Below, in pieces: positions 1 to 64,000 of a stretch of 64,000 bases of DNA. Both the position numbers and the translations under genes were made by a program. Source of the DNA: Thermodesulfobacteriota bacterium (GTDB lineage: Bacteria; Desulfobacterota; GWC2-55-46); the NCBI GenBank assembly GCA_030583865.1, contig CP129479.1, forward strand, positions 2,132,819 through 2,196,818, in the 5' to 3' direction. How positions within the stretch are numbered: the first letter of the stretch is position 1; each line of letters opens with the position of its first letter. The notes under the pieces were generated by a model. The model saw only the letters and a list, made by a program, of their open reading frames with translations, was not told the origin of the DNA and did not search any database.

Positions 1-1
1 A

Positions 2-181
2 GACCACATAAACTGCTTCCAATGCAGTCACTTCTACGTGACCTGGGACGAGTTCTTCCCCAGGGGGTGCAAGGCCCTGCGCTTCAAAAGCAGGGAGATG
101 CCCTCTGACGTGGTAAGGAGGTCCTCGGGCATGGATTGCCAGCTGTTCGAAAAGAAAGAACGGGGAAGACGAAGCGGGTAA
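2..181 (+). CDS. C-terminal part of a small Cys-containing conserved protein (5' truncated)
   Basis: An open frame runs from the window edge to TAA at 179-181 and encodes 59 residues. It contains a CFQC pair near the start, followed by aromatic and basic residues and two more cysteines (GCK and MDC). The pattern suggests a small metal-binding or Zn-ribbon-like protein, but I cannot name the family with confidence. It lies just upstream of tldD in the same direction, 32 bases apart, so the two may be co-transcribed. The true N-terminus is outside the window. Confidence 0.55.
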   Translation, partial: DHINCFQCSHFYVTWDEFFPRGCKALRFKSREMPSDVVRRSSGMDCQLFEKKERGRRSG

Positions 182-213
182 AAAGCTCTCCCGTTAAGGA
201 GGTTTGAGGATCG

Positions 214-1605
214 ATGGGACTAATTGACGCGTTCGACCCTTTCAGGGTCCTTAAGGCCGCTCTCGCAAACGGGGGCGAGTACGCGGACATCTACGTTGAA
301 GACACCGCCAACACCTCGATAGTCGCCGAGGAAAAAAGGATAGAGCGGGTCGTAACCGGCAGGGACCGGGGCGCGGGGATACGGGTAATAGCAGGGCTCA
401 AGACCTACTACGCGTACACGAACGACCTTACGGAGAAGGGGCTTATTGAAGTGGCAGGCGCGGTTGCCAAGGGGGTTAGCGAAGGGAAAGAAATAGGCGA
501 CCTGAACCTCACCAGGAAAGAGGCCGCGCCTGGTTTCGATATAAAGCGCCTGCCGTATAAGGCTCCGCTCGACGAGAAGGTCGGCTTTGTAAAGAGGGCC
601 GAGAAGACGGCCTGGGCGTTCGATAAGAGGATACGGCAGGTCAGGGTCGTCTACGGCGACGGCCTCCGGAGGACCGCAGTCGTAAACTCGCTCGGCGAGT
701 GGGTCGAGGAGGAGAGGAACGCGCTCCTCTTCCTCTGTAACGCCGTATCCGCCGAAGGCGATGTCATGCAGACCGGATACGAGCCGCTCGGCGGCATAAT
801 GGGCCTTGAGGCCTTTGACGAGACCCCGCCAGAGGCCATAGCCGAGGCAGCCGCAAAAAGGGCGATTATGATGCTCGCCGCAAGGCGGGCCCCCGGCGGG
901 AGCATGGCCGTGGTTCTCTCAAGCGATGCCGGAGGCACCATGATACACGAGGCAGTGGGCCACGGCCTTGAGGCCGACCTCGCCTTACAGAACCTTTCGG
1001 TTTATTCCGGGAAACTCGGTGAGAAGGTAGCAAACGAATCCATAACGGTGCTCGACGACGCTACAATTCCATACAAGAGGGGCTCGTTCTTTTTCGACGA
1101 CGAGGGCACCCCGGCGGAAAGGACCGTGCTCGTCGAGAACGGAATCCTCCGCTCGTACATGTGCGACAGGCTCAATTCCATGAAATCCGGCCTCAGGCCT
1201 ACAGGGAACGGCAGGCGGGAGTCCTACCACCACAGGCCAATACCGAGGATGACGAACACCATAATCGCGCCAGGGAAGGAAAGCCCGGAGGCCATAATAA
1301 GCTCGCTTGAAAAGGGGCTATTCGTAAAGAAGATGGGCGGCGGCCAGGTGAATACCGTGAACGGGGATTTCGTCTTCGAGGTGACCGAGGGCTACCTTAT
1401 CGAGAAGGGCAAAATAGGCGAGCCTGTCCGCGGCGCGACTCTTACCGGGAACGGCCCGGACGTGCTCATGAAGATAGACATGGTCGGCACAGACCTTGGC
1501 TTCGGCATAGGCACCTGCGGGAAGGACAGCCAGGGCGTGCCTGTCTCGGATGCGCAGCCTACTCTTCGTATTCCGGAGATTACGGTCGGGGGAGAGGCGA
1601 AGTAG
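214..1605 (+). CDS. tldD: TldD metalloprotease subunit (TldD/PmbA family)
   Basis: The 463-residue product matches the usual TldD length. It carries the family's HExxxH zinc motif (HEAVGH, residues 245-250) in the context MIHEAVGHGLE, plus glycine-rich C-terminal segments typical of the fold. TldD works with TldE/PmbA as a cytosolic protease that trims unfolded peptides and peptide antibiotic or quinone-cofactor precursors. The partner gene is not in this window. The ATG follows an AAGGAGG sequence at about 196-202, a slightly long spacing. No anomaly is visible. Confidence 0.93.
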   Translation: MGLIDAFDPFRVLKAALANGGEYADIYVEDTANTSIVAEEKRIERVVTGRDRGAGIRVIAGLKTYYAYTNDLTEKGLIEVAGAVAKGVSEGKEIGDLNLTRKEAAPGFDIKRLPYKAPLDEKVGFVKRAEKTAWAFDKRIRQVRVVYGDGLRRTAVVNSLGEWVEEERNALLFLCNAVSAEGDVMQTGYEPLGGIMGLEAFDETPPEAIAEAAAKRAIMMLAARRAPGGSMAVVLSSDAGGTMIHEAVGHGLEADLALQNLSVYSGKLGEKVANESITVLDDATIPYKRGSFFFDDEGTPAERTVLVENGILRSYMCDRLNSMKSGLRPTGNGRRESYHHRPIPRMTNTIIAPGKESPEAIISSLEKGLFVKKMGGGQVNTVNGDFVFEVTEGYLIEKGKIGEPVRGATLTGNGPDVLMKIDMVGTDLGFGIGTCGKDSQGVPVSDAQPTLRIPEITVGGEAK

Positions 1606-1644
1606 CTCTGTCAAGGGATGTGATTTTCTGCTGAGGAGGAGCTT

Positions 1645-2052
1645 ATGAGTGATTTGGTTCTTTCGCCTTATTGTGTGTACACAATTCTTCATTCCGAAAA
1701 GCTGCACGCTGCCTATGAGAAAGCCGGAAAAGGCGTATTTAAGGAAGAAACAAACTGGAAGTCGGGTTTCGAACTACTGCAAGAATCAAAGGAAGAAAAC
1801 CAAATTCTTCCGATAATTTTCGCCGCCGCAGAATCGACCTCGAAACTTTTATACTGGGGTCGTCTAGTAGATATCAAAATTGAACAGCCTTCGGAAAAGA
1901 ATTTTAAAACTACCTATAAGTTTGAGGCCCTGAAAAGGATAGGAAAAGGACATGTTAAAACAGATCTAATTTTGCGGTTCTCAGGTAAAAATATCTCAGA
2001 AGGTTACATCAGGCCTTATTCGATTTGCAGAACACCGGACTTCTTGAAGTAA
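1645..2052 (+). CDS. Hypothetical 135-residue protein, AT-richer than its surroundings
   Basis: An AGGAGG box sits seven bases before the ATG, so this is a credible gene. I do not recognise it securely. The central segment (IIFAAAESTSKLLYWGRLVDI) followed by a beta-rich C-terminus ending in an RPYSICRTPDFL tail is faintly reminiscent of small EVE/ASCH-type nucleic-acid-binding domains. Base composition and codon use (many AAA, AAT, TTT and GAA codons) differ clearly from the flanking GC-rich genes, suggesting recent acquisition. There is no signal peptide or membrane segment. Confidence 0.6.
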   Translation: MSDLVLSPYCVYTILHSEKLHAAYEKAGKGVFKEETNWKSGFELLQESKEENQILPIIFAAAESTSKLLYWGRLVDIKIEQPSEKNFKTTYKFEALKRIGKGHVKTDLILRFSGKNISEGYIRPYSICRTPDFLK

Positions 2053-2129
2053 AAGATGGAAGAAAGAGTAATAACCTTAAACTAAAAAGGAACTTACATT
2101 AAAATCAATTTGAGAAAACCCATGCTCCC

Positions 2130-2159
2130 TTGACACCTCCATGCCGCCTGCCTTAAAAT
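2130..2159 (+). promoter_or_regulatory. Sigma-70-like promoter for cstA
   Basis: TTGACA at 2130-2135 and TAAAAT at 2154-2159 are separated by 18 bases, 36 bases upstream of the cstA ATG. It lies in the only sizeable gap before the gene. Confidence 0.5.
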
Positions 2160-2195
2160 ACCCCACCTGCGACTCTCCCTAAAGGCATACGCTCC

Positions 2196-4106
2196 ATGAA
2201 GCTTTCAGGCATTGTGATAGCCGTCCTTGCTCTCCTCTTCGCGATTTCCTTTGGCGTGGCAACCCGCATCGTAAACCCCTCTGAGAGCGTAAACGCCCTC
2301 TGGCTCGTCATTGCCGCCGCGTGCTTCTTCATAATCGCATACCGCCTTTACGGGGCCTTCATAGCCGCGAAGGTCCTGGCCCTTGACGACAGGAGGACCA
2401 CCCCGGCAATTCGCCTGAACGACGGGTCTGACTTTCACCCCACGCATCCGCTTGTCCTCTTCGGCCACCACTTCGCCTCCATCGCCGGGGCAGGCCCCCT
2501 CATAGGCCCTGTGCTTGCCGCCCAGTTCGGCTATCTGCCGGGCTTTCTCTGGATACTCGTGGGAGCGGTCTTCGGCGGCGCGGTACACGACATGGTCATA
2601 CTATTCGCTTCGGTCAGGAGGAACGGCTGCTCCCTTGCCGAGATAGCAAGGAAGGAGATAGGGCCGGTCGCTGGCTTCACGGCGGCGCTTGCCGTCCTCT
2701 TCATCATAATAGTCGCCCTTGCCGGGCTCGGGCTCGCGGTCGTGAACGCCCTATTCAAAAGCCCCTGGGGCACCTTCACCATAGCCGCCACAATCCCCAT
2801 AGCCCTTTTCATGGGCATATACCTGCAGAAGCTCCGGCCCGGAAGGGTCGGGGAAGTGAGCGTCATCGGGATAGCCCTTCTCATAGCCGCAGTCATCGGC
2901 GGCAGCTATATCCAGGGCACTTTTCTTGAGCCCATATTCGACAGGGACAGGGAGTTCCTCATCTGGTCAATCGCCGTGTACGGCTTTTTCGCGTCGGTGC
3001 TGCCCATCTGGCTCCTCCTTGCGCCAAGGGACTACCTCTCCACCTTCATGAAGATAGGGACTGTCGTATTACTCGCCGCAGGGGTCATATTCCTTGCGCC
3101 CGAGATACAGATGCCGGCTGTGACGCGCTTCATCGACGGCGGCGGGCCCATAATCCCGGGCACCGTCTTCCCGTTCATGTTCATAACAATAGCGTGCGGG
3201 GCCATCTCCGGCTTCCATTCGCTCATAGCATCGGGCACGACGCCCAAGATGATAATAAGGGAGCGTGACATAAAGCCCATCGGATTCGGCGCCATGCTCG
3301 CGGAGGGGTTCGTCGCGGTCATCGCCCTCATAGCCGCGTCAGTCCTCATCCCGGGCGACTACTTCGCCATAAACACCACCCTCTCATTTGACGCGCTCTC
3401 GGCAATGGGCTTTGCCCCTGAAAAGATAAAAGAGCTCTCCGCAACCGTGGGCACCGATGTTGCCGGAAGGCCCGGCGGCGCGGTCTCGCTCGCCGTAGGC
3501 ATGGCATACATCTTCAGCGCCCTCCCCGGCATGACAGGGCTCATGCCGTACTGGTACAACTTCGCGCTCATGTTCGAGGCGCTTTTCATACTCACCACCA
3601 TAGACGGCGGAACAAGGGTGGCGCGGTTCATACTCCAGGAGTTCGGCGCTACTTTCTATAAGCCCCTGGGTAGGACGGGCTCCATGCCCGCCATCATAGT
3701 CCTCACGGCGCTTGTGGTAGCGGCATGGGGCTACCTCATAAGCTCGGGGAGCGTGGCCACAATCTGGCCCATGTTCGGCGTGGCCAACCAGCTCCTTGCC
3801 GCCATAGCGCTATCGGTCGGGACTACCATACTCATCAGGATGGGCAATGCCAGGTACGCATGGGTAACGCTTGTCCCGATGGCCTTCATGGTGGTAATGA
3901 CCCTCGTTGCCGCCTGGAAGCTCTTCTGGATCTTCTCAGCCAAGGCAGCTGCGGCGGCAGACCCCTCTCAGGCCTTTACCTTCCGCCTCGATTCCGTGCT
4001 CGTAGCCGTGATGGCCGTGCTCGCCGTGATAGCGGTCGCGGACGCGGCAGTCAAATGGATAGGCCTGGCAAATCAAAAGCATATTCCCTCAGCTGAAACG
4101 GAATAG
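2196..4106 (+). CDS. cstA: CstA-family carbon starvation protein (peptide/pyruvate-type transporter)
   Basis: The 636-residue product is almost entirely hydrophobic, with about 16-18 predicted membrane segments. It contains the CstA signature regions, including the N-terminal LYGAFIAAKVLALDDRRTTPA block and the later HPLVLFGHHFASIAGAGPL stretch. The family moves small peptides or pyruvate across the inner membrane under carbon limitation. Length is at the short end of the family. The ATG has only a weak upstream AAAGG. No histidine-kinase/LytTR pair, often linked to cstA relatives, is adjacent, so the regulator is unknown. Confidence 0.93.
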   Translation: MKLSGIVIAVLALLFAISFGVATRIVNPSESVNALWLVIAAACFFIIAYRLYGAFIAAKVLALDDRRTTPAIRLNDGSDFHPTHPLVLFGHHFASIAGAGPLIGPVLAAQFGYLPGFLWILVGAVFGGAVHDMVILFASVRRNGCSLAEIARKEIGPVAGFTAALAVLFIIIVALAGLGLAVVNALFKSPWGTFTIAATIPIALFMGIYLQKLRPGRVGEVSVIGIALLIAAVIGGSYIQGTFLEPIFDRDREFLIWSIAVYGFFASVLPIWLLLAPRDYLSTFMKIGTVVLLAAGVIFLAPEIQMPAVTRFIDGGGPIIPGTVFPFMFITIACGAISGFHSLIASGTTPKMIIRERDIKPIGFGAMLAEGFVAVIALIAASVLIPGDYFAINTTLSFDALSAMGFAPEKIKELSATVGTDVAGRPGGAVSLAVGMAYIFSALPGMTGLMPYWYNFALMFEALFILTTIDGGTRVARFILQEFGATFYKPLGRTGSMPAIIVLTALVVAAWGYLISSGSVATIWPMFGVANQLLAAIALSVGTTILIRMGNARYAWVTLVPMAFMVVMTLVAAWKLFWIFSAKAAAAADPSQAFTFRLDSVLVAVMAVLAVIAVADAAVKWIGLANQKHIPSAETE

Positions 4107-4130
4107 GATGGACGCAAGCCTTTCCCTCTC

Positions 4131-4158
4131 TTGACAAGGGTTCATTAAAAGATAAGAT
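4131..4158 (+). promoter_or_regulatory. Sigma-70-like promoter for the phosphoribosyltransferase gene
   Basis: TTGACA at 4131-4136, a 16-base spacer and TAAGAT at 4153-4158 precede an AGGAGG ribosome site at 4165-4170 and the ATG at 4178. Confidence 0.55.
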
Positions 4159-4177
4159 TTAGGCAGGAGGCAATCGA

Positions 4178-4849
4178 ATGGACAGGCCTGCCCCTTACCA
4201 GGACAGGGTGGATGCCGGACGCGCCCTTGCGGAGAGCCTGAAGAGGTACGCTGGCGAAGCGCCGGTGATCGTGGGGCTCCCGAGGGGCGGGGTTGTTGTG
4301 GCCGCGGAGCTGGCAAGGGCACTCGGGGCCGAGCTCGACGTCATACTCGCGGGAAAGCTCAGGGCCCAGTACAACCCGGAGCTCGCCATCGGGGCGGTAT
4401 CAGAGGACGGGCATGTGTACCTTAACCGCCTCGCGATACGGGGATTGCACGTCAAGGACAGCTATATCGAAGAGGAGACAAAATCGAGGCTCCGCACCAT
4501 GAGGGAGCGCCTTAACCTATACAGGGCCGTAAAGGGGAAGGTGCCGCTGAAGGGGAGGACCGTCGTCATAGTCGACGACGGTCTCGCCACCGGCTCCACC
4601 ATGATCTCAGCCATACAGGCCGCGCACGCCTCGGGCGCAAAAAAGATAATAGCCGCCGTGCCCGGCGGGCCCGCGGACACGGTTGAGCGCATACGCGAGA
4701 TGGAAGAGGTCTCGGAGGTCGTATGCCCGCACATACCCGACCTCTTCTTCGCGGTAAGCCAGCTATACGTGGATTTCAGCCAGGTAGAGGACAGCGAGGT
4801 GGCGGAGATACTCAGGACATCGAGCAAAGAGGAACGGAAGCGCGCCTGA
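4178..4849 (+). CDS. Phosphoribosyltransferase-family protein
   Basis: The 223-residue product has the type I PRTase signature: a hydrophobic strand, an acidic pair (D133-D134) and the GLATGSTM loop that binds the 5-phosphate of PRPP. Residues 35-45 carry a GLPRGGVVVA motif typical of a subgroup of stand-alone PRTases, sometimes found fused to dienelactone hydrolases. The substrate base cannot be deduced. The gene has its own promoter and a strong ribosome site and is convergent with the PilZ gene, with one base between stops. Confidence 0.85.
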   Translation: MDRPAPYQDRVDAGRALAESLKRYAGEAPVIVGLPRGGVVVAAELARALGAELDVILAGKLRAQYNPELAIGAVSEDGHVYLNRLAIRGLHVKDSYIEEETKSRLRTMRERLNLYRAVKGKVPLKGRTVVIVDDGLATGSTMISAIQAAHASGAKKIIAAVPGGPADTVERIREMEEVSEVVCPHIPDLFFAVSQLYVDFSQVEDSEVAEILRTSSKEERKRA

Positions 4850-4850
4850 G

Positions 4851-5549
4851 CTAAAAAACCGTCTCTATGTAACTCTCTATAAGGTTCCTGTCCTTTTCGG
4901 GCATGTCCGTGAAGAGAAGCGCCATGCCCGGATGAGACACGAGCCTTTTGAAAGGGTCCCCGGGGCTCGATATGATATTCAAGTCCCTGTTCACGCTAAT
5001 CTGGTAAAGGACCCTGGCCCCGGTCGCAAGCTCTTTTTGTGTGCCGGGAAGGTTGAAACGCAGCGTGCAGGTCGAGTTCACAGGCGGCGGATTGAGGCTC
5101 ACGACGAATATGCCGTCCCTGCTCAGGAGAGTCGCAAAGGAGCTTACCTCCCTCGGGCCGAATGAGAGCGCAACAGGTATGTTTACCGGGGCCCTCGGGT
5201 TACGGCGCAGCATCTTTTCATAGAAGAAGGCCTTCTTAAGGAGGAACGCAAGGTCCTCGGGCGGAGTCTCCTCAAAAATGACCCCGAGAAGGCCGGCCTC
5301 CTTGAGCTTCTGCATCTCGGCCTCGGGCATAACGAGTCCTGTATAGACGAGAAAGGGCCTCGGGGTCTCGAAGTCCGCAGCCTTAAGCCCCTCCGCGCCG
5401 GAAACGCCCACGACAGGCAGGTCGTCGGCTTCGGGGGCAACGCCCCGGCCCCCGACAAAGACCGGGAAGCCGCATTCAGCGACGAGGTCGTTGAACGCTG
5501 GATGAAAGGCTTCAAGGTCTCCAGTGATAAATACCCTGCCCGAGCTCAT
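4851..5549 (-). CDS. PilZ-type domain protein with N-terminal receiver-like region
   Basis: The 232-residue protein has an N-terminal alpha/beta region (about 1-110) resembling a receiver fold, followed by a PilZ-like beta domain (about 120-225) beginning RAPVNIPVALSFG. PilZ domains normally bind cyclic di-GMP. The usual RxxxR and DxSxxG signature is not well preserved, so ligand binding is uncertain. Its ATG overlaps the stop of the upstream MinD-like gene by four bases (ATGA), pointing to translational coupling and a shared function, perhaps polar localisation of motility or secretion machinery. Confidence 0.7.
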   Translation of the reverse strand: MSSGRVFITGDLEAFHPAFNDLVAECGFPVFVGGRGVAPEADDLPVVGVSGAEGLKAADFETPRPFLVYTGLVMPEAEMQKLKEAGLLGVIFEETPPEDLAFLLKKAFFYEKMLRRNPRAPVNIPVALSFGPREVSSFATLLSRDGIFVVSLNPPPVNSTCTLRFNLPGTQKELATGARVLYQISVNRDLNIISSPGDPFKRLVSHPGMALLFTDMPEKDRNLIESYIETVF

Positions 5550-6814
5550 GTCTTTATCGTTATCCTGTTCGCTTTTATTGCCGCCACCGCTGCCCTGTGC
5601 TGCCTTGCGGCGAACTCCTTGAAGCCTGCCCGGGCCGCTTCCGGGGCCGCTTCCTTCCAGCGGGTCCTTTTCGAGAAGAATATCCTGCCGCCGTTGTAGA
5701 TGATGGTCTCGATGAATGCGTCGGCGCCGCCCTGGGCCTCCGTCTGCACGTGGAAGACGGCCCCTTCATGGCTTATGTTCTCGTTGAAGCCGAAGACCTC
5801 ATCTCCGGCAGGCACACCAGCTTGGGCCGCCGGGACCGCGGGAGTCGCGGGCTCAGGGCCTTTTTCCGGGCGGCCTTCCTGACCATTTGCCTCAGGCTCT
5901 TCTTTCACAAGCTCTTCGGATCCAAGGAGGTTCCGTATTATCCTTTTCATGTCTTCGTTAGCGTCCACAGCCGATTCCTCCAGCATAAAGGGCCTCATCT
6001 TCCGCGCCGCGTCTTTAATGATGCGCCTTGACATGACGGCGCCGATAAAGTCGGTCTCAAGGCCGAGAAATGTAGCGGCCGCGCCCTTGAAGGCCTCGGC
6101 CACCCTGACGTCTTCCGCGGAAGACGCCATGTTCAGGAGGAGCCTGGGCCTGAAGCCCTTGACCTCCGTAACGGCGCGGGACGCCGCGTCCCTGTCCTCG
6201 GCCGCTATCCTTTCGCAAAGGTCCGGGAAGGACTTGACCGCGCCCCGGCTCCTCGGGTCCGTCGCGTCCTGTATTATTTCAATGAGCCTCTGGTTTCCCG
6301 AGAAGAGCCTCTGAAGCCTCCTGTACACGAAGCTCTTCAGGAATATGTAGGCGTTCTGTATGGCGGCCGGCTCGGGCGCAAGGACCACAATCCCCTGGCT
6401 TGAGAGCGAGAAGAAATCAAGGGTGTTGAAGGAAGAACCCGCGCCGAGGTCGACGATTATGTAATCCGCGGCGAGCTTCCTTATGCCGTTCATGAGCTTC
6501 TGCTTTTTGGCATGGGCCGGGTTGGCGATGCCGAGGAACTCGCCCGCGCCGCATATGAGGCTGAGGCCGGGGAGCGCCGTCCCTATCATGGCCTGGTCGA
6601 GCTCGGCTATCCGGCCCTTCAGGAAGTCGTCAAGGCCGGTCGGAGGGTATTTTATACCGAAATAGGTGTGTAGGTTGGCCCCTCCGAGGTCCGCGTCAAC
6701 GAGGACCACCTTCTTTCCCATACCGGCGAGAGCGCATCCTATGTTGGCGGTCATGACGCTCTTGCCTATGCCGCCCTTTCCCCCGCCAATGGACCATATG
6801 GCCTTTCTTTTCAT
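5546..6814 (-). CDS. MinD/ParA-family ATPase (FlhG-like)
   Basis: From the chosen ATG the protein has 422 residues and begins MKRKAIWSIGGGKGGIGKS, a deviant Walker A motif (KGGIGKS) placed as in MinD, FlhG and ParA. An in-frame start 12 codons upstream exists, but the family alignment favours this one. Further motifs include VLVDADLGGANLHTYFG and the IIVDLGAGSS Walker B region. Residues after about 300 are a Pro/Glu-rich linker and a basic C-terminal domain not found in plain MinD. Proteins of this class position flagella, pili or chemosensory arrays. No flagellar genes are nearby. Confidence 0.82.
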   Translation of the reverse strand: MKRKAIWSIGGGKGGIGKSVMTANIGCALAGMGKKVVLVDADLGGANLHTYFGIKYPPTGLDDFLKGRIAELDQAMIGTALPGLSLICGAGEFLGIANPAHAKKQKLMNGIRKLAADYIIVDLGAGSSFNTLDFFSLSSQGIVVLAPEPAAIQNAYIFLKSFVYRRLQRLFSGNQRLIEIIQDATDPRSRGAVKSFPDLCERIAAEDRDAASRAVTEVKGFRPRLLLNMASSAEDVRVAEAFKGAAATFLGLETDFIGAVMSRRIIKDAARKMRPFMLEESAVDANEDMKRIIRNLLGSEELVKEEPEANGQEGRPEKGPEPATPAVPAAQAGVPAGDEVFGFNENISHEGAVFHVQTEAQGGADAFIETIIYNGGRIFFSKRTRWKEAAPEAARAGFKEFAARQHRAAVAAIKANRITIKT

Positions 6815-6950
6815 GCGTCCTAAAGTATATCTTTGTACGGGAATTGTCAAATATATTCAAGATATGCGCGCCATAATGCTTGACAAAATCCACTCGCGTC
6901 TGGTACAAAGTATATGGACGGGAAAATGTAAAAATCGCAACCTGTCCGTT

Positions 6951-7108
6951 GGCAGGGTGTTGAAAAACACGCTGCCAATGCAATCCATGGATGGATTGCC
7001 AAATTGCGAGGCTTGGAAAGTCGAGCAATTTGTGAGGTTTGGCCGAATTCAATTCGGACAAACCGTGGTTGAAAAAGTCCAGGAAGGACTTTTTCAACAT
7101 CCTGTTAG
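6951..7108. repeat. Repeat family A, copy 1
   Basis: This ~158-base element runs from GCAGGGTGTTGAAAAAC to TTTTTCAACATCCTGTTAG. Its ends form an inverted repeat (GTTGAAAAA/TTTTTCAAC). A second, diverged copy lies at 29831-29981, sharing the blocks ATGGATTGCC, GGCTTGGA and CCTGTTAG or close variants. It fills most of the gap between the MinD-like gene and the triheme lipoprotein gene. Confidence 0.75.
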
Positions 7109-7123
7109 TTAGAAGGCCTGCAA

Positions 7124-7750
7124 TTGAAACCTCTCCCATTGAAAAAGCGCCTCTTCGCCATCTTCTCCATTCTTTTAATGGCCCTCGCCGCCGTTGGCTG
7201 CGGTGAAACCCTCGACACTTTAATCGACCCCAGGGCGCAAAAAACCGCCAGCGCCAAGGCAACCCGCGAGTCTGAGACGGATTATTACGAGAAATTCTAT
7301 AAAGAGCTCGCTACCAGGGCGGTGATCCGAAAGGGGACAACCGATATACAGGCGCTTGACGCGCTGCCGAAGGACCCCTCGGGCGAGGTCAACTGGACCG
7401 CCGCGGTCATGGGAGGATATATAAACCCCAGGGGCTCCATCGACCCGGGGGCAGAGGAGGAACCGATACTTGACCTGAACGTCTTTATCGAGGCGAAGGT
7501 CCCCCTCATGTTCAACGTCCTGTTCCCGCACTCCATTCATACTTACTGGCTGAGCTGCAACAACTGCCATCCCAAGATATTCATCCCCGAGGTCGGCGCA
7601 AACCCGATAACGATGGACGAGATATTCCAGGGCCAGTGGTGCGGGAGGTGCCACGGCAAGGTCGCCTTCACCTTCTGGCCCAGGGACAACTGCGTAAGAT
7701 GCCATATAGTTAAGAAGGGCGAATCCCTTGAAAGGGAACGGTGGAGGTGA
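7124..7750 (+). CDS. Triheme c7-type cytochrome lipoprotein
   Basis: The 208-residue product starts at a TTG preceded by AGAAGG. A lipoprotein signal ends in VGC (lipidated C26). The C-terminal third holds three CxxCH haem sites (residues 145-149, 173-177 and 190-194), preceded by an FPHSIHTYW segment whose histidines are likely distal ligands. This spacing matches the c(7)-type triheme domain seen in periplasmic electron carriers of iron- and sulfur-reducing bacteria. It probably sits on the periplasmic face of a membrane and carries electrons for the downstream cytochrome system. Confidence 0.85.
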   Translation: MKPLPLKKRLFAIFSILLMALAAVGCGETLDTLIDPRAQKTASAKATRESETDYYEKFYKELATRAVIRKGTTDIQALDALPKDPSGEVNWTAAVMGGYINPRGSIDPGAEEEPILDLNVFIEAKVPLMFNVLFPHSIHTYWLSCNNCHPKIFIPEVGANPITMDEIFQGQWCGRCHGKVAFTFWPRDNCVRCHIVKKGESLERERWR

Positions 7751-7791
7751 CAAAACCCTGAATCCTCGAGCGGCGAAGAGGTCCAAACAGC

Positions 7792-7820
7792 TTGACTCGC
7801 CGGATTCAGCTGTGTAATAT
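7792..7820 (+). promoter_or_regulatory. Sigma-70-like promoter for the NHL lipoprotein gene
   Basis: TTGACT at 7792-7797, a 17-base spacer and TAATAT at 7815-7820 lie about 130 bases before the chosen start codon. Confidence 0.5.
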
Positions 7821-7952
7821 ATCCCCTGGCGGGAGCGGCATTCGCAAAATACCAGAACACCAGGTATCTTATAAAAACCGCCGTGGTCCTTTCGGCTACA
7901 GGCTATGGCAACCCATAATCATTATCATTTGAAAAGGAACGAGGAAGGCAAA

Positions 7953-9002
7953 ATGAGCAGATTCGCAAGGAAGCTTCTTTTCGTTTTGGCCGGCGCAATG
8001 ATACTCTACGGGTGCGCGCAGACAAACCCTCACGGCGACCTCTTCTGGCCCGAACCGCCTGACCAGCCCCGCATTAAATACGTAAGGGCCCACAGGGGCA
8101 CCGCCGACTTCTCCAAAAGCGGGGTCGCTGCCAGCCTGTTCCTAGGCGAGACCTCCGGGACGAACCTCAGCAAGCCCATGGGTGTGCACGTGGACAGGCA
8201 CGGAAAGGTCTTCGTGACCGACACGGCCAAATCCGACATCTTCGTCTTCGATGCAAAAAACTCGAAGGTGTTCACCTTGAGCGGCATGGGCGTAAAAATA
8301 TTCTACAAGCCCATAAGCGTGGTGACCGACGACTCCGACAGGATATTCGTCTCAGACTCCCAGGTCGACACCGTGACCGTCATCGCCCCGGACGGGAAGG
8401 TCATCGCGATATTAAAGCCCGAGGTCCCATTCCAGCAGCCCACTGGGCTGGCGGTCGACAATAAAAACAAAAAGCTTTATGTAATCGACACGCATACGCA
8501 CGACGTGAGGGTCTTCGACCTCGAAACGCTCAAGCAAATAAACACCATCGGGAAAAGGGGCAAGGAGGAAGGCGAATTCAACTTTCCGTCCCACATAGCC
8601 GTGGACGCAACCGGCAATATTTACGTCGTCGACACCATGAACGGCAGGATGCAGATATTCGATTCGGAAGGCAAGTTCATCAGGGCGTTCGGCCAGTTCG
8701 GGGACTCGCCCGGCATGTTCGCGCGGCCGAGGGGTGTCGCGCTCGACAGCGAGGGGCACCTGTATGTGGTGGATGCGGCCTTCAATAACGTCCAGATATT
8801 CAATGCTGAGGGACGGATACTCCTCGGCTTCTCGGGATACGGCAGCGGAAGGGGCGCGATGATACTCCCTGCCGGCATAGCCATCGACAACGAGGACCAT
8901 ATATATGTAGTCGACTCATGGAACTCGAGGGTAAACGTATACGAGTTCCTTGGCGAGAAATCAAAGGCAAGGGCCCAGGCCGCCCAGGTAAAGAAAAAAT
9001 AA
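7953..9002 (+). CDS. NHL-repeat six-bladed beta-propeller lipoprotein
   Basis: From the ATG at 7953, which has a GAGGAAGG ribosome site, the protein has 349 residues and a lipobox ending ILYGC (C21). The remainder is a series of about six NHL blades, each with a V(Y/F)VVD(T/S) strand and a GxF or G-rich turn, for example YVVDTMNGRMQIFD. Such propellers are protein-protein scaffolds on the cell envelope. NHL genes recur beside filament cytochrome genes in Geobacter-type clusters, so a role in assembling or anchoring the neighbouring cytochrome is inferred. An upstream ATG at 7905 is less likely. Confidence 0.85.
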   Translation: MSRFARKLLFVLAGAMILYGCAQTNPHGDLFWPEPPDQPRIKYVRAHRGTADFSKSGVAASLFLGETSGTNLSKPMGVHVDRHGKVFVTDTAKSDIFVFDAKNSKVFTLSGMGVKIFYKPISVVTDDSDRIFVSDSQVDTVTVIAPDGKVIAILKPEVPFQQPTGLAVDNKNKKLYVIDTHTHDVRVFDLETLKQINTIGKRGKEEGEFNFPSHIAVDATGNIYVVDTMNGRMQIFDSEGKFIRAFGQFGDSPGMFARPRGVALDSEGHLYVVDAAFNNVQIFNAEGRILLGFSGYGSGRGAMILPAGIAIDNEDHIYVVDSWNSRVNVYEFLGEKSKARAQAAQVKKK

Positions 9003-9020
9003 AAGCCCCAGCCCCTCAAA

Positions 9021-9049
9021 GGCCGCCCCTCCCGGGGCGGCCTTTTTTT
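9021..9049 (+). terminator. Rho-independent terminator after the NHL gene
   Basis: The stem GGCCGCCCC/GGGGCGGCC with a three-base loop is followed directly by seven T residues, 18 bases after the stop codon. Confidence 0.85.
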
Positions 9050-9127
9050 GGAACATATTGACTTATAAAGAAAAAACCCGGCCCACTGCCAGGCATATCC
9101 CCGGATTAAATTCAGATTAATTTTCCC

Positions 9128-9155
9128 TTGACAGCTTTTAATTTCGAGGTATAAT
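9128..9155 (+). promoter_or_regulatory. Strong sigma-70 promoter of the multihaem cytochrome gene
   Basis: Perfect consensus boxes, TTGACA (9128-9133) and TATAAT (9150-9155), are spaced by 16 bases. The predicted transcript start near 9162 leaves a leader of about 160 bases before the cytochrome ATG. Confidence 0.8.
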
Positions 9156-9218
9156 GGAGCTAACCTAAGTAGACTCGAGGGCTCACGGTGGGCCTTCAAA
9201 AGTTTTGCCGGCGACGAT

Positions 9219-9266
9219 GCCGCAATACTGCCGATGACGGCGGACAGTATTGACGGCCTTTTTTTT
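9219..9266 (+). terminator. Intrinsic terminator/attenuator inside the cytochrome leader
   Basis: GCCGCAATACTG (9219-9230) pairs with CAGTATTG-A-CGGC (9245-9257), with an inner CCG/CGG pairing, and is followed by eight T residues (9259-9266). It lies between the consensus promoter and the start codon, so full-length transcription must read through it. The 3' arm can also pair with a downstream GGCCGTC (GACGGCC/GGCCGTC around the T run). A short CGGC/GCCG hairpin just upstream overlaps the left arm. The combination suggests conditional termination. Confidence 0.6.
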
Positions 9267-9321
9267 GGCCGTCACGGACGATCTTCAAAACAACGAAAAA
9301 ACAAATCAAAGGAGTAGGATT

Positions 9322-10365
9322 ATGAAAAGGTTCACTCTCAGAAAAGCGCTCCTTACAGCCGCCGTCTTCACAGCCGCCGTCTGTACCGGAAGCGTCGTAA
9401 GCGCGACCGACTTCTCAACTGAATTCCAGGCCGGCTCCGCCGCGAACGGCATCGGTAAATCCAGGCACAACCTGGGAGCCTTGGGCGGTCCGATAGCGAC
9501 CCAGAACACCACCGAAATATGCGTGTTCTGTCACACCCCTCACCATTCCAACACGACCGGGTTCGCGGCTGGCGAAGCAGCTCCCCTTTGGAACAGGACC
9601 AACCAGTCCGCAACGCCTTACACCCCCTACGGCACGACTGCTGCAGGCACCACGATCACCCAGGTGGGCGGCGCGACACTGGCCTGTCTTAGCTGCCACG
9701 ACGGCGTAACGACCTTCGACAACCTCGTGAACGCGCCCGGCAAGGGTCTCAACACCGGCGACCAGGGTTGGACCTTCCAGATGGGTGTTCTGAGCGTAGG
9801 CAGCTACAGGGCCCCCGGCAACGGCCGCGACACACTCGGCTGTACCTACGGCTGCCACGGCGGCACCACCACGACCTTCGCTGTCAGCCAGATCGGCAGG
9901 CTCAACATCGGCACTGACCTCAGCAACGACCACCCGGTCTCCGTAACCTACTACGGCGCGGACCATGTCGATGGCGGCAGGGCGAGCCTCAGGGCCACCA
10001 CCACGGACATAGCCTCGATCGACCTCGCCTCTGACGTATGGTCGACCGCTCACAGCGCTGTCCAGGCCGGCGGCAACCTCACCCAGAACCGCTGGGCCGT
10101 AGGCGGTTTCGTGTCCGACACCGCGACCATCGCCGACCTCCTCAGGAACGACAAGGTCGAGTGCGTCAGCTGCCACGACCCGCACTTCAAGAACACCAGC
10201 TGGGATGAGGTCAAGCACACCTACCTCGACGGCTATGAGCACACCGGCAACAGCTGGTCCAACTGGTGCGGCAACAGCGGCGAAACCTGCACCGACGGTA
10301 TGTTCCTCAGAAGGGTCGGTGGAAACACGGGTTCCGGCGTTTGCAAGACCTGCCACGAGAAGTAA
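9322..10365 (+). CDS. Secreted multihaem c-type cytochrome, OmcE-like
   Basis: The 347-residue product starts at an ATG with an AAGGAG site and has a cleavable signal peptide ending near VVSATD. It carries four CxxCH motifs (C67, C122, C281, C341) and one CxxxCH (C174-H179). Nine further histidines, in segments such as SRHNLG, CHTPHHS and LSNDHPVS, are enough for bis-His ligation of five haems. The opening pattern (SRHNLG, then CVFCHTPHH, then APLWNR, CLSCHDG and GTDLSNDHP) resembles the OmcE-type extracellular filament cytochromes as I recall them. It has no lipobox or membrane anchor. Two extra cysteines (WCGNSGETC) may form a disulfide. Confidence 0.82.
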   Translation: MKRFTLRKALLTAAVFTAAVCTGSVVSATDFSTEFQAGSAANGIGKSRHNLGALGGPIATQNTTEICVFCHTPHHSNTTGFAAGEAAPLWNRTNQSATPYTPYGTTAAGTTITQVGGATLACLSCHDGVTTFDNLVNAPGKGLNTGDQGWTFQMGVLSVGSYRAPGNGRDTLGCTYGCHGGTTTTFAVSQIGRLNIGTDLSNDHPVSVTYYGADHVDGGRASLRATTTDIASIDLASDVWSTAHSAVQAGGNLTQNRWAVGGFVSDTATIADLLRNDKVECVSCHDPHFKNTSWDEVKHTYLDGYEHTGNSWSNWCGNSGETCTDGMFLRRVGGNTGSGVCKTCHEK

Positions 10366-10405
10366 AACAGCCCGCGCCTGAAAGGGCGCTCGGTTGAGAG
10401 TTGAA

Positions 10406-10438
10406 GAAGGGCCGGCTATATGCCGGCCCTTCTTTTTT
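10406..10438 (+). terminator. Rho-independent terminator after the multihaem cytochrome gene
   Basis: GAAGGGCCGGC and GCCGGCCCTTC form an 11-base-pair stem around a TATAT loop and are followed by a T run. This isolates the cytochrome as its own transcription unit. Confidence 0.9.
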
Positions 10439-10934
10439 ATTCCGCCTTTTCCCGCCCTGTCCTTGAATCAACCAAATCCTTGCCTGCAAGCACGTGAGTG
10501 CAGGCGCAGAGGGATACCAGCTCGATAACGCCTTGTGCAACCGAGCCGTCAGGATTCCGGCCATGACTGTCCTAAATCCGCGTAGCGGCGCAGACCTCCA
10601 TTGTGCAACCCCAAAAAATGCCATTTTTCCGGCTTTCCGGGACTCGGGAATAAAAAGCCGAGCAAATTGACGGATCAGCATGCGTTTATTCACATTCAGG
10701 TCGCCTTATTAAAAATTTTTAATAACCCGATAACCCATGTTTTAAGCAAAAAAGGCTAAGATGGCCCTGAACCATACCATGCCAATCGGTAGGATATCGC
10801 GTCGGCTTTTTTCGTTTCCTAAGGTCCGCGGCTTAAGGAGGCACCCCGGGGAAAATACGGCGGAACGCCTGAAAAATGTTTTATATTCCCGAGCTTTGTA
10901 TTATAATGCAGCCCATAAAAACGGAGGTTCTCAT
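10439..10934. other. Non-coding gap with a decayed C1-like repeat
   Basis: No convincing gene is seen. Bases about 10612-10700 contain GGGAATAAAAAGCCGAGCA and a following CATGCGTTTATTCAC, which match the core of repeat C1 in degenerate form. A TATAAT at 10902-10907 is a plausible -10 box for the foldase gene, with a poor -35. The rest shows no structure I can assign. Confidence 0.45.
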
Positions 10935-11954
10935 ATGATGCGTCCATTCCTGGGTTCTTTATTGGCCTCAGTCTCCGCCGTGCTTATCGCCTTCTCGCCG
11001 GCCGGAGCAGAACAGAACTATCAACTGCTCGGCCCTACTGACGCGGTAGCCAAGGTGAACGGAGTAACCATCACCAAGGGGCAGCTCGAAGGGACCATGA
11101 ACAAGCTGCTCCCCTTCATGACATATCATAGTTCTGTCTCTGACGAGCGTTATATCAAGATACAGAAAAAAGCGCTCAATACCCTGATAGAGACGGAGCT
11201 CATCTACGATTTCGCGAAAAAGAACAAGCTGGACAAGGTCGAAAAAAAGGAACTTGACAAGGCTGTAAGCGACGTCAAGAAGAACGTGCCCAAGGGGGAC
11301 AGCTTCGAAAAGGTGCTTAAAAGGAGCAACATGACCGTGAACGACCTGCGCGAAATGCTGAAGAAGGAGCGCGTGGTCACCAAGATTTCGGCTGAGAAGA
11401 GGGACGAGTTCGAGAAGAAGGCTTTTGAGGCGGTTACAGAGGAGTTCATGAGGGACTACTACAACAAGAACAAGGAAAAGTTCATGGAGCCCGAGAAGCT
11501 GCATTTAAGGTCCATCCTCGTCAAGGCCGACCCGGGCGGCGGCGCCGTCGTCTGGAACGAGTCCAAGAGGAAGGCCGAGGAGATACTGAAACAGGCGAAA
11601 TCGGGCAAGGACTTTGCCAAGCTGGCGGAAGAGTTCTCCGAGGACCCTTACGCCAAAACCGGCGGGGACATGGGCTGGGCCCACGTGGGCAGCATATTCG
11701 AGGAGATCGAGGAGGCGGTGGAAACCGCGGAAGTGGGCAAGATGCTCGGGCCCGTGATGACCATACACGGCTATCACCTGATAAAGGTCGAGGGCCGCAA
11801 GCCACCGGTCCAGAAGAAATTCGAGGAGCTCGACATCGAGAAGCTGAATTTCGACCTCAGGCAGAAAGAGCACAGGAAATACTGGAGCGACTGGATGAAA
11901 GGCATGATGGACGCCGCGAAGATCGAGTACGTGCTCGAATCCCTGAAAGAGTAG
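10935..11954 (+). CDS. PpiC/SurA-type periplasmic peptidyl-prolyl isomerase
   Basis: The 339-residue protein starts at an ATG with a GGAGG site; reading further upstream would destroy the signal peptide. The signal ends about AGAEQ. An N-terminal SurA-like helical chaperone region follows (about 25-175). A parvulin domain (about 190-295) contains LHLRSILVK, FAKLAEEFSEDPYAKTGGDMGW and GYHLIKVEGR. It would assist folding of secreted proteins. Its position directly after the multihaem cytochrome mirrors PpiC genes beside filament cytochromes elsewhere, suggesting a dedicated foldase for haem proteins or the barrel encoded downstream. Confidence 0.9.
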   Translation: MMRPFLGSLLASVSAVLIAFSPAGAEQNYQLLGPTDAVAKVNGVTITKGQLEGTMNKLLPFMTYHSSVSDERYIKIQKKALNTLIETELIYDFAKKNKLDKVEKKELDKAVSDVKKNVPKGDSFEKVLKRSNMTVNDLREMLKKERVVTKISAEKRDEFEKKAFEAVTEEFMRDYYNKNKEKFMEPEKLHLRSILVKADPGGGAVVWNESKRKAEEILKQAKSGKDFAKLAEEFSEDPYAKTGGDMGWAHVGSIFEEIEEAVETAEVGKMLGPVMTIHGYHLIKVEGRKPPVQKKFEELDIEKLNFDLRQKEHRKYWSDWMKGMMDAAKIEYVLESLKE

Positions 11955-12102
11955 CCCCGGGTCCCCGGTCTGGCGGCCAAGTCCATTGCCGGGGACCAAA
12001 TCAAGACCAAGAGCTTCGGTTGGGCTCGCGTCCAGTCCATACGGTTCGCAATCGAAGCCCTAATCGCCTTCATTTAACATCAGCATCGAAGGAACGAGAC
12101 GC

Positions 12103-12594
12103 ATGAGCGATCCTGTAAACAGGAAACCACGGGCCGGCGCGGTTTTTGCCGCGGCTGCGCTGGCTGTTATCGCCGCGCTGGCAATCGGCTGCTCAGGAGG
12201 GAGCTCCGCGCCCGGCAACGGCCCCAAAAAGCCGGCGAGGACTGATCTCGCCCAGGGCGAGGAGGTCTACTTCAGGTATTGCCACTTCTGCCACGGCCGC
12301 AAGGGGTACGGAGACGGCCCGGTCGGGATAGCGCTAACACCACACCCCGCTAACTTCGTCGAGGACAGGAAGAGAATGGCCAAGACCGACCTGGAGATGT
12401 TCGACTCCATAACGGAAGGCATACACAAGGACATCGGCGGAGAGGCCATGTCCATGCCGAGGTGGCAGGAGATTTTGACCGACGAGGAGCGATGGAACGT
12501 GCTCGCATATATCAGGCACCTCGAAAAAGAGGGCCTCAAGGCCCTGGAGGCAGAGGGCCTGCCCGCCGCCACGGAGGGCGCTGATGAGAAATAG
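12103..12594 (+). CDS. Monohaem class I cytochrome c lipoprotein
   Basis: The 163-residue product has a lipobox ending AIGC (C30), one CHFCH haem motif (60-64) and a distal MPRW methionine (M118), as in small class I cytochromes c. The C-terminal helix is EERWNVLAYIRHLEK. It is probably a membrane-tethered periplasmic electron shuttle. Its last 11 bases overlap the start of the next gene in a different frame, so the two are co-translated. Confidence 0.9.
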   Translation: MSDPVNRKPRAGAVFAAAALAVIAALAIGCSGGSSAPGNGPKKPARTDLAQGEEVYFRYCHFCHGRKGYGDGPVGIALTPHPANFVEDRKRMAKTDLEMFDSITEGIHKDIGGEAMSMPRWQEILTDEERWNVLAYIRHLEKEGLKALEAEGLPAATEGADEK

Positions 12595-13600
12595 CTCCAA
12601 GGGCATCATAGCGGCGCTATTCCTGGCGTCGGCAGCCGCAGGAGTAAACGGGCTCGCCGGGCAGTCCGGCGACTACGACCCGGTCACCGGCGAGCCTGAC
12701 TGCACCAAATGCCATACCCCGGACCGGCGGTACTCGATCGACTACACGAGGGACGACACCTGCGCCGAGTGCCACGGGCCGGGCCTGAGCGAAAGCTATC
12801 TCGATATTAACGAGAGGTACGGGTCGCCACACGGCGCGGAAGAGGCGGACAAGTACGCCAGGGCCGCGGCAAAGGCGGAGGAGAGGAAGAAATCCCCCGC
12901 AAAAGGCCCCTCGGCGGCCCCCGAGGGCATGGTCCTGGTGCCTGCCGGCGAGTTCACGATGGGCTCTGACGACTGGTGGCCCAAGAGCCAGCCCGAGCAC
13001 AAGGTCAGGCTGGACTCGTTCTATATCGACAGGTACGAAGTCACCAACAAGCGGTTCAAGCGGTTTGTGGACGCGACCGGCCGCTCCCATCCTGACCACT
13101 GGAAAGACGGCCGCATACCCGACGGCAAGGAAGACCACCCGGTGGTGTACGTGAGCTGGGCCGACGCCGACGCCTTCTGCAAATGGGAGGGCAAAAGGCT
13201 CCCGACCGAGCAGGAATGGGAGAAGGCCGCAAGGGGCACCGACGGCAGGACCTTCCCCTGGGGCGACAAGTTCGACAGGAACAAGGGCAACACCCCCCAG
13301 TACGGGAACGAGGACACGCTGCCTGTCGGGAGCTTCGAGGACGGCAAGAGCCCGTATGGCGTGTACGACATGGCCGGCAACGCCTTCGAATGGACCGACA
13401 GCTGGTTCAAGCCCCATCCCGGGAATACCCACGAGGACGAGAACTACGGCGAGATATACAAGGTCCTTAAAGGCGGCTCCTGGTACGACTGCACCTATTA
13501 CAAGTGCGGCATCAGCGCCCCGGTTTTCAACAGGATATTTTTCCATACTCTGACGAGGAATAACAACTTTGGCTTCAGGTGCGCAAAAGACGCAAGATAG
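12584..13600 (+). CDS. Dihaem cytochrome fused to a formylglycine-generating-enzyme (FGE/SUMF1) domain
   Basis: The 338-residue protein has an N-terminal signal, two CxxCH haem sites (40-44 and 60-64), an Ala/Lys/Glu-rich linker (about 85-112) and a full FGE-type domain (about 113-335). That domain contains MVLVPAGEFTMGS, RLPTEQEWEKAARG, DMAGNAFEWT and GFRCA. Unlike most FGE-fold relatives it keeps a C-x4-C pair (C303 and C308) right after GGSW, at the place of the copper-binding catalytic cysteines of true FGEs. No sulfatase gene is present in the window. The start overlaps the previous gene by 11 bases. Confidence 0.85.
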   Translation: MRNSSKGIIAALFLASAAAGVNGLAGQSGDYDPVTGEPDCTKCHTPDRRYSIDYTRDDTCAECHGPGLSESYLDINERYGSPHGAEEADKYARAAAKAEERKKSPAKGPSAAPEGMVLVPAGEFTMGSDDWWPKSQPEHKVRLDSFYIDRYEVTNKRFKRFVDATGRSHPDHWKDGRIPDGKEDHPVVYVSWADADAFCKWEGKRLPTEQEWEKAARGTDGRTFPWGDKFDRNKGNTPQYGNEDTLPVGSFEDGKSPYGVYDMAGNAFEWTDSWFKPHPGNTHEDENYGEIYKVLKGGSWYDCTYYKCGISAPVFNRIFFHTLTRNNNFGFRCAKDAR

Positions 13601-15194
13601 CGCCGGGGCATGGAGGGGTGCTGAGCGGAGCGGGACCGCAATAGGAGCGTACCTGGTCTTCACCGCTTTTCTAAGCGGCGCTATCGTGATGGTAATCGAG
13701 CTCCTCGGCTCGAGGATCATCGGCCCGCCGTTCGGCGTAAGCCTTTTCGTATGGACCTCGCTCATAACCGTGGCCCTCGTCTCCCTGGCCATCGGATACT
13801 GGTTCGGCGGCAGGCTCGCTGACAGGAGAGCAAGCTGCGGCGCCCTCTTCTCCATAATACTGCTTGCCGGCGCCTTCGTGCTCTCGATCCCCCTCATCAA
13901 GGGGGTCGTCATAGGAAAGGCCGTCTACCTGGGCCTCCGGGCCGGGTCGCTGGCGAGCTCCGCCGTCCTTTTCGGCCCGCCCCTCTTTCTCCTCGGCATG
14001 GTAAGCCCGTATACGGTCAAGCTTTACATGCGCGACGGCATGGGGGTCGGAAGGACCGTCGGATGGCTCTATGCCGTTTCCACATTAGGGAGCGTCACGG
14101 GTACTGTCCTTACGGGCTTTATCCTCATCCCGAACCTCGGTGTCAACAACATCATTTATCTGTCCGCCTTCGTCCTCTTCGGGATTTCCGCCGCTTACTG
14201 GGCGGTCTTCATGAGGAAGCCGCTTGCGGTCGCCCTCATGGCCCTCCCCGCGGTCTTTTTTTTCATCCCTGACGAGCTCCCCTCGATTACGAGGCCGGAC
14301 GGCACCAGCGTATCGGTAGTCATGAGCAAGGACAGCCCCTACGGGCAGATAAAGGTCGTGGACTACTCCTATGGAGACACCAGGTACAGGGAGTTCCTCC
14401 TTGAGAACATAATCCAGGGCGCAATCGACGTCACGACCGGCCTCCCAATATCGAAATACACCTATTACGCCGAGCAGCTCGCGATAACGTACCGGCCGGA
14501 TTCAGAGCGGGCCCTCGTTATAGGTCTGGGGAGCGGCATACTCCCCAAGAGGTTCAGCCGCTACGGCATCTCCACGGATATTGTCGAGATAGACCGGACT
14601 GTCATAGACACGGCCTCGAAGTACTTCTCGTTCGACCCGGGAAAGCACAGGATATTCATCCAGGACGGGCGGTACTTCCTCAAGTCCCCGGGAGAGGACT
14701 ACGATGTCATCTTCCTCGACGCGTTCTCAGGCGATACTCCGCCAAGCCACCTTGTGAGCATCGAGGCGTTCGAACTCATGAAAAAAAGGCTCTCAAGCGG
14801 CGGGGTACTTCTTATAAACTTCATCGGCGAGAGCCGGACAGGAACGCACGAGGTCCCTTCCATGCTTAAGGGCACGCTCAAGCGCGTCTTTTCGCACGTG
14901 GACGTATACGCGTCAGCGGGATATTTTTCCGACACTCCGCAGGTCGTCAATCTCCTTTTCGCCGCTTACGACGGGGAAAGGGACATTGACGGCGGGTTCG
15001 TGCCGGATGACGTGTTCCCGCCGTTCATTGAAGACCTGAAGGGGCTTTATTCCAGGAAGATACCGCTCGAAAAGACAGGCGGCATTCTTTTCACCGACGA
15101 CCACAACCCTATCGATTTTCATGACCTGAAGACCAGGGAACGGTTCAGGGAGTCGATAATTTCAAGCACCGACAGCGCTGTTTTCATCCACTGA
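13569..15194 (+). CDS. Membrane protein with C-terminal spermidine-synthase-like domain
   Basis: This is a 541-residue protein. Residues about 25-235 form six or seven membrane segments including VIELLGSRIIGPPFG, typical of fused 'transporter-spermidine synthase' proteins. Residues about 250-500 form a Rossmann aminopropyltransferase-like domain with LVIGLGSGILPKRF, DIVEIDRTV, DGRYFL and VIFLDAFSGDTPP. Whether it makes polyamines is unknown; many such fusions lack proven activity. The best start is a TTG overlapping the end of the FGE fusion gene by 32 bases. Its position between two FGE-fold genes suggests an envelope-modification role. Confidence 0.8.
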   Translation: MASGAQKTQDSAGAWRGAERSGTAIGAYLVFTAFLSGAIVMVIELLGSRIIGPPFGVSLFVWTSLITVALVSLAIGYWFGGRLADRRASCGALFSIILLAGAFVLSIPLIKGVVIGKAVYLGLRAGSLASSAVLFGPPLFLLGMVSPYTVKLYMRDGMGVGRTVGWLYAVSTLGSVTGTVLTGFILIPNLGVNNIIYLSAFVLFGISAAYWAVFMRKPLAVALMALPAVFFFIPDELPSITRPDGTSVSVVMSKDSPYGQIKVVDYSYGDTRYREFLLENIIQGAIDVTTGLPISKYTYYAEQLAITYRPDSERALVIGLGSGILPKRFSRYGISTDIVEIDRTVIDTASKYFSFDPGKHRIFIQDGRYFLKSPGEDYDVIFLDAFSGDTPPSHLVSIEAFELMKKRLSSGGVLLINFIGESRTGTHEVPSMLKGTLKRVFSHVDVYASAGYFSDTPQVVNLLFAAYDGERDIDGGFVPDDVFPPFIEDLKGLYSRKIPLEKTGGILFTDDHNPIDFHDLKTRERFRESIISSTDSAVFIH

Positions 15195-15248
15195 TACAAA
15201 CCCCCGGAGGCCGGCGGCTGCCCGGGTTTACACACAAGGAGGCCTTTG

Positions 15249-16046
15249 ATGCTCGGGACTGTATTGAGGAACTTCGCGCTCGTTTCCGCGCTCGCGGTTT
15301 TGACCGCCTGCTCTTCCGCCACGCCTCCCGAGGGCATGATACGCGTCCCTAAGGGGAAGTTCACGATGGGAAGCAACGAGGTCGACAAGGACGCCAAATC
15401 GATACAATACGGCGACAGGAGGCCCTGGTACGCCAACGAATGGCCTGAAAGGACGGAGAAGCTCAAGGAGTTCCACATCGACGCCACGGAGGTGACCAAC
15501 CGCCAGTTCATGGAATTCCTGGCGGCCACCGGACGGCCCGCGCCGCCGCACTGGATGGAAGGCAGCTATCCGGCCGGACTCGACGACCACCCGGTAGTCA
15601 TGGTCACATGGAATGAAGCCGACGAGTTCTGCAGATGGACAGGGAAACGGCTCCCCACGGAAGCCGAATGGGAAAAAGCCGCCCGCGGCACGGACGGAAG
15701 GCGGTTCCCCTGGGGGGACGATTTCGACCTTAAGAAAGTGAACACGCTTGGGGCGTACAACGGCACCCTGCCGGTCGGCACCTTAAAGGACGGGGCCAGC
15801 CCGTACGGCGTGATGGACATGGCGGGGAACGCCCAGGAATGGACCGCCGACTGGTACCAGCCATATCCGGGAAACGATTTCAACGACAAGGATTACGGCG
15901 AGCGCTTCAAGGTAGTGCGCGGCGGCGGGTGGGGAGGCATGGGCCATTACAGCCTGCAGGTCTATGTGAGGACGGCTTTCAGGAACGCCGCGCCACCTCA
16001 GGGCCGGTTTGACGACGTGGGGTTCAGGTGCGCCTGGCAGGGGTAG
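15249..16046 (+). CDS. FGE-fold (SUMF1-like) lipoprotein lacking the catalytic cysteine pair
   Basis: This 265-residue protein has an AAGGAGG site six bases before the ATG and a lipobox ending LTAC (C21). The FGE-type domain shares motifs with its neighbour (GMIRVPKGKFTMGS, RLPTEAEWEKAARG, DMAGNAQEWT, VGFRCA), so the two are paralogues. The catalytic region reads RGGGWGGMGHYSLQ with no cysteines, so formylglycine chemistry is not expected. It may act as a binding or structural partner. Confidence 0.85.
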   Translation: MLGTVLRNFALVSALAVLTACSSATPPEGMIRVPKGKFTMGSNEVDKDAKSIQYGDRRPWYANEWPERTEKLKEFHIDATEVTNRQFMEFLAATGRPAPPHWMEGSYPAGLDDHPVVMVTWNEADEFCRWTGKRLPTEAEWEKAARGTDGRRFPWGDDFDLKKVNTLGAYNGTLPVGTLKDGASPYGVMDMAGNAQEWTADWYQPYPGNDFNDKDYGERFKVVRGGGWGGMGHYSLQVYVRTAFRNAAPPQGRFDDVGFRCAWQG

Positions 16047-16117
16047 CCGGTTTCCCCCTGCCGCGGGCCCGGTCCCCGGCGCGATAACGGCTGAACTGAT
16101 GGAAAGGACTGTTTTTG

Positions 16118-18178
16118 ATGTCTGTTGGCGGCAAAAAGGCGATATGGTTGACCCTGTTCCTGGCTACGACAGGCGTTCTATTGCCGGCTGCCGGACTCTG
16201 CGACGACCCGCGGGACCCGTATATATACAGGCTCCTGTACGGGAGCGTCCAGTTCGATTTCAAGCACCATACCTCTGAGGACGAGAACCGCACAAGGGAG
16301 AGCGATTCATTCAAGCAGACCTACAAGCTTGACACCCTGGGCAATATCTATTCGCGCTACCTTATGACGTACAACGCCGGGGTGCGGTTCGTAACGAGCG
16401 ACTCCACGTATTCCTATACCGCCGACCGCAAAAGGGACGCCTTGAATTACTATCTCAAGACCTCGTTCCTCCCGAAGTCGACGATGCCGCTGGACCTCTC
16501 GGTAAACCGGACCACGAACACGACCTCATTCTCCGGGACCGAGGCCGAAGACACCGTCACTAAATACACCCTCAGGTGGGCCTTGAAGCGGGACGACCTC
16601 CCCAAGACCCTTCTTACGGCCTCGCAGACCGAGTCCGACCACAACGGCGCCACCTCGACCGCCTCGCATTACAGGCTCGAGATGCAAAAGCAACTCGGGC
16701 GCACGCACAACAACTTCTATTACAACTACACGACCGGCGACAACTCGGATAGCATAACCGGCGTCAACTTCATAAACCGGACCATCCTATCAAGGGACAC
16801 GACACTTAGGTTCGGGTATGCGAGGAACCACAAGGACCCGCGTTTCGATAACGAATCCGAAGAGACCACCCAGGGTATAACCATCAACCTGAGGTCCAGG
16901 CCCGGACGGGAATTCAGCCAGTCCCACAACTACAGCTATTACCTGACCGAGAACGAAACGCAAGATATCCACGGGCAGTCATACAGCGGCGCGGTCAACT
17001 ATAGGTTTTCGAGCAACCTGAGCACGAACATGAGCCTCTATACCAGCGAGTCGGTAACCGAATCAGCGACATCGACGCTCGAAAGCTCAAGCATGGACCT
17101 GAACCTCGGCGCGAGCTATATACTCAGCCAGAACGTTTCGCTGGGGCAGACGGTCACTTATAATTATGACAAGTTCACAAACGGCAGGATCAGGGAAAGC
17201 ATCATTACCCAGACCTCGGTCACCTACGGTAAAGGCCTGGGTTGGGCGGACCTCTCCACCTCTTACGGGCTCGGCTACAGGGAAAACGCCCTGGACGAGG
17301 ACCGGCTGAATACGAGCACGGAGCTCACCGGCCTAGACCAGAACGTCTCCGCTACCCTCAGCAATATCGACCTGACCAGGTTCGTTCTATTCAACGCCTC
17401 AGCCAGCTACAATCTTTTTATCGACGGGTCCGAGACTCTCAGCGAAGGCCTCTCGTATTCACTGAGCGCATCGAGCCGGGAGTGGCTGAAATACGCTACT
17501 GTCACCACTAACTATTTTTATTTCACGAACACCTCGCAGATACTCATCGACACCAAGGACGAGGAACGCATCAACCTGAACGCAAACTCGAGCTATTTCA
17601 AATACCTGGACCTGAGCCTCTTTTATGAGACCGTCTCGAAAACCAATGAGTTCGTGGAGCTTGAAAACAGGGAGGAGGAGCAGTTCAAGTTTACCGCCAA
17701 TTCAACATATTTCAAGAACACCACCCTGAGCTTCTCTTACGACTTCTTCAAGGTCACCGACCCTGTGAACGGCACGTCAAAAACAACGAACACGAACTTC
17801 GGGGCCGGACACCTCCTCACGCACAGGAGGAGCCTCATGGGAGGCGACCTGGTCCTGCGCCTCGGGCTTACTCGTAGGAAGAACGATTACTACGTGGAAA
17901 GTGAAACGATAACGGCGCTGAACCTCTCCGCCGCATACAGGAGGCGCATATTAAGAAACTCGGAATGGAACGCGACCGCCGAAAGGTCGTCCACCTGGCG
18001 GAACGACGAGCTCATAGAGATAACCTCCATTACCAATGCCCTCAATACCGGCCTCAGGCATTGGAACTTCTTTCTCGAGCACCGTTTCCTGATACACGAG
18101 GAGGACCGGAACGAGAGGACTGAGAACACTTTCTACCTGAGGGCGTCAAGGGGCTTCTTCAGAATGCTGCCTTTTTAG
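16118..18178 (+). CDS. Large outer-membrane beta-barrel protein
   Basis: The 686-residue product has a signal peptide ending about GLCDD. A long series of alternating polar/aromatic strands follows, rich in Tyr, Asn, Ser and Thr, and the chain ends in Phe (RMLPF), the hallmark of BAM-inserted barrels. Length would allow roughly 28-34 strands. I do not recognise a named family. Beside periplasmic and extracellular cytochromes, a barrel of this size could be the sheath of a trans-outer-membrane electron conduit or an export pore for the cytochrome; that is inference. Confidence 0.75.
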   Translation: MSVGGKKAIWLTLFLATTGVLLPAAGLCDDPRDPYIYRLLYGSVQFDFKHHTSEDENRTRESDSFKQTYKLDTLGNIYSRYLMTYNAGVRFVTSDSTYSYTADRKRDALNYYLKTSFLPKSTMPLDLSVNRTTNTTSFSGTEAEDTVTKYTLRWALKRDDLPKTLLTASQTESDHNGATSTASHYRLEMQKQLGRTHNNFYYNYTTGDNSDSITGVNFINRTILSRDTTLRFGYARNHKDPRFDNESEETTQGITINLRSRPGREFSQSHNYSYYLTENETQDIHGQSYSGAVNYRFSSNLSTNMSLYTSESVTESATSTLESSSMDLNLGASYILSQNVSLGQTVTYNYDKFTNGRIRESIITQTSVTYGKGLGWADLSTSYGLGYRENALDEDRLNTSTELTGLDQNVSATLSNIDLTRFVLFNASASYNLFIDGSETLSEGLSYSLSASSREWLKYATVTTNYFYFTNTSQILIDTKDEERINLNANSSYFKYLDLSLFYETVSKTNEFVELENREEEQFKFTANSTYFKNTTLSFSYDFFKVTDPVNGTSKTTNTNFGAGHLLTHRRSLMGGDLVLRLGLTRRKNDYYVESETITALNLSAAYRRRILRNSEWNATAERSSTWRNDELIEITSITNALNTGLRHWNFFLEHRFLIHEEDRNERTENTFYLRASRGFFRMLPF

Positions 18179-18184
18179 CTTGAA

Positions 18185-18994
18185 ATGGACAGGACACGCG
18201 CGATAGCGGCATCGCTCGCGTCGGGCCTCCTGCTCGCCGCGGCGGTGGCCCTCTCCTTCGCCACCCACGCGAGAAACGCGGTGTGGTCGGACCAGCTCGC
18301 GATGTGGAGCGACGTCGTGGAAAAGTCGCCCATGAAGGCCAGGGCGCACCTGAACTACGCGATAGTGCTCGCAAGGCAGGGGCAGCTCGACAAGGCGCTG
18401 GATGAGAACATGAAGGCGGCCGCTCTAAGCCCCGGCCTTGCAAAGGCGCACTTCAACATAGGCGCCATATACCACCTTCGCGGTTGGGCCGACGAGGCCG
18501 TCGAAAAATACCGGCTTGCCCTGTCGCTGGACCCGCAGATAGCGCAGGCCCGCAACAACCTCGGATACGCGTATTACACGCAAGGACTTCTGGACGAGGC
18601 CATGGAGGAATACAGGCTCGCCATCGAGATAAAGCCCGCCAACACGAGCTCGCATATCAATATCGGGAAGATCCACGCGGACAGGGGGGAGCTTGAAAAG
18701 GCTCTGGAAGCGTACGGGAAGGCCCTGTCTTACGAGCCTGGGAACCTCGTGGCTGGCTTGGGGGCCGGGGCCGCCCTGATTGCCATTGATAGGCACGGGG
18801 AGGCGGAGTCCGCCCTCAGGGAGACCGTAAGGCTCAACCCGGGCTCAGCCGAGGCACATTACGCCCTTGGAGACGTCCTTATGAAATCCGGGAAGACGGA
18901 TGAGGCGAGGGCCGAGTTCCAGACCGCCCTGCGGCTGGACCCTTCGCATGAGAAAGCGGGGGAATCTCTCAAAGGCGCGTACCGCGCCCGTTAG
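18185..18994 (+). CDS. TPR protein with one N-terminal membrane anchor
   Basis: This 269-residue protein has one hydrophobic segment (about 6-27) and then about six tetratricopeptide repeats (ARAHLNYAIVLARQG, AKAHFNIGAIYHLRG, AQARNNLGYAYYTQG and so on). The stretch after the anchor (VWSDQLAMWSDVVEKSP) looks like the junction between the last membrane helix and the TPR arm of much longer TMTC-like membrane proteins. This gene may therefore be a shortened derivative. It starts six bases after the barrel gene and is probably the last gene of that operon. The stop overlaps the convergent HEAT gene stop. Confidence 0.8.
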   Translation: MDRTRAIAASLASGLLLAAAVALSFATHARNAVWSDQLAMWSDVVEKSPMKARAHLNYAIVLARQGQLDKALDENMKAAALSPGLAKAHFNIGAIYHLRGWADEAVEKYRLALSLDPQIAQARNNLGYAYYTQGLLDEAMEEYRLAIEIKPANTSSHINIGKIHADRGELEKALEAYGKALSYEPGNLVAGLGAGAALIAIDRHGEAESALRETVRLNPGSAEAHYALGDVLMKSGKTDEARAEFQTALRLDPSHEKAGESLKGAYRAR

Positions 18995-19788
18995 GGCCTT
19001 ATCTTCCGGAGTGCGCTCGTTGCCTCGGACCTTACCTGCTCGAAGGGGGAGTCAGCGAAGGCCTGTATGAACCCCTCGAAGCCCCTTGCCTTGTCCCTGA
19101 GCGACGCGACCACCTTCAGCAGCCCTATTATCGAGGCGCGGTCTTCCCTGTCTCCGGCGTTCGTAAGCGCCTCAAAGACCTTCTGCACGTCACCCGCGCC
19201 CAACTCCTCGGCGGAATCCGCCAGCGCCTCTGCCGCGACATCCAGCCCCTCAGGGCTCCCGGAGCCGAGGACCATTAGGAGAGCCTCCACACCCTTCCTG
19301 CCCGATTCAACCAGTGCCTGGGCCGACGAGGACCTGAGTTCCGGCTCCCTGTCCCCGATCACGTGGCGCTTGACTATGTCCAGCCCTTCGGGAAAACCCT
19401 GTATGAGCGCTACGGCCGAGGCTTTCCTCACATGGGGGGTATCGTGGTTCAGATTTTCCGTAAGGAGGTTCCTGGCCTCGAAGGACTTTATCCTGGCAAG
19501 CTCCTGGGCCGACAGAATGGAGACGTCCTCGTCCCTGTTCAAGAGCCCTGTGGCCATGATCTCGTAAAAGGCCTTGTTCCTTGCAAGCGCCACCATGTGC
19601 AGAATGGTCTTTGGGTAGACACCCTGGGGGGGCGCATCGACAAGGCTTAAAAGCTCTTCAGCCGTCCCGGAAGGGTCCTCTTTCGCCAGGTGGTTGAGGA
19701 GCATCGCCCCTTCCTCCCTGGTTACGGTCCCGGCCACCACCTTGAGGAACATGTTGTTAAGCTTTTCTTTTATCGAGCTCATCTGCAT
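18991..19788 (-). CDS. HEAT-repeat protein
   Basis: The 265-residue soluble protein is built of amphipathic helix pairs with HEAT spacing, for example HVRKASAVALIQGFPEGLDIVKRH and ELRSSSAQALVESGRKGVEALLMVL. There is no signal peptide and no catalytic motif. It would serve as a protein-binding scaffold. It is convergent with, and overlaps by a few bases, the end of the cytochrome cluster, and stands alone on the minus strand. Confidence 0.75.
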   Translation of the reverse strand: MQMSSIKEKLNNMFLKVVAGTVTREEGAMLLNHLAKEDPSGTAEELLSLVDAPPQGVYPKTILHMVALARNKAFYEIMATGLLNRDEDVSILSAQELARIKSFEARNLLTENLNHDTPHVRKASAVALIQGFPEGLDIVKRHVIGDREPELRSSSAQALVESGRKGVEALLMVLGSGSPEGLDVAAEALADSAEELGAGDVQKVFEALTNAGDREDRASIIGLLKVVASLRDKARGFEGFIQAFADSPFEQVRSEATSALRKIRP

Positions 19789-20200
19789 TAAATCCTCGAT
19801 TGGATTTGGCCCGTATAGCTTTCGCCCGGGCTGGACTCTTGCCTGTCAGCTGATGAGAAGAACGATTCCCCGGGTCTTATACCACAAAAACGGCCTGGGG
19901 AAAACAGGTTTAATGCGTTCCCGCCAGGCGGCTGGAACTTACCGCAGATACCGGTTCAACGGACCTGGAAGCTGCAGGGCCTGTTTTTTTATCGTAAACC
20001 ATGGAATCGAATCTCTTCAGTGACCGGGCGCACTAGCGCCCTGGAGGTGTGACTTAAACCCTTGATTTGAAGTCCTTTGTACTGATAAGCTTAGGTTGCG
20101 CAGGGTCCTTTCGCGGGGCCTTGTTACAAGCTTATTCTTTCCGGGCCGGGACTGGCAAGCCATCCAGGGCCGGCCGGAGCTGACCCCTAAAGGATTGCAG
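19789..20200. other. Intergenic region between divergent HEAT and cyclase-like genes
   Basis: No gene is supported. A small hairpin GGGCGC-ACTA-GCGCCC lies at about 20026-20041 without a T run. The region must hold promoters for both flanking genes, but no strong consensus box pair is evident. Confidence 0.4.
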
Positions 20201-22912
20201 ATGAGCGGCTATAACGGCAGGAGGCTTGAGCTTCTGAACCGGCTCGCCTCAAGGAATGTTGACTTTACCGGGGGCAGGCCCTGGACGATAGACCCCCGGG
20301 AACTGCGCTTCAAGCACGGCGAGACCATAACGGAACTCAAGCTCCCGTATCACATGGGGGGCGAGGACGAGGCCTGCGTTGAAGAGGCCGTCTTGGGGCT
20401 GGCCTCCAATCTCTGCAAGCGTTACGACCCCAAGATGGAAGGCGCGGACCCGGCCCCCATGCTCCTCCTTACGGGCCAGCTCAAGCCCAAGACCTTCAGG
20501 ACCGACCTCTTCATCTCCGGCTCGCTCGAAAAAGAGACCGCTTCCCTGGCGCTCGCCGGGGTGCCGTACGTAGACAGCGCCATACTCGCCAACTGGCTGG
20601 GCTCTGAGGGCCACGGCAGGAAGTTCGTAAAATGGGTCTACGGGTACTTTGAAAAGATGCTCAAAGAGGAAGCCCGCTCCGGAGGGGAGGAAAGGACCTC
20701 CTATATCGCGCTCCTGGCCCTCATAAATACGATAAGAAAAAAGAAGGAGAAGGCAAAAGGGCTCAGGATAAAAGGCATCCCTTACGAAAAAGCCGACCTC
20801 GCCACGGGCCTCGTGATGTTTCTTACGCTCAGCGGGGCGCTAAGCTCCTTTCTTGAAAGGCTCAGGGAATCGGAGGCCTCGTATTTAAACGACGATACCC
20901 GGCTCCTCCTCGTCTCGGCCCTTGCCCCAAAGTCATTTCTCTCCATACCCGACGCCCTCGTCTCCAGCGCGATAAACCCCTACGGGATAAACAAAGATAC
21001 TTTCGCAGCGCTCTCGAAGGTTGCTGCCGGTCTCGACGAGGCCCTCTCGATCGAAGACATGGTCAAGGCCACACTTAAGGCCGCCGGCAAGGACCCTGAA
21101 GTAAGCGAGGCCGTGCGCGCCCAGTCGTACATAAACGCCTTCCGGCGCGAATCGCTCGCCTTCCTTTCCGAATTCGACCAGCCCTCGGAAGCGCAATCGG
21201 CCCTCTTTGAGACATACAACGAGGACAGGCTCATAAGGAGCTTCCTCTCGGACCAGAAGCAGATCTCCGACCTCTGGGCAGGGCTCGAGGAGACAAGGAA
21301 AAGGTATGCGCTCGACCGGCAGAGGAACGATACGGTGCTGTCCTTCCAGAAGTTTATCGAGGGTTTCAGGAAATCGAGGTTCGGAAGCCTCCTTAAGCGC
21401 CCGAAGAGGCCCGGGGAAGACGCGGCCGGGGTCATAGAAGGCTATTACGCCTGCGTCTTCGACGACCTCGTTGAAAGTTTCACCGGGCCCATGAGGAACT
21501 GCCTCGCTGACAGGCGCGGGGAGCTCAAGCCGGGCCTCCTGGTCGAGGAATACGGGAGGGGACGCCTTTACCGTTTTTCGGTGGACGACAGGGCCGTCCT
21601 CAAGGGGCTCGCCCTCGAAGAGGAAGGCCAGCTCTTCATAGACATGAAGGACTTCTCGAGGAGGACCTTGAAGGTCAGGGAAATAGCCATGGCGGACTTC
21701 ATGCGGGAGCACTTCTACAAGCCCATACTGGACGCGGCCAGCAGGTACGGGACTGGAAGCGGGGTCGCCGCCGACGAGCGCGGCATAAGGCTTGCGAACC
21801 TCCCTGGGGACGCGGCGATATTTTCCGGCGGGGTATCATACCTCGTGGCCCTGGCCAGGGACATCCAGCAGATAATACGGAAGTACAGGGAAGAGCTCCT
21901 TAAAAAGCTCCCGCCAAAAAGGGAGGAAGAGCTCCTTGATGAGGTGCACAGGAGGTTCGCCGCGAGGAAAGACGACCTCAAGCGCAAAAGGGCCGAGATA
22001 AACGCGGCGCTTGCGAGGAACGAGGCAGGGGTGGAGGAAAGGCTCGCCTCCCTCGGGGAGGAGGAGCACAGGCTGGAGGCCACCTACAGGGAAGAACTTG
22101 AGACGGCCATAAAGGGCGAGCTCGAGGCAGGACTCTACATCGCCTACGGCGCAAAGGCCGAGACCCTCATAATCGAGACCAGGCAGGGCTTTTCCGACCC
22201 CGTGAGCGTCTCCATAGGCGGCAAGATAAACGAGGCCTCCAGGGGCACATTCAGGAACCCGCTCGTAAGGGCGAAGCTCGAGCGCTCGCTCGAAAACGAG
22301 AGGGCTAAACGCGGCCACAAGGGGCTGAAGTATCCCTTCAACGCCTACATAGACAGGGTCTGCTCGGTCAAGCTCCCGCCCGAGCTCGACAACGCCTTCG
22401 AGAAGCTCGTATACTCGAGGATGGCCGCGAACTCGAAGGCAATGGCGCAGGTGCTGGCGAACGAGTTCCTGAACGACGTAAACCGCATAATCTCCGGCGA
22501 GCCGTTCTCGAACCTCAAGGTCATCTCGCCGACAGCCGACATCTACAACAAGGGCGAAGTGCTGAGCCTCAATGCGCTCGAGGCTTATATCAAGGAAGGA
22601 AAGGGCTCGAAATGGTTCTTCAAAAAGCAGGTCAGGCCGGAGGACCTGCACCAATCCATAAGGGATGAGTTCTTCTTCCCGTTCGAGCCTCTCGACTTCT
22701 GGTTCAGCCACGAGCAGGTGAAAGGGGCGGATAAGGTCGAGGCCTTCTGCAAGATAGGAGAGGTCATCTTCAAGGGCTTCGAGGAAGCGACACCCATGCC
22801 CGTCTACGAGATAGTGAACTCGGAAGGGGACTTCTTCAAGGCCCTCTTGAAGCACCATTTCAGGGAATGGCGCGATGAGGCGCGAAAGGAAAGGACGGCT
22901 GAAGTGGTTTGA
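20201..22912 (+). CDS. Large protein with divergent class III nucleotidyl cyclase-like domain split by a coiled coil
   Basis: The 903-residue protein starts at an ATG following AAAGGA. Residues 1-470 are helical and unrecognised. From about 475, a class III cyclase-like outline appears. LFIDMKDFS gives a first metal Asp (D481) and NLPGDAAIFSG a second (D537). After an ~80-residue Lys/Glu-rich coiled coil (about 555-640), GLYIAYG (from G644) and IGGKINEASRG supply the Asn-x3-Arg pair (N677, R681). The Lys that contacts adenine appears replaced by Asn, and the purine-selecting Asp position by a small residue. Catalysis and specificity are therefore uncertain. The C-terminal 200 residues are also unassigned. 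Confidence 0.55.
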   Translation: MSGYNGRRLELLNRLASRNVDFTGGRPWTIDPRELRFKHGETITELKLPYHMGGEDEACVEEAVLGLASNLCKRYDPKMEGADPAPMLLLTGQLKPKTFRTDLFISGSLEKETASLALAGVPYVDSAILANWLGSEGHGRKFVKWVYGYFEKMLKEEARSGGEERTSYIALLALINTIRKKKEKAKGLRIKGIPYEKADLATGLVMFLTLSGALSSFLERLRESEASYLNDDTRLLLVSALAPKSFLSIPDALVSSAINPYGINKDTFAALSKVAAGLDEALSIEDMVKATLKAAGKDPEVSEAVRAQSYINAFRRESLAFLSEFDQPSEAQSALFETYNEDRLIRSFLSDQKQISDLWAGLEETRKRYALDRQRNDTVLSFQKFIEGFRKSRFGSLLKRPKRPGEDAAGVIEGYYACVFDDLVESFTGPMRNCLADRRGELKPGLLVEEYGRGRLYRFSVDDRAVLKGLALEEEGQLFIDMKDFSRRTLKVREIAMADFMREHFYKPILDAASRYGTGSGVAADERGIRLANLPGDAAIFSGGVSYLVALARDIQQIIRKYREELLKKLPPKREEELLDEVHRRFAARKDDLKRKRAEINAALARNEAGVEERLASLGEEEHRLEATYREELETAIKGELEAGLYIAYGAKAETLIIETRQGFSDPVSVSIGGKINEASRGTFRNPLVRAKLERSLENERAKRGHKGLKYPFNAYIDRVCSVKLPPELDNAFEKLVYSRMAANSKAMAQVLANEFLNDVNRIISGEPFSNLKVISPTADIYNKGEVLSLNALEAYIKEGKGSKWFFKKQVRPEDLHQSIRDEFFFPFEPLDFWFSHEQVKGADKVEAFCKIGEVIFKGFEEATPMPVYEIVNSEGDFFKALLKHHFREWRDEARKERTAEVV

Positions 22913-22916
22913 CGAA

Positions 22917-23777
22917 TCACGCCTTTTTAAGCGACTCGTTCATGCTTCCGGTCCTGTAGCCCTGCAGGTCGAGCGTGATATAATCGAAACCCGCTGATTT
23001 AAGCCCGAGGACGACCTTCTTCCTCAGGGCGTCGTCGAGGAAACGCCCGAGGTCCCCTTCCTCCACCTCTATTCTCACGGTCTCGCCGTGGTAGCGCACC
23101 CTGAACTGCCTGAAACCGAGAGACCTCAAGAGCTCCTCGCCGAGGGCGACCTTTTCAATGCGCTCCACGGTTATCCTGGTCCCGTACGGGAAGCGGGACG
23201 AAAGGCAGGCCTGGCTAGGCTTGTCCCAGGTCGGGAGGCCGAGATCTTTACTCAAAAGCCTTATTTCAGCCTTTGTCAGCCCGGCTTCATGAAGAGGGCT
23301 CCTCACGCCGAGCTCGGAAGCGGCGGTCCTCCCGGGCCTGTAATCGAGGGCGTCGTCGGCGTTCGATCCGTCGGCTACGTTTTTAAAGCCCAGCGACCCG
23401 GCCCTTTCCCGGCTTATGGCGAAAAGCTCGCTCTTGCAGTAATAACACCTTTTTTCGTCGTTCTCGGCGAAGTTCGGTATCTCGAGCTCGTTTGAGTCCA
23501 CTATGACGTGCCTTGCCCCGATAAGACCGGCGAGCGAGCATGCCTCCTTAAGCTCGCTTTCGGGATAGGTGGGGGACACCGCGGTAATGGCGGCGGCCTT
23601 CTCGCCGAGCGTATCCACGGCCGCCTTCAAAAGGAAGGTCGAATCGACCCCGCCTGAGAATGCAACGAGCACGGAATCCATGCCGAGGAGTATGCCCTTG
23701 AGCTTCGCGAGCTTGAGGAGAGCCGGCTCCCTCTCAGCGCCTCCCGACGGCTCGCCGGAAGCCGGGCCGCTCAGCAT
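22917..23777 (-). CDS. larE: LarE-type ATP-dependent sacrificial sulfur transferase
   Basis: This 286-residue PP-loop protein has the SGGVDSTFLLKAA signature, PTYPESEL and the Cys-rich KRCYYCKSELF segment. LarE proteins adenylate and sulfurate the pyridinium cofactor of nickel-pincer enzymes, giving up a cysteine sulfur. LarA, LarB and LarC are absent from the window. The start overlaps the end of the upstream thiouridylase-like gene by seven bases, so both sulfur-transfer PP-loop enzymes are coupled. Confidence 0.85.
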   Translation of the reverse strand: MLSGPASGEPSGGAEREPALLKLAKLKGILLGMDSVLVAFSGGVDSTFLLKAAVDTLGEKAAAITAVSPTYPESELKEACSLAGLIGARHVIVDSNELEIPNFAENDEKRCYYCKSELFAISRERAGSLGFKNVADGSNADDALDYRPGRTAASELGVRSPLHEAGLTKAEIRLLSKDLGLPTWDKPSQACLSSRFPYGTRITVERIEKVALGEELLRSLGFRQFRVRYHGETVRIEVEEGDLGRFLDDALRKKVVLGLKSAGFDYITLDLQGYRTGSMNESLKKA

Positions 23778-24784
23778 ACCCTCGTCTCCTCGATAACCGG
23801 CTCGGGGGCCGGGCCCTCCACCTCGAATTCCATCGACCAGTCGCCGCGCGTGGCCTTGAGGCCTCTCAGCCCTCCTGCCTTGTCGAGGGCGTATTTGAGG
23901 ATAAGGCTACCCGCGAACCGGAGCGCGTCTTCCCCGCCCTCGCCGGATAGGACCGCGACCGGGCCCGGGAACCCGCCCGGCTCTATGAGGGTGTCCCCTT
24001 CCTGGAGCATGTGGCGGAGCCTCGTATTGTCGGCCTCGTTCCTTCCGATTATTACCTTTGATTTCTTGTACCTGAAGTGCCTGCCGGTTTTAAGGAGCTC
24101 CAGGTCCCTCTTGGTGACGTCCGACTTGTTCCGGAGGAGGTCCCTCACCTTCTTCGAGAAGATCTTGTCCGTAAGGAGGCAGCCTCCGGAAGGGCACGGG
24201 TAATCGTTTATATCGAGGTCCTCGGCAAGGTCTATCTGCTTACGCCTCGACCTGCCGAGGACGTCGAGGAGCCTTTCCCTGTCGACCAGCCCCTCTTTTT
24301 CGGGTATCGTGGGCTCGAGCTGCTTGGCGCTCAAGGGCCGGAGGATAAGCCCTTCGAGCCCGCTCTCCCTCTCGATCACCCTCATGGCGTCCTTCCTCTG
24401 GCTCATGGGACGCTGGCCGAGCACCTCTCCGGTTATGATGAAAGACGCCCCAATCTCGCGCATGTACTCCCCCGCGCGCCTGAACATGTAGACCCTGCAG
24501 TCGACGCAGGGGTTCATGCCCTTGCCGTAGCCGTGCCTGGGGTTGCGGACGATCTCGATATAGTCCATGCCCTTGGCGAGCACCTTGATGGGGATGCCGA
24601 ACTCCTCGGCGACCCTCCTTGCCTCGCTCTTGCAGCCGCCCCCTCCACTGCCGCCGTGGTTGCAGGTGCAGAAACCTGAAGTGAAGTTGAGCGCGTATAC
24701 CTCTATGCCCTGGTCGAGCATGAGCTTTACAGCGAGCGTCGAGTCCAGGCCGCCTGAAAGAAGCGCCACTGCCTTTATAGCCAC
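23771..24784 (-). CDS. PP-loop tRNA thiouridylase-like protein with C-terminal NFACT-R-like domain
   Basis: The 337-residue protein starts at GTG. An N-terminal ATP-pyrophosphatase domain has SGGLDSTLAVKLML and paired cysteines (FCTCNHGG and GMNPCVDCR), as in MnmA/ThiI-like sulfur transferases. The C-terminal part (about 215-320: RHFRYKKSKVIIGRNEADN) resembles the RNA-binding domain of NFACT proteins. Together this suggests tRNA or other RNA thiolation. It is shorter than true MnmA and lacks parts of that catalytic core, so the exact nucleotide is unknown. Confidence 0.75.
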   Translation of the reverse strand: MAIKAVALLSGGLDSTLAVKLMLDQGIEVYALNFTSGFCTCNHGGSGGGGCKSEARRVAEEFGIPIKVLAKGMDYIEIVRNPRHGYGKGMNPCVDCRVYMFRRAGEYMREIGASFIITGEVLGQRPMSQRKDAMRVIERESGLEGLILRPLSAKQLEPTIPEKEGLVDRERLLDVLGRSRRKQIDLAEDLDINDYPCPSGGCLLTDKIFSKKVRDLLRNKSDVTKRDLELLKTGRHFRYKKSKVIIGRNEADNTRLRHMLQEGDTLIEPGGFPGPVAVLSGEGGEDALRFAGSLILKYALDKAGGLRGLKATRGDWSMEFEVEGPAPEPVIEETRVC

Positions 24785-24874
24785 TTTGCAAACTCCATGT
24801 TGGGATTATTGGGTCAAGTTGATATGCCGGGATTTCAAGCCTTTACAGGGAGTTCTCGCGAACACGATAAATCC

Positions 24875-24902
24875 TTGTATTTCCGCGAAATATAATTATA
24901 CT
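24875..24902 (+). promoter_or_regulatory. Sigma-70-like promoter for the AI-2E transporter operon
   Basis: TTGTAT at 24875-24880, a 16-base spacer and TATACT at 24897-24902 lie 47 bases before the start codon. A TATAAT also overlaps the spacer, so the exact -10 is uncertain. Confidence 0.45.
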
Positions 24903-24949
24903 GAGAAGGTGCGGGGAAATCAAAAAGATTCTCCTTCGCCTACTTAGCC

Positions 24950-26005
24950 ATGAAATGGGAATACCTTCTCACCCTTGTAATTTCAGTCATAATCGGCTAC
25001 CTGATGTACCTGGTCATGGTGCCGTTCCTTATACCGGTTTTCTGGGCCATAATCTTCGTAATCCTTTTCTATCCCTATTATATTTGGCTCACAAGGCGGT
25101 TTCGAGGGCGGAAGTCGCTTGCCTCCATTATCGCGTGCGCCAGCATAGCCCTTTTCCTGATAGTGCCCATGGCCATCCTGGGGTCGGCGCTTGCCGCCGA
25201 GCTGCTTAACCTGTATGCGTGGGCCGAGAACTATATCAAGGACATATCGGCACGCGCCGCCACACCTGGCTTTTTCTTCACGTGGGCCGAAAAATACCTC
25301 GGCGGCTATGTAGACCTGGGGGCGCTTGACATAAGGGGCATGGCCGCCACGGTAATAAGGGAGGCCGCAGGCTTCGCCGGCCAGGGTATAACCGGCTTCT
25401 TCAAAGGCTTCGCAAGCCTCGTAATAAACCTCTTTCTCGCGTTTTTCACCATGTATTTCCTTTTCAAGGACGGAGACAAGCTCTTCAGGGTCGTAAAGGA
25501 CCTCGTGCCGGTCTCCCCGGAGCACAAGGAGGAGATAATACGGAAGAACAGGGGGGTCATATACGCGACCATTTACGGAGGCGTGCTCGTTGGCGTGGTG
25601 CAGGCCATACTGGGCGGCATAGCCCTGTGGTATCTGGGCATAGAGGCTGTACTGGTCCTGACTTTCGTCATGTTCCTCACCACGTTCATCCCGAACATCG
25701 GGGCTTCGCTCGTATGGGCGCCTGTCGCCGTTTACCTTGCGGTGAACGGCGACTACATCGGCGCCGTCGGGCTTTCGGTCTGGGGCATATTCGTAATAGG
25801 CCTTGTTGATAATTTCATGAGGCCGTATCTCGTGAGCGGCAGGACCAACCTCCACCCGCTCCTCCTCTTCTTCAGCATACTCGGGGCAATGAACGCGTTC
25901 GGGCTCATCGGCATAATCGCCGGTCCGCTGATAATCTCCATCGGGCAGGCCATGGTCGAGTTCTATCACGAGTACGTCGAAAAGCAGAACACCCGGGCGG
26001 GTTAA
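24950..26005 (+). CDS. AI-2E family (PerM-like) membrane transporter
   Basis: This 351-residue integral membrane protein has about eight membrane segments: two N-terminal pairs, a soluble stretch (about 75-160), then more helices. It contains the family's TTFIPNIGA segment and the GPLIISIGQA C-terminal helix. Substrates in this family are diverse, including autoinducer-2 and ions. The stop TAA is followed immediately by the ATG of the protease gene, indicating an operon. Confidence 0.85.
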   Translation: MKWEYLLTLVISVIIGYLMYLVMVPFLIPVFWAIIFVILFYPYYIWLTRRFRGRKSLASIIACASIALFLIVPMAILGSALAAELLNLYAWAENYIKDISARAATPGFFFTWAEKYLGGYVDLGALDIRGMAATVIREAAGFAGQGITGFFKGFASLVINLFLAFFTMYFLFKDGDKLFRVVKDLVPVSPEHKEEIIRKNRGVIYATIYGGVLVGVVQAILGGIALWYLGIEAVLVLTFVMFLTTFIPNIGASLVWAPVAVYLAVNGDYIGAVGLSVWGIFVIGLVDNFMRPYLVSGRTNLHPLLLFFSILGAMNAFGLIGIIAGPLIISIGQAMVEFYHEYVEKQNTRAG

Positions 26006-26887
26006 ATGAACGGCGACAACGGATACACAATCGCATACGGGCCTGAAAGGCCCCGGGTGCTCCTGCCTCTGGCCCTCTTCATGCTAACGGTAGCAACTAC
26101 CGTCGCATCCGGGGCCATGCAGCAGGGGGTGGACATATTTTCAAACCCTTATGGGCTTACGCAGGGCATCCCATTCTCCGCCTCGCTCCTCCTTATACTC
26201 GGGACGCATGAGCTCGGACATTTCATCGCTTCCAGGAGGCACGGCGTGCTTACGACCCTGCCGACGTTCATACCCGCGCCCCCGTTCCCGCCCATGATAG
26301 GCACCTTCGGGGCGCTCATCAAGATAAAGTCCCCCATAACCACGAAGGCCGCGCTCGTCGATATCGGGGCGGCAGGGCCGCTCGCGGGGTTCGTCATAGC
26401 GATATTCGTGACCATCTGGGGGCTCGGGGAGTCGATGATAGTGCCAAAGGGCGCGGTCGCGGGCTCGCTCGGCCTCGGCTCGTCGATAATATTCCAGGCC
26501 CTTTCGTATCTGGTCATGGGCCCTCTCCCGGATACGCACGACGTGCTCTTGAGCCCGGTGGCCTTCGCCGGGTGGATAGGCATGTTCGTCACGGCCATGA
26601 ACCTCCTGCCCATAGGCCAGCTCGACGGCGGCCACCTCGTCTACGCGCTCCTCGGCCCGATGCACAGGGCCTTTTCTTTCGGCATGCTCGCCGTCCTCGT
26701 AATTCTCGGGTTCGCGGCCTGGCCAGGCTGGTTCATATGGGCCGCCCTGATAGCGGTAATCGGCACCTTCCACCCGCCGGTAGAAGACCAGCACGAGCCC
26801 ATGGACGGCAGAAGGATGCTCATAACAGCCGCAACCACGGCGGTATTTGTATTGACTTTCATACCCGCGCCATTTTATATTGCATGA
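26006..26887 (+). CDS. Site-2 protease family (M50) membrane zinc protease
   Basis: The 293-residue multi-pass membrane protein has the HELGH zinc motif (H68, E69, H72) and the third zinc ligand in LLPIGQLDGGH (D207), as in S2P/SREBP-type intramembrane proteases. It lacks a PDZ domain, so it belongs to the short M50 group rather than RseP. It starts one base after the upstream stop and shares an ATGA overlap with the cytochrome b5-like gene. It probably cleaves membrane-bound regulators. Confidence 0.88.
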   Translation: MNGDNGYTIAYGPERPRVLLPLALFMLTVATTVASGAMQQGVDIFSNPYGLTQGIPFSASLLLILGTHELGHFIASRRHGVLTTLPTFIPAPPFPPMIGTFGALIKIKSPITTKAALVDIGAAGPLAGFVIAIFVTIWGLGESMIVPKGAVAGSLGLGSSIIFQALSYLVMGPLPDTHDVLLSPVAFAGWIGMFVTAMNLLPIGQLDGGHLVYALLGPMHRAFSFGMLAVLVILGFAAWPGWFIWAALIAVIGTFHPPVEDQHEPMDGRRMLITAATTAVFVLTFIPAPFYIA

Positions 26888-27123
26888 TCATGAAGATATT
26901 CGATGAAAAAGAGCTCAAGCAGTTCGACGGCAGCGACCCCTCCAGGCCCGTCTACATAGCGTACAACGGCAAGGTCTATGACGTGACCGGAAACCCGCTC
27001 TTTATCGACGGCATGCATTTCGAGCATTACTCAGGGGAGGACCTTACGGATTTCATTGCCGACGCCCCCCACGGCGAGGACGTCTTCGAGAAGCTCACTA
27101 TCGTAGGCGAGTTAAAAAAGTAA
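26884..27123 (+). CDS. Cytochrome b5-like heme/steroid-binding domain protein
   Basis: This 79-residue single-domain protein begins MIMKIFDEKELKQFDG. It has the b5-type signature VYIAYNGKVYDVTG and a following HFEHYSGEDLT, where the histidines may ligate haem. Short soluble proteins of this family are common next to membrane genes. The ATG overlaps the protease stop codon (ATGA); a second ATG two codons later is also possible. Confidence 0.82.
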   Translation: MIMKIFDEKELKQFDGSDPSRPVYIAYNGKVYDVTGNPLFIDGMHFEHYSGEDLTDFIADAPHGEDVFEKLTIVGELKK

Positions 27124-27146
27124 AGCCCCAAAGAGAAGCCGGCTGG

Positions 27147-27908
27147 ATGAATATCGTTATACTCGGCTGCGGCACGTCCACCGGCGTGCCGGTCATAGGC
27201 TGCCACTGCGAGGTCTGCTCCTCCCCGAACCCGCTCGATAAGCGCACCAGGTCTTCCCTCCTCATACGGACAAACGGCAGGAACATCCTCATAGATACCT
27301 CGACCGACTTAAGGGCGCAGGCCCTCGCGAACGGGGTCGAAAGGATAGACGCGGTACTCTATACGCACCCGCACGCCGACCACATCCACGGCATAGACGA
27401 CCTACGGGCCTTCAACCTCTCCAACGATAACGCCGCCATCCCATGCTACGGGAGCCAAAGGACCGTAAGCCGCATAAAATCCACTTTCGAGTACATATTC
27501 AAAGACGACGGCAGGGACGGCTGGAAGCCGAACCTCTCGATACAGGCGGTCGAGGGGCCTTTCGAGCTATTCGGCGAGAATGTCGCGCCCGTGCCGGTCA
27601 TGCACGGACAGGCGACGATATTCGGCTGGAGGGTCGGGCAGCTCGCTTACGTGACCGACTGCAGCGAGATACCCGAAGGCTCTTTCGAGGCGCTCCGCGG
27701 CGCTGAAATCCTTGTCCTCGGCGCATTGAGGCATAAGCCGCACCCCACTCACTTCACCATATCCCAGGCGCTGGAGGCCGCGGGGAAAATAGGCGCTCCC
27801 AGGACCATCTTCACCCACCTCAGCCACAACGTCCTCTATGGAAGGGACGGCAAGACCCTGCCCCCGGGAGTCGAATTCGCTTACGACGGGCTTACAGCGG
27901 AGATATAA
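27147..27908 (+). CDS. MBL-fold metallohydrolase (PhnP-like)
   Basis: The 253-residue metallo-beta-lactamase fold protein has H74, H76, D78 and H79 in HPHADHIHG, and an N-terminal GCGTSTGVPVIGCHCEVC with several cysteines as in PhnP-type phosphodiesterases. Later metal ligands are likely in MHGQ and near THLSHN. It probably hydrolyses a cyclic phosphate or related ester in the cytoplasm. Last gene of the 24.9-27.9 kb operon. Confidence 0.85.
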   Translation: MNIVILGCGTSTGVPVIGCHCEVCSSPNPLDKRTRSSLLIRTNGRNILIDTSTDLRAQALANGVERIDAVLYTHPHADHIHGIDDLRAFNLSNDNAAIPCYGSQRTVSRIKSTFEYIFKDDGRDGWKPNLSIQAVEGPFELFGENVAPVPVMHGQATIFGWRVGQLAYVTDCSEIPEGSFEALRGAEILVLGALRHKPHPTHFTISQALEAAGKIGAPRTIFTHLSHNVLYGRDGKTLPPGVEFAYDGLTAEI

Positions 27909-27910
27909 TC

Positions 27911-28168
27911 AGGTTGCCGGAAATCCTTTGGGGGTAACTTTCTGTAGAAAGTTTCCCCCAAGCCCTTTCAAAGACTTTTAGTTCCTGAGAAAACCCCCTA
28001 TTGGGGGTTTTCTCAGGAAGAACTGAAAATTTTTGGAGAGAGTGTTAGGGTCCGATGGATGAAAATGTGATCTATGAGGCTATAAGCCCTATGAGCCTCT
28101 TAAGCATCCAACGGCTCTAGAACCTTTTATAAAAAGGTCCTCTCAAGAATCTTTCGGCAGCTTGCTAA
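27911..28168. repeat. Repeat family B, copy 1, with an inserted palindromic segment
   Basis: The left part (AGGTTGCC ... GGGGGTAACTTTCTGTAGAAAGTTTCCCCC, 27911-27961) and right end (CTTTCGGCAGCTTGCTAA) match the compact copy at 32401-32474. Between them about 175 extra bases are present, including a 17-base-pair perfect palindrome. The element separates the convergent MBL-fold and dehydrogenase genes and probably also stops transcription both ways. Confidence 0.6.
27982..28019. repeat. Perfect 17-bp inverted repeat
   Basis: TTCCTGAGAAAACCCCC (27982-27998) and its exact complement (28003-28019) are separated by four bases. The stem is long and mismatch-free, between two convergent genes. It lacks a T run, so a factor-independent terminator role is not obvious. 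Confidence 0.85.
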
Positions 28169-28176
28169 TAAAACCC

Positions 28177-29292
28177 CTAAGCCGCCCATTTCAGGACGGC
28201 CTTTATCTCTTCCTCGGGATGCGTGGTCATGGCCTCCCTGTATTCCGTGAAGTCGAGCTCCCGGTTTATCATCTTCGCCGTATGCCCCCGCCAACTGTAC
28301 TCGGCCATTGCGAAGTCGTCGAGGGCCATCCTGAAGTGCCCCTCAGCGGAGCTTACGGTCCCGAAGACGAGCTGGTTTTTCCTTACGAGCTGGTCCATCA
28401 ACCGGGCGCCCGGTATGCGGATTGTCCTCTCGTGGACCGCCTCGGATGGGATGCCCGCCACGACATAAACGGCGTTCCTCGCCAGGGCGTCTATCAGGTT
28501 GAACATGAGCCCCGGCACGCCAGCGGACTCGAATACCAGGTCCATTGGCCCCAGTTCCTCGTCTACCTTCTCGGGCTTGACATTTCTGCCGTCTATGTAG
28601 GTCCCCTGTATTCCTGAAAGCCAGCGGGGCCTCGGAGAATCCCCGTCCAGGATGTCCACGCCGTAAACCGAAGCTCCCCGGAGCCTAAGGGCCAGGCAGG
28701 CAAGGAGGCCTATCGTCCCTGTACCTGCTACGAGCGCCCTTTTCCCACGGAACCAGTCGCTCCCTATATTTGCTTCAGGCAGCCTCGCTGACTGGAACTT
28801 CACAACTTCATCAAGGGCCTTTTCGACGACCGACATTGGCTCCAGGAGGACGCCTGCCGGAGCAAGCTCTTCAGGGACGTGTATTACGTGCCTCTGGCTG
28901 TCAACGACGTACTCGGAATTGAACCCGTCGATCCCGGAAAGGCCCCTGTCCCTGTATTTCCCCGTCCTGCACATGTCCGGGCGGCCCATGCGGCATGGGG
29001 CGCACTCGTCGCAGCCCCGCCTTATGGTAAAGACGGCGTAGTCGCCGGGGCTGACCGCGTCGACCTCCTTCCCTGCCTCCACCACTCTTCCGAAGCTCTC
29101 GTGCCCGATGACCAGGTCGTCGAAGCCCTCGGGCGGCGGAGCCTTGCCCTCGGCTATGCGCTCGCGGTCGGTGCCGCAGACGCCCACCCTCGAGACCATC
29201 AGCTTGACCTGGTCACCGGCCCTTATGGCCGGTTCGGGCCGCTCGACAATCCCAAGCTCCCTTCTGCCTGGAGAATACGCTATGGCCTTCAT
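28177..29292 (-). CDS. Zinc-dependent medium-chain (glucose 1-dehydrogenase-like) dehydrogenase
   Basis: This 371-residue MDR-family protein has catalytic zinc ligands C39 (GVCGTD) and H64-E65 (GHESFG), structural zinc cysteines C94, C97, C100 and C108, and a GTGTIG nucleotide-binding loop. The LSGIDGFNSEYVV and VEKALDE segments resemble archaeal-type glucose dehydrogenases, oxidising a sugar with NAD(P)+. Substrate identity is inferred from family resemblance only. Confidence 0.82.
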   Translation of the reverse strand: MKAIAYSPGRRELGIVERPEPAIRAGDQVKLMVSRVGVCGTDRERIAEGKAPPPEGFDDLVIGHESFGRVVEAGKEVDAVSPGDYAVFTIRRGCDECAPCRMGRPDMCRTGKYRDRGLSGIDGFNSEYVVDSQRHVIHVPEELAPAGVLLEPMSVVEKALDEVVKFQSARLPEANIGSDWFRGKRALVAGTGTIGLLACLALRLRGASVYGVDILDGDSPRPRWLSGIQGTYIDGRNVKPEKVDEELGPMDLVFESAGVPGLMFNLIDALARNAVYVVAGIPSEAVHERTIRIPGARLMDQLVRKNQLVFGTVSSAEGHFRMALDDFAMAEYSWRGHTAKMINRELDFTEYREAMTTHPEEEIKAVLKWAA

Positions 29293-29314
29293 ACGCTAAC
29301 CTCCTGAGGGCTTC

Positions 29315-29674
29315 CTATATCTCCAACCCGTACATGGCCCGGTTGTTCTTGAGGTAGAAGGCCCCTTTCACTATCCTGTAGATGACCCATACGGCCACGG
29401 CCAGGAGTATGAAATACCCTATTACGAGGAGATAGGTCAGGGCGCCTATGACGGCCCACAGTATGCTGAACCAGAAGGTCCTTATCTGCCACCTGAAGTG
29501 CGACTCTATCCACGTGCCTCTTACGTCGGATGCCTTGACGTAATTGATTATGACCGCGATTATGTACGTTATGCCTATGAAAAGGCCGATGGCCTGCAGG
29601 ACATATACGGTTGCGGCTATCTTTTTGCCTGCGACCACGGTATCTTCGTAAGTGTCGACCGTTGTCCTTGGCAT
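29315..29674 (-). CDS. Small four-helix membrane protein (DUF4870-like)
   Basis: From the ATG with an AAAGGAG ribosome site the protein has 119 residues and three or four membrane segments. It includes FRWQIRTFWFSILWAVIGALTYLLV and a C-terminal YRIVKGAFYLKNN, typical of DUF4870-type proteins. Function is unknown. It lies 22 bases upstream of the sugar dehydrogenase in the same direction. Confidence 0.75.
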   Translation of the reverse strand: MPRTTVDTYEDTVVAGKKIAATVYVLQAIGLFIGITYIIAVIINYVKASDVRGTWIESHFRWQIRTFWFSILWAVIGALTYLLVIGYFILLAVAVWVIYRIVKGAFYLKNNRAMYGLEI

Positions 29675-29830
29675 GGCATTACTCCTTTCCCCCGGTTTCA
29701 TTCAAGCCGGCAAGACCTGCCCTACATGGCTGGAGGGCCGCTTATCGTCCATATTAAAGTATAACCCCTATTGAGTGTAGATGGCCCGCAATCTGCGAAA
29801 AGCGGGAGGTTGGCGTGAAAAAGCGGAATA

Positions 29831-29981
29831 GCAGGGCGTTGAAACACCCTGCCAAGCGATCAAGGATGGATTGCCGAATTCCGAAGACTATCCAAAGTCT
29901 GGCAATTTATGAGGCTTGGACGGATTCATCCGGCCAGGCCGTGGTCGAAAGTCCAGAAAGGATTTTTCAGCATTCTGTTAG
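29831..29981. repeat. Repeat family A, copy 2
   Basis: It runs from GCAGGGCGTTGAAACACC to GATTTTTCAGCATTCTGTTAG and matches the copy at 6951-7108 in order and boundaries with many substitutions. Its last bases include the TAA stop codon (complement TTA at 29978-29980) of the K+ channel gene. Confidence 0.7.
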
Positions 29982-30823
29982 TTGAGTTTCGAGCCGCAGC
30001 ATTTGCAGAAGACCGCGTCCGTGTCATGGCCTTCAGCGACGCACGATGGGCAGGCCTGGGTCGATTTCCTCGAGGACGCCGCCTGCTGCACCATCTCGAC
30101 CGTCACTATGCCGGTGGGGATGGCGATTATCCCGTACCCGATTATCATGACCGCCGTGGCAAGCCCCATGCCGAGCGCGGTATTGGGCGCGATGTCGCCG
30201 TAACCCACAGTCGTGAGCGTCACCACGCACCAGTATACGCTCATGGGGATGCTGGTAAAGCCGTTCTCCTCGCCCTCCACGAGGTACATGAGCGAGCCGA
30301 GGACGACGACGAGGTTCATGACAGCGAAAAGGAAAACGGATATTTTTTTCCTGCTGGCCTTGAGCGCCCTTATGATGTAAGCGCCCTCGTCCATGTACTC
30401 GAAGAGCTTGAAGGTGCGGAATATGCGTAGCACCCTGAGCACCCGGACCGCCATCAGGTAGCGGCCGCCCGGCAGGAGGAGGTCGATATAGGTAGGGATT
30501 ACGGCAAGGAGGTCTATTATGCCTAAGGTGCTTGTAGCGTACTTTAGGGGCCTTGCGACGCAGATGAGCCTCAAGGCGTATTCTATCGTAAACAGGACGG
30601 TGAAGAACCACTCGGCCACATATAGCGCGGTCCCGTATTCCTCGGAAATCCAGGACACGCTGTCGAGCATGACTACAAGGACGCTAAGGAGTATGGCGGC
30701 TATGAGTGCCTTGTCGAAAAGCCTGCCGGCCGGAGTGTCGGCCTCGTATATTATCTGATGAAGGGCCGCCCTCCAGCCCGTCAGCACGCTTTTTCCGCGT
30801 ATCGCGCCCGCTCTCCCGTCCAT
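29978..30823 (-). CDS. Voltage-gated K+ channel-like protein with C-terminal zinc ribbon
   Basis: This 281-residue protein has six membrane segments. The S4 helix carries regularly spaced arginines (RVLRVLRIFRTFKL, 127-140) and the pore has the TVGYGD selectivity filter (205-210). After S6, C258/C261 and C273/C276 form a short zinc-ribbon-like tail, unusual for a Kv channel. The neighbouring 88-residue membrane protein ends in a similar ribbon, so the two may interact. The stop codon lies inside a repeat A element. Confidence 0.85.
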   Translation of the reverse strand: MDGRAGAIRGKSVLTGWRAALHQIIYEADTPAGRLFDKALIAAILLSVLVVMLDSVSWISEEYGTALYVAEWFFTVLFTIEYALRLICVARPLKYATSTLGIIDLLAVIPTYIDLLLPGGRYLMAVRVLRVLRIFRTFKLFEYMDEGAYIIRALKASRKKISVFLFAVMNLVVVLGSLMYLVEGEENGFTSIPMSVYWCVVTLTTVGYGDIAPNTALGMGLATAVMIIGYGIIAIPTGIVTVEMVQQAASSRKSTQACPSCVAEGHDTDAVFCKCCGSKLN

Positions 30824-30824
30824 C

Positions 30825-31091
30825 TCAGAATTCTATAAACTCGTGTCCGCACCTGGGGCAGTGCGCGGCGGATATGTTCACCTTCATCCTGCAGAAGCCG
30901 CAGGTCCTTGTGCCTCCGCCCACGAACCTCAGGCCCCTGTCCAGAAATAGGGCGTGCGGCATGGCGATAATGAACGCCAGCGTGCCGTAGACCCACCATT
31001 TAAGGAAGCTCCGGCCCTTCTGCATGGCTATGAAAGCGGGCATTATCCCGAGCGAGACCGCTATTATGATCACGAGCACTACCGTATGCAT
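30825..31091 (-). CDS. Small membrane protein with C-terminal zinc ribbon
   Basis: This 88-residue protein has two membrane helices (about 2-22 and 32-50) and a C-terminal CGFC...CPRC ribbon (C64, C67, C78, C81). No family name is recognised. It ends one base before the start of the K+ channel gene, so the two form an operon with a shared zinc-ribbon theme. Confidence 0.7.
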   Translation of the reverse strand: MHTVVLVIIIAVSLGIMPAFIAMQKGRSFLKWWVYGTLAFIIAMPHALFLDRGLRFVGGGTRTCGFCRMKVNISAAHCPRCGHEFIEF

Positions 31092-31139
31092 ATCATCACT
31101 TCTCCCGGCCCGGCTTCCCGGGCCATTTGCGTTCCTGCC

Positions 31140-32378
31140 TTACTCCTCTTCCCCGGAGCCGAGCTCCAGGGACTTAAGCTCAGGCAAAGTAGAGCCTATT
31201 ATGCCCTGCATGTCGCCGTACATGCCTGCCGTGTTGGCGACGGCCCTCTCGAGCTGTTTTTCCCTGCGCGCCCACAGCTTGGTCATGGCCCTCTTCTCGG
31301 CCTCGAGCTCCTCCTTGAGCTCCTTGAAGGACTCCACTATCCCCTCGACCCTCTGCCTGAAGCCCTGGCCGGAAAGATAGTCGTATATGGCCTCCATCTT
31401 CTCGTTCTTTCCGACCGACGAAAGCCTCGCAAGCGACAGCTGGATGAGCCCGGCCCGGAGCACTTCAGCAAGGCAGCCCGCAAGGCCGACGACCGACACC
31501 CACACGCCGTCCATCTGGGCGAAGGACGAGACACCCTTTGGAAGGGCCTCGGTCACGAGCACCGCGACCTCGGCCTTTATGTCCCTCTGGTCGTCCTTGA
31601 GCTTTGCCAGCCACTCGTCGTTCCACGCCTTGGTCCTCTTGGACTCCCACACGATGGAGCCGCAGTGCTGTCCGGTCCGCGTGTAGACCTTCTGGATTAT
31701 GTCCGCGCCCCGCACGCCCTTGGGCACCGGCTCGATGATGTCCACCGGGAACATCGACTTCAAAAGAGCTTCGAGGTCGAGCTCCAGGACCTCGCCCTGG
31801 GCCTGCATGGAGCCCTGCTCGCCCTTACGCTTAAGCTCCTCTATGGTCTTGAGCATATCGCTTATCTTCTTGTCCTTCTCAAGGTCCCTGAGCCTGTGCT
31901 CCTCGGAGAAGATCTCGAGGGCCGACTGGCGTATCTTATCCCTCTCGGAGTCGATCTTCCTGGCCACCTCGATATCGAGCGCCTTCTTCGCCTCCTCGAG
32001 CTCCCTTGCCTTTTTCCTCAGCTCAAGCTCCCTTTTCCGGGCGTCTTCAAGGAGCTCGTCCTTCCTGGCCTGCTCCTCCTTCATGTCCCTGAGCTCGGTC
32101 TCGAACCTCTCAAGGGCCTTTTTCCGCGCCTCTTCGACAAGCTTCGCCTTCTCGGCGGATAGCCTCGACGCGACAGTATCCTCGACCGCTTTCCTCGCCT
32201 CATCCAGCTCCGAAAGCTTTTTCCTGAGCTCCTCTTCCCTCTTCCGGACCTCCAATTCCTTCCGGACGGCCTTCTCCTCGTACTCGGCCCTGAGCCCCTC
32301 CTTGATGCGGTCCGAAAGCGCTTCGGTGAGCTGGAACTCGATATGGCAGTTGGGACACTTTATCGTATGGTCGGACAT
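31140..32378 (-). CDS. DUF2130 family protein
   Basis: The 412-residue protein begins with a CPNCHIEF zinc-finger-like motif. A long charged coiled coil follows (about 25-190, repeated EEARKKALERFETEL-type heptads), then a globular domain with LELDLEALLKSMFPVD and IVWESKRTKAWNDEWLAKLKDDQRD, diagnostic of DUF2130. The second domain resembles a nuclease fold, but activity is unproven. Confidence 0.85.
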   Translation of the reverse strand: MSDHTIKCPNCHIEFQLTEALSDRIKEGLRAEYEEKAVRKELEVRKREEELRKKLSELDEARKAVEDTVASRLSAEKAKLVEEARKKALERFETELRDMKEEQARKDELLEDARKRELELRKKARELEEAKKALDIEVARKIDSERDKIRQSALEIFSEEHRLRDLEKDKKISDMLKTIEELKRKGEQGSMQAQGEVLELDLEALLKSMFPVDIIEPVPKGVRGADIIQKVYTRTGQHCGSIVWESKRTKAWNDEWLAKLKDDQRDIKAEVAVLVTEALPKGVSSFAQMDGVWVSVVGLAGCLAEVLRAGLIQLSLARLSSVGKNEKMEAIYDYLSGQGFRQRVEGIVESFKELKEELEAEKRAMTKLWARREKQLERAVANTAGMYGDMQGIIGSTLPELKSLELGSGEEE

Positions 32379-32400
32379 CGAGAAATCAAGGACGCTTAAC

Positions 32401-32474
32401 AGGTTGGCGAGAGGCTTTTTGGGGGAAACTTTCTGTAGAAAGGTTTCCCCCAGAGTCTTTCAGCAGCCTGCTAT
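32401..32474. repeat. Repeat family B, copy 2
   Basis: The compact element AGGTTGGCGAGAGGC ... CAGCAGCCTGCTA contains the hairpin GGGGGAAACTTTC-TGTA-GAAAGGTTTCCCCC. Its right end includes the TAG stop codon of trxB (complement CTA at 32471-32473). The second copy at 27911-28168 is interrupted by extra sequence. Confidence 0.65.
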
Positions 32475-33394
32475 GCCCTTGCCTCCGTTTCGAATTGTTC
32501 GATATAGTCTATGGCGGATGCCGCGGCTATGGCCCCGTCGCCGACCGCTGTCGCCACCTGTAGTAAAGGGGTTGTCCGGCAGTCGCCTGCCGCGAATACG
32601 CCCGGCATGCTCGTCTGCAGCCTTGCATCCGTCTTTATAAAGCCGTTATCGTCCTTGTCAACGTCCACGAAGTCGGTCGTTGGGTTTATGCCCACGAATA
32701 TGAAGACCCCCTCGACGTCTATGGACTTCTTCTCTCCTGTTCTGATGTCGTCAAGGATGGCGCTCTTGACGAGCCCGGCTTCTTCTTTTATGTGCGTGAG
32801 TATGTGGCTCTTCAATATCTCTATATTGGGCGTGCTCTCGAGTTTCTCCTGGTGCATCTTCTCGGCCCTGAACCTGTCCCTCCTGTGGGAGATGTATACC
32901 TTGGCCGCTATCCTCGAAAGGTAGACTGCCTCCTTTACGGCGGTGTCGCCCCCGCCCACGACCAGGACCTTGAGGTTCCTGAAGAACGGGCCGTCGCAGG
33001 TGGCGCAGTAGGAGACGCCCTTTCCGGTAAGCTCTTTCTCTCCGGGCACGCCGAGCCTCTTAGGTCTGGCGCCTGTCGCTATTATAACGGCCTTGGCCCT
33101 TATTTCGCCCTCGGTGGTCTTTAATACCTTTACGCCGCCTTCGAGCGCGATGTCATTTACGCCCGCGAGCCGTATCTCGAGGCCGAGGCCGCGCGCGTGC
33201 TCCTCGAACTTCTCCATGAGCCCTGCGCCGCTTATGGACGGGAAACCGGGATAGTTCTCGATAACGTCGCTCACGGCTATCTGGCCGCCCACCATCTGCT
33301 TCTCAATAAGCACCGTCTTGAGCCTCGCCCTTTGCGCGTATATGCCGGCCGTGAGCCCGGCAGGCCCGCCCCCGATTATGACAAGATCGTACAT
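32471..33394 (-). CDS. trxB: Thioredoxin-disulfide reductase
   Basis: This 307-residue flavoprotein has an N-terminal FAD-binding GGGPAG motif (8-13), the redox-active CATC (C130 and C133) in SYCATCDGPFF, a GGGDTAVKEA NADPH loop, and a C-terminal GVFAAGDCR. It transfers electrons from NADPH to thioredoxin in the cytoplasm. The ATG has AGGAGG nine bases upstream. Thioredoxin itself is not in the window. Confidence 0.93.
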   Translation of the reverse strand: MYDLVIIGGGPAGLTAGIYAQRARLKTVLIEKQMVGGQIAVSDVIENYPGFPSISGAGLMEKFEEHARGLGLEIRLAGVNDIALEGGVKVLKTTEGEIRAKAVIIATGARPKRLGVPGEKELTGKGVSYCATCDGPFFRNLKVLVVGGGDTAVKEAVYLSRIAAKVYISHRRDRFRAEKMHQEKLESTPNIEILKSHILTHIKEEAGLVKSAILDDIRTGEKKSIDVEGVFIFVGINPTTDFVDVDKDDNGFIKTDARLQTSMPGVFAAGDCRTTPLLQVATAVGDGAIAAASAIDYIEQFETEARA

Positions 33395-33468
33395 CGCGTG
33401 AAAGCCTCCTTCTGAGCGTATAAGAATAATCCTAAACCAGATAAGGGGTATAATTCAAGGCAATCTAT

Positions 33469-34317
33469 CTATGCCCCGAGTATCCGCCTGACCTCTGCGA
33501 GGTTCCTCAAGTCGTCCTCGTCCGAGTCCTTCGGGGTCTCGAGTATCATGGGCACCTTCTTTATCTTCGGGTGGTTGAGGAAGTGCCTGAACGATTCGCT
33601 CCCTATCGCGCCCTTGCCGATATCGGCGTGCCGGTCGAGCTTCGAGCCAAGTCCGCCGCGCGAGTCGTTAAGGTGTATGACCCTGAGGCTCCCGCGTCCG
33701 GCCTCCGCTTCTATCCTCTTTGCGAGTGAATCGGCCTCTTTCGCTGTCGAGTAGGAATAGCCTGCTGCGAACGCATGGCATGTGTCGAAGCAGAGGCCCG
33801 CATCGAGCCCGTTTTCCTTGGCGCCCCTTATTATCCGCCCGATGTCGTCGAGCCTGCTCCCGAAGCCCGACCCTGATCCCGATGTGTTCTCAAGGAGGAC
33901 GCGCGTGGTCCTGCCGAGGCCGCTGCCCGCCACCTCCATGAGGGCAAGGGAAACCCTCTTCAGCGCGAAAGCGGGGCCCATGTCCTGCGGGCTTCCGAGG
34001 TGCGTGACCAGGTAGTCCGCGCCTATGGCCTCGGCTATTCCCAGCTCCTTTTTGAACATGTCGATCGACTTGTGGAAGATGGCGTCGTCCGGCGCGGTGA
34101 GGTTTATGAGGTAGTTCGTATGGACGACCACCGGGAAAAGGCCGGCCTCCTTCCTCAGGGCCCTGAAGAGCCGGGCCTCGGCTTCGGGGAGCGGCGTGTA
34201 TATCCAGCTCCTCGGGTTCCTGCCGAATATCTGCATGGCGTCGCACCCGAGCCGCCTGGCCCTCTCTATCGACTTCGAGACCCCTCCGGCGATCGAGACA
34301 TGGACGCCGAGCGGCAT
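33469..34317 (-). CDS. nfo: Deoxyribonuclease IV (AP endonuclease, Nfo family)
   Basis: This 282-residue TIM-barrel endonuclease opens with GVHVSIAGGVSKSIERA and carries AMQIFGRNPRSW, VHTNYLINL, LLENTSGSGSGFGSR, CFDTCHAFAAGYS and HLNDSRGGLGSKLDRHADIG, the metal-binding signatures of the Nfo family. It repairs abasic sites. Its ATG overlaps the upstream gene's stop as TGATG. Confidence 0.92.
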   Translation of the reverse strand: MPLGVHVSIAGGVSKSIERARRLGCDAMQIFGRNPRSWIYTPLPEAEARLFRALRKEAGLFPVVVHTNYLINLTAPDDAIFHKSIDMFKKELGIAEAIGADYLVTHLGSPQDMGPAFALKRVSLALMEVAGSGLGRTTRVLLENTSGSGSGFGSRLDDIGRIIRGAKENGLDAGLCFDTCHAFAAGYSYSTAKEADSLAKRIEAEAGRGSLRVIHLNDSRGGLGSKLDRHADIGKGAIGSESFRHFLNHPKIKKVPMILETPKDSDEDDLRNLAEVRRILGA

Positions 34318-35297
34318 CAGCCCCTGCCCGCCTTGGCCTCGAGCCTTCTCCTCGCGGCGGACGCGAGGGCCGAGGATACGTTCTTGCTTTTGGCTATCGT
34401 CTGCAGGTCCTTTTCGAACACCGTATCGAGGAGCTTAAGTGAAATGGCGAGCGGCGTCTTTGGGTTTGACAGCATCCCGGTCCTTATCGTATGGCTCTTC
34501 ATCCATTCCTTATTCCGGGATATCTGGCGCAGCAGGTCGTCGCTCGTCCCTTTTGAAGCCGTAACCTTCTGGACCTCCTCCTCGGTGACCCTCGGGTTTT
34601 TGAGCACCGCCACCGCGATTATCTTGTTCGGGTCTTTTACAAGGAGCTCCCTCGCGGCCTTGTTCCCGCAAAGCGCGAGCTTAAGCTTCTGGCCCATTGT
34701 CATGCTGGATACGGCCTTGTAGATGTTCTGCTCGTCCGCCTTGGCCCTCTTTTCGTCAAGGAGGTCTTTCTCTATCTGCTCGGAGGGGAGGGGGCCTGCC
34801 TCGCCCGGTTTCGCCGTCCCGGGGTTAAGCAACCGCTCTTCAAGGAGGCCGGACATGGAAAGCGTCATGAGGGGGTTCTTTCTGAGCGCCTCGACGAGAA
34901 AGGGCTTTCTTGAAAGCAAAGCGCCGTCCTCTGAAATAGCGGCCACGACCTCCTCAGGCCCGGTCTCGGCAAGTGACTTCAGCGTCTCGTCATCGGTGCC
35001 CGGGTTAAGAGCGGCCATTATCCGGAGCGAGTCGTCGTCCCTGAGCTCGAGCGCCTTTTTTATGACAAGCGGGTCGAGCTTCTCTTCAAGCGCCTTTATC
35101 AGACCCTCAAGTGGATACTCGCCGAGGCTCTTTTTTGCCGCGCCCGACACTGCCGGGTCCTTGTCAAAGCCCAGGACAAAGAGGACCGTCACCTCGTCTG
35201 AGGGAGGGAGCGCCTCGTCCCCGGCCCTTTTTGCCAGCGCGAGCCGACCCTCGGGCGGCGCCTTGAAAAACCTGAGAAGCTCCTGCCGGACCTTCAT
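34317..35297 (-). CDS. HEAT-like helical repeat protein
   Basis: This 326-residue soluble protein has irregular helical repeats of about 35-40 residues (for example LIKALEEKLDPLVIKKALEL, ETLKSLAETGPEEVVAAISED and KNPRVTEEEVQKVTASKG). It has no catalytic motif. It is coupled to nfo by a TGATG overlap and starts four bases after the EF-G-like gene, so the three form an operon. Exact role unknown. Confidence 0.65.
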   Translation of the reverse strand: MKVRQELLRFFKAPPEGRLALAKRAGDEALPPSDEVTVLFVLGFDKDPAVSGAAKKSLGEYPLEGLIKALEEKLDPLVIKKALELRDDDSLRIMAALNPGTDDETLKSLAETGPEEVVAAISEDGALLSRKPFLVEALRKNPLMTLSMSGLLEERLLNPGTAKPGEAGPLPSEQIEKDLLDEKRAKADEQNIYKAVSSMTMGQKLKLALCGNKAARELLVKDPNKIIAVAVLKNPRVTEEEVQKVTASKGTSDDLLRQISRNKEWMKSHTIRTGMLSNPKTPLAISLKLLDTVFEKDLQTIAKSKNVSSALASAARRRLEAKAGRG

Positions 35298-35301
35298 CCC
35301 T

Positions 35302-37401
35302 TCACTCCGCCTTTTCCTTCTCCGGCCTGTGCGCGGCTATTATCTTCTGGCGGAGGTGCGTCGGCACCTCCTCGTAATGCGAGAACTCCATCGTGAATAT
35401 GCCCCTGTCGCCCGTCATTCCTCGGAGATCAGTCGCGTATGTAATGACCTCCGCCATGGGCACGAGGGCCCTTATGGTCTGGCTGCCTGCCTTGGGCTCG
35501 GCGCCCAGTATCTTCCCGCGCCGCGAGTTTATGTCTCCGATAACGTCCCCGAGCTTCTCTTCCGGTACGCCTATCTCCATCCTCATGACCGGTTCGAGGA
35601 TGACCGGGTTTGCCTCCTCAAGCCCCTTCTTGAAGCCCATTGACCCCGCTATCTTGAAGGCCATCTCGGACGAATCTACCGTGTGGTAAGTGCCGTCATA
35701 GAGGGCTACCCTGACGTCCACGACCGGGAACCCGGCAAGCACCCCGTGCCTCATGGCCTCGATTACGCCTTTTTCTACGGCGGGTATGTACTGCCTCGGT
35801 ATGGCGCCCCCGGTTATCTGGTCCACGAACTCGAATCCCTTGCCCCTGGGGAGCGGGCTTATGTCGAGCCACGTATCCCCGTACTGCCCCCTGCCGCCCG
35901 ACTGCTTTTTGTATTTCCCCTGCACCTTCACATGGGACCTTATGGTCTCCTTGTAGGGCACCATCGGGGTCTTGAGCTCCACCTCGCAGCCGAACTTCCT
36001 TTTAAGCTTCTCGACCGATACTTCGATGTGCACCTGCCCCACGCCGGAGAGGAGAAATTCGTGCGTCTCCTCTTCCATCCTGAAATCCAGGCTCGGGTCC
36101 TCCTCCATGAGCTTGGCTATGGCGAGCGGGGCCTTGTCCTCGTCCGCCTTGGTCTTCGGGTGTATGGCATAGGAGAGCGATGACACGATAGGCGGAAACT
36201 GCGGGAAGCTCACGGGCCCGGCGATGTCCGATAGCGTGTCGCCTATGTGAGTGTCCTTCAATTTCGAGACGGCCGCTATGTCCCCGGCCTCTACCCTCCC
36301 TACCTCTTTCAGTTTCTTCCCCTCCATCAGGTAAAGGTGGCTTATCTTCTCTTTTATGTCCCTCGTGGGGTTGAGGACCGTAGAGTCGGCGTGCAGGGCC
36401 CCGGAGAAGACCCTGAATATGGAGAGCTTTCCGGTGTAGGGGTCGATGAGCGACTTGAAGACGAAAGCCGAAAAGGGCTCCTCGACCCTGGGCTCCCGCT
36501 CTATCTCCTCCCCGGTCCTCGGGTCAACGCCCCTTATATGCCCACGGATGGCGCCCTTGTCGAGCGGAGAAGGCAGGTTCCCGTTCACCGCGTCCATCAA
36601 CAGATTCACGCCCATGTTCTTGAGCGCGGAGCCCAGGTAGACAGGGATGAACCTCCTTGTGAGGACCCCTTCCCTCAGGGCCTTCATGAGCTCCTCTTTC
36701 GATATCTCGTCGCCGTTAAGGTATTTCTCCGTAAGCGCCTCGTCCGATTCGGCCACCGCGGCTATCATGTTCTCCCTCATTGCCGCGGCCTCGGATTCGA
36801 GCTCTTTCGGGACTACGCCGGTTTCGAATCCTCCGGAGCCGTCGTCCTTGTATATATAGGCCTTCATGGAGACGAGGTCCACGAGCCCCCTGAAGCCGTG
36901 CCCCTCGCCTATGGGTATCTGCATGGGCACGCCCTTGACCTTGAGGACCTTCTCCATGTCGTCCACGGCCCTTAGATAGCCCGCCCTCTCGCGGTCCATC
37001 TTGTTGACGAAGGCTATGCGGGAGACCTCGAACTCGTCAGCGAACTCCCAAATCTTTTCTGTCTGGACTTTCACGCCGGATATGGCGCTGAGGATGACCA
37101 CGGCCCCGCCGACCACCCTGAGCGAGTCCCTGGTCTCGGTGAGGAAGTTCGAATACCCCGGGGTGTCTATCACGTTCACCCGGCAGCCGTCCCAATCGTA
37201 GTGGTGTATGGCCGCGGAAATGGTAATCTTCCGCTTCTGCTCCTCGGGCTCGAAGTCGAGGTGCGAAGTGCCGTCGTCCACCTTGCCGAGCCTGTCGATC
37301 GCCCCGGCGTTGAAGAGCATCGCCTCAGCGAGGGAGGTCTTGCCCGCGCCGCCGTGCGCGATGACGGATATGTTCCTCTTTTTCTCCAGCGAGACTTCCA
37401 T
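35302..37401 (-). CDS. Elongation factor G-like translational GTPase (EF-G-2 type)
   Basis: This 699-residue protein starts at an ATG with a GGAGG site. G motifs are AHGGAGKTS (G1), DTPGYSNF (G3) and NKMDRERAG (G4), followed by EF-G domains II-V including HRGKI-like NSRRGKILGAE. The G1 sequence AHGGAGKT rather than AHIDAGKTT, and the lone location away from ribosomal protein or EF-Tu genes, point to the second EF-G lineage rather than the main translocase. Such paralogues may act in recycling or stress. Confidence 0.85.
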   Translation of the reverse strand: MEVSLEKKRNISVIAHGGAGKTSLAEAMLFNAGAIDRLGKVDDGTSHLDFEPEEQKRKITISAAIHHYDWDGCRVNVIDTPGYSNFLTETRDSLRVVGGAVVILSAISGVKVQTEKIWEFADEFEVSRIAFVNKMDRERAGYLRAVDDMEKVLKVKGVPMQIPIGEGHGFRGLVDLVSMKAYIYKDDGSGGFETGVVPKELESEAAAMRENMIAAVAESDEALTEKYLNGDEISKEELMKALREGVLTRRFIPVYLGSALKNMGVNLLMDAVNGNLPSPLDKGAIRGHIRGVDPRTGEEIEREPRVEEPFSAFVFKSLIDPYTGKLSIFRVFSGALHADSTVLNPTRDIKEKISHLYLMEGKKLKEVGRVEAGDIAAVSKLKDTHIGDTLSDIAGPVSFPQFPPIVSSLSYAIHPKTKADEDKAPLAIAKLMEEDPSLDFRMEEETHEFLLSGVGQVHIEVSVEKLKRKFGCEVELKTPMVPYKETIRSHVKVQGKYKKQSGGRGQYGDTWLDISPLPRGKGFEFVDQITGGAIPRQYIPAVEKGVIEAMRHGVLAGFPVVDVRVALYDGTYHTVDSSEMAFKIAGSMGFKKGLEEANPVILEPVMRMEIGVPEEKLGDVIGDINSRRGKILGAEPKAGSQTIRALVPMAEVITYATDLRGMTGDRGIFTMEFSHYEEVPTHLRQKIIAAHRPEKEKAE

Positions 37402-37440
37402 CAAACCACCTCCTCCGGGTTGAGGGTCTCACGTATGTTT

Positions 37441-37580
37441 GGCAATCTCTAAAGATCAGAGATCTTTCCTGAAATCAAGGAAGGCCGGAATAAAAAGCGG
37501 AGCATATATGACAATATGTGAGCATTTTTATTCCAGTAACTACCCGGATTCCGGGGAAAGACCAATCTTCAGAGGTTGCC
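37441..37580 (+). repeat. Repeat C1, copy a
   Basis: This 140-base element begins GGCAATCTCTAAAGATCAG and ends CAGAGGTTGCC, with the conserved core GGAATAAAAAGCGGAGCATA followed by TGTGAGCATTTTTATTCC. It ends exactly at the base before the TAG stop codon (complement 37581-37583) of the TPR gene. Confidence 0.85.
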
Positions 37581-38048
37581 CTATCTGTTTTTCTTTTTTC
37601 CCAGAAGGCCGGGGACCGTCCTCCTCAGTAGTATCCCGAGGAACTTGTTCAGCGGGTTAGACCTGTCGAGGACCGGGATGACCGGCCTGTTCCTGAACCC
37701 GAGCTGTATGAGGAGCGAGTTCATCTCCTCGTTCGCGGCGTCGTACCTCAAGCCCTTCTTGAATACCTTTATGGCCCCTTTTTTATTTCCCGCGGCCATG
37801 TAGACCTTGCCGAGGTTCAGGTAGAACTCGGCCCTGAAGAACTCCTTCTTTACGGCCCTGGTGCAGAACTCGAGGCCAAGGCCGATCTCCCCGGCCCTCA
37901 TGGCCCTGACCATGCCGTAGTACGACATGTACTCAGGGTTCTCCTTGTCCTCTTTCCAGGCCTTGTCGAACGATTTCAAGGCCCTGTCAAGGTTGTCTTC
38001 CTTAAGAAAGCGTTTCCCAGCGATGAAGTGTTCCCGGCCTTCAGACAT
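37581..38048 (-). CDS. Small TPR-like protein
   Basis: This 155-residue protein has about three tetratricopeptide-type helix pairs (FDKAWKEDKENPEYMSYYGMV, AEFYLNLGKVYMAAGNKKGAI) and a basic C-terminal tail rich in Arg and Lys. It has no signal peptide. It abuts coaX with no intervening bases and is followed at once by a C1 repeat. Probably an adaptor; partner unknown. Confidence 0.75.
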   Translation of the reverse strand: MSEGREHFIAGKRFLKEDNLDRALKSFDKAWKEDKENPEYMSYYGMVRAMRAGEIGLGLEFCTRAVKKEFFRAEFYLNLGKVYMAAGNKKGAIKVFKKGLRYDAANEEMNSLLIQLGFRNRPVIPVLDRSNPLNKFLGILLRRTVPGLLGKKKNR

Positions 38049-38813
38049 CTAATCTATCTTCCCTCCGTGGATTATCCTTAAGCCCTTGAGGGTCAGGAAT
38101 TCGTCTACTTCGGTTATGCGCCTCGACCTGCCCTTGAAAAGGCCCGCGTATCCGCCTGTCGCGACCACCATGGGCCTTGTCCCGGCTTCTTCGGCCATCC
38201 TCTCCAGTATGCCCTCCACGAGCCCCAGGAATCCGTAGAATATCCCGGAGCGCATGGCCTCGACAGTGTTCCTGCCGATAACCCTGTCGGGCTTATCGGG
38301 CTCGACCCTTGGGAGCACTGCGGTCTTCGAATGGAGCGCCTCTGCCGACAAGCCCATGCCAGGGGCGATCGCGCCGCCTGCGAACTCGCCTTTCCCCGTA
38401 ACGTAATCGAATGTCGCCGCGGTCCCGAGATCGGCCACTATGAGCGGCTTCCTATGTATGCTGAAAGCCGCGACCGCGTTTACGAGCCTGTCAGGGCCTA
38501 CCTCCGAGGGTCTTTCCGTGAGGACCTTAATCCCGCAGTTCTCATGCGTGACGAACGTCGCGCTAAGGCCCAGGTATCTGGCGAGCGCGTCCTTCATGGC
38601 CCCATTCAGCTGCGGAACGACCGAAGAGACTATGGCCGCCTTGAGGTCCGGTGCCTTTATGCCCGAGGATGACAAGAGCGCAACGAGCGAGGCCCCGTAC
38701 TCGTCAGCCGTCCTACCGGCGTCCGTCGAGAGACGCCAGCTCTCCGTAAGCCCTGCGCCCCTGAAAGCACCCAGGGTGATGGATGTATTGCCTATGTCTA
38801 CGGTCAGGAGCAC
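38049..38813 (-). CDS. coaX: Type III pantothenate kinase
   Basis: The 254-residue ASKHA-fold kinase begins with the phosphate-binding DIGNTSITLG motif and has GPDRLVNAVAA, DLGTAATFDYV and GGAIAPGMGLS. It phosphorylates pantothenate in the first step of coenzyme A synthesis and is insensitive to CoA feedback. It starts with GTG directly after the birA stop codon. Confidence 0.93.
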   Translation of the reverse strand: MLLTVDIGNTSITLGAFRGAGLTESWRLSTDAGRTADEYGASLVALLSSSGIKAPDLKAAIVSSVVPQLNGAMKDALARYLGLSATFVTHENCGIKVLTERPSEVGPDRLVNAVAAFSIHRKPLIVADLGTAATFDYVTGKGEFAGGAIAPGMGLSAEALHSKTAVLPRVEPDKPDRVIGRNTVEAMRSGIFYGFLGLVEGILERMAEEAGTRPMVVATGGYAGLFKGRSRRITEVDEFLTLKGLRIIHGGKID

Positions 38814-39797
38814 CTATTCGGATGCCGCCTCCATGTCTCCGGCCACTATCTTTCTTACGGCGCCGCCCGGCTCCCTGATAAGGAGCGCCCCGGTATCGTC
38901 GACACCCAGGCAGACGCCTTTTACGGCATTGCCGAACGAGACGACCCGTATCTCCTTGCCCTCAAAGCCGAAATACCTCTTCCATTCCGAAAGTATGGGC
39001 ACGGGACCCTCGGCTAAGTATACCTTATACCACAGCTCGACGCTCGATAAAAGGCGGGCCGCCAGGGCGCTTCTATCGACCTCGCCCCCCTTGGCCTCCC
39101 GGACGGAAGTGGCCGTATTCCTTATGTATTCCGGGAACATGGACCTGGTCATATTGACGTTCACGCCGATGCCCATCACCACGAAATGCACCCTCTCGGG
39201 CTCGGAGCCCATCTCAAGGAGTATGCCTGCCGCCTTCCTCCCGTTGATGAGTACGTCGTTCGGCCATTTCAGGACCGGCCTTGCCGGGCAAAATTCCGAT
39301 ATCGCCTCTGCCGCTGCAACGGCCGCCACGAACGTAAGCCAGTGCGCCTCTTCCGGCGGTATGAGCGGCCTTAAGAGTATCGACATGTAGATATTTAGCC
39401 CTGCAGGAGACTCCCATTTCCTCCCGAGCCGCCCCTTTCCACCGGCCTGGCTCTCGGCCATTACGACCGTGCCTTCTCTTGACCCGTTCCGGGCAAGCTC
39501 AAAGGCCTCGGCATTGGTGGAGCCGACTTCATTGTGGAAGCGGAGTTCCCTTCCGATAAAGCCTGTCTTGAGAAGTGACGATACCTCCGTGCCGTTAAAC
39601 GGTAGGGAGCCCTCCAGCCTGTAGCCCTTTGAAGGGCTTGCCTCTATCGTGTAACCGGATTTCCTGAGGGCCTCGATGTGCTTCCAGACCGCGGTCCTGG
39701 TAACACCCAGCGCCCTGCTGAGCTTCTGCCCCGAGACATGGCCCGGCCCCGCCTTTAGGAGCCTTATTATCTCTCTTTCCTGACCCTTGTCCCGCAT
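38814..39797 (-). CDS. birA: Biotin-protein ligase/biotin operon repressor
   Basis: The 327-residue bifunctional protein has an N-terminal winged helix (GQKLSRALGVTRTAVWKHIEAL) and a ligase domain with STNAEAFELA, QAGGKGRLGRKWESP and KWPNDVLI biotinyl-AMP motifs, ending in an SH3-like C-terminal domain. It attaches biotin to carboxylases and represses biotin genes. It overlaps the end of nadC by about 31 bases and abuts coaX: nadC-birA-coaX is a common operon. Confidence 0.93.
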   Translation of the reverse strand: MRDKGQEREIIRLLKAGPGHVSGQKLSRALGVTRTAVWKHIEALRKSGYTIEASPSKGYRLEGSLPFNGTEVSSLLKTGFIGRELRFHNEVGSTNAEAFELARNGSREGTVVMAESQAGGKGRLGRKWESPAGLNIYMSILLRPLIPPEEAHWLTFVAAVAAAEAISEFCPARPVLKWPNDVLINGRKAAGILLEMGSEPERVHFVVMGIGVNVNMTRSMFPEYIRNTATSVREAKGGEVDRSALAARLLSSVELWYKVYLAEGPVPILSEWKRYFGFEGKEIRVVSFGNAVKGVCLGVDDTGALLIREPGGAVRKIVAGDMEAASE

Positions 39798-40684
39798 AGG
39801 GATACCACTTCCATGCTGATGTCCACGGCCCGCGCCGAATGTGTAATGCTCCCGGCGGATATGAAATCCACGCCCGTTTTCGATATGGGGCCTATGGTTT
39901 CAAGGCTCACGTTCCCCGACGCCTCCACGAGCGCCCTTTTCCCGATTATCTTCACGGCCTTCCTCATCTCAGAGGGGGCCATGTTGTCGAGCATTATTAT
40001 ATCCGCCCCGCCTGCTTCCAGGGCTTCCCTTGTCTCGCGGAGGTCCGTGACCTCCACTTCCACCTTCACCCTGCCCCGGTATTTCCTCCTCACTGAATCC
40101 AGCGCGGCGGCAACCGACCCCGCCGCCTTTATGTGGTTGTCCTTTATCAAGACCGCATCGAAGAGGCCTGACCTGTGGTTCTCCCCGCCCCCGGCTTTAA
40201 CGGCATACCTCTCAAGGGGCCTCATGCACGGGGTCGTCTTCCTGGTGTCCAGGAGTTTCACGTCCGGGGACTTTATTCTCCGCGCGAACTCATGGGTCCT
40301 CGTAGCTATGCCGGAGAGGCGCTGCAGGAAGTTGAGGGCGACCCTTTCGCCCGTAAGGAGCGCGGAGAGCTTGCCCGAGACTGTAGCGATGGCCTGCCCT
40401 TTCCCCACCCGCTCGCCGTCTGTAAAGCCGGACCTGAATACGGCCTTTCTGTCGAGCTTTTTAAAGACCATCTCCGGGATGAAGAGCCCGGCTATTACCA
40501 TGTCTTCCTTTGCAATGAACTCCGCGGCCCCGGCCTGCCCTTTTTTGACTATCGCATCGGTCGTAATGTCGCCGGCGCCCACGTCCTCTGCAAGGGCCGC
40601 GTCTATGAGAAGGGCCGCGTAGTTTTTGAGCGCCTTGCCTACACCAAGTCGGCCACGTTTTTCCCGGGCGATATTCTTTCTCAA
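39767..40684 (-). CDS. nadC: Nicotinate-nucleotide pyrophosphorylase (quinolinate phosphoribosyltransferase)
   Basis: This is the NAD-synthesis enzyme that converts quinolinate and PRPP to nicotinate mononucleotide. Motifs include EDVGAGDITT, LLDTRKTTPCMRPLERYAV, GGGENHRSGLFDAVLIKDNH and ASGNVSLETI. The only start between the conserved domain and the adjacent C1 repeat is a TTG at 40684, giving 305 residues. The repeat's conserved AGAGGTTGCC end places an AGAGG ribosome-like site six bases before it. Alternative starts lie within the repeat itself. Confidence 0.88.
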   Translation of the reverse strand: MRKNIAREKRGRLGVGKALKNYAALLIDAALAEDVGAGDITTDAIVKKGQAGAAEFIAKEDMVIAGLFIPEMVFKKLDRKAVFRSGFTDGERVGKGQAIATVSGKLSALLTGERVALNFLQRLSGIATRTHEFARRIKSPDVKLLDTRKTTPCMRPLERYAVKAGGGENHRSGLFDAVLIKDNHIKAAGSVAAALDSVRRKYRGRVKVEVEVTDLRETREALEAGGADIIMLDNMAPSEMRKAVKIIGKRALVEASGNVSLETIGPISKTGVDFISAGSITHSARAVDISMEVVSLCGTRVRKER

Positions 40685-40817
40685 GGCAACCTCTAAAAAT
40701 TTGAGATTTTTCCCGCTTTTCCCGAAGGCCGGGGATAAAAGGCGGAGCATATATGACAATACGTGAACATTTTTATTCCCGCTAACTACGCGGTTAGGGG
40801 AAAATATCAATTTTTAG
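40685..40817 (+). repeat. Repeat C1, copy b (fused to C2)
   Basis: It begins GGCAACCTCTAAAAATTTG directly next to the nadC start and carries the AGCGGAGCATATATGACAAT-like core as GGCGGAGCATATATGAC. Its right terminal repeat is replaced at TTTTTAG by the start of a C2 element. Confidence 0.8.
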
Positions 40818-40818
40818 C

Positions 40819-40975
40819 TTGCTGAAAAACTCCGTTTTTATTCAGGCTGCTCAAAAAGCTCCAGATGCGAGGCCCCAGTTGGAACAGGGGAGAGAGGAAT
40901 GCGGCGTACTTTTCGTGTACGCCTTCGTAGCCAGCGACGTAGCCTTCGACGCAGATGGACTTTTTCAGCAGCCTG
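40819..40975 (+). repeat. Repeat C2, copy b
   Basis: This ~157-base element runs from TTGCTGAAAAACTCCG to GGACTTTTTCAGCAGCCTG. The ends form an inverted repeat, and the interior holds GAGGAATG(A/C)GGCGTAC and TTTTCGTGTACGCC. It lies between the nadC-linked C1 copy and the valS stop codon. Confidence 0.8.
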
Positions 40976-40989
40976 TGTCAGAGGCTGCC

Positions 40990-43680
40990 TCAAGCCCTTA
41001 TGCTCCTTATGCGCTCCAGCCCGGCCTTGAGCTTTCCTGTCTTTTCCTCCAAAGCTTCGAGCCTGGCCCTGTCCTTCTCGACCACCTCGGGCGGGGCCTT
41101 TTTCGTGAACTCCTCGTTCCCGAGCTTCTTTGCGAGTCCCGAGGCTTCGGCCTCAGTCTTGGAAAGCTCCTTCGTTATCCTTTTCTCCTCGACTTCGAAG
41201 TCCACGAGACCGCCGAGCGGCACGAAGACCTCGGCCTTCTTCTGCCCTGCCCCGGCCACGGCTGATACGGAATCCCCGGGCCTTTCCCCTTTTTCGGCAA
41301 TGACCAGCCCCTTTATCCTCGCGAGGAGCTTGATGTACTCCGCCCCCTCTGAAATCGTCTCCCTCAAGCCAGGGTCGTCGGCAAAGCAGAAACAATCGGC
41401 CATTGCCGAAGGCGGGACGTTCATGTCGGTCCTGATGTTCCTTACGGCCCTTATGACGTCCATCACGTCCTCCATGCGCGCGGCCTCGTCGGGAAATGCC
41501 CTGCCCTCTTTCGGGAAGTCGCCTGACATGAGGCTCCCTTTGTATCCAGGGAGCTTTTCCGCTATCTCCTCGGTTATGAAGGGCATGAAGGGATGGAGGA
41601 GCTTCATGGTGTCCATCATGACTGCCGCGAGGGTCGCCTGCGCTTCGAGCTTCCTCTCGGCGCCGCTCTCGCCACGGAGGTCGAGCTTTACAAGCTCCAC
41701 GTACCAGTCGCATAGCTCGTGCCATACGAACCTGTAAAGGACCCTGGCGGCCTCGTCGAACCTGTAGGTGTCGATGGCCTCGGTCACCTCCCGTATGCAG
41801 GCGTTCCGACGCTCCCATATCCACTTGTCCGCCATGTTGAAGCGGGATTCGTCCACCCCGGCCTTGCCCGAAGCCATTGCCTCGAAAAACGGCCCGTCGA
41901 GGTTCATGAGCGTGAACCTCGCGACGTTCCATATCTTGTTGCAGAAGTTCCTGTATCCGGCGATGCGGTCCTCCGCGAGCTTTATGTCCCTGCCCTGCGC
42001 CGCGAGCACGGCGAGCGTGAACCTGAAGGCGTCGGTCCCGTACTGCTCCATCATCACAAGGGGGTCTATGACGTTCCCCTTGCTCTTGCTCATCTTCTGC
42101 CCCTTGGCGTCCCTTATGAGGGCATGAATATAGACGTCCTTGAAAGGTACGTCTCCCATGAACTTAAGGCCCATCATCGCCATCCTGGCGACCCAGAAAA
42201 AGATGATGTCGAAGCTCGTGGAAAGTACCGACGTGGGGTAGAAGGCCTTAAGGTCATTTGTCTTATCGGGCCAGCCGAGTGTCGAGAAAGGCCAGAGGGC
42301 CGACGAGAACCAGGTATCGAGCACGTCCGGGTCCTGCTCGATATTCCCGCCCCCGCACTTCTCGCACTTCTCCGGGACTGCGGCAGAGACAGTCACCCCG
42401 CCGCAGTCCTTGCAATGCCACGCGGGTATCCTGTGCCCCCACCATATCTGGCGGGATATGCACCAGTCCCGGATGTTCCTCATCCAGTCGAAATACAGGT
42501 TCTCCCAGTTCTTCGGCACGAATTTTATGCGGCCGTCCTCCACGGCCTCGATGGCCGGGCCGGCCAGCGGCGCGACCTTCACGAACCACTGCTTGGATAA
42601 GGTCGGCTCTACGATTGTAGCGCACCTGTAGCAGGCGCCGAGCATGAGCTTGTGCTTCTCCGTTTTTTCGAGGAGGCCCTTTTCCTCGAGCCCGGAGATT
42701 ACCTTTTTCCGGGCCTCATATCTATCCATGCCCTTGAAGGGCCCTGCGTTCTCGTTCATCCGGGCGCTCTCGTCCATTACCTTTATGGACGGTAGATTGT
42801 GCCTTCTGCCGACCTCGAAGTCATTGAAGTCGTGGGCGGGGGTTATCTTGACCGCGCCGGTGCCGAACTCTATGGAGACCGAATCGTCTCCTATTACTGG
42901 TATCTCGCGCTCGACGAACGGCAGCCTGAGCTTCTTCCCGATGACGGCCTTGTACCTCTCGTCCTCGGGGTTTACTGCCACGGCGGTATCGCCCAGCATA
43001 GTCTCAGGCCTGGTGGTGGCGACCGTAAGGTATTCGATATTGCCAGCCGGCTCAACGAGCGGGTAGCGCATGTACCAGAGGCTGCCTTCGGTCTCGTTGA
43101 ACTCGACCTCGAGGTCGGAGAGCGCGGTATGGCACCTGGGGCACCAGTTTATGATGTAGTCGCCCCTGTATATGAGCCCCTCTTTGTAGAGCGAGGTAAA
43201 GACCTCGCGGACGGCCTTCGAGAGCCCCTCGTCCATTGTGAAGCGGAGCCTCGTCCAGTCGCACGAGGCCCCGAGCCTTTTAAGCTGATTTATTATAGTG
43301 CCGCCGGACTCGTTCTTCCATTTCCAGACCCGCTCCATGAAGGCTTCTCTTCCGACCTTGTGCCTGTCGAGGCCTTCAACGGCAAGCTGCTTCTCCACCA
43401 CGTTCTGCGTCGCTATGCCGGCGTGGTCTATGCCCGGAAGCCAGAGGACGTTAAAGCCCCTCATGCGCCTGGACCTTGCGAGTATGTCCTGGAGGGTTGA
43501 ATTCAGTGCGTGGCCGAGATGCAGGGCGCCGGTGATGTTAGGCGGCGGTATGACCATCGAGAAAGGGGGTTTTTCGGAGCGCTCATCGGGAGTCGCGAGC
43601 TTCTCCCGTATCCAGTGCTCCGCCCACCGGCCCTCGACGGAGCCGGGCTCGTAAGTCTTCTCAAGCGTCTTCTCGCTCAT
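40990..43680 (-). CDS. valS: Valyl-tRNA synthetase
   Basis: This 896-residue class I synthetase has the HIGH-type motif as ALHLGHALN and KMSKSKGN, an editing (CP1) domain, two CxxC zinc-like clusters (CHKDC-type WHCKDCGG and CEKCGG), and a C-terminal coiled-coil arm (about 830-896) used to bind tRNA. The ATG at 43680 follows AGGAAGG; an upstream extension of 21 codons has no support. Confidence 0.95.
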   Translation of the reverse strand: MSEKTLEKTYEPGSVEGRWAEHWIREKLATPDERSEKPPFSMVIPPPNITGALHLGHALNSTLQDILARSRRMRGFNVLWLPGIDHAGIATQNVVEKQLAVEGLDRHKVGREAFMERVWKWKNESGGTIINQLKRLGASCDWTRLRFTMDEGLSKAVREVFTSLYKEGLIYRGDYIINWCPRCHTALSDLEVEFNETEGSLWYMRYPLVEPAGNIEYLTVATTRPETMLGDTAVAVNPEDERYKAVIGKKLRLPFVEREIPVIGDDSVSIEFGTGAVKITPAHDFNDFEVGRRHNLPSIKVMDESARMNENAGPFKGMDRYEARKKVISGLEEKGLLEKTEKHKLMLGACYRCATIVEPTLSKQWFVKVAPLAGPAIEAVEDGRIKFVPKNWENLYFDWMRNIRDWCISRQIWWGHRIPAWHCKDCGGVTVSAAVPEKCEKCGGGNIEQDPDVLDTWFSSALWPFSTLGWPDKTNDLKAFYPTSVLSTSFDIIFFWVARMAMMGLKFMGDVPFKDVYIHALIRDAKGQKMSKSKGNVIDPLVMMEQYGTDAFRFTLAVLAAQGRDIKLAEDRIAGYRNFCNKIWNVARFTLMNLDGPFFEAMASGKAGVDESRFNMADKWIWERRNACIREVTEAIDTYRFDEAARVLYRFVWHELCDWYVELVKLDLRGESGAERKLEAQATLAAVMMDTMKLLHPFMPFITEEIAEKLPGYKGSLMSGDFPKEGRAFPDEAARMEDVMDVIRAVRNIRTDMNVPPSAMADCFCFADDPGLRETISEGAEYIKLLARIKGLVIAEKGERPGDSVSAVAGAGQKKAEVFVPLGGLVDFEVEEKRITKELSKTEAEASGLAKKLGNEEFTKKAPPEVVEKDRARLEALEEKTGKLKAGLERIRSIRA

Positions 43681-43854
43681 CCAAACCTTCCTGATTTTTT
43701 TTGACGGGAAAAACCGCTGCGGGCGGAACGGCTGCAGGCACAATACTGGGCCATGCCGCCGGTGAGGGGAAGGACCCCGGAGCCGAAGCCACGGCTTGCA
43801 AGCCGTTTTATTTCTCGGACCGCCAATTTGAAATTATAAGTTGGAACGGCCGTA

Positions 43855-43899
43855 AAAAAAACAAAAAAATTCTCTGCCGCTCGGAAAACGGCAGAGAAT
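43855..43899 (-). terminator. Rho-independent terminator (minus strand) for the receiver gene
   Basis: ATTCTCTGCCG (43869-43879) pairs with CGGCAGAGAAT (43889-43899). Read on the minus strand, the stem is followed by a long T run (43855-43868). It lies just past the stop codon at 43923. Confidence 0.85.
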
Positions 43900-43922
43900 T
43901 CGATAATTGCCTATGGCCGCGC

Positions 43923-45407
43923 TTACCTGGTCTTGAGGAACGCTTCCTTGGCCTTTCTGATCTCCTCTTTTATGAGGCGCTCCGCAAGCTCGGGGACCAC
44001 ATCCCAAGAGACGTGCTCCACGACCTGCTTGGCGGACCTGGAGACGACTGCTTCCACCTGCTCCTTCGGGACCGAGAGCCCCTGGAGGCGCTGAACGAGC
44101 TCTCCCCGTATCTTCTCTTCCATCCTCTCGGCTGCCCTTTCGGCGGCCTCGGCGACAAGGGAATCGAGGCGGGCAAGCTTCGATGCGAGCTCATTCCTGA
44201 GCCTTTCCTCGACCCTCTCCGCCACCTTCTCAATGACCTCAGCCGCATTGGCCTCGGCCTTCCCGAGCCTCTTCTCGAGGTTGGAGGCGATCCTCTCCTC
44301 TATCCCGTCCGCAACGCGCTCGACCGCGGCCCGTATCTCGGACTCGGGCGCCACTGCGGAGCGCGGCTGGGGTGCGCTGGCCGGCGGCTCCGGAACTGCC
44401 TTCATTAAAGACGGCGCCTCAGGCCTGGAGTCGATAACCTCTTCCGGTATCTCCAGGAGGTCGGGCTCGGCTATCTCGCCTTCCTCCTCAAAAATGTCTT
44501 CAACCCTGGATATCTCCTCTACCGGAGCGGTTTCCTCCCTGAAGGGCTGGAAAGAACCAATACCTGGGATCTCTTCCGCTTCCTCCCTCTTCGCAGGTCC
44601 GCTCCCGAACGGCTCGGCTTCGAGCGCCACGGTTGACCTGTTATCCGCGTTATAGAAACTGTCGAACGCGCCAAGGTCGAACGGCGGCTCGCCTTTCCTT
44701 TCCTCCTCGCCGGAATCGAAGCCTTTAAGCTCGAACGGGGCTTCGGGGGCCGCTTCAGTGACGGCAGGACCGGAGCCCGTCTTAAACTCGTCTTCGTTTA
44801 TAACGAGGTCCGTGAAGTCGTCCGCCTTCGGCTGCCCCTTCTCATCGTCCTCGAAAAGCCCGCCGGAGGTCAGGAAATCAAGGTCAACGCCGCCCGTATC
44901 CTCGACTTTAGTCTCGAACTCGTCCGGCGCGCTGAGGAACCCTCCCGCAGACCAGATATCCTCCGCCCCTGCGCCCTGGGCGGCGGATGCGCCGGTCTTC
45001 GAAGGGGCCGTTGAGGCGGCCTGCGCCTGTCTCGACTCGGCGCTTGCAAGTAGGTCCCTTACCTTGTCCAGGAGGTCCTGGGACTCGAAGGGCTTGACTA
45101 TGCTGTCGTCCGCGCCTACCCTCATGGCCTCGTTCCTGTCGAGCGGCTCGAACGTGCCCGCAAGCAGGAGGACCGGCGTATTCCTAAGCTCCGGGTCGGA
45201 CTTTACAGCGGCCGCAACCTCATAACCCGACTTTCCGGGCATGGCTATATCGGCTATGATGAGGTCCGGCTTCTCCTCCCAGGCTTTTCTCAAGGCCGTA
45301 TCCCCGTCACCAGCTATGATAAGCTCATAGTCTTCAGAGGCGAAAGTAATGGATATGACCTTCTGGATCGTAATGGAATCGTCTGCCAGAAGTATCTTCC
45401 TTGCCAT
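43923..45407 (-). CDS. Receiver-domain protein with long acidic linker and C-terminal helical domain
   Basis: From the ATG at 45407 the protein has 494 residues. Residues 1-120 form a CheY-like receiver with DD pair (LADDS), phospho-acceptor Asp in IIADIAMPG and Lys in IVKPF. A 200-residue acidic, low-complexity linker follows. The C-terminal region (about 370-490) contains repeated amphipathic VERVADGIEERIAS and VEKVAERVEERLR units, likely a coiled coil. Proteins of this layout occur in delta-type bacteria with gliding or pilus control; function here is not known. TTGACT-17-TAAGTT on the minus strand near 45450 is a possible promoter. Confidence 0.75.
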   Translation of the reverse strand: MARKILLADDSITIQKVISITFASEDYELIIAGDGDTALRKAWEEKPDLIIADIAMPGKSGYEVAAAVKSDPELRNTPVLLLAGTFEPLDRNEAMRVGADDSIVKPFESQDLLDKVRDLLASAESRQAQAASTAPSKTGASAAQGAGAEDIWSAGGFLSAPDEFETKVEDTGGVDLDFLTSGGLFEDDEKGQPKADDFTDLVINEDEFKTGSGPAVTEAAPEAPFELKGFDSGEEERKGEPPFDLGAFDSFYNADNRSTVALEAEPFGSGPAKREEAEEIPGIGSFQPFREETAPVEEISRVEDIFEEEGEIAEPDLLEIPEEVIDSRPEAPSLMKAVPEPPASAPQPRSAVAPESEIRAAVERVADGIEERIASNLEKRLGKAEANAAEVIEKVAERVEERLRNELASKLARLDSLVAEAAERAAERMEEKIRGELVQRLQGLSVPKEQVEAVVSRSAKQVVEHVSWDVVPELAERLIKEEIRKAKEAFLKTR

Positions 45408-45638
45408 TATAAGGCCCCCTTTTATTGACGTGTTCAACTGGAAACTTACCCCTTGCCAGCTGGAAAGTCAAGGTAAATTTGACAGTTACGGCCCTCGGCG
45501 CATCTCCCGCTTCCACCCTGGGAACGCAAGTGCCCGTCCACTACTCTTCGGCGGTTCCGGTTGAAATATTAAGAATTTTGTTGAAACCGCCGCTGAGGTG
45601 GGCCGGTGCCGCCCCGGGCGGCGCTTGACTCAAAAAAG

Positions 45639-45768
45639 GCGGCCTCTAGAAATTAGAGTTTTTTCGCTTTTCCCGGAAGGCCGGAATAAAAAGCGGAGCA
45701 TATATGACAATATGCGAGCATTTTCATTCCAGCTAACTACGCGGTTAGGGGAAAATATCAATTTTTAG
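45639..45768 (+). repeat. Repeat C1, copy c (fused to C2)
   Basis: It starts GGCGGCCTCTAGAAATTAGAG, keeps the GGAATAAAAAGCGGAGCATA core and passes at TTTTTAG into the C2 element, exactly as in copy b. Confidence 0.8.
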
Positions 45769-45769
45769 C

Positions 45770-45925
45770 TTGCTGAAAAACTCCGTTTCTACTCAGGCTG
45801 CTCAAAAAGCTCCAGATGCGAGGCCCCTGTGGGACAGGGGAGCGAGGAATGAGGCGTGTTTTTCGTGTACGCCTTCGTAGCCAGCGACGTAGCCTTCGAC
45901 GCAGATGGACTTTTTCAGCAGCCTG
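45770..45925 (+). repeat. Repeat C2, copy c
   Basis: TTGCTGAAAAACTCCG to TTTTTCAGCAGCCTG; nearly identical to the copy at 40819-40975, including the TCGTGTACGCCTTCGTAGCC segment. It is followed by a GC-rich hairpin (CGCCCCCC/GGGGGGCG, 45955-45977) just past the MCP gene stop. Confidence 0.85.
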
Positions 45926-46000
45926 TCAGCGGTTGCCAAAAAGGGAGTGGATGGCGCCCCCCGGTGGACGGGGGGCGGCAGGCAGTCGCTTAAGCTGGTG

Positions 46001-47290
46001 CTACGCTTCTCTGGTGTAGGCTGGAGTGGCTTTACGGAGGGGATGCACTATGCGGAGCCTGTTGTGAACGGCCCTTTCCGGGCCGGTCTCTTCATCATCT
46101 CGGTCTTTTGCCTTGAAGCCCGATACGAGGCTTTTTAGCTCAGCAGCCAGAGCCGCAAGCTCGCCCGTGGCCCTCGCCACCTCGCCAGTGGCGGAAACGT
46201 TCTCCTTTGAGACCTCTGCTATCGATTCAACGCTCCTTGCGATCTCGTCCGTCGTGGCGCTCTGCTCCTCGGCGGAGGTCGCTATCTGCGCTATCATGTC
46301 GGTCACGAGCTCGACACCCGATACGATGTCTTTAAGGGCCTGGCCTGCCTCGTTTGCGAGCCTGACGCCGTTTTCTACCTTCAGGTTGCCTTCGTTCATC
46401 GCCGAAACCGCCCTGGAGGTCTCCTCCTGTATTGAAGTTATCATGACCCCGATCTCCCTCGTCGCCCGGGTCGTCCTTTCCGCAAGCTTCCTGACCTCGT
46501 CGGCGACGACCGCGAAACCGCGGCCCTGCTCGCCGGCCCTCGCGGCCTCTATCGCTGCGTTGAGCGCAAGGAGGTTCGTCTGGTCCGCTATGTCGTTTAT
46601 GACGGAAACGATCGTCCCTATCTCCTCCGACCTGCTGCCGAGCCTCTGTATCGTGGTGGCCGAAACGGACGTGGCTTCGGCGACCTCCTGCATGGCGGAG
46701 GTCGCCCCGCTCACCACCTGTCCGCCCCTTGAGGCAGTCTCGCTCGCTTTTTTCGCGTCTATCGAGGCCTGGTGGGAGTTCTTCGCGACCTCCAGTACCG
46801 TGGCGTTCATCTGGTCCATTGCGGTCGCGGTGTAGGAGGTCTGGCCGGACTGCCTCATCGCGCCCTCGGATATGTGCGCGGAGGTGGCCGAGAGCTCTTC
46901 CGACGCCGAAGCGAGATGGGTCGAGGTCTCTTCTATCTTTTCTATGAGGCGCGATACCTTTTCAGCCATGCAGTTCACGCTCTCGCTCAGCCCAGCAAAC
47001 TCGTCCTTCATCTCGATACCAAGCACCCTTACCTTAACGTCCGACCTTACCGAGAAGTTCCCTGCCGAAAGCCCGTCTATGGCGTTTTTGATGTCGCGTA
47101 GCGGTGCGAGTATGTGTCTTCCGGCAATGAGCATGAAGACCGCCGTGAGCCCGCAAATCGCCGCCGATATGAGCGCAAACGCGACGATGCCTGTTGACGA
47201 GCCTGCCGCCCAATAGACGAACAGCGCGAAAAGGCCGAGCAGTATGCCGAAACCGCCAGTCAACCGTATTTTAATTGACATCCAATCCAT
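46001..47290 (-). CDS. Methyl-accepting chemotaxis protein without a periplasmic sensor
   Basis: The 429-residue protein has two closely spaced membrane helices (about 10-26 and 33-57) with only a handful of residues between them. A HAMP-like linker (about 58-120) and a full MCP signalling domain follow, with the hairpin tip [32 protein letters not shown]-type sequence (tip [18 protein letters not shown]). It must sense an intracellular or membrane signal, or obtain input from a partner. It is coupled to the upstream pseudo-receiver by a one-base overlap. No other chemotaxis gene is nearby. Confidence 0.88.
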
Positions 47291-47688
47291 CAGAGGTTCC
47301 TCGTCGATTTTGCGTTGAAAAGGGCTATTTTCACCATTTCAAGAAGCTGCTCCGAAGAGAACGGGGCCGCAAGCAGGCACGCGGCCCCGGCCTCCATCCA
47401 TTCCATACGCCTGTCCAGGTCGTCCCGCGATGCCAGTATCGCCAGTATCGGCGAGCGCCTTAGCACTGAAAGGCCGCTTATGCTCCTGAGCCACCCCCCT
47501 GCGGCGGGCCACGGGCCGCACCCGCATATGACGAGCTCGGGCGCGAAGCCGGAGCTTATCGCGCTCAACGCGGAGCTGGCGCCGGACGCTTCCTTCACCT
47601 CGAAATCCTCAAGGGCCAGCGAGAAGCCGACCATTGTCCTCATCATGCGGTCCTCGGAGACCACCAGTATCCTTGCGCGCTGTTTCAC
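47290..47688 (-). CDS. Degenerate receiver (pseudo-receiver) protein
   Basis: This 132-residue single-domain protein with receiver-like fold starts at GTG. The acidic pair is altered (VVSEDRM), the phospho-acceptor Asp position reads LVICGCGPW with no Asp, and the conserved Lys is Ala (LLAAPFS). It therefore cannot be phosphorylated in the normal way. It probably serves as a constitutive or binding-only adaptor for the MCP it is coupled to. Confidence 0.75.
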
Positions 47689-47955
47689 CCTTTATTCCTT
47701 ATCGGTGGAACTGGAGCGCTGATAATCGGGACTAAACCCTATTTTGAGGGATTTAAATCGATGATTCAGGACTAATGCGAAAGGTTGAGGCTCGACCGGG
47801 CAAAAGGTTTAGCAGGCTGGGCCTCTATGACGAAAGCCCTGATTGCCGTGTGTCGCGCAGGGCCCCGCATGGGTTTTGCCGGAGATTTAAACTAAATACT
47901 GGTGGTGCTTGGCAGGAGGTGGGCTGGTTGCGAGGGCAGGAGGCTCATGGTCCCG

Positions 47956-48609
47956 TCAATCTGGCTGGACCATGCCTTTCCTGATCGCAATCTTTATAAG
48001 GCTCGCCATGTCGCTCACCTTCAGTTTCTTCATTATGTTGTTCCTGTGGCTTTTTACGGTAGCAAGCGATATGAAGAGCTTTTCGGCTATTTCCTTGCTG
48101 GTGGACCCGTCCGCGATGTGTTTGAGCACCTCTTTTTCCCTTCCGGAGAGGGTGTCGAAGGGGTCGTGGCTCTGCTCTTTCTTTATGACGTCCACGAAGT
48201 CGTTAAGTATCTCCTCCGTGACGGCCGGGCTCGCGTACTTGCTCCCGGTCCTCACTTTCTCGACCGCCCTCAAGAGCTCCCCCGGCTCCGAGTCCTTGAG
48301 CACGTAGCCGAGCGCCCCTGCCCTGAAGGCCTCCAGCGGGCGCGACAGGTCCGCGTGCATGGAGAGTATGATTATCCTGGTCTCCGGGAATTCCTCCACC
48401 ACGCGCCTCGTTACCGCTATGCCGTCCAGGTCCGGCATGGTGATGTCGAGAATGGCTATGTCCGGCCTGAGCGCGGCTATGCCCTTCAAGGCCGCCATGC
48501 CGTTGTCGGCCTCCCCCACCACCTCGTATTCATCCGGGGGGAAAATCGCCTTTATGCCCCTGCGCAGCACCGGATGGTCGTCGGCTATGAACACTGTGGT
48601 CTTTTGCAT
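47956..48609 (-). CDS. NarL/FixJ-type response regulator
   Basis: This 217-residue protein has a receiver with DD pair (IADDHPV), acceptor Asp (IAILDITMPD) and Lys (YVLKDSE), and a LuxR-type helix-turn-helix (LSGREKEVLKHIADGSTSKEIAEKLFISLATVKSHRNNI). It is a DNA-binding transcription factor activated by phosphorylation. No kinase is adjacent; the large sensor kinases at 51-56 kb are candidates. The ATG at 48609 matches the start of the receiver fold. Confidence 0.9.
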   Translation of the reverse strand: MQKTTVFIADDHPVLRRGIKAIFPPDEYEVVGEADNGMAALKGIAALRPDIAILDITMPDLDGIAVTRRVVEEFPETRIIILSMHADLSRPLEAFRAGALGYVLKDSEPGELLRAVEKVRTGSKYASPAVTEEILNDFVDVIKKEQSHDPFDTLSGREKEVLKHIADGSTSKEIAEKLFISLATVKSHRNNIMKKLKVSDMASLIKIAIRKGMVQPD

Positions 48610-48767
48610 ACCTGCCTGAAGGGAAGAGGCATCGCCTCTTCGGTACCGAAACCGCCGGGACACGGGGCCGCCGGCTCCTGTGGGGGGGTAAATGGATTAA
48701 GGACGGTTTATTATATGAAAGGGCGGGGGTAAAAGCAAGGACTCTCACGCGCGTACGCGTTATTGGG

Positions 48768-48915
48768 TTGCTGAAATACTCAAAATTACATGAAGGCTGC
48801 TCAAAAAGCTCAAGATGCAAGGAGTCGAAAAGCGAGGAATGAGGCGTACTTCTGTGGTACGCCGGAGTGTCCAACTTTGAAGACGACACAGCAGATTGGG
48901 CTTTTTCAGCAGCCT
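48768..48915 (+). repeat. Repeat C2, copy d (no C1 attached)
   Basis: A diverged copy from TTGCTGAAATACTC to CTTTTTCAGCAGCCT that keeps GCTGCTCAAAAAGCTC and GCGAGGAATGAGGCGTACTT. It ends on the base before the ftsH stop codon (complement 48916-48918). Confidence 0.8.
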
Positions 48916-50829
48916 TTAGTTGCTTATTTTACGGAGGGGCTCAACCCCTTTCGTCCTCCTGATTATCTTCTCCACGTCCTCCTTATCGAGGGACTCGTCC
49001 TTGAGGAGCGCGGCCGCAAGCTCCTCGAGTGTTTTCCGCCCCCGGAGAAGGAGCTCGTCAGCCTTTCTTTCAGCCGTCAGTATGAGGTTCCTTATCTCCT
49101 TGTCCATGAGCCAGGCCATCGTCTCGCTGTACCGCTTCTGGACAGATATGTCCCTGCCGATGAACGGGTGCTCCTCGCCCCTGCCGAAGTTTATGGGCCC
49201 GACCTTGTCGGACATGCCCCACTGGGCGACCATCTTCTCCGCAAGGGCCGTTGCGTTCTTCAAGTCGTCGTTCGCGCCGCTGCTTACGTCCATGAAGACC
49301 AGCTTTTCGGCGGCCCTCCCCGCGAGCGCGACGCAGAGCCTGTTTATGAGGTAGCTCTTCGGGTAATAGTGCCGGTCCTCCTCGGGAAGGAACTGGGTTA
49401 CTCCGAGGGCCATGCCCCTCGGTATTATCGAGACCTTGTGTATGGGGTCCGTATGCGGGAGCTCCCAGGAGACCAGCGTGTGGCCGGCCTCGTGGTACGC
49501 GGTTATCCTCTTTTCGTCCTCGGAGAAGCTCTCCTCCCTCTTGGAGCCCATCATGACCCTGTCCCTCGCCTCCTCGAAGTCCCTCATCTCTACCCGCTCC
49601 TTGCCTTTTTTCACGGCTTCGAGCGCGGCCTCGTTCATGAGGTTCTCAAGGTCGGCCCCGGTCATGCCGGGCGTTCCCTTTGCTATCTTCTCGAAGTCGA
49701 CCTCTGGGGCTATCCTCTTGTTCCTTGCGTGGACCTCGAGTATGGACTTCCTGTCCTTCCAGCCTGGCCTGTCTATGACGATGTGGCGGTCGAAGCGGCC
49801 GGGCCTCAAGAGCGCCGGGTCGAGCACGTCAGGCCTGTTGGTCGCGGCTATGACGATTATCTCATCGTGCGGCTCGAATCCGTCCATCTCGCTCAAAAGC
49901 TGGTTCAAGGTCTGCTCCCTCTCGTCGTGCCCCCCGCCGAGGCCCGCGCCCCTTACCCTCCCGACGGAATCTATCTCGTCTATAAATATTATCGATGGCC
50001 TGGTCTCCTTGGCCTTCTTGAACATGTCCCTCACCCTGGACGCACCCACGCCAACGAACATCTCGACGAACTCTGAGGCGCTTATGCTGAAGAAGGGGAC
50101 GCCGGCCTCGCCTGCAGTGGCCCGGGCAAGGAGCGTTTTGCCGGTGCCGGGCGGCCCTATCAGGAGTATGCCCTTGGGGACCTTGGCCCCTATGGACGTG
50201 AACCGGGCCGGGTTCTTGAGGAACTCGACCGTCTCCTGGAGCTCTACTTTCGCGTTCTCAAGCCCGGCGACGTTCATGAAGGTTATGCTGGGCTTGCGCA
50301 TATTGTAGAGCTTCGCCTTGCTCATGCCGAAGTTGAAGAGCCCCGGCTGCCCTCCGCCCTGCGATTGCTGCACCCTCCTTATGATGAGGAACCATATGCC
50401 GATAATGAGGACCCACGGCAGCAGCAGTATCACGAACTGCCATAAAGGGGACCCGCCTTCGTCAGGCTCGACGTTCACGGCAATGCCTTTCTTTTCGAAT
50501 TCACCCAGTATCTCCGGGCCCTGGAACACAGGGAGATAGGTCATGAAACCTGCGGCAGGCCCGGGCGCGCCATCAGGTCCTGGGGCGCCCACCTGGACCG
50601 GGCTCTTGAACTCGCCGGTCACCTCCTGCCCCTTCATGGTTATCGAGCGGATGTTCCCGGCCTCGAGCTGCTCCTGGAACTCGGTGTAGCTTATCCTCTG
50701 CGCGGTCCCTGTATCCTCCTCGACCGACTGGCCCCATATATAGAGGAAGAGCCCGAAGAGCACCAGGGCAATCAATATCTTCCACCCGCCCCCCCTCTCG
50801 GAGTTGGGGTATTTGGAGTCCTCGGCCAT
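48916..50829 (-). CDS. ftsH: ATP-dependent zinc metalloprotease FtsH
   Basis: This 637-residue membrane AAA+ protease has two N-terminal membrane helices (about 18-34 and 130-150) flanking a periplasmic region, Walker A GPPGTGKT (225-232), Walker B IIFIDEID (280-287) and HEAGH zinc site (H446, E447, H450). It degrades membrane and short-lived cytoplasmic proteins. The periplasmic loop has a Gly/Pro-rich insertion ([15 protein letters not shown]). The gene stands alone. Confidence 0.95.
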
Positions 50830-50950
50830 ATTTAGAGTCTATAAGATATTCCGATTAAATCAATCCGCGAGAAATGAATCGGCCTGAGAGACTGGAAGGA
50901 TTGCAGGATTCTTTGAGGAGTCTACGGGTGACGCGAGTGCCGGATTCAGA

Positions 50951-51084
50951 CAACCTCTAAGGATTAGAGATTGTCTCCGCTTTTCTCGGAAGGCCGGGAA
51001 TAAAAAGTGGAGCATATATGTCATATGTGAGCATTTTTATTCCCGTCATTACGCAAAGTCAGGGGAAAAGATTCAATCTTTTAG
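50951..51084 (+). repeat. Repeat C1, copy e (fused to C2)
   Basis: Starts CAACCTCTAAGGATTAGAG and shows the core GGGAATAAAAAGTGGAGCAT then TGTGAGCATTTTTATTCCCG. It passes into C2 after TTTTAG. Confidence 0.78.
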
Positions 51085-51088
51085 CAGC

Positions 51089-51244
51089 TTGCTGAAAAAC
51101 TCCGTTTTTATTCAGGCTGCTCAAAAAGCTCCAGATGCGAAGCCCCATTAGGAACAGGGGAGCGAGGAATGAGGCGTACTTTTCGTGTACGCCGGAGTGT
51201 CCAGCGACGTAGCCTTCGAAGCAGATGGACTTTTTCAGCAGCCT
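51089..51244 (+). repeat. Repeat C2, copy e
   Basis: TTGCTGAAAAACTCCG to TTTTTCAGCAGCCT; third copy of the C1-C2 composite. It lies about 20 bases past the stop of the receiver-kinase gene. Confidence 0.82.
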
Positions 51245-51263
51245 AATATGGGTTGTCTGGATT

Positions 51264-53741
51264 CTATGCCGCCGGAAGCCTTATGGAAACGGTAGTGCCT
51301 TTCCCTGGCTCGGATTCAAAGTCCATGCTACCTCTGTGCTCCCTTATTATCGAATAGGATATGGAAAGGCCGAGCCCAGTGCCTCCGGCATCACCCCTCG
51401 TCGTAAAAAAGGGCTCGGTTATCCTCTCCAGCACCTCCCTGGACATTCCCGCGCCCTCGTCACGGACCTCGATAACCACCTCGCCCTTTTCCTTGTCATG
51501 GAAAGACCTTACATGGACGCCCCTCGACCTGTCCGGGAGCGCGTGGAGGGCGTTGATTACAAGATTTATGAGCACCTGCTCTATTTTCTGGGAGCTGCCC
51601 CGGACGGCAGGGAGGCCCTCGGCGGTCGAGACCTCGAATTTGTCCGTGTGCTTCATTATCTGGCTGCTGAGGATCGACACCGCCGCCAGCACCGCCCTGT
51701 TCACGTCGAGTTTCCCATCGAAGCAGGCCTTGTCCGGCCTCGAGAAGTCCTTCAAGCTATCCACTATCCCCTTTATCCTCCTCGACCCGTCGGTTATCCC
51801 CGAAAGGAGCTCGGGTATGACCTCGGACATCTCCGAGTAAGGGAGCCCCCCGAGCGAGAAGTCGCCGTGCTCGCGGTAATACCCGTCGAGTATCCTTACA
51901 GAGTCCTTCCACGCGTCCGCGAGAAGGGACGAGTTGAAGAGTATGAAATTATTGGGGTTGTTTATCTCGTGGGCGACCCCGGACGCGAGCGTCCCTATAG
52001 AGGTCATCTTGTTCGCGTGTATGAGCTTGGCCTGCATGAGGCGGGCCTCCTCCTCCATCCTTATGAAGTCGGTCAGGTCCTGGACCGTGCAGAGGACCAT
52101 CTTCCCGTCCCTGCCCTTGAGCTTTATGACCTGGCCCCTTGCCGAGAAGGTCACCCTGGTGCCGTCCTTCCGCACGCTCTCCGACCTGTCTATGACGAAC
52201 CCGGCCTCCCTGGCCGAAAGTCTATTTACCGACTCCGAAAGGACATGGAGGAACGGCGGCGGGTCGGATGAGGCGAGCTCCTCCCTCGAATATCCGAAGA
52301 GCATTATGGCCGCCGGGTTCGCGTCGGTTATCCTGCAGCTCCCGTCTTCTATGAGTATCTGCGCGTTCTGGTTCTGCTCGAATATCTGCCTGAACCGCTC
52401 CTCGCTTTCCCTGAGGGCGTCCTCGGCGTTTTTTCTCGCGGTTATGTCCCTTTTTATGCCGAGGGCGAGTTCCCTTTCGCCGACCTTGAAAGGCGTTATG
52501 GCCATGTCCACCCAAAGGACCGAGCCGTCCTTCCTCCGTAGCGGCACCTCCTGCACGAAACCGCCCTTTTTCCAGAGGTCCCTGTGCAGCTTGAGCCTGT
52601 CGAGCCTCCCGGGGATGGCGAGCAGGGTCACGTCGGACGAGAGTATCTCCTCGCGCGAATAGCCGGCCATAAGGCAGCCCGCGAGGTTTACGTCGAGGTA
52701 GCGCCCCTCCATGTCGATGACGAACATGCCGTCCATCGCGGATTCGAAGATGGTCCTCAGGCGCTCCTCGCTCTCCCTGAGGGCCTCTACCGCCTTCCTG
52801 CGCTCCGCGGCCTCCTCTATCGATTGGAGTGCAAACCCCACGTCCGCGGCAAGGCTCTGAAGAAGGTCCACCATTTTCTCGAAAAAGACAGAGGGGTTTT
52901 CAGAGTAGACGGTAAGGGCTCCGAAAACCGACCCCCTTACCACGAGAGGGAAAGAAGCGCACGCCCTGTAACCCCGGCTCGCGGCCTCGCCCGCCAGTGG
53001 GTTCAGGCTTTCGTCGCCTCCGATATCGAGGCACACGGAATAGGAGCCGGTGTCGATTGCCCTGTCCACGGTGCCGGGCCCGGGCGGGATACCGTCGCGC
53101 CTCCTCCGGGCTATCCGAAGGAAATCATTGTCGCAGCCTGAGGCTGCAAGCGGTACGACCTCGCCGGTCGAAACTCCCGATTTCCCTATCCAAGCCGCCC
53201 TGAACCCGGCCTTTTCAACGAGTATGCGGCAGGTCTCGGAAAGGACGCTCCGCCCGGAGGACTCCCTTACGAGCATCTTGTCGACCTCGGTCAGGGTCTC
53301 AAGGAGCCGGTTAAGGGCCCGGAGCTCCTCTTCAGCCTTCCTGTGCGCCCTTTTCGTGGCATAGTCGCGAAGCTCGCGCTCAATTGCCGGGAGGAGCCTG
53401 AAGAGCCTGTCCTTCAATATGTAGTCGTCAGCCCCGGCCTTCATGGTGGTGACCGCCAGGTCCTCGCCCATGAGGCCCGACACGACTATGACCGGCACCT
53501 CGAGGCCGCGCTCCCTTACGGCCTTCACCACCTCGAGGCCGCAGAGCCTCGGCATTATGTAATCCGAGATGACAATGTCCCACGGGCCTTTTTCAAGGGC
53601 GTCCTGCAGGTCCCTTTCATCGTCCACCCTTAAAAAGGACATCTCGTAGCCGCCGCGCCGGAGTTCGCGCATGAGGAATATGAGATCGTCTTCCGAGTCT
53701 TCGGCGATAAGGACCTTTAGAGGGATGGCTTCAGGGTGCAT
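51264..53741 (-). CDS. Hybrid sensor histidine kinase (receiver-GAF-PAS-PAS-kinase)
   Basis: This 825-residue cytosolic protein has an N-terminal receiver (LIAEDSEDDL, acceptor in IVISDYIMPRL), a GAF-like region (about 160-310), two PAS domains with PAC (about 325-450 and 455-580) and a HisKA domain with the phospho-His in ASGVAHEINNPNNF. The HATPase has LINLVINALHA, VRDEGAGM and GGTGLGLSIS motifs. It has no membrane segment, so it senses internal cues. The N-terminal receiver may allow input from another kinase. Confidence 0.9.
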   Translation of the reverse strand: MHPEAIPLKVLIAEDSEDDLIFLMRELRRGGYEMSFLRVDDERDLQDALEKGPWDIVISDYIMPRLCGLEVVKAVRERGLEVPVIVVSGLMGEDLAVTTMKAGADDYILKDRLFRLLPAIERELRDYATKRAHRKAEEELRALNRLLETLTEVDKMLVRESSGRSVLSETCRILVEKAGFRAAWIGKSGVSTGEVVPLAASGCDNDFLRIARRRRDGIPPGPGTVDRAIDTGSYSVCLDIGGDESLNPLAGEAASRGYRACASFPLVVRGSVFGALTVYSENPSVFFEKMVDLLQSLAADVGFALQSIEEAAERRKAVEALRESEERLRTIFESAMDGMFVIDMEGRYLDVNLAGCLMAGYSREEILSSDVTLLAIPGRLDRLKLHRDLWKKGGFVQEVPLRRKDGSVLWVDMAITPFKVGERELALGIKRDITARKNAEDALRESEERFRQIFEQNQNAQILIEDGSCRITDANPAAIMLFGYSREELASSDPPPFLHVLSESVNRLSAREAGFVIDRSESVRKDGTRVTFSARGQVIKLKGRDGKMVLCTVQDLTDFIRMEEEARLMQAKLIHANKMTSIGTLASGVAHEINNPNNFILFNSSLLADAWKDSVRILDGYYREHGDFSLGGLPYSEMSEVIPELLSGITDGSRRIKGIVDSLKDFSRPDKACFDGKLDVNRAVLAAVSILSSQIMKHTDKFEVSTAEGLPAVRGSSQKIEQVLINLVINALHALPDRSRGVHVRSFHDKEKGEVVIEVRDEGAGMSREVLERITEPFFTTRGDAGGTGLGLSISYSIIREHRGSMDFESEPGKGTTVSIRLPAA

Positions 53742-53797
53742 TCGCTCTCAGGGTGCCTCCCGGTTTAAAAATTGTAACAATTGTAACCCACTTACGG

Positions 53798-56404
53798 TTA
53801 AAGAGTAAAATAAAAAGTTGCGCCCTTTTCCCTTTCTCCTTCGGCCCGGATACTGCCCCCGTGTCGCTGTATTATCCTCTGGACCGTTGCAAGGCCGATG
53901 CCGGTGCCCGGAAATTCGTCCTCGCCGTGGAGCCTCTGGAATGGGTTAAAGAGCCTTTCCGCGTACTTCATCTCGAAACCTGCGCCGTTGTCTCTCACGA
54001 AAAAGACCGTCTTCCCGTCCTCCATCCCGGATGAGCCGAACTCGATCCTGGCCGCGTCTTTCTTGGAGGTGAACTTCCAGGCGTTCCCCAGGAGGTTCTC
54101 CATCACGGTTTTTAGAAGCCCCGGGTCGCCGTCCGCGGCAAGGTTCTCATGGATGATAAACTCGGCATTTCGCTCGGGCTGGGCCCTCCTGAGGTCCGAG
54201 GCGATGGCCCTCGCGATGCCGCTCAAGTACACCCGCTCTAGCGTCATCTCCGCCCTCATGACGCGCGAGAGCTTCAAGAGCGCGTCTATGAGCTCGCCCA
54301 TGCGCCTGCTCGCGGCAACGAGCCTTTCAAGGTATTCCCTTCCCGAGGGGCCGAGCGCCTCGGGGCTGTCCTTCATGAGTATCCGGGCGAACCCGTCTAT
54401 CGTCCTCAACGGGGTCTTCAGGTCGTGCGCGACGCTGTAGCTGAAGGCCTCGAGCTCGCGGTTCGCCGCCTCGAGCTCCGCCGTCCTCTCGGCCACGCGC
54501 TCCTCGAGCTCGGCATTGAGTTTCCGTATTTCGTCCTCGGCCTTCTTCCGCTCGGTTATGTCCAGGACCGTGCCGGTCATTCTGAGGGGTTTGCCGTCAT
54601 CATAGACGACTTCTCCTTCCTCATGCACTGTCTTCCCGGTCCCGTCATGGAGCACTATCATGTGGTCGATGGAGTAGGGCTTTTTATCATAGAGCGCCTC
54701 GTTGACCGCAGTAATTACCTTATCCCTGTCGTCCGGGTGCACGTAGTTGAGGAAAGCATCGTAAGTCGCCCCGAATTCCCTGGGAGCGACCCCGAATATC
54801 CTGTATATCTCGTCCGACCAGTGAAGCTCGTTCGTACCTATGTCCCAGTCCCAGTTCCCGAGACTCGCTATCCTCTGCGCGTTGGCGAGCCTCGATTCGC
54901 TCTTTCTCAAGGCGTCCTCGGCCGCCTTCCTTTCGGTTACGTCCCTGTCAATGCCACGGTAGCCCCGGAAGACCCCGTTAGAATCGAAGATTGGGGAGGC
55001 GTTTGTCTCAAGCACGACGATGGAGCCGTCTTTTTTCAGGTTCGTGTTCTCGTAGGCGTTGAACGGCTCTCTTCTTTCGACCGCCTGCGCGACGTCTTTC
55101 TCGACCCTTTCGGCCTCTTCCGGCGGCATGAGCATAAAGGGCGTCCTTCCGACGAGCTCTTCGGGCTCGTATCCGAGGAGGCTCCTGACCTTCGGGCTTA
55201 CGTAGGTATATACGAGGTTCTCGTCCACTTCCCAGACCCAGTCGTTTATGGCCTCGATGAGGCCCCTGAACCTCTCTTCGCTCTCCTTCAGGGCGCGGCT
55301 CCTTTCCTGCACGTCGGCAACCATCCTGTTGAAATGGCCCGCAAGGATACCTATCTCGTCCCCGCTCCTTACCGGCACTCGGGCGGCATAGTTCCCGGCG
55401 GCTATCTCCTTCGAGGCTGAGGCAATGGTCTTGAGCTGCCTGGCCATCCTGAGGAAATAAAGAGCGAATCCGGAGACGAGGACCAGCACCGCTACCCCGG
55501 TCAGCGCACCGTAATTAACCAGGCGACTGATCGGCACGAAGGCCTCTTTTTTGTCCACCTCCGTCAAGAGGACCCAGCCGAAATCCGGCATGCAGATGGA
55601 CGTCCCGAATACGGCCTCGCCCCTGTAGTCTTCGTAGACGCCCATGTGTTCCCTTCCTTCATTCAGGCAGGCCCTCACCGCCTCGGTGTCCACGGTGGTC
55701 CTGAAGACGGTGCCCTCGATGAGCCACGAAGGGGTTATCATGAGCCTGTCCATATTCACGAGGTATATATCCAGTGTCCTGTAGCCCTCCAGCGCGTAGC
55801 GGGTGATGCCGATGTCACGCCCCCTTTCGCGTGCCAGTATATCCCCAAGCCGCTCCTTGGGGACAAAGGCCGCGAGCACGCCTATGAAATCTCCATTCTC
55901 CCTGCTCCGGAGCGGTACCGAGACGACAAGATCAGGAACACCGGTAGGCCTGACCGTGATCGAAGGAACCTCGCTCCCCTTCAGGAAAAAATCCTGGCCT
56001 GAGCGGTCCTCCCCGATAACGGCCTGGTCCGTAGAGGAGACGACCTTTCCGTCCATGCGCATCACCGAAAGCCTGTATGCGTCCTCAAGGACCGGGAGCT
56101 TATGCTCGGTTAGATAAGCGCTAAGTGCAGGGTCCTCGGAAAGGCCGTCCCTGACCGCCCTCTCCGGGTTGTCCCTTATCATCCCGTCGGTCGAGAAATC
56201 CACGACACGCTCCTTAAGCGATTCAAGGAAGAAGAGGAGTTCCGCTGACCTGGCTTCCGCGGTAGCCCTTAAGTTCTCATTCACAAGGGCGCCTGTGTTC
56301 CTGCTGATGCTCTTGAGGCTAATGAGGAACATGGCGGATATGGGAAGGAGGACTACAAGGAATGCCAACACGACTTTGTATGCGAGGGGAAAGGGCCTTT
56401 TCAT
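53798..56404 (-). CDS. Membrane sensor histidine kinase (Cache-HAMP-PAS-PAS-kinase)
   Basis: This 868-residue protein has a first membrane helix at 8-29, a periplasmic dCache-like sensor (about 30-290) and a second helix (about 295-318). A HAMP domain and two PAS/PAC domains (LIEAINDWVWEVDENLVYTYVS and NWDWDIGTNELHWSDEIYRIFG) follow. HisKA has AFSYSVAHDLKTPLR and the HATPase DNGAGFEMKYAERLFNPFQRLH. It senses a periplasmic small molecule. No cognate regulator is directly downstream. Confidence 0.9.
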   Translation of the reverse strand: MKRPFPLAYKVVLAFLVVLLPISAMFLISLKSISRNTGALVNENLRATAEARSAELLFFLESLKERVVDFSTDGMIRDNPERAVRDGLSEDPALSAYLTEHKLPVLEDAYRLSVMRMDGKVVSSTDQAVIGEDRSGQDFFLKGSEVPSITVRPTGVPDLVVSVPLRSRENGDFIGVLAAFVPKERLGDILARERGRDIGITRYALEGYRTLDIYLVNMDRLMITPSWLIEGTVFRTTVDTEAVRACLNEGREHMGVYEDYRGEAVFGTSICMPDFGWVLLTEVDKKEAFVPISRLVNYGALTGVAVLVLVSGFALYFLRMARQLKTIASASKEIAAGNYAARVPVRSGDEIGILAGHFNRMVADVQERSRALKESEERFRGLIEAINDWVWEVDENLVYTYVSPKVRSLLGYEPEELVGRTPFMLMPPEEAERVEKDVAQAVERREPFNAYENTNLKKDGSIVVLETNASPIFDSNGVFRGYRGIDRDVTERKAAEDALRKSESRLANAQRIASLGNWDWDIGTNELHWSDEIYRIFGVAPREFGATYDAFLNYVHPDDRDKVITAVNEALYDKKPYSIDHMIVLHDGTGKTVHEEGEVVYDDGKPLRMTGTVLDITERKKAEDEIRKLNAELEERVAERTAELEAANRELEAFSYSVAHDLKTPLRTIDGFARILMKDSPEALGPSGREYLERLVAASRRMGELIDALLKLSRVMRAEMTLERVYLSGIARAIASDLRRAQPERNAEFIIHENLAADGDPGLLKTVMENLLGNAWKFTSKKDAARIEFGSSGMEDGKTVFFVRDNGAGFEMKYAERLFNPFQRLHGEDEFPGTGIGLATVQRIIQRHGGSIRAEGEREKGATFYFTL

Positions 56405-56516
56405 TCTCTCTCTGCTGAAAGGCGTCCAGGATGAGATAAGGGAGCGCCTTACGCACTCCGTAATTGTTGATGTGCCGCCTTTGCTCCGAATAAAGGCTAT
56501 ACCGCTACGGTCCTGT

Positions 56517-57005
56517 CTACTGCCCGCGGAACCGGGCCCTCGACTCGGCTATGACCTTTTCCGCGGATTCCCGGCCTGCCCAGCCCTCGACACCGGTCTT
56601 TTTCTCTTCCAGGTCCTTGTAAATCTCGAAGAAGTGGCCTATCTCCTTGAGTAAATGCGGCGGTACGTCCTTAAGCTCGTTTATGTAGTTCCAGAGCGGG
56701 TCTTTTAGCGGCACGCAGAGTATCTTCTCGTCAGGCCCCTTCTCGTCCCGCATCTTGAATACGCCCACCGCCTTGGCTTCGATATGGCATCCGGGAAAGG
56801 TCGGCTCCCATACGAGCACCAGCGCGTCGAGCGCGTCGCCGTCCCCGGCGAGCGTGTCGGGTATGAAGCCGTAGTCGCTCGGGTAATGGACCGCCGAGAA
56901 GAGCATCCGGTCGAACCGGATGACCTTTGCCACAGGGTCGTACTCGTACTTGTTGCGGCACCCTTTCGGTATCTCCACGACTACAGTGACGGCCTTGTCC
57001 TTCAA
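56517..57005 (-). CDS. ppa: Inorganic pyrophosphatase (type I)
   Basis: This 162-residue soluble PPase has the EYDP segment, DYGFIPDTLAGDGDALDALVL with the three catalytic aspartates, and a C-terminal KKTGVEGWAG. It hydrolyses pyrophosphate to drive biosynthesis. It starts at TTG with a GGAGGG site four bases before. Length is slightly short but within the bacterial family. Confidence 0.92.
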   Translation of the reverse strand: MKDKAVTVVVEIPKGCRNKYEYDPVAKVIRFDRMLFSAVHYPSDYGFIPDTLAGDGDALDALVLVWEPTFPGCHIEAKAVGVFKMRDEKGPDEKILCVPLKDPLWNYINELKDVPPHLLKEIGHFFEIYKDLEEKKTGVEGWAGRESAEKVIAESRARFRGQ

Positions 57006-57159
57006 AGGCCCTCCGGCTTATGGATTGTCCGCCCCGGCCAGGCGGCCGCTTTGACCGGCCGCTTCCTAAGGGGGCGCATGGGGATTGAGAAGACTTTCAG
57101 GCGCTCGAAGGGACAGCTTTGCCTGAAACGGCGGGCTGTAGCGTCTCCGCCTTGAAAGG

Positions 57160-57188
57160 ATTTTATATCAGGGCACGGAGTGTGTCAA
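57160..57188 (-). promoter_or_regulatory. Sigma-70-like promoter for ppa
   Basis: On the minus strand, TTGACA (complement at 57183-57188) and TAAAAT are separated by 17 bases (coordinates of the -10 about +/-1). The transcript would start near 57153, leaving a leader of about 150 bases. Confidence 0.5.
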
Positions 57189-57194
57189 ACCCCT

Positions 57195-57210
57195 CTGTCC
57201 GTACGGACAG
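57195..57210. promoter_or_regulatory. Perfect 16-bp palindrome, possible operator
   Basis: CTGTCCGTACGGACAG is self-complementary without a loop and lies next to the ppa -35 box and 12 bases past the stop of the LuxR-type gene. It could be a dimeric repressor site; no regulator can be named. Confidence 0.35.
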
Positions 57211-57221
57211 GCCGGAGGCGG

Positions 57222-57857
57222 TCAGGCGCTCCCCTCGGCCTGGCGCTCGTTCCGGTTCCTCAGGGCGAACGTTATGAGCTGGGGCCTGTTCTGGATATCG
57301 AGCTTGTGGAATATGCGCTGGAGGTGTGTTTTGACGGTCGGCTCGCTTATGCAGAGCCTCAAGGCAATCTCCTTGTTCCTGAACCCCTGGCCCACGAGGC
57401 TAACGACCTCCCATTCCCGTTCGGAAAGAGACGGCCTTGCAGCCTTCTTGAGGGCGTGGAGCCCGGTCAGTATGTTTTTCACTTCTATCTTGTCCAGCCA
57501 TATCTCGCCGCAGGCGACGGCCCTTATGGCCTTCTTGAGAAGAAGCGGGGTCGAGCCTGCGGACAGGACCCCCTTGAGCCCCTTTGTGAGCACCGCCGAG
57601 ACTATGTTCTCTTCGCCGCATCTGGTGTCGAGGAGTATGAACCTGCCCGAGGCGGGGCCGTCGTCCCCGAACCCGTTGAAAAGGGTGGTGAAATCCACCA
57701 GTACGCAGTCTGGTCTCAGGGATTCCATGGCCTCCCTGGGGCTTGCGCCAGGCTCTACCGTCCCGGCGACCTGTATATCCCCGGTCCCTTCCAGTAGCTT
57801 CCTTATGCCTTCAGAGAAGAGCCGGTTGCTGAAGGCGATGAGGACTTTTATCGTCAT
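57222..57857 (-). CDS. LuxR-type regulator with atypical receiver domain
   Basis: From an ATG with GGAGG upstream, the protein has 211 residues. The N-terminal receiver-like domain keeps an Asp in VLVDFTT but the acidic pair reads IAFSNR and the Lys position is lost (VLSAGS), so classical phosphorylation is doubtful. The C-terminal LuxR-type helix-turn-helix is intact (LSEREWEVVSLVGQGFRNKEIALRLCISEPTVKTHLQRIF). DNA binding is likely; control may come from ligand or partner binding. Confidence 0.8.
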   Translation of the reverse strand: MTIKVLIAFSNRLFSEGIRKLLEGTGDIQVAGTVEPGASPREAMESLRPDCVLVDFTTLFNGFGDDGPASGRFILLDTRCGEENIVSAVLTKGLKGVLSAGSTPLLLKKAIRAVACGEIWLDKIEVKNILTGLHALKKAARPSLSEREWEVVSLVGQGFRNKEIALRLCISEPTVKTHLQRIFHKLDIQNRPQLITFALRNRNERQAEGSA

Positions 57858-57937
57858 ACCGCCTCCTTCCATTTTGTGCCGCAGCAGGATTTCATTTGGA
57901 ACGCCCAAGACCCGCTCCCCGGGCCGGACCTTTCATT

Positions 57938-58080
57938 GGCAACCTCTAAAAATTAGAGATTTTTCCCGCTTTTCCCGGAAGGCCGGGAATAAAATGCGGA
58001 GCATATATGACAATATGTGAGCATTTTTATTCCCGGACTGACGCAGAGTCCGGGGAAAAGATCAATTTTTAGAGGTTGCC
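57938..58080 (+). repeat. Repeat C1, copy f (intact)
   Basis: The 143-base element has perfect 17-base terminal inverted repeats GGCAACCTCTAAAAATT and AATTTTTAGAGGTTGCC. The bases immediately outside are CATT on both sides, consistent with a 4-base target duplication. The right end lies five bases before the sigma factor gene's stop codon. Confidence 0.88.
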
Positions 58081-58085
58081 CATTA

Positions 58086-59210
58086 TCAGACCGAATCGAA
58101 CGAAAGTATGTCCGACTGGCGTATTATCTTCTTGAGCTTGTCAAGTGCCTTTACTTCTATCTGGCGCACGCGCTCCCTGGTCACGCCGAACGACTTTCCT
58201 ATGGCTTCGAGCGTCTGGGGCTCGTCCTCCTCCAGGCCGAACCTGAGCTTGAGTATCGTCCTCTCGTTCTCGTCAAGCATCCCGAGCCAGGAGTTTATCC
58301 TGTCGACCCTCCGGGAATCGTCGATGACCTCCATCGGGGTCGGGAACCTGTCGTCCTCCAGCCTGTCGAGGAGCGACTGGTCGGTGTCGTCCGGGAAGCT
58401 CGCCTCGAGAGAATAGCTTTTCTTGCTGATGGTGTTGAGCTTCTTTACGTACCTCCCGGAGAGCCCCGTCTTTTCCGAGAGCTCGACCAGGCTCGGCTCC
58501 CTTTTAAGCGACCTCGTAAGCTCCCTGTTGGCCCGGGTGAGCTTGGATATGTCCGCCGTCACGTGTATAGGGAGCCGCACTATCGAGGACTGGTTGGCTA
58601 TGGCGCGCTCTATCGCCTGCTTTATCCAGTAGGTTGCGTAGGTGGAGAACTTGCACCCTTTCGTGGCCTTGAACCGCTCGACGGATTTTATGAGGCCGAT
58701 ATTCCCTTCCTCTATGAGGTCCTGGAGCGGAAGACCGCGGTTGAGGTACCTTTTCGCTATGTTGACCACGAGCCGGAGGTTCGCCTCTATCATCTTCCTC
58801 CTGGCCTGGGTATCGCCTTTCGCGATCCTCCTGGCGAGCGTCTTCTCCTCGTCCGACGTAAGGAGCGCGAACTTCTTTATGCCGCTGAAATATACCTTCA
58901 CCGAATCGGTAGCGGTAGTTTCCTTTTCCCTGTCCTCTTTCCTGCCGCGCCTTTTCCCGGCCGGCTTGGCGGCCGCTTCGGGCCCGAGGGCCGATTCGTC
59001 TTTCATGTAGTCGCGTCCGGGCCTGTCCTCGTGGCCGGGGACGGCCTTTCCGGCATCCTCCGCTTTATTCCTGCGGTAGGGGAGGGGCCACTTCTGCTGG
59101 GTCCGCGACGGCGCCCCTTCCGAGAGTTTTTTCATGGGCACGAACGGCTTCTCCTCGCCGTTTCCGCCGAAGCCCACGTATTTCTTGTCCTTGCCTTTGC
59201 CTTTGAGCAT
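58086..59210 (-). CDS. RpoD/RpoS-family RNA polymerase sigma factor (group 2)
   Basis: The 374-residue protein has a charged ~110-residue N-terminus without region 1.1. Region 1.2 ([16 protein letters not shown]), region 2 ([40 protein letters not shown] and [17 protein letters not shown]), region 3 and region 4 ([31 protein letters not shown]) follow. The order and sequence fit RpoS-like group 2 sigma factors, but the primary sigma cannot be excluded by eye. It lies 24 bases after the receiver-PilZ gene, so both are likely one operon. Confidence 0.88.
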
Positions 59211-59234
59211 TTGCTCCTCCTTAGGCGCTGATTT

Positions 59235-59999
59235 TCAAAGATGTTTTTGAGGAAGGGCGTTTCCAGGACGGAATTCCCGGGCCTCTGGCCCCGCCTGCCT
59301 GGCCGCCGCGTTTACGAGTGAAGATACCGGCACCGGCTCGTCCAGCCTGAGCCCCGAGAGAATGGAGCCGCCTGCCTGTGCCGACCACGCCACTACCGCC
59401 TTTCTCCCGGTCTCGAACCCCCGGCCTATGCCGAGGCTAAGGCCGATAACAGCGCCTGTCTCAAGAAGGTCGCCGCCCGGATACTCCACCTTCACGCCGT
59501 GCGGTGAGATGTCGACAGTCCGGGCCGCGAGCTCCGCGCCGCACGCCGTGATACGACAGTCCAGGGCGGTATCGATCCTCCCCTCGGCCCTCTTGCCTCC
59601 GCCGCTCCCCGGCGCCCCCATGAGCGACTTCTCCATGAGCTTTTCCACCCTTTCGAGGAACTCTGATATCCGGAAAGGCTTGGGGAGGCAGGAGAGCCCG
59701 GCATCCGCGACGCGGCCGAACGCCCAATCGGGGTTGCCGGTCACGAAAAGGAACTTCTCCCGGAGCCCGGGGCTATTCTCCAGGGCGGCCCTGTAGAACT
59801 CCATGCCGCCGAGCCCGGGCATGTTCATGTCGGAGACGACCAGGTCGTATCGGAAACCCGAATTCCGGAGCCTCTCAAGGCCCTCGAGCCCGTGCCTTGC
59901 GGTATCCACCTGGTACCCGGCAACGCGCAGCACCTCCGAGCAGAGGTCCCGTATGTTCTCGTCGTCGTCGACGACGAGTATCTTCCTCGAGTCGAGCAT
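59235..59999 (-). CDS. Response regulator with PilZ domain
   Basis: From the ATG at 59999 the protein has 254 residues; an alternative GTG 11 codons upstream is also possible. A complete receiver domain (VVDDDENI, VVSDMNMPG, LPKPF) is followed by a PilZ-type domain (about 135-230) beginning with an Arg-poor AEGRIDTALDC segment and TVDISPHGVKVEYPGG, whose DxSxxG motif is partly conserved. It links phosphorylation to possible cyclic di-GMP binding. It directly precedes the sigma factor gene. Confidence 0.85.
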   Translation of the reverse strand: MLDSRKILVVDDDENIRDLCSEVLRVAGYQVDTARHGLEGLERLRNSGFRYDLVVSDMNMPGLGGMEFYRAALENSPGLREKFLFVTGNPDWAFGRVADAGLSCLPKPFRISEFLERVEKLMEKSLMGAPGSGGGKRAEGRIDTALDCRITACGAELAARTVDISPHGVKVEYPGGDLLETGAVIGLSLGIGRGFETGRKAVVAWSAQAGGSILSGLRLDEPVPVSSLVNAAARQAGPEAREFRPGNALPQKHL

Positions 60000-60177
60000 G
60001 CCTGTATCCACGAGCTGAGTTTTCCCGCTCACCCGGGAGCGCCGGGCTTCGTTTTCATGACCTGCGAATCAGAAAGCGTTCTGTCTGGGAGGTCCGGCCT
60101 TCAGAGGTATCCTAAGGGAATCCTGAAAGGGCACTCACATATGCGCTTGGCCGCTTGTCTCAGTGAAGGGGATGTTT

Positions 60178-60193
60178 TGCAGAAAGCATGCCA
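60178..60193 (-). promoter_or_regulatory. Sigma-54-like promoter upstream of the receiver-PilZ/sigma operon
   Basis: Minus-strand TGGCATG-N4-CTGCA keeps the invariant GG and GC pairs at the right spacing of the -24/-12 consensus, with two mismatches elsewhere. It would start transcription near 60167, about 170 bases before the receiver-PilZ ATG. The gene just upstream (60579-61997) encodes an NtrC-type sigma-54 activator. Confidence 0.4.
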
Positions 60194-60578
60194 CGGGGCC
60201 GGCATCGGATTTCGCAGACAATATGGGCGCCCTGGGCCTTTCCGCATGCGGGATGGGATGCGACGGTTGTTCAAAGGTTTTGTGCCTGGCAAGCGAAATG
60301 GACTGTCGGGGCAAGGGTTTCATGCGGGTGCAAAAAAAATCGCAGGAGCAAAAATTGTCTCAGGGGTGTTTCAGGCCAGGCCTTGGGACGGTTCGGGGAG
60401 GAAATGAGATTAATTACGCCATGCCGGAATGACAGATGGCTCGGGGGTGGACGGAATGCTTAAAGGATCAAGGAAGAGTCGGCAATTCGCAAACGCTGTT
60501 AACACCTGGAAACAGATGTCTCCGCTTCGCTCAAAATGACAATATTCAATCCTTGCAAAGGGAAGATCCTGATTATCC
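60194..60578. other. Non-coding region between receiver-PilZ and NtrC-type genes
   Basis: No gene is supported on either strand. It contains a TGTTAACA palindrome near 60500 and a stretch (CTCCGCTTCGCTCAAAATGACA) of the kind often scattered as degenerate intergenic repeat. It may also hold activator-binding sites for the sigma-54-like promoter. Confidence 0.35.
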
Positions 60579-61997
60579 CTAACGCTTGCGTAGGTCCTTT
60601 CTCTTCAGCCGTTTATTCAGCGCTTGGCGGGTAATCCCAAGGAGGCTCGCGGCTATGCCCTGGTTACCGTGGGAAAGCTCAAGTGCCCTGGCTATGAGGG
60701 CGTCTTCCGATTCCTTCAGGGTGGGGAAGTTCTCGGCGGATACGGGCGGCCCCGGCTTAAGCTCCTTTTGAGGGGCGGCCGCCGTCCTCTCCCTGCCTAT
60801 TATGTCCCTGAAGCTTTCCATCGATAGCACGCCGCCCTTGTGCCTGGCTACGGCGTCGTAGACCATTGCCTGGAGCTCCCGGACGTTTCCCGGGAAATGA
60901 TAGGTGGACATGAGGGTGGCGAGCTCGGTCGGCGGGGTAGGCTTCTTTTTTTTCATGGCGTCCGCGGCCTCTGCGATGAAGTGGTTAAGGAGCACCGGGA
61001 TGTCCTCCTGGCGTTCGCGAAGAGGCGGGATGTGGACCTGGTGGGCCCGGAGCCTGTAGTAGAGGTCCTTCCTGAAGCCGCCTTCGGCAATTAGCTTCCG
61101 GAAGTCGTGGTTCGTGGCGACGACTATACGGACGTCGCTCTTCTTGGGGACGTCCGATCCCAGCGGGTAGTATTTCTGGTCCTGAAGTAGACGCAGGAGC
61201 TTCACCTGGGAGGACTCGTTCGTGTCCCCGATCTCGTCAAGGAAGAGGGTCCCGCCTGCGGCATGGGCTATGAGCCCCTCCCTCGCCTCGTCCGCCCCGG
61301 TATACGCGCCCTTCTTGTGGCCGAAAAGCGTGTCCGAGAACATTGTATCGTCAAGCCCGGCCACGTTCACGGCCACGAACTCCCCTTTCCTGCCGCTTAT
61401 GTCGTGGACCGCCCTTGCGAAGAGCTCCTTCCCTACCCCGGTCTCGCCGGTTATGAGGACCGGCTGCTGGGTGGCTGCTATGACCTCGACGTACTGGAAT
61501 ATGGCCCTCATCTTCTTGTTTACGGTGATTATGGAGGAGAAGGCCTCCTCGTTCTCGAGGTCGCCCATCAAGAGGCTCCTCTTGAGGGAAAGGACCTCGA
61601 TCCGGAGAGAATGGAAATCGAGCGCCCTCCTTACGCTCGCCTCGAACCTGCTACGCTCCACGGGCTTCACGAGATAATCGAACGCGCCCGACTTCATGCA
61701 TTCGACCGCCGTCTCGATGTCGTTTACGGCCGTGAGTATTATGACCGGCACCATCGGGCGGCTGTTCGCTATTTCATGGAGGAGTTTCGTCCCGGAGACA
61801 TGGGGCATGGAAAGGTCGAGGGCGATGGCCGCGACCTCCTGCTTCTCGAGTAGCGGCATCACCTGCCTGCTGTCGTCGACCGTCAGGACCTGCTTTATCC
61901 CGGCGCTACGGAGCATGACGCTGTAGCTCTTGAGTATCTGGGCCTCGTCGTCGACAAGGAGGACCGGCAGGGGCATTTTAGCGGATTTTACCGACAT
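60579..61997 (-). CDS. NtrC-family sigma-54-dependent response regulator
   Basis: From an ATG preceded by AGGAAAGGAACGAG, the protein has 472 residues. A receiver domain (LLVDDEAQ, AIALDLSMPHV, YLVKPVE) is followed by the AAA+ sigma-54 activator domain (GETGVGKELFARAVH Walker A, GAYTGADEA loop, GGTLFLDEIGD Walker B) and a Fis-type helix-turn-helix (HGNQGIAASLLGITRQALNKRL). The loop is GAYTGA instead of GAFTGA, a tolerated variant. No kinase is adjacent. Confidence 0.93.
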   Translation of the reverse strand: MSVKSAKMPLPVLLVDDEAQILKSYSVMLRSAGIKQVLTVDDSRQVMPLLEKQEVAAIALDLSMPHVSGTKLLHEIANSRPMVPVIILTAVNDIETAVECMKSGAFDYLVKPVERSRFEASVRRALDFHSLRIEVLSLKRSLLMGDLENEEAFSSIITVNKKMRAIFQYVEVIAATQQPVLITGETGVGKELFARAVHDISGRKGEFVAVNVAGLDDTMFSDTLFGHKKGAYTGADEAREGLIAHAAGGTLFLDEIGDTNESSQVKLLRLLQDQKYYPLGSDVPKKSDVRIVVATNHDFRKLIAEGGFRKDLYYRLRAHQVHIPPLRERQEDIPVLLNHFIAEAADAMKKKKPTPPTELATLMSTYHFPGNVRELQAMVYDAVARHKGGVLSMESFRDIIGRERTAAAPQKELKPGPPVSAENFPTLKESEDALIARALELSHGNQGIAASLLGITRQALNKRLKRKDLRKR

Positions 61998-62056
61998 TCT
62001 CGTTCCTTTCCTCAAGCCCGGGGGCTGATGCGGGCCGCCCCCGGCTACTGACTATC

Positions 62057-62199
62057 GGCAACCTCTAAAAATCGATCTTTTCCCCGGACTCTGTGTCAGG
62101 CCGTGAATAAAAATGCTCACATATTCCCATATATGCTCCGCTTTTTATTCCCGGCCTTCCTTGATTGCGGGAAAAATCTCTAATTTTTTAGAGGTTGCC
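62057..62199 (-). repeat. Repeat C1, copy g (inverted)
   Basis: A 143-base copy in opposite orientation to the others. It begins GGCAACCTCTAAAAATCGATC and ends TTTTTTAGAGGTTGCC, with the core seen as ATGCTCCGCTTTTTATTCCC. It lies 27 bases past the stop codon of the downstream membrane protein gene. Confidence 0.85.
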
Positions 62200-62226
62200 T
62201 TATCTTCGCTTCGCGCGGCGCATCCG

Positions 62227-63840
62227 TCAAGGGGAAAAGACCCTCCCCAGCCTGCATATTATAAACTGGTCCTCTATGGAGCTGAAAGTGCGGCACTCCT
62301 CTTTAACGGCGTACATTTCGAATTTGCCAGCGGTGCTCTCTATCTGCAATATGTTCGGGAAAGGCACCAGGATATATGCCGGGCCGTTATGGTTTTTCAG
62401 AAGCTCCCGTATCTCCGCCTGGAATTTCGTGTCCTTGTGCGGGGCGGTAAAATTGCTCTCGACCCTCACGAAACGGACATTCTCCGGGAAATACGGGATT
62501 ATATACGAATACGGCCGTATCCCTGCCATTATTACGACCGAACCTTTCTCAATGGCCGCGGGCGGCCTCTCAAGCCCGAACAGTGTCTCCGACCAGCTGG
62601 TCCTTCCCCAATCCGGGGCCTTCGCAAACGATATGATGGAAATAAACGCTGCGGCGACCGAGATGTAGAACCACGGCCTGCCTTTTACGATATGGCTCAA
62701 AAGCACCGCAATCAGGACCGGGGACAACAACTCCAGCGGCACGATATACCTGTAATACGGCAAATTGACCTGCCAAACAATATAGGAAACCACGAAAAAG
62801 ACGGCCATGAATGCGTATTTGTCTCTCGATTGGCGGTCCAGTCCGGCCGGCGTTTCGGCCCTCTTCCTGAAAATATCATACAGGAGCACGGCCGCTGCGA
62901 GCACTATCAGGACATATGCCACTGCAAAGCGTATGTCCCTGAAGTGCAGTTCCAGCACCAGGTTGTTGCTCTTCGCGAAATAGAACGGATAGAAAAGCGC
63001 CTGGACTGCTCCTTTCGGGTAAAAGCGCGCGTCTCCTATCTCAACCGGGTCGAAATACGGCGATTTGAAGATGGAATTGAAGAACGGGAAAAACGGGCTT
63101 TCGAACCTTTTCCACAACATGAACATCCAGACGCCGGAGGACAGCAATAGCCCGAAGGCGATGCCGAGTCCCCATGATACAGCGCTTGCAGCGGCCTTTC
63201 CGAGGGCCCTTGACGCGGCAAGCACGGCAATGAGGGCGCCAACGGCATATATCAATAGCGTAAGCTTAAGCCCAACGCCTGCGCCGAGGGCGAGGCCGCT
63301 CAGGAAAACGAGGCATAAGTATGCCCGCCGGTCCTCCTTTTCAAAAGCCAGTAGCATCAGGAGAAATGCTCCCAGCACGAAAATGGCGACGAGGTTGTCG
63401 TTCAAGGTCGTGCCGAGCTCGGCGATGAAGCCGGCGCCAAGGACGCCGACAACGGCAGCGAAGAACGAAAGGGCGCTTCTTTTGAGGCCATCCTCAAATG
63501 TAAACAGCTTCAGGCCTATGAGGTACAACAGCCAGAAATTAATCCCGTGCAGGGCGCCCATGACAAAGCCCGCGCATACCGGTTTCCCGAGGTAATGGAC
63601 GGAGAGATAGAACGGCAAGTCAAGTACCGGGTTCAGATAGTTCTGGAGCTGGGCAGGCCCGAAATCGAAGTCGAGGCGGCCGTTGAGGAAAGCGTACGGG
63701 TTGTAGAAATGGTAGTTCTTCAAGTCCCAGTCTATGACCGGGCCCAGGGCTACGGACAGGGCTCCGAAAAAAAGCATGCTTGAAAAAAGGAGCAGCAGGC
63801 CCTGCGCTCCAGGGGTGAGGAAATGCTTTTTTTGCCCCAT
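62227..63840 (-). CDS. Multi-pass membrane protein, GT-C glycosyltransferase-like
   Basis: This 537-residue protein has about 11-12 membrane helices. The first loop has DWDLKNYHFYNPYAFLNGRLDFD, where acidic residues after the first helix resemble the catalytic loop of GT-C enzymes, and the C-terminal ~110 residues form a soluble domain. A lipid-linked sugar transferase role is plausible, but no specific family or substrate can be named. Confidence 0.65.
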   Translation of the reverse strand: MGQKKHFLTPGAQGLLLLFSSMLFFGALSVALGPVIDWDLKNYHFYNPYAFLNGRLDFDFGPAQLQNYLNPVLDLPFYLSVHYLGKPVCAGFVMGALHGINFWLLYLIGLKLFTFEDGLKRSALSFFAAVVGVLGAGFIAELGTTLNDNLVAIFVLGAFLLMLLAFEKEDRRAYLCLVFLSGLALGAGVGLKLTLLIYAVGALIAVLAASRALGKAAASAVSWGLGIAFGLLLSSGVWMFMLWKRFESPFFPFFNSIFKSPYFDPVEIGDARFYPKGAVQALFYPFYFAKSNNLVLELHFRDIRFAVAYVLIVLAAAVLLYDIFRKRAETPAGLDRQSRDKYAFMAVFFVVSYIVWQVNLPYYRYIVPLELLSPVLIAVLLSHIVKGRPWFYISVAAAFISIISFAKAPDWGRTSWSETLFGLERPPAAIEKGSVVIMAGIRPYSYIIPYFPENVRFVRVESNFTAPHKDTKFQAEIRELLKNHNGPAYILVPFPNILQIESTAGKFEMYAVKEECRTFSSIEDQFIICRLGRVFSP

Positions 63841-63976
63841 TTTTCAAGGCTCCAAGCTGGACTACGGATGACTCAGGCCGGGAATTGCCGGCCCATACTA
63901 TACATCCTTTCGTGTCAGCGCTTCAACGGGGAATTGGCCGGAGGGGAGGCGCTGACGCGTCGCCGGGGCCGGGCTC

Positions 63977-64000
63977 TCAATTCACCAGTTTCGAGACGAC
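63977..64000 (-). CDS. Possible C-terminal end of a gene running off the window
   Basis: On the minus strand, seven codons (VVSKLVN) lead from the window edge to a TGA. There is too little to identify it; it could be chance. Confidence 0.2.
   Translation of the reverse strand, partial: VVSKLVN

Follow-up and report, generated by a model that had tools for sequence, protein, structure and literature searches.

The window, by which we mean the whole analyzed stretch of 64,000 nucleotides at G000:C1:2132819-2196818, encodes an OmcE-like extracellular cytochrome preceded by a promoter and a leader that carries an intrinsic terminator. The gene sits in a cluster (7124-13600) of cytochromes, an NHL beta-propeller, a SurA-like isomerase, and an FGE-sulfatase-like protein. 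The features of the locus are listed below, in window positions.

9128-9155, + strand: sigma-70 type promoter, TTGACA-N16-TATAAT (12/12 matches; hexamers invariant in 10 aligned leaders)
9162-9266, + strand: conserved structured RNA, riboswitch-like, running from roughly the putative transcription start through the U-tract (model R2, 89 bits, E 2.7e-17 in its own genome)
9171-9205, + strand: P1 stem, 9171-9175/9201-9205, enclosing P2 (5/5 pairs with two-sided changes; 75.8% of cells paired)
9177-9197, + strand: P2 hairpin with the conserved CUCANGRNGGG, in the window CUCACGGUGGG at 9182-9192 (8/8 pairs with two-sided changes; 89.0% paired)
9209-9222, + strand: P3, the GGCNANGRNUGCC element, a proposed antiterminator hairpin, 9209-9212/9219-9222 (near-invariant letters; pairing inferred)
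9219-9257, + strand: P4, intrinsic terminator stem, 9219-9230/9245-9257 plus an inner CCG/CGG (covariance-model helices 3 and 4, 88.6% and 81.2% paired)
9251-9274, + strand: P5, downstream inverted repeat in which the terminator 3' arm pairs with GGCCGTCA (minimum-free-energy fold; repeat survey in cytochrome copies)
9259-9266, + strand: U-tract of eight T, read from the sequence (U-run of at least 5 in 85/88 copies)
9310-9314, + strand: Shine-Dalgarno AGGAG, read from the sequence
9322-10365, + strand: OmcE-like tetrahaem extracellular cytochrome, 347 aa (4 CxxCH; Pfam PF09699; PDB 7tfs_A, E 2.7e-14, which we take to be the OmcE filament)

A promoter scan of the window placed the -35 hexamer TTGACA at 9128-9133 and the -10 hexamer TATAAT at 9150-9155, with a spacer of 16 nt. 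The first-pass annotation had described a perfect sigma-70 promoter, about 57 bases of structured RNA, and an eight-T terminator, all before the start codon, and each of these claims held: the promoter matches at every position, the RNA model starts at 9162, the P4 hairpin starts 57 nt further on, the terminator with its U-tract occupies 9219-9266, and the start codon lies at 9322. Its reading of an attenuator-like leader of the cytochrome gene is likewise supported, with regulation and the transcript start remaining inferences. The leader, beginning near 9162, is about 105 nt long, and taken as 115 nt it folded at -47.7 kcal/mol, compared with -33.0 +/- 3.4 kcal/mol for shuffled sequences (z -4.3). 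P4 was obtained from folding and from the covariance model; a simple terminator scan of the window did not list it, probably because the hairpin has a bulge and an irregular top that go beyond what that scan allows.

Matches to the leader DNA were found in 10 of 59 relatives (own genome counted), representing six genera. From these ten leaders we built a covariance model, R1; a second, R2, was built from 81 matches, and a third, R3, covered the aptamer only, with 61 of 67 representatives aligned for it. The searches yielded 90 model matches, of which 89 were classified, since L033 and L071 are the same place; the 89 still include two matches on truncated contigs and three weak ones without an assigned gene (L277, L125, L100). 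The structure alignment comprised 88 distinct rows.

The copies share one anatomy: P1 encloses P2, which is capped by CUCANGRNGGG, and is followed by the GGCNANGRNUGCC element and then by the terminator P4. UCANGRNGG was present in 76 of the 88 copies and the second core element (as GGYNAN..GCC) in 82, while P1, judged by eye, was weak or absent in many of the copies preceding cyclase genes, described below. The first-pass annotation had proposed covariance analysis over homologous leaders as a check, and the result was strong covariation in a structure conserved among relatives. Across the distinct copies, 86.1% of cells were paired, against 68.1% in shuffles; the covariation score was 0.435, against 0.170 +/- 0.007 in 500 shuffles and no more than 0.113 with slid partners; and two-sided changes supported 25 of the 28 modelled base pairs. 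All 11 of the strongest column couplings corresponded to predicted pairs, with no extra pseudoknot among them. Alignments made with such models are biased toward the structure used to fit them; RNAalifold, applied to a MAFFT alignment that was not structure-fitted, found two-sided changes at 6 pairs. The leader is an RNA of conserved structure, with covariation in its P1, P2, and P4 helices.

The overlapping alternative pairings that had been noticed on both sides of the terminator were also confirmed. The GCC closing GGCNANGRNUGCC forms the first three letters of the terminator 5' arm, so the core hairpin and the terminator would exclude each other. Upstream, P3 (9209-9212/9219-9222) takes up the 5' arm, which is inferred to deprive the terminator of the G+C-rich base beside its U-tract; downstream, P5 (9251-9258/9267-9274) takes up the 3' arm. 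In the window, the fold with P3 enforced had an energy of -35.2 kcal/mol, against -38.5 kcal/mol for the free fold, and this gap of 3.3 kcal/mol is one that ligand binding could conceivably pay. Covariation does not prove the P3 pairing, which remains an inference because GGC and GCC hardly vary. Among 62 cytochrome copies, 23 have a P5 of at least 9 bp that includes 3 or more G/C. In the window's genus P5 measures 8 bp, and its pair A9253-T9272 is replaced by G-C in one relative (L051); it may pair with the terminator 3' arm after read-through. Many relatives conserve this inverted repeat, which spans the terminator 3' arm and the U-tract, in the form GGCAUUUUUU...AAAAAAUGCC. Two criteria of a transcriptional riboswitch are met by this layout: related genes have a conserved structured domain in their 5' leaders, and the terminator platform has a strand in common with that domain.

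The RNA is narrowly distributed. R1 detected it in 27 of the 30 family genomes and in 32 of the 48 order genomes. A phylum-wide sample of 395 genomes, which doubled as a negative control for R2, contained it in 10 genomes, all within the window's own class; there, 9 of the 10 cytochrome-bearing genomes had it, against 1 of the 385 others (Fisher p 2e-16, ignoring shared ancestry). The window's own genome gave exactly three R2 matches at E up to 10, two before cytochromes and one before a cyclase. A pattern scan of named genomes, which served to supply names of carriers and not a census, returned at least 117 stretches. R2, run on 80 of them, recognized 12 true matches, the others scoring below 19 bits, and all 12 were metagenome-assembled genomes titled Deltaproteobacteria or Proteobacteria bacterium (for example, Deltaproteobacteria bacterium UBA5799 and H5_GWC). 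Searching the 30 family genomes with R3 revealed no further gene class: the five borderline places examined (L329-L333) look like chance, and one more match (G018:C341, L327) had no assigned gene.

The genes downstream fall almost entirely into two families. A sequence pattern assigned 62 of the 89 copies to an OmcE-like cytochrome and 18 to a protein with PocR, GAF, and GGDEF domains, leaving 9 with neither. Inspection by eye added L122 and L120, one to each class, giving 63/89 and 19/89. The other seven comprise two at contig ends (L070, L090), two before a SurA-like gene adjoining a cytochrome, and the three weak unassigned matches. Conversely, 26 of the 30 best cytochrome loci carried the RNA. 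A sigma-70 promoter was found in at least 48 of the 62 cytochrome copies, a lower bound, as the promoter pattern misses likely promoters (e.g., those of the G035 and G038 copies). The -10 element ends 6-7 nt ahead of the RNA in 35 of 51 promoter-bearing copies, from which we infer that the RNA should begin with the transcript. Tandem copies of the RNA precede a single cytochrome gene in G016 and probably also in G019 and G026 (L113 2399-2577, L111 1508-1688, L328).

The second target is a putative signal-making enzyme, whose representative in the window's own genome has the Pfam domains PocR, GAF, and GGDEF. Of 18 cyclases, all have GGEEF and 17 showed the canonical GGDEF aspartate, the pattern having missed the eighteenth. 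This aspartate marks the use of guanine, and the behavior of WspR D226S is consistent with such a role (PMC6456294). Given these residues, the cyclases are probably ordinary makers of c-di-GMP and not Hypr enzymes, a reading made from sequence alone. Among 25 cyclase orthologs with readable upstream DNA, 19 had the RNA and 6 lacked it; three orthologs at contig ends and two with partial RNA matches were left out of this count. No recognizable sigma-70 promoter preceded any of the 18 cyclase copies. At one locus (cyclase gene at L083, 2900-4465), secD/secF-like genes (named by eye) come first, then the RNA, and then the cyclase gene.

The RNA corresponds to no family that we could recognize. 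At the gathering score, Rfam 15 placed no family over the leader, and at E up to 10 it returned only noise, in support of the earlier suggestion, made when no GEMM consensus could be matched, of a different or unknown class. A resemblance to the fluoride riboswitch in sequence letters received no support from Rfam. The GEMM-I model (RF01051) likewise gave no match over the leader, though it finds true copies elsewhere: 30 of the 59 relatives carry GEMM-I, 25 of them with scores above the cut-off, and the window's own genome has it once (G000:C1:1261458-1261592; L256 1501-1635), before an Fn3-like secreted protein. In the loci scanned, no GEMM-I preceded the orthologous cytochromes or cyclases, and no relative had GEMM-I in place of the RNA. 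The GEMM-I copies of the relatives differ, CAGGGCAAAC or CAGAGCAAAC, at one position, which we take to be the one that sets the choice between c-di-GMP and cGAMP.

The new leader resembles GEMM-I and the cGAMP-binding GEMM-Ib in combining a leader RNA with a terminator and in occurring in tandem; it differs in having no match to them in sequence or structure and in coexisting with a separate GEMM-I in the same genome. In Geobacter, GEMM-I-type cyclic-dinucleotide riboswitches turn on extracellular multihaem cytochromes, some of them in tandem, with the ligand acting as the ON signal (PMC6456294), and omcE-like genes are affected by the c-di-GMP level (PMC12285248). Parallel RNA solutions for one ligand exist: the c-di-GMP-II riboswitch (RF01786) is a second, unrelated class for c-di-GMP, and our leader differs from it, too, in giving no Rfam match. 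As a lineage-restricted, covarying leader whose ligand is unknown, it resembles orphan riboswitch candidates such as the EAL-gene motif of Thioalkalivibrio and Pseudomon-GGDEF (PMC2864571, PMC11109978), but those come from other taxa, and the word "cytochrome" is absent from both main texts. Leaders that control a terminator are a known kind of device; this class appears to be new, being absent from Rfam 15 and undescribed in the open-licence PMC literature searched.

We therefore propose, with a probability of roughly 0.65, that the leader belongs to an undescribed class of cis-regulatory RNA that acts like an ON riboswitch through transcription antitermination; this is inferred, without expression, probing, or binding data. 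Without its ligand, the core GCCG would pair with the CGGC beside the U-tract, the terminator would form, and transcription would end with the release of a short RNA, roughly 105 nt long. With the ligand bound, the P2 loop and the GGCNANGRNUGCC element would fold together, P3 would keep GCCG and so withdraw the terminator base from the U-tract, and the polymerase would continue into the cytochrome gene. Several points speak against this explanation, namely the six cyclase orthologs that lack the RNA, the absence of recognized promoters before the cyclase copies, the many of these without P1, the unproved P3, the bias of model-made alignments, and the want, among the loci scanned, of a relative with GEMM-I standing in for the RNA at an orthologous gene.

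The identity of the ligand is more tentative. Because the other regulated gene encodes a PocR-GAF-GGDEF cyclase with canonical residues, we suggest c-di-GMP or another cyclic dinucleotide, a guess that, lacking binding data, we hold at less than even odds. The first-pass annotation had pointed to cyclic dinucleotides through related bacteria, and the copies before the diguanylate cyclase lend this only circumstantial support; with two main downstream gene families in all, the guess hangs on one of them. Were c-di-GMP the ligand, synthesis of the signal and production of nanowire cytochromes would be coupled.

The same device could instead answer to another ligand, such as a metal ion, heme, a redox metabolite, or whatever the PocR domain binds, and this alternative remains possible. 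Most copies (63/89) stand before cytochrome genes, so that the cyclase could be one target among several responses to electron acceptors, and these genomes already have GEMM-I for cyclic-dinucleotide signalling; against it, no gene for metal or heme transport or synthesis was found downstream of the copies, and the second target is an enzyme of the c-di-GMP type. It is less likely that the terminator is governed by a protein bound to the conserved hairpins, through protein-dependent antitermination or attenuation. The compact conserved loops and small size would suit an aptamer and a protein site equally, but the two separate conserved elements are aptamer-like, and CsrA/RsmE is improbable, as the GGA in a hairpin loop that defines its sites occurs in the P2 loop of only 6 of 88 copies.

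Less likely again is a small RNA acting in trans: the terminated transcript, about 105 nt long, would itself be the functional product, and the cytochrome gene would be read by leakage. A discrete RNA framed by promoter and terminator, with several paralogous copies per genome, would fit this view, whereas placement directly before two gene families, kept across genera, and the shared-strand switch layout fit control in cis. Two further explanations can be all but set aside. If the leader were a diverged member of GEMM-I or of another known riboswitch family, gene targets resembling those of Geobacter GEMM-Ib would be accounted for, but nothing in Rfam matches the leader at the gathering score, and the true GEMM-I copies of these genomes look different. 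Leader-peptide attenuation coupled to translation would draw on the AUG found in the P2 loop of 40 of 90 copies; the same triplet is ACG in 26/90 and AAG in 18/90, and reading frames, by eye, are not kept between genera, so that the conserved short reading frame expected of such an attenuator is missing.

Returning to the riboswitch-like reading, the likeness of the targets to those of GEMM-I-type RNAs in Geobacter, the cyclase as a further target, and the unrelated structure lead us to propose a new orphan riboswitch class with c-di-GMP as the candidate ligand. In its boldest form, which we consider rather more likely to fail than to hold and which no binding data support, this would be a structurally unrelated c-di-GMP riboswitch class that is confined to one uncultured 'Deltaproteobacteria' class, switches on nanowire cytochromes of the OmcE type, and, by way of the cyclase copy, exerts feedback on the signal that it senses. 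Binding of a cyclic dinucleotide would make the RNA one more independent way of sensing that signal, and it could serve as a ready-made sensor; binding of something else would reveal the cue that controls nanowire production in an uncultured lineage. The target set is tight, consisting of nanowire-type extracellular cytochromes and one signal-making enzyme, and about 90 copies provide a sharp consensus for in vitro tests. In one genome (L026, G021:C53), five or more OmcE-like cytochrome genes stand in tandem.

Follow-up and report, generated by a model that had tools for sequence, protein, structure and literature searches.

Does the gene at positions 20201-22912 encode a class III nucleotidyl cyclase and, if so, is the enzyme active? 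The gene lies in a window of 64,000 nucleotides (the whole stretch of DNA analysed, whose numbering is used here) from a complete genome of 2.75 Mb, the nearest named relatives of which are Deltaproteobacteria metagenome assemblies. The open reading frame comprises 903 codons plus the stop on the forward strand, is preceded by an AAAGGA stretch resembling a ribosome-binding site and begins at ATG 20201, where the homologues also start; a longer reading from a TTG at 20096 was discarded, as the homologues start instead at this ATG. Comparison with a 95%-identical relative gave a dN of 0.023 against a dS of 0.22 (ratio about 0.10), thus the 903-residue protein is under purifying selection, and this result together with the full-length relatives established that the reading frame is real. 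Hydropathy analysis found no transmembrane segment in the protein (best 19-residue mean 1.76). Its main parts are the following:

20201-22912, forward strand: whole gene (open reading frame, full-length homologues, dN/dS of about 0.10).
20201-21595, forward strand: N-terminal domain, residues 1-465, predicted to be all-helical (AlphaFold2, pLDDT 92.5 and pTM 0.93).
21608-22825, forward strand: predicted class III cyclase-fold domain, residues 470-875, two insertions included (VIA-align, Foldseek).

Of 97 related genomes, 57 encode a full-length homologue, as a rule in a single copy, and homologues occurred in 21 of 247 genomes sampled across the phylum. In public genomes 68 homologue loci were collected, the named ones from Deltaproteobacteria, Zymogenaceae/Zymogenus and Myxococcota. 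The two-part architecture is common to the homologues; the exceptions are one frameshifted copy and sequences truncated by the end of a contig. At locus L099 (5600-5650) the homologue is broken into two overlapping reading frames at the domain border; natural gene fission was dismissed here, since the conserved FSTDKRP is already present in the second frame and the break therefore appears to be a frameshift or an assembly error. Contig C115 of genome G040 perhaps holds the same split copy. Searches of plasmids and of viral contigs matched no homologues, and a role in mobility or defence was set aside for want of such matches.

The cyclase assignment rests primarily on structure. A full-length AlphaFold2 model built with the alignment of 58 homologues (A2), in which residue conservation was also counted, reached a mean pLDDT of 85 and a pTM of 0.60. 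From residue 474 onward its elements follow the order b-a-a-b-b-a-b that defines the class III catalytic fold, and further strands succeed them as in class III enzymes. The best 50 entries retrieved by VIA-align were all class III cyclases (Z 14.5-15.9, far above the 7-8 stated by the program for models that resemble nothing clearly), covering model residues 470 to 875 approximately, with 158-183 residues matched and an rmsd mostly of 2.2-3.5 A; 162 of the 164 residues of Ma1120 (5d0e_B) were superposed at 2.3 A and 178 residues of CyaB (3r5g_B) at 2.9 A. Class III cyclases were also the best PDB matches in Foldseek, with a best E of 5e-3, a value weakened by the 903-residue length of the query. 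The structural prediction that the sequence-only reading had called for thus returned the cyclase fold, and residues 470-875 very probably form a class III cyclase-fold domain, as far as a model can tell.

Sequence comparison is consistent with this assignment. The hhalign alignment against 30 class III sequences paired the expected motifs (LFIDMKDFS with LFSDIRGFT, PGDAAI with IGDAIM, IGGKINEASR with IGDTVNLASR, and GEVIFKGFEEATPMPVYEI with LDLVKVKGKERPIVMYEL), and the C-terminal KG...VYE motif resembles that of the genome's own canonical cyclase, LKGFDKPVTLYNI. The score was marginal (P about 0.005; the real alignment was equalled by one of 300 column shuffles), hence the fold assignment rests on structure. 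The Pfam cyclase profile (PF00211) matched neither the window protein nor the homologues scanned, PADLOC gave no match for the protein, and none of Pfam as a whole, NCBIfam and the single-sequence and profile searches of PDB sequences returned a cyclase or any other credible match; coiled-coil matches to apolipoprotein E and syntaxin were rejected as compositional. From this lack of Pfam, NCBIfam, PADLOC and PDB sequence matches it follows that the family is an unnamed, remote branch of class III, in agreement with the earlier suggestion of a new family.

The catalytic residues were proposed from the letters alone, and the translation places D481, D537, G644, N677 and R681 exactly where they had been read. 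Their elements, and the final strands, are:

21620-21643, forward strand: strand b1, ending in D481, the putative first metal Asp (DSSP 474-481; D481 in 58 of 58 homologues).
21806-21811, forward strand: G536-D537, the b2-b3 turn with the putative second metal Asp (58 of 58).
22130-22150, forward strand: strand b4 motif GLYIAYG, residues 644-650 (G644, I647 and G650 invariant).
22229-22243, forward strand: N677-x3-R681, the putative transition-state Asn and Arg (N in 58 of 58, R in 57; IGGKINEASRG aligned by hhalign with IGDTVNLASRL).
22727-22813, forward strand: final strands b7-b8, GEVIFKG...VYEI, with K858 (DSSP 843-856 and 865-871; aligned by hhalign with the class III C-terminus; K or R in 54 of 58).

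Conservation also bore out the proposal. Both metal-binding Asp of the superfamily, as read from the alignment, and the transition-state Asn are present in every homologue and the Arg in all but one, which has Lys, so that 57 of the 58 carry the set DDNR and one carries DDNK; the metal-Asp pair, the Asn and the Arg are listed among the catalytic features of class III cyclases (Ramakrishnan et al., PMC4886424). The invariant residues are D481, G536, D537, G644, I647, G650, V670, N677, A679 and G682. Invariant columns amount to 9 of 50 in b4-a4, 6 of 103 in b1-a3 and 4 of 465 in the N-terminal part, and the constraint on b4-a4 and b1-a3 is compatible with an active site. Position 858, a Lys or Arg in most homologues, is the counterpart of the mammalian phosphate-binding Lys K1065.

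The positions that select the base are altered, as the sequence-only reading had suspected:

21797-21799, forward strand: N533, at the base-selecting Lys position of adenylyl cyclases (N in 52 and S in 6 of 58 homologues).
22208-22210, forward strand: V670, at the second base-selecting position, Asp or Thr in adenylyl and Cys in guanylyl cyclases (V in 58 of 58).

N533 stands three residues upstream of the GD motif and V670 seven upstream of the catalytic Asn. In 30 canonical cyclases of related genomes the equivalent of position 533 is always Lys and that of position 670 mostly Thr or Ala. Guanylyl cyclases select their base with a Glu and Cys pair. With Asn or Ser at 533 and Val at 670, the 58 homologues have neither this pair nor the Lys and Asp (or Thr) pair of adenylyl cyclases and, judged by the base-pocket residues tested, the protein is neither an adenylyl nor a guanylyl cyclase.

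The anatomy of the domain required revision. It had been described as interrupted once by a coiled coil and followed by a separate C-terminus of 200 residues. The coiled coil is present, with predicted helices at 545-569, 575-605 and 611-637 and 48% charged residues, and it does interrupt the domain; the single interruption and the separate C-terminus did not hold. Most of this C-terminus belongs to the domain, whose last strands it contains, and consequently the domain reaches approximately residue 875 instead of 700 and includes two insertions:

21905-22120, forward strand: first insertion, a charged coiled-coil hairpin at residues 569-640 approximately, between a3 and b4 (helices 575-605 and 611-637).
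22316-22726, forward strand: second insertion, residues 706-842 approximately, with approximate borders and possibly including the b6 equivalent (homologue lengths, secondary structure).
22538-22567, forward strand: family-specific motif D-I-Y-N-x-G-[EQ]-A-x-S, residues 780-789 (N783 and G785 in 58 of 58 homologues, Y782 in 56, A787 in 57).

The first insertion spans 21 to 182 residues across homologues, a freedom in length that places it outside the catalytic core. The second has 82-146 residues (approximately 135 in most homologues) and is conserved, with the invariant N-x-G; the window protein carries Val at position 787 of the motif. Outside the cyclase domain, residues 1-466 modelled alone (pLDDT 92.5, pTM 0.93) consist almost entirely of helices, for which no clear match was found among solved structures (no Foldseek E of 0.001 or lower, no Z of 8 or higher) or among viral structures. 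From the architecture, a regulatory or sensor function is proposed for this N-terminal domain.

Comparison with described systems places the family apart from each of them. With the class III adenylyl/guanylyl cyclase domain (PF00211; CyaB 3r5g, CyaC 1wc3, sGC beta 8hbf, Ma1120 4wp9/5d0e) it shares the fold, the order of elements, the two metal Asp, the Asn-x3-Arg pair, the KG...VYE strands and the basic residue conserved in 54 of 58 homologues, but it differs in an identity of only 15-17%, the missing PF00211 match, the replacement of Lys/Asp(Thr) or Glu/Cys by Asn(Ser)/Val, two large insertions and the new helical N-terminal domain. DUF2652 (PF10851) proteins, which average about 250 residues and are nearly all single-domain, were proposed to be class III cyclase-like and have K-E or E-K base pairs and a replaced catalytic Asn (Ramakrishnan et al., 2016, PMC4886424). 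The present family is likewise an uncharacterized remote branch of the superfamily with conserved metal Asp, however, it keeps the catalytic Asn, and only one of the 29 members scanned matched the DUF2652 profile, at a sub-threshold E of 0.013. The Pycsar cyclase PycC combines a class III-like fold and retained metal Asp with non-canonical base-recognition residues (PMC11224242). The window protein resembles it in these three respects but is encoded by a widespread single-copy chromosomal gene, with neither a match to a defence-family profile in PADLOC nor a conserved effector gene adjacent to it. The GGDEF signature is absent, the sequence reading LPGDAAIF. By the tests made, the family is none of PF00211, DUF2652, GGDEF or PycC.

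The genes around the homologues are housekeeping-like and differ between lineages, and no conserved operon partner or effector neighbour was found among the homologue loci; since the neighbours vary, the context reveals no functional partner. By sequence reading they include LarE, MnmA-like, PurQ, MTA-phosphorylase-like, radical SAM and CAP/SCP-domain proteins. In the window, a LarE-like ATP-pyrophosphatase gene and an MnmA/ThiI-like thiouridylase-type gene, again by sequence reading, overlap by a few bases at 22917-24784 on the reverse strand, and about 26 of the 68 loci show the two in this order beside the cyclase-like gene. One clade (L087, L092, L094, L096, L103 and L104) has a purQ-like gene directly upstream on the same strand, at gaps of mostly 15-69 bases (299 in L094), and other clades have an MTA-phosphorylase-like or CAP/SCP-domain gene upstream. 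A TPR-repeat protein is encoded at 18185-18994 on the forward strand; in several relatives tandem large membrane-plus-TPR proteins of this cluster lie beside the cyclase-like gene. Elsewhere in the genome, the sole cyclase detectable by PF00211 (G000:C1:435534-436073, L170) has Lys and Thr at the base-selecting positions and, by sequence reading, a HAMP-like membrane architecture, and represents a useful in-genome control. Three proteins with cNMP-binding domains, potential readers of the signal, are also encoded; on the grounds of these proteins and the canonical cyclase, cyclic-nucleotide signalling probably exists in this organism.

The explanation that best accommodates these data, and which we regard as probable, is a soluble cyclase that depends on metal ions, recognizes its base in an altered way and is controlled by its helical domain. 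In this two-part signalling enzyme the C-terminal half, residues 470-875, would be the remote class III nucleotidyl cyclase domain. By analogy with class III enzymes, the protein would form a head-to-tail dimer. One subunit would bind two metal ions on the nucleoside triphosphate through D481 and D537; N677, R681 and K858 from its partner would orient the triphosphate and assist the release of pyrophosphate, so that a 3',5'-cyclic nucleotide would be formed. The base would be recognized differently, through Asn or Ser at 533 and Val670, so that substrate choice might be relaxed or might favour GTP or a pyrimidine nucleotide. Dimerization and control, with the passing on of an intracellular signal, would fall to the coiled coil extending from helix a3 and to the N-terminal helical domain.

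That residues 470-875 are catalytically active is likewise favoured, with some reserve, because all four catalytic positions (D481, D537, N677 and R681) are conserved. Counting against the explanation as a whole are the missing Pfam match and marginal profile similarity, the absence of the Lys/Asp or Glu/Cys residues, the lack of a conserved operon partner, and a pLDDT of only 66-69 around residues 481-500 along with the pTM of 0.60. The main rival is a pseudo-cyclase in which the fold and the metal site are kept for regulatory nucleotide binding or dimer architecture without cyclic nucleotide synthesis. The loss of the base-pocket Lys in all 58 homologues, the constant Val at the other base position, the second conserved insertion with its invariant N-x-G, absent from canonical enzymes, and the presence of a canonical cyclase in the same genome would suit it; pseudoenzymes, however, usually lose catalytic residues, and this family retains both metal Asp and the Asn without exception, and the Arg in all but one homologue, across deep lineages. 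We consider it rather unlikely, but weightier than the remaining alternatives.

Related palm-like folds, those of GGDEF proteins, yield other products, and the DIYNxG[EQ]A motif could mark a second substrate or acceptor site, which would suit a nucleotidyl-transfer enzyme that shares the fold and the metal dependence and whose product is not a 3',5'-cyclic mononucleotide. This is improbable, given that the closest structural matches are all mononucleotide cyclases, that the family retains their typical Asn-x3-Arg pair and that no GGDEF motif occurs. A chance resemblance of motifs in an unrelated coiled-coil protein would agree with the failure of every database profile to find the domain and with the marginal hhalign similarity, but it is already contradicted by a predicted structure that fits essentially complete cyclase domains with Z near 16 and by the cyclase motifs being the conserved part of the family; it can scarcely be credited.

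Returning to the preferred reading of an active cyclase, that its product is not simply cAMP is put forward tentatively. Equally speculative is a broader proposal, namely a deep and normally single-copy class III branch that is active, has a new Asn/Val pocket, makes a product other than cAMP and serves core signalling under a new helical control domain; in several deltaproteobacterial lineages such a branch may produce cGMP, a cNMP with a pyrimidine base, or several products together.

cAMP and cGMP are made mainly by class III cyclases, yet the branch described here is invisible to Pfam and NCBIfam. It keeps the metal-binding and transition-state residues complete and has a base pocket that differs from those of adenylyl and guanylyl cyclases, and its cyclase-fold domain is in every case linked to a helical domain that has no clear counterpart among known folds. 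If inactive, it would be a pseudo-cyclase family whose catalytic residues are kept for another reason. If active, it would provide a natural test of base choice by class III enzymes and would add a signalling pathway to poorly known bacteria of sediment and groundwater.
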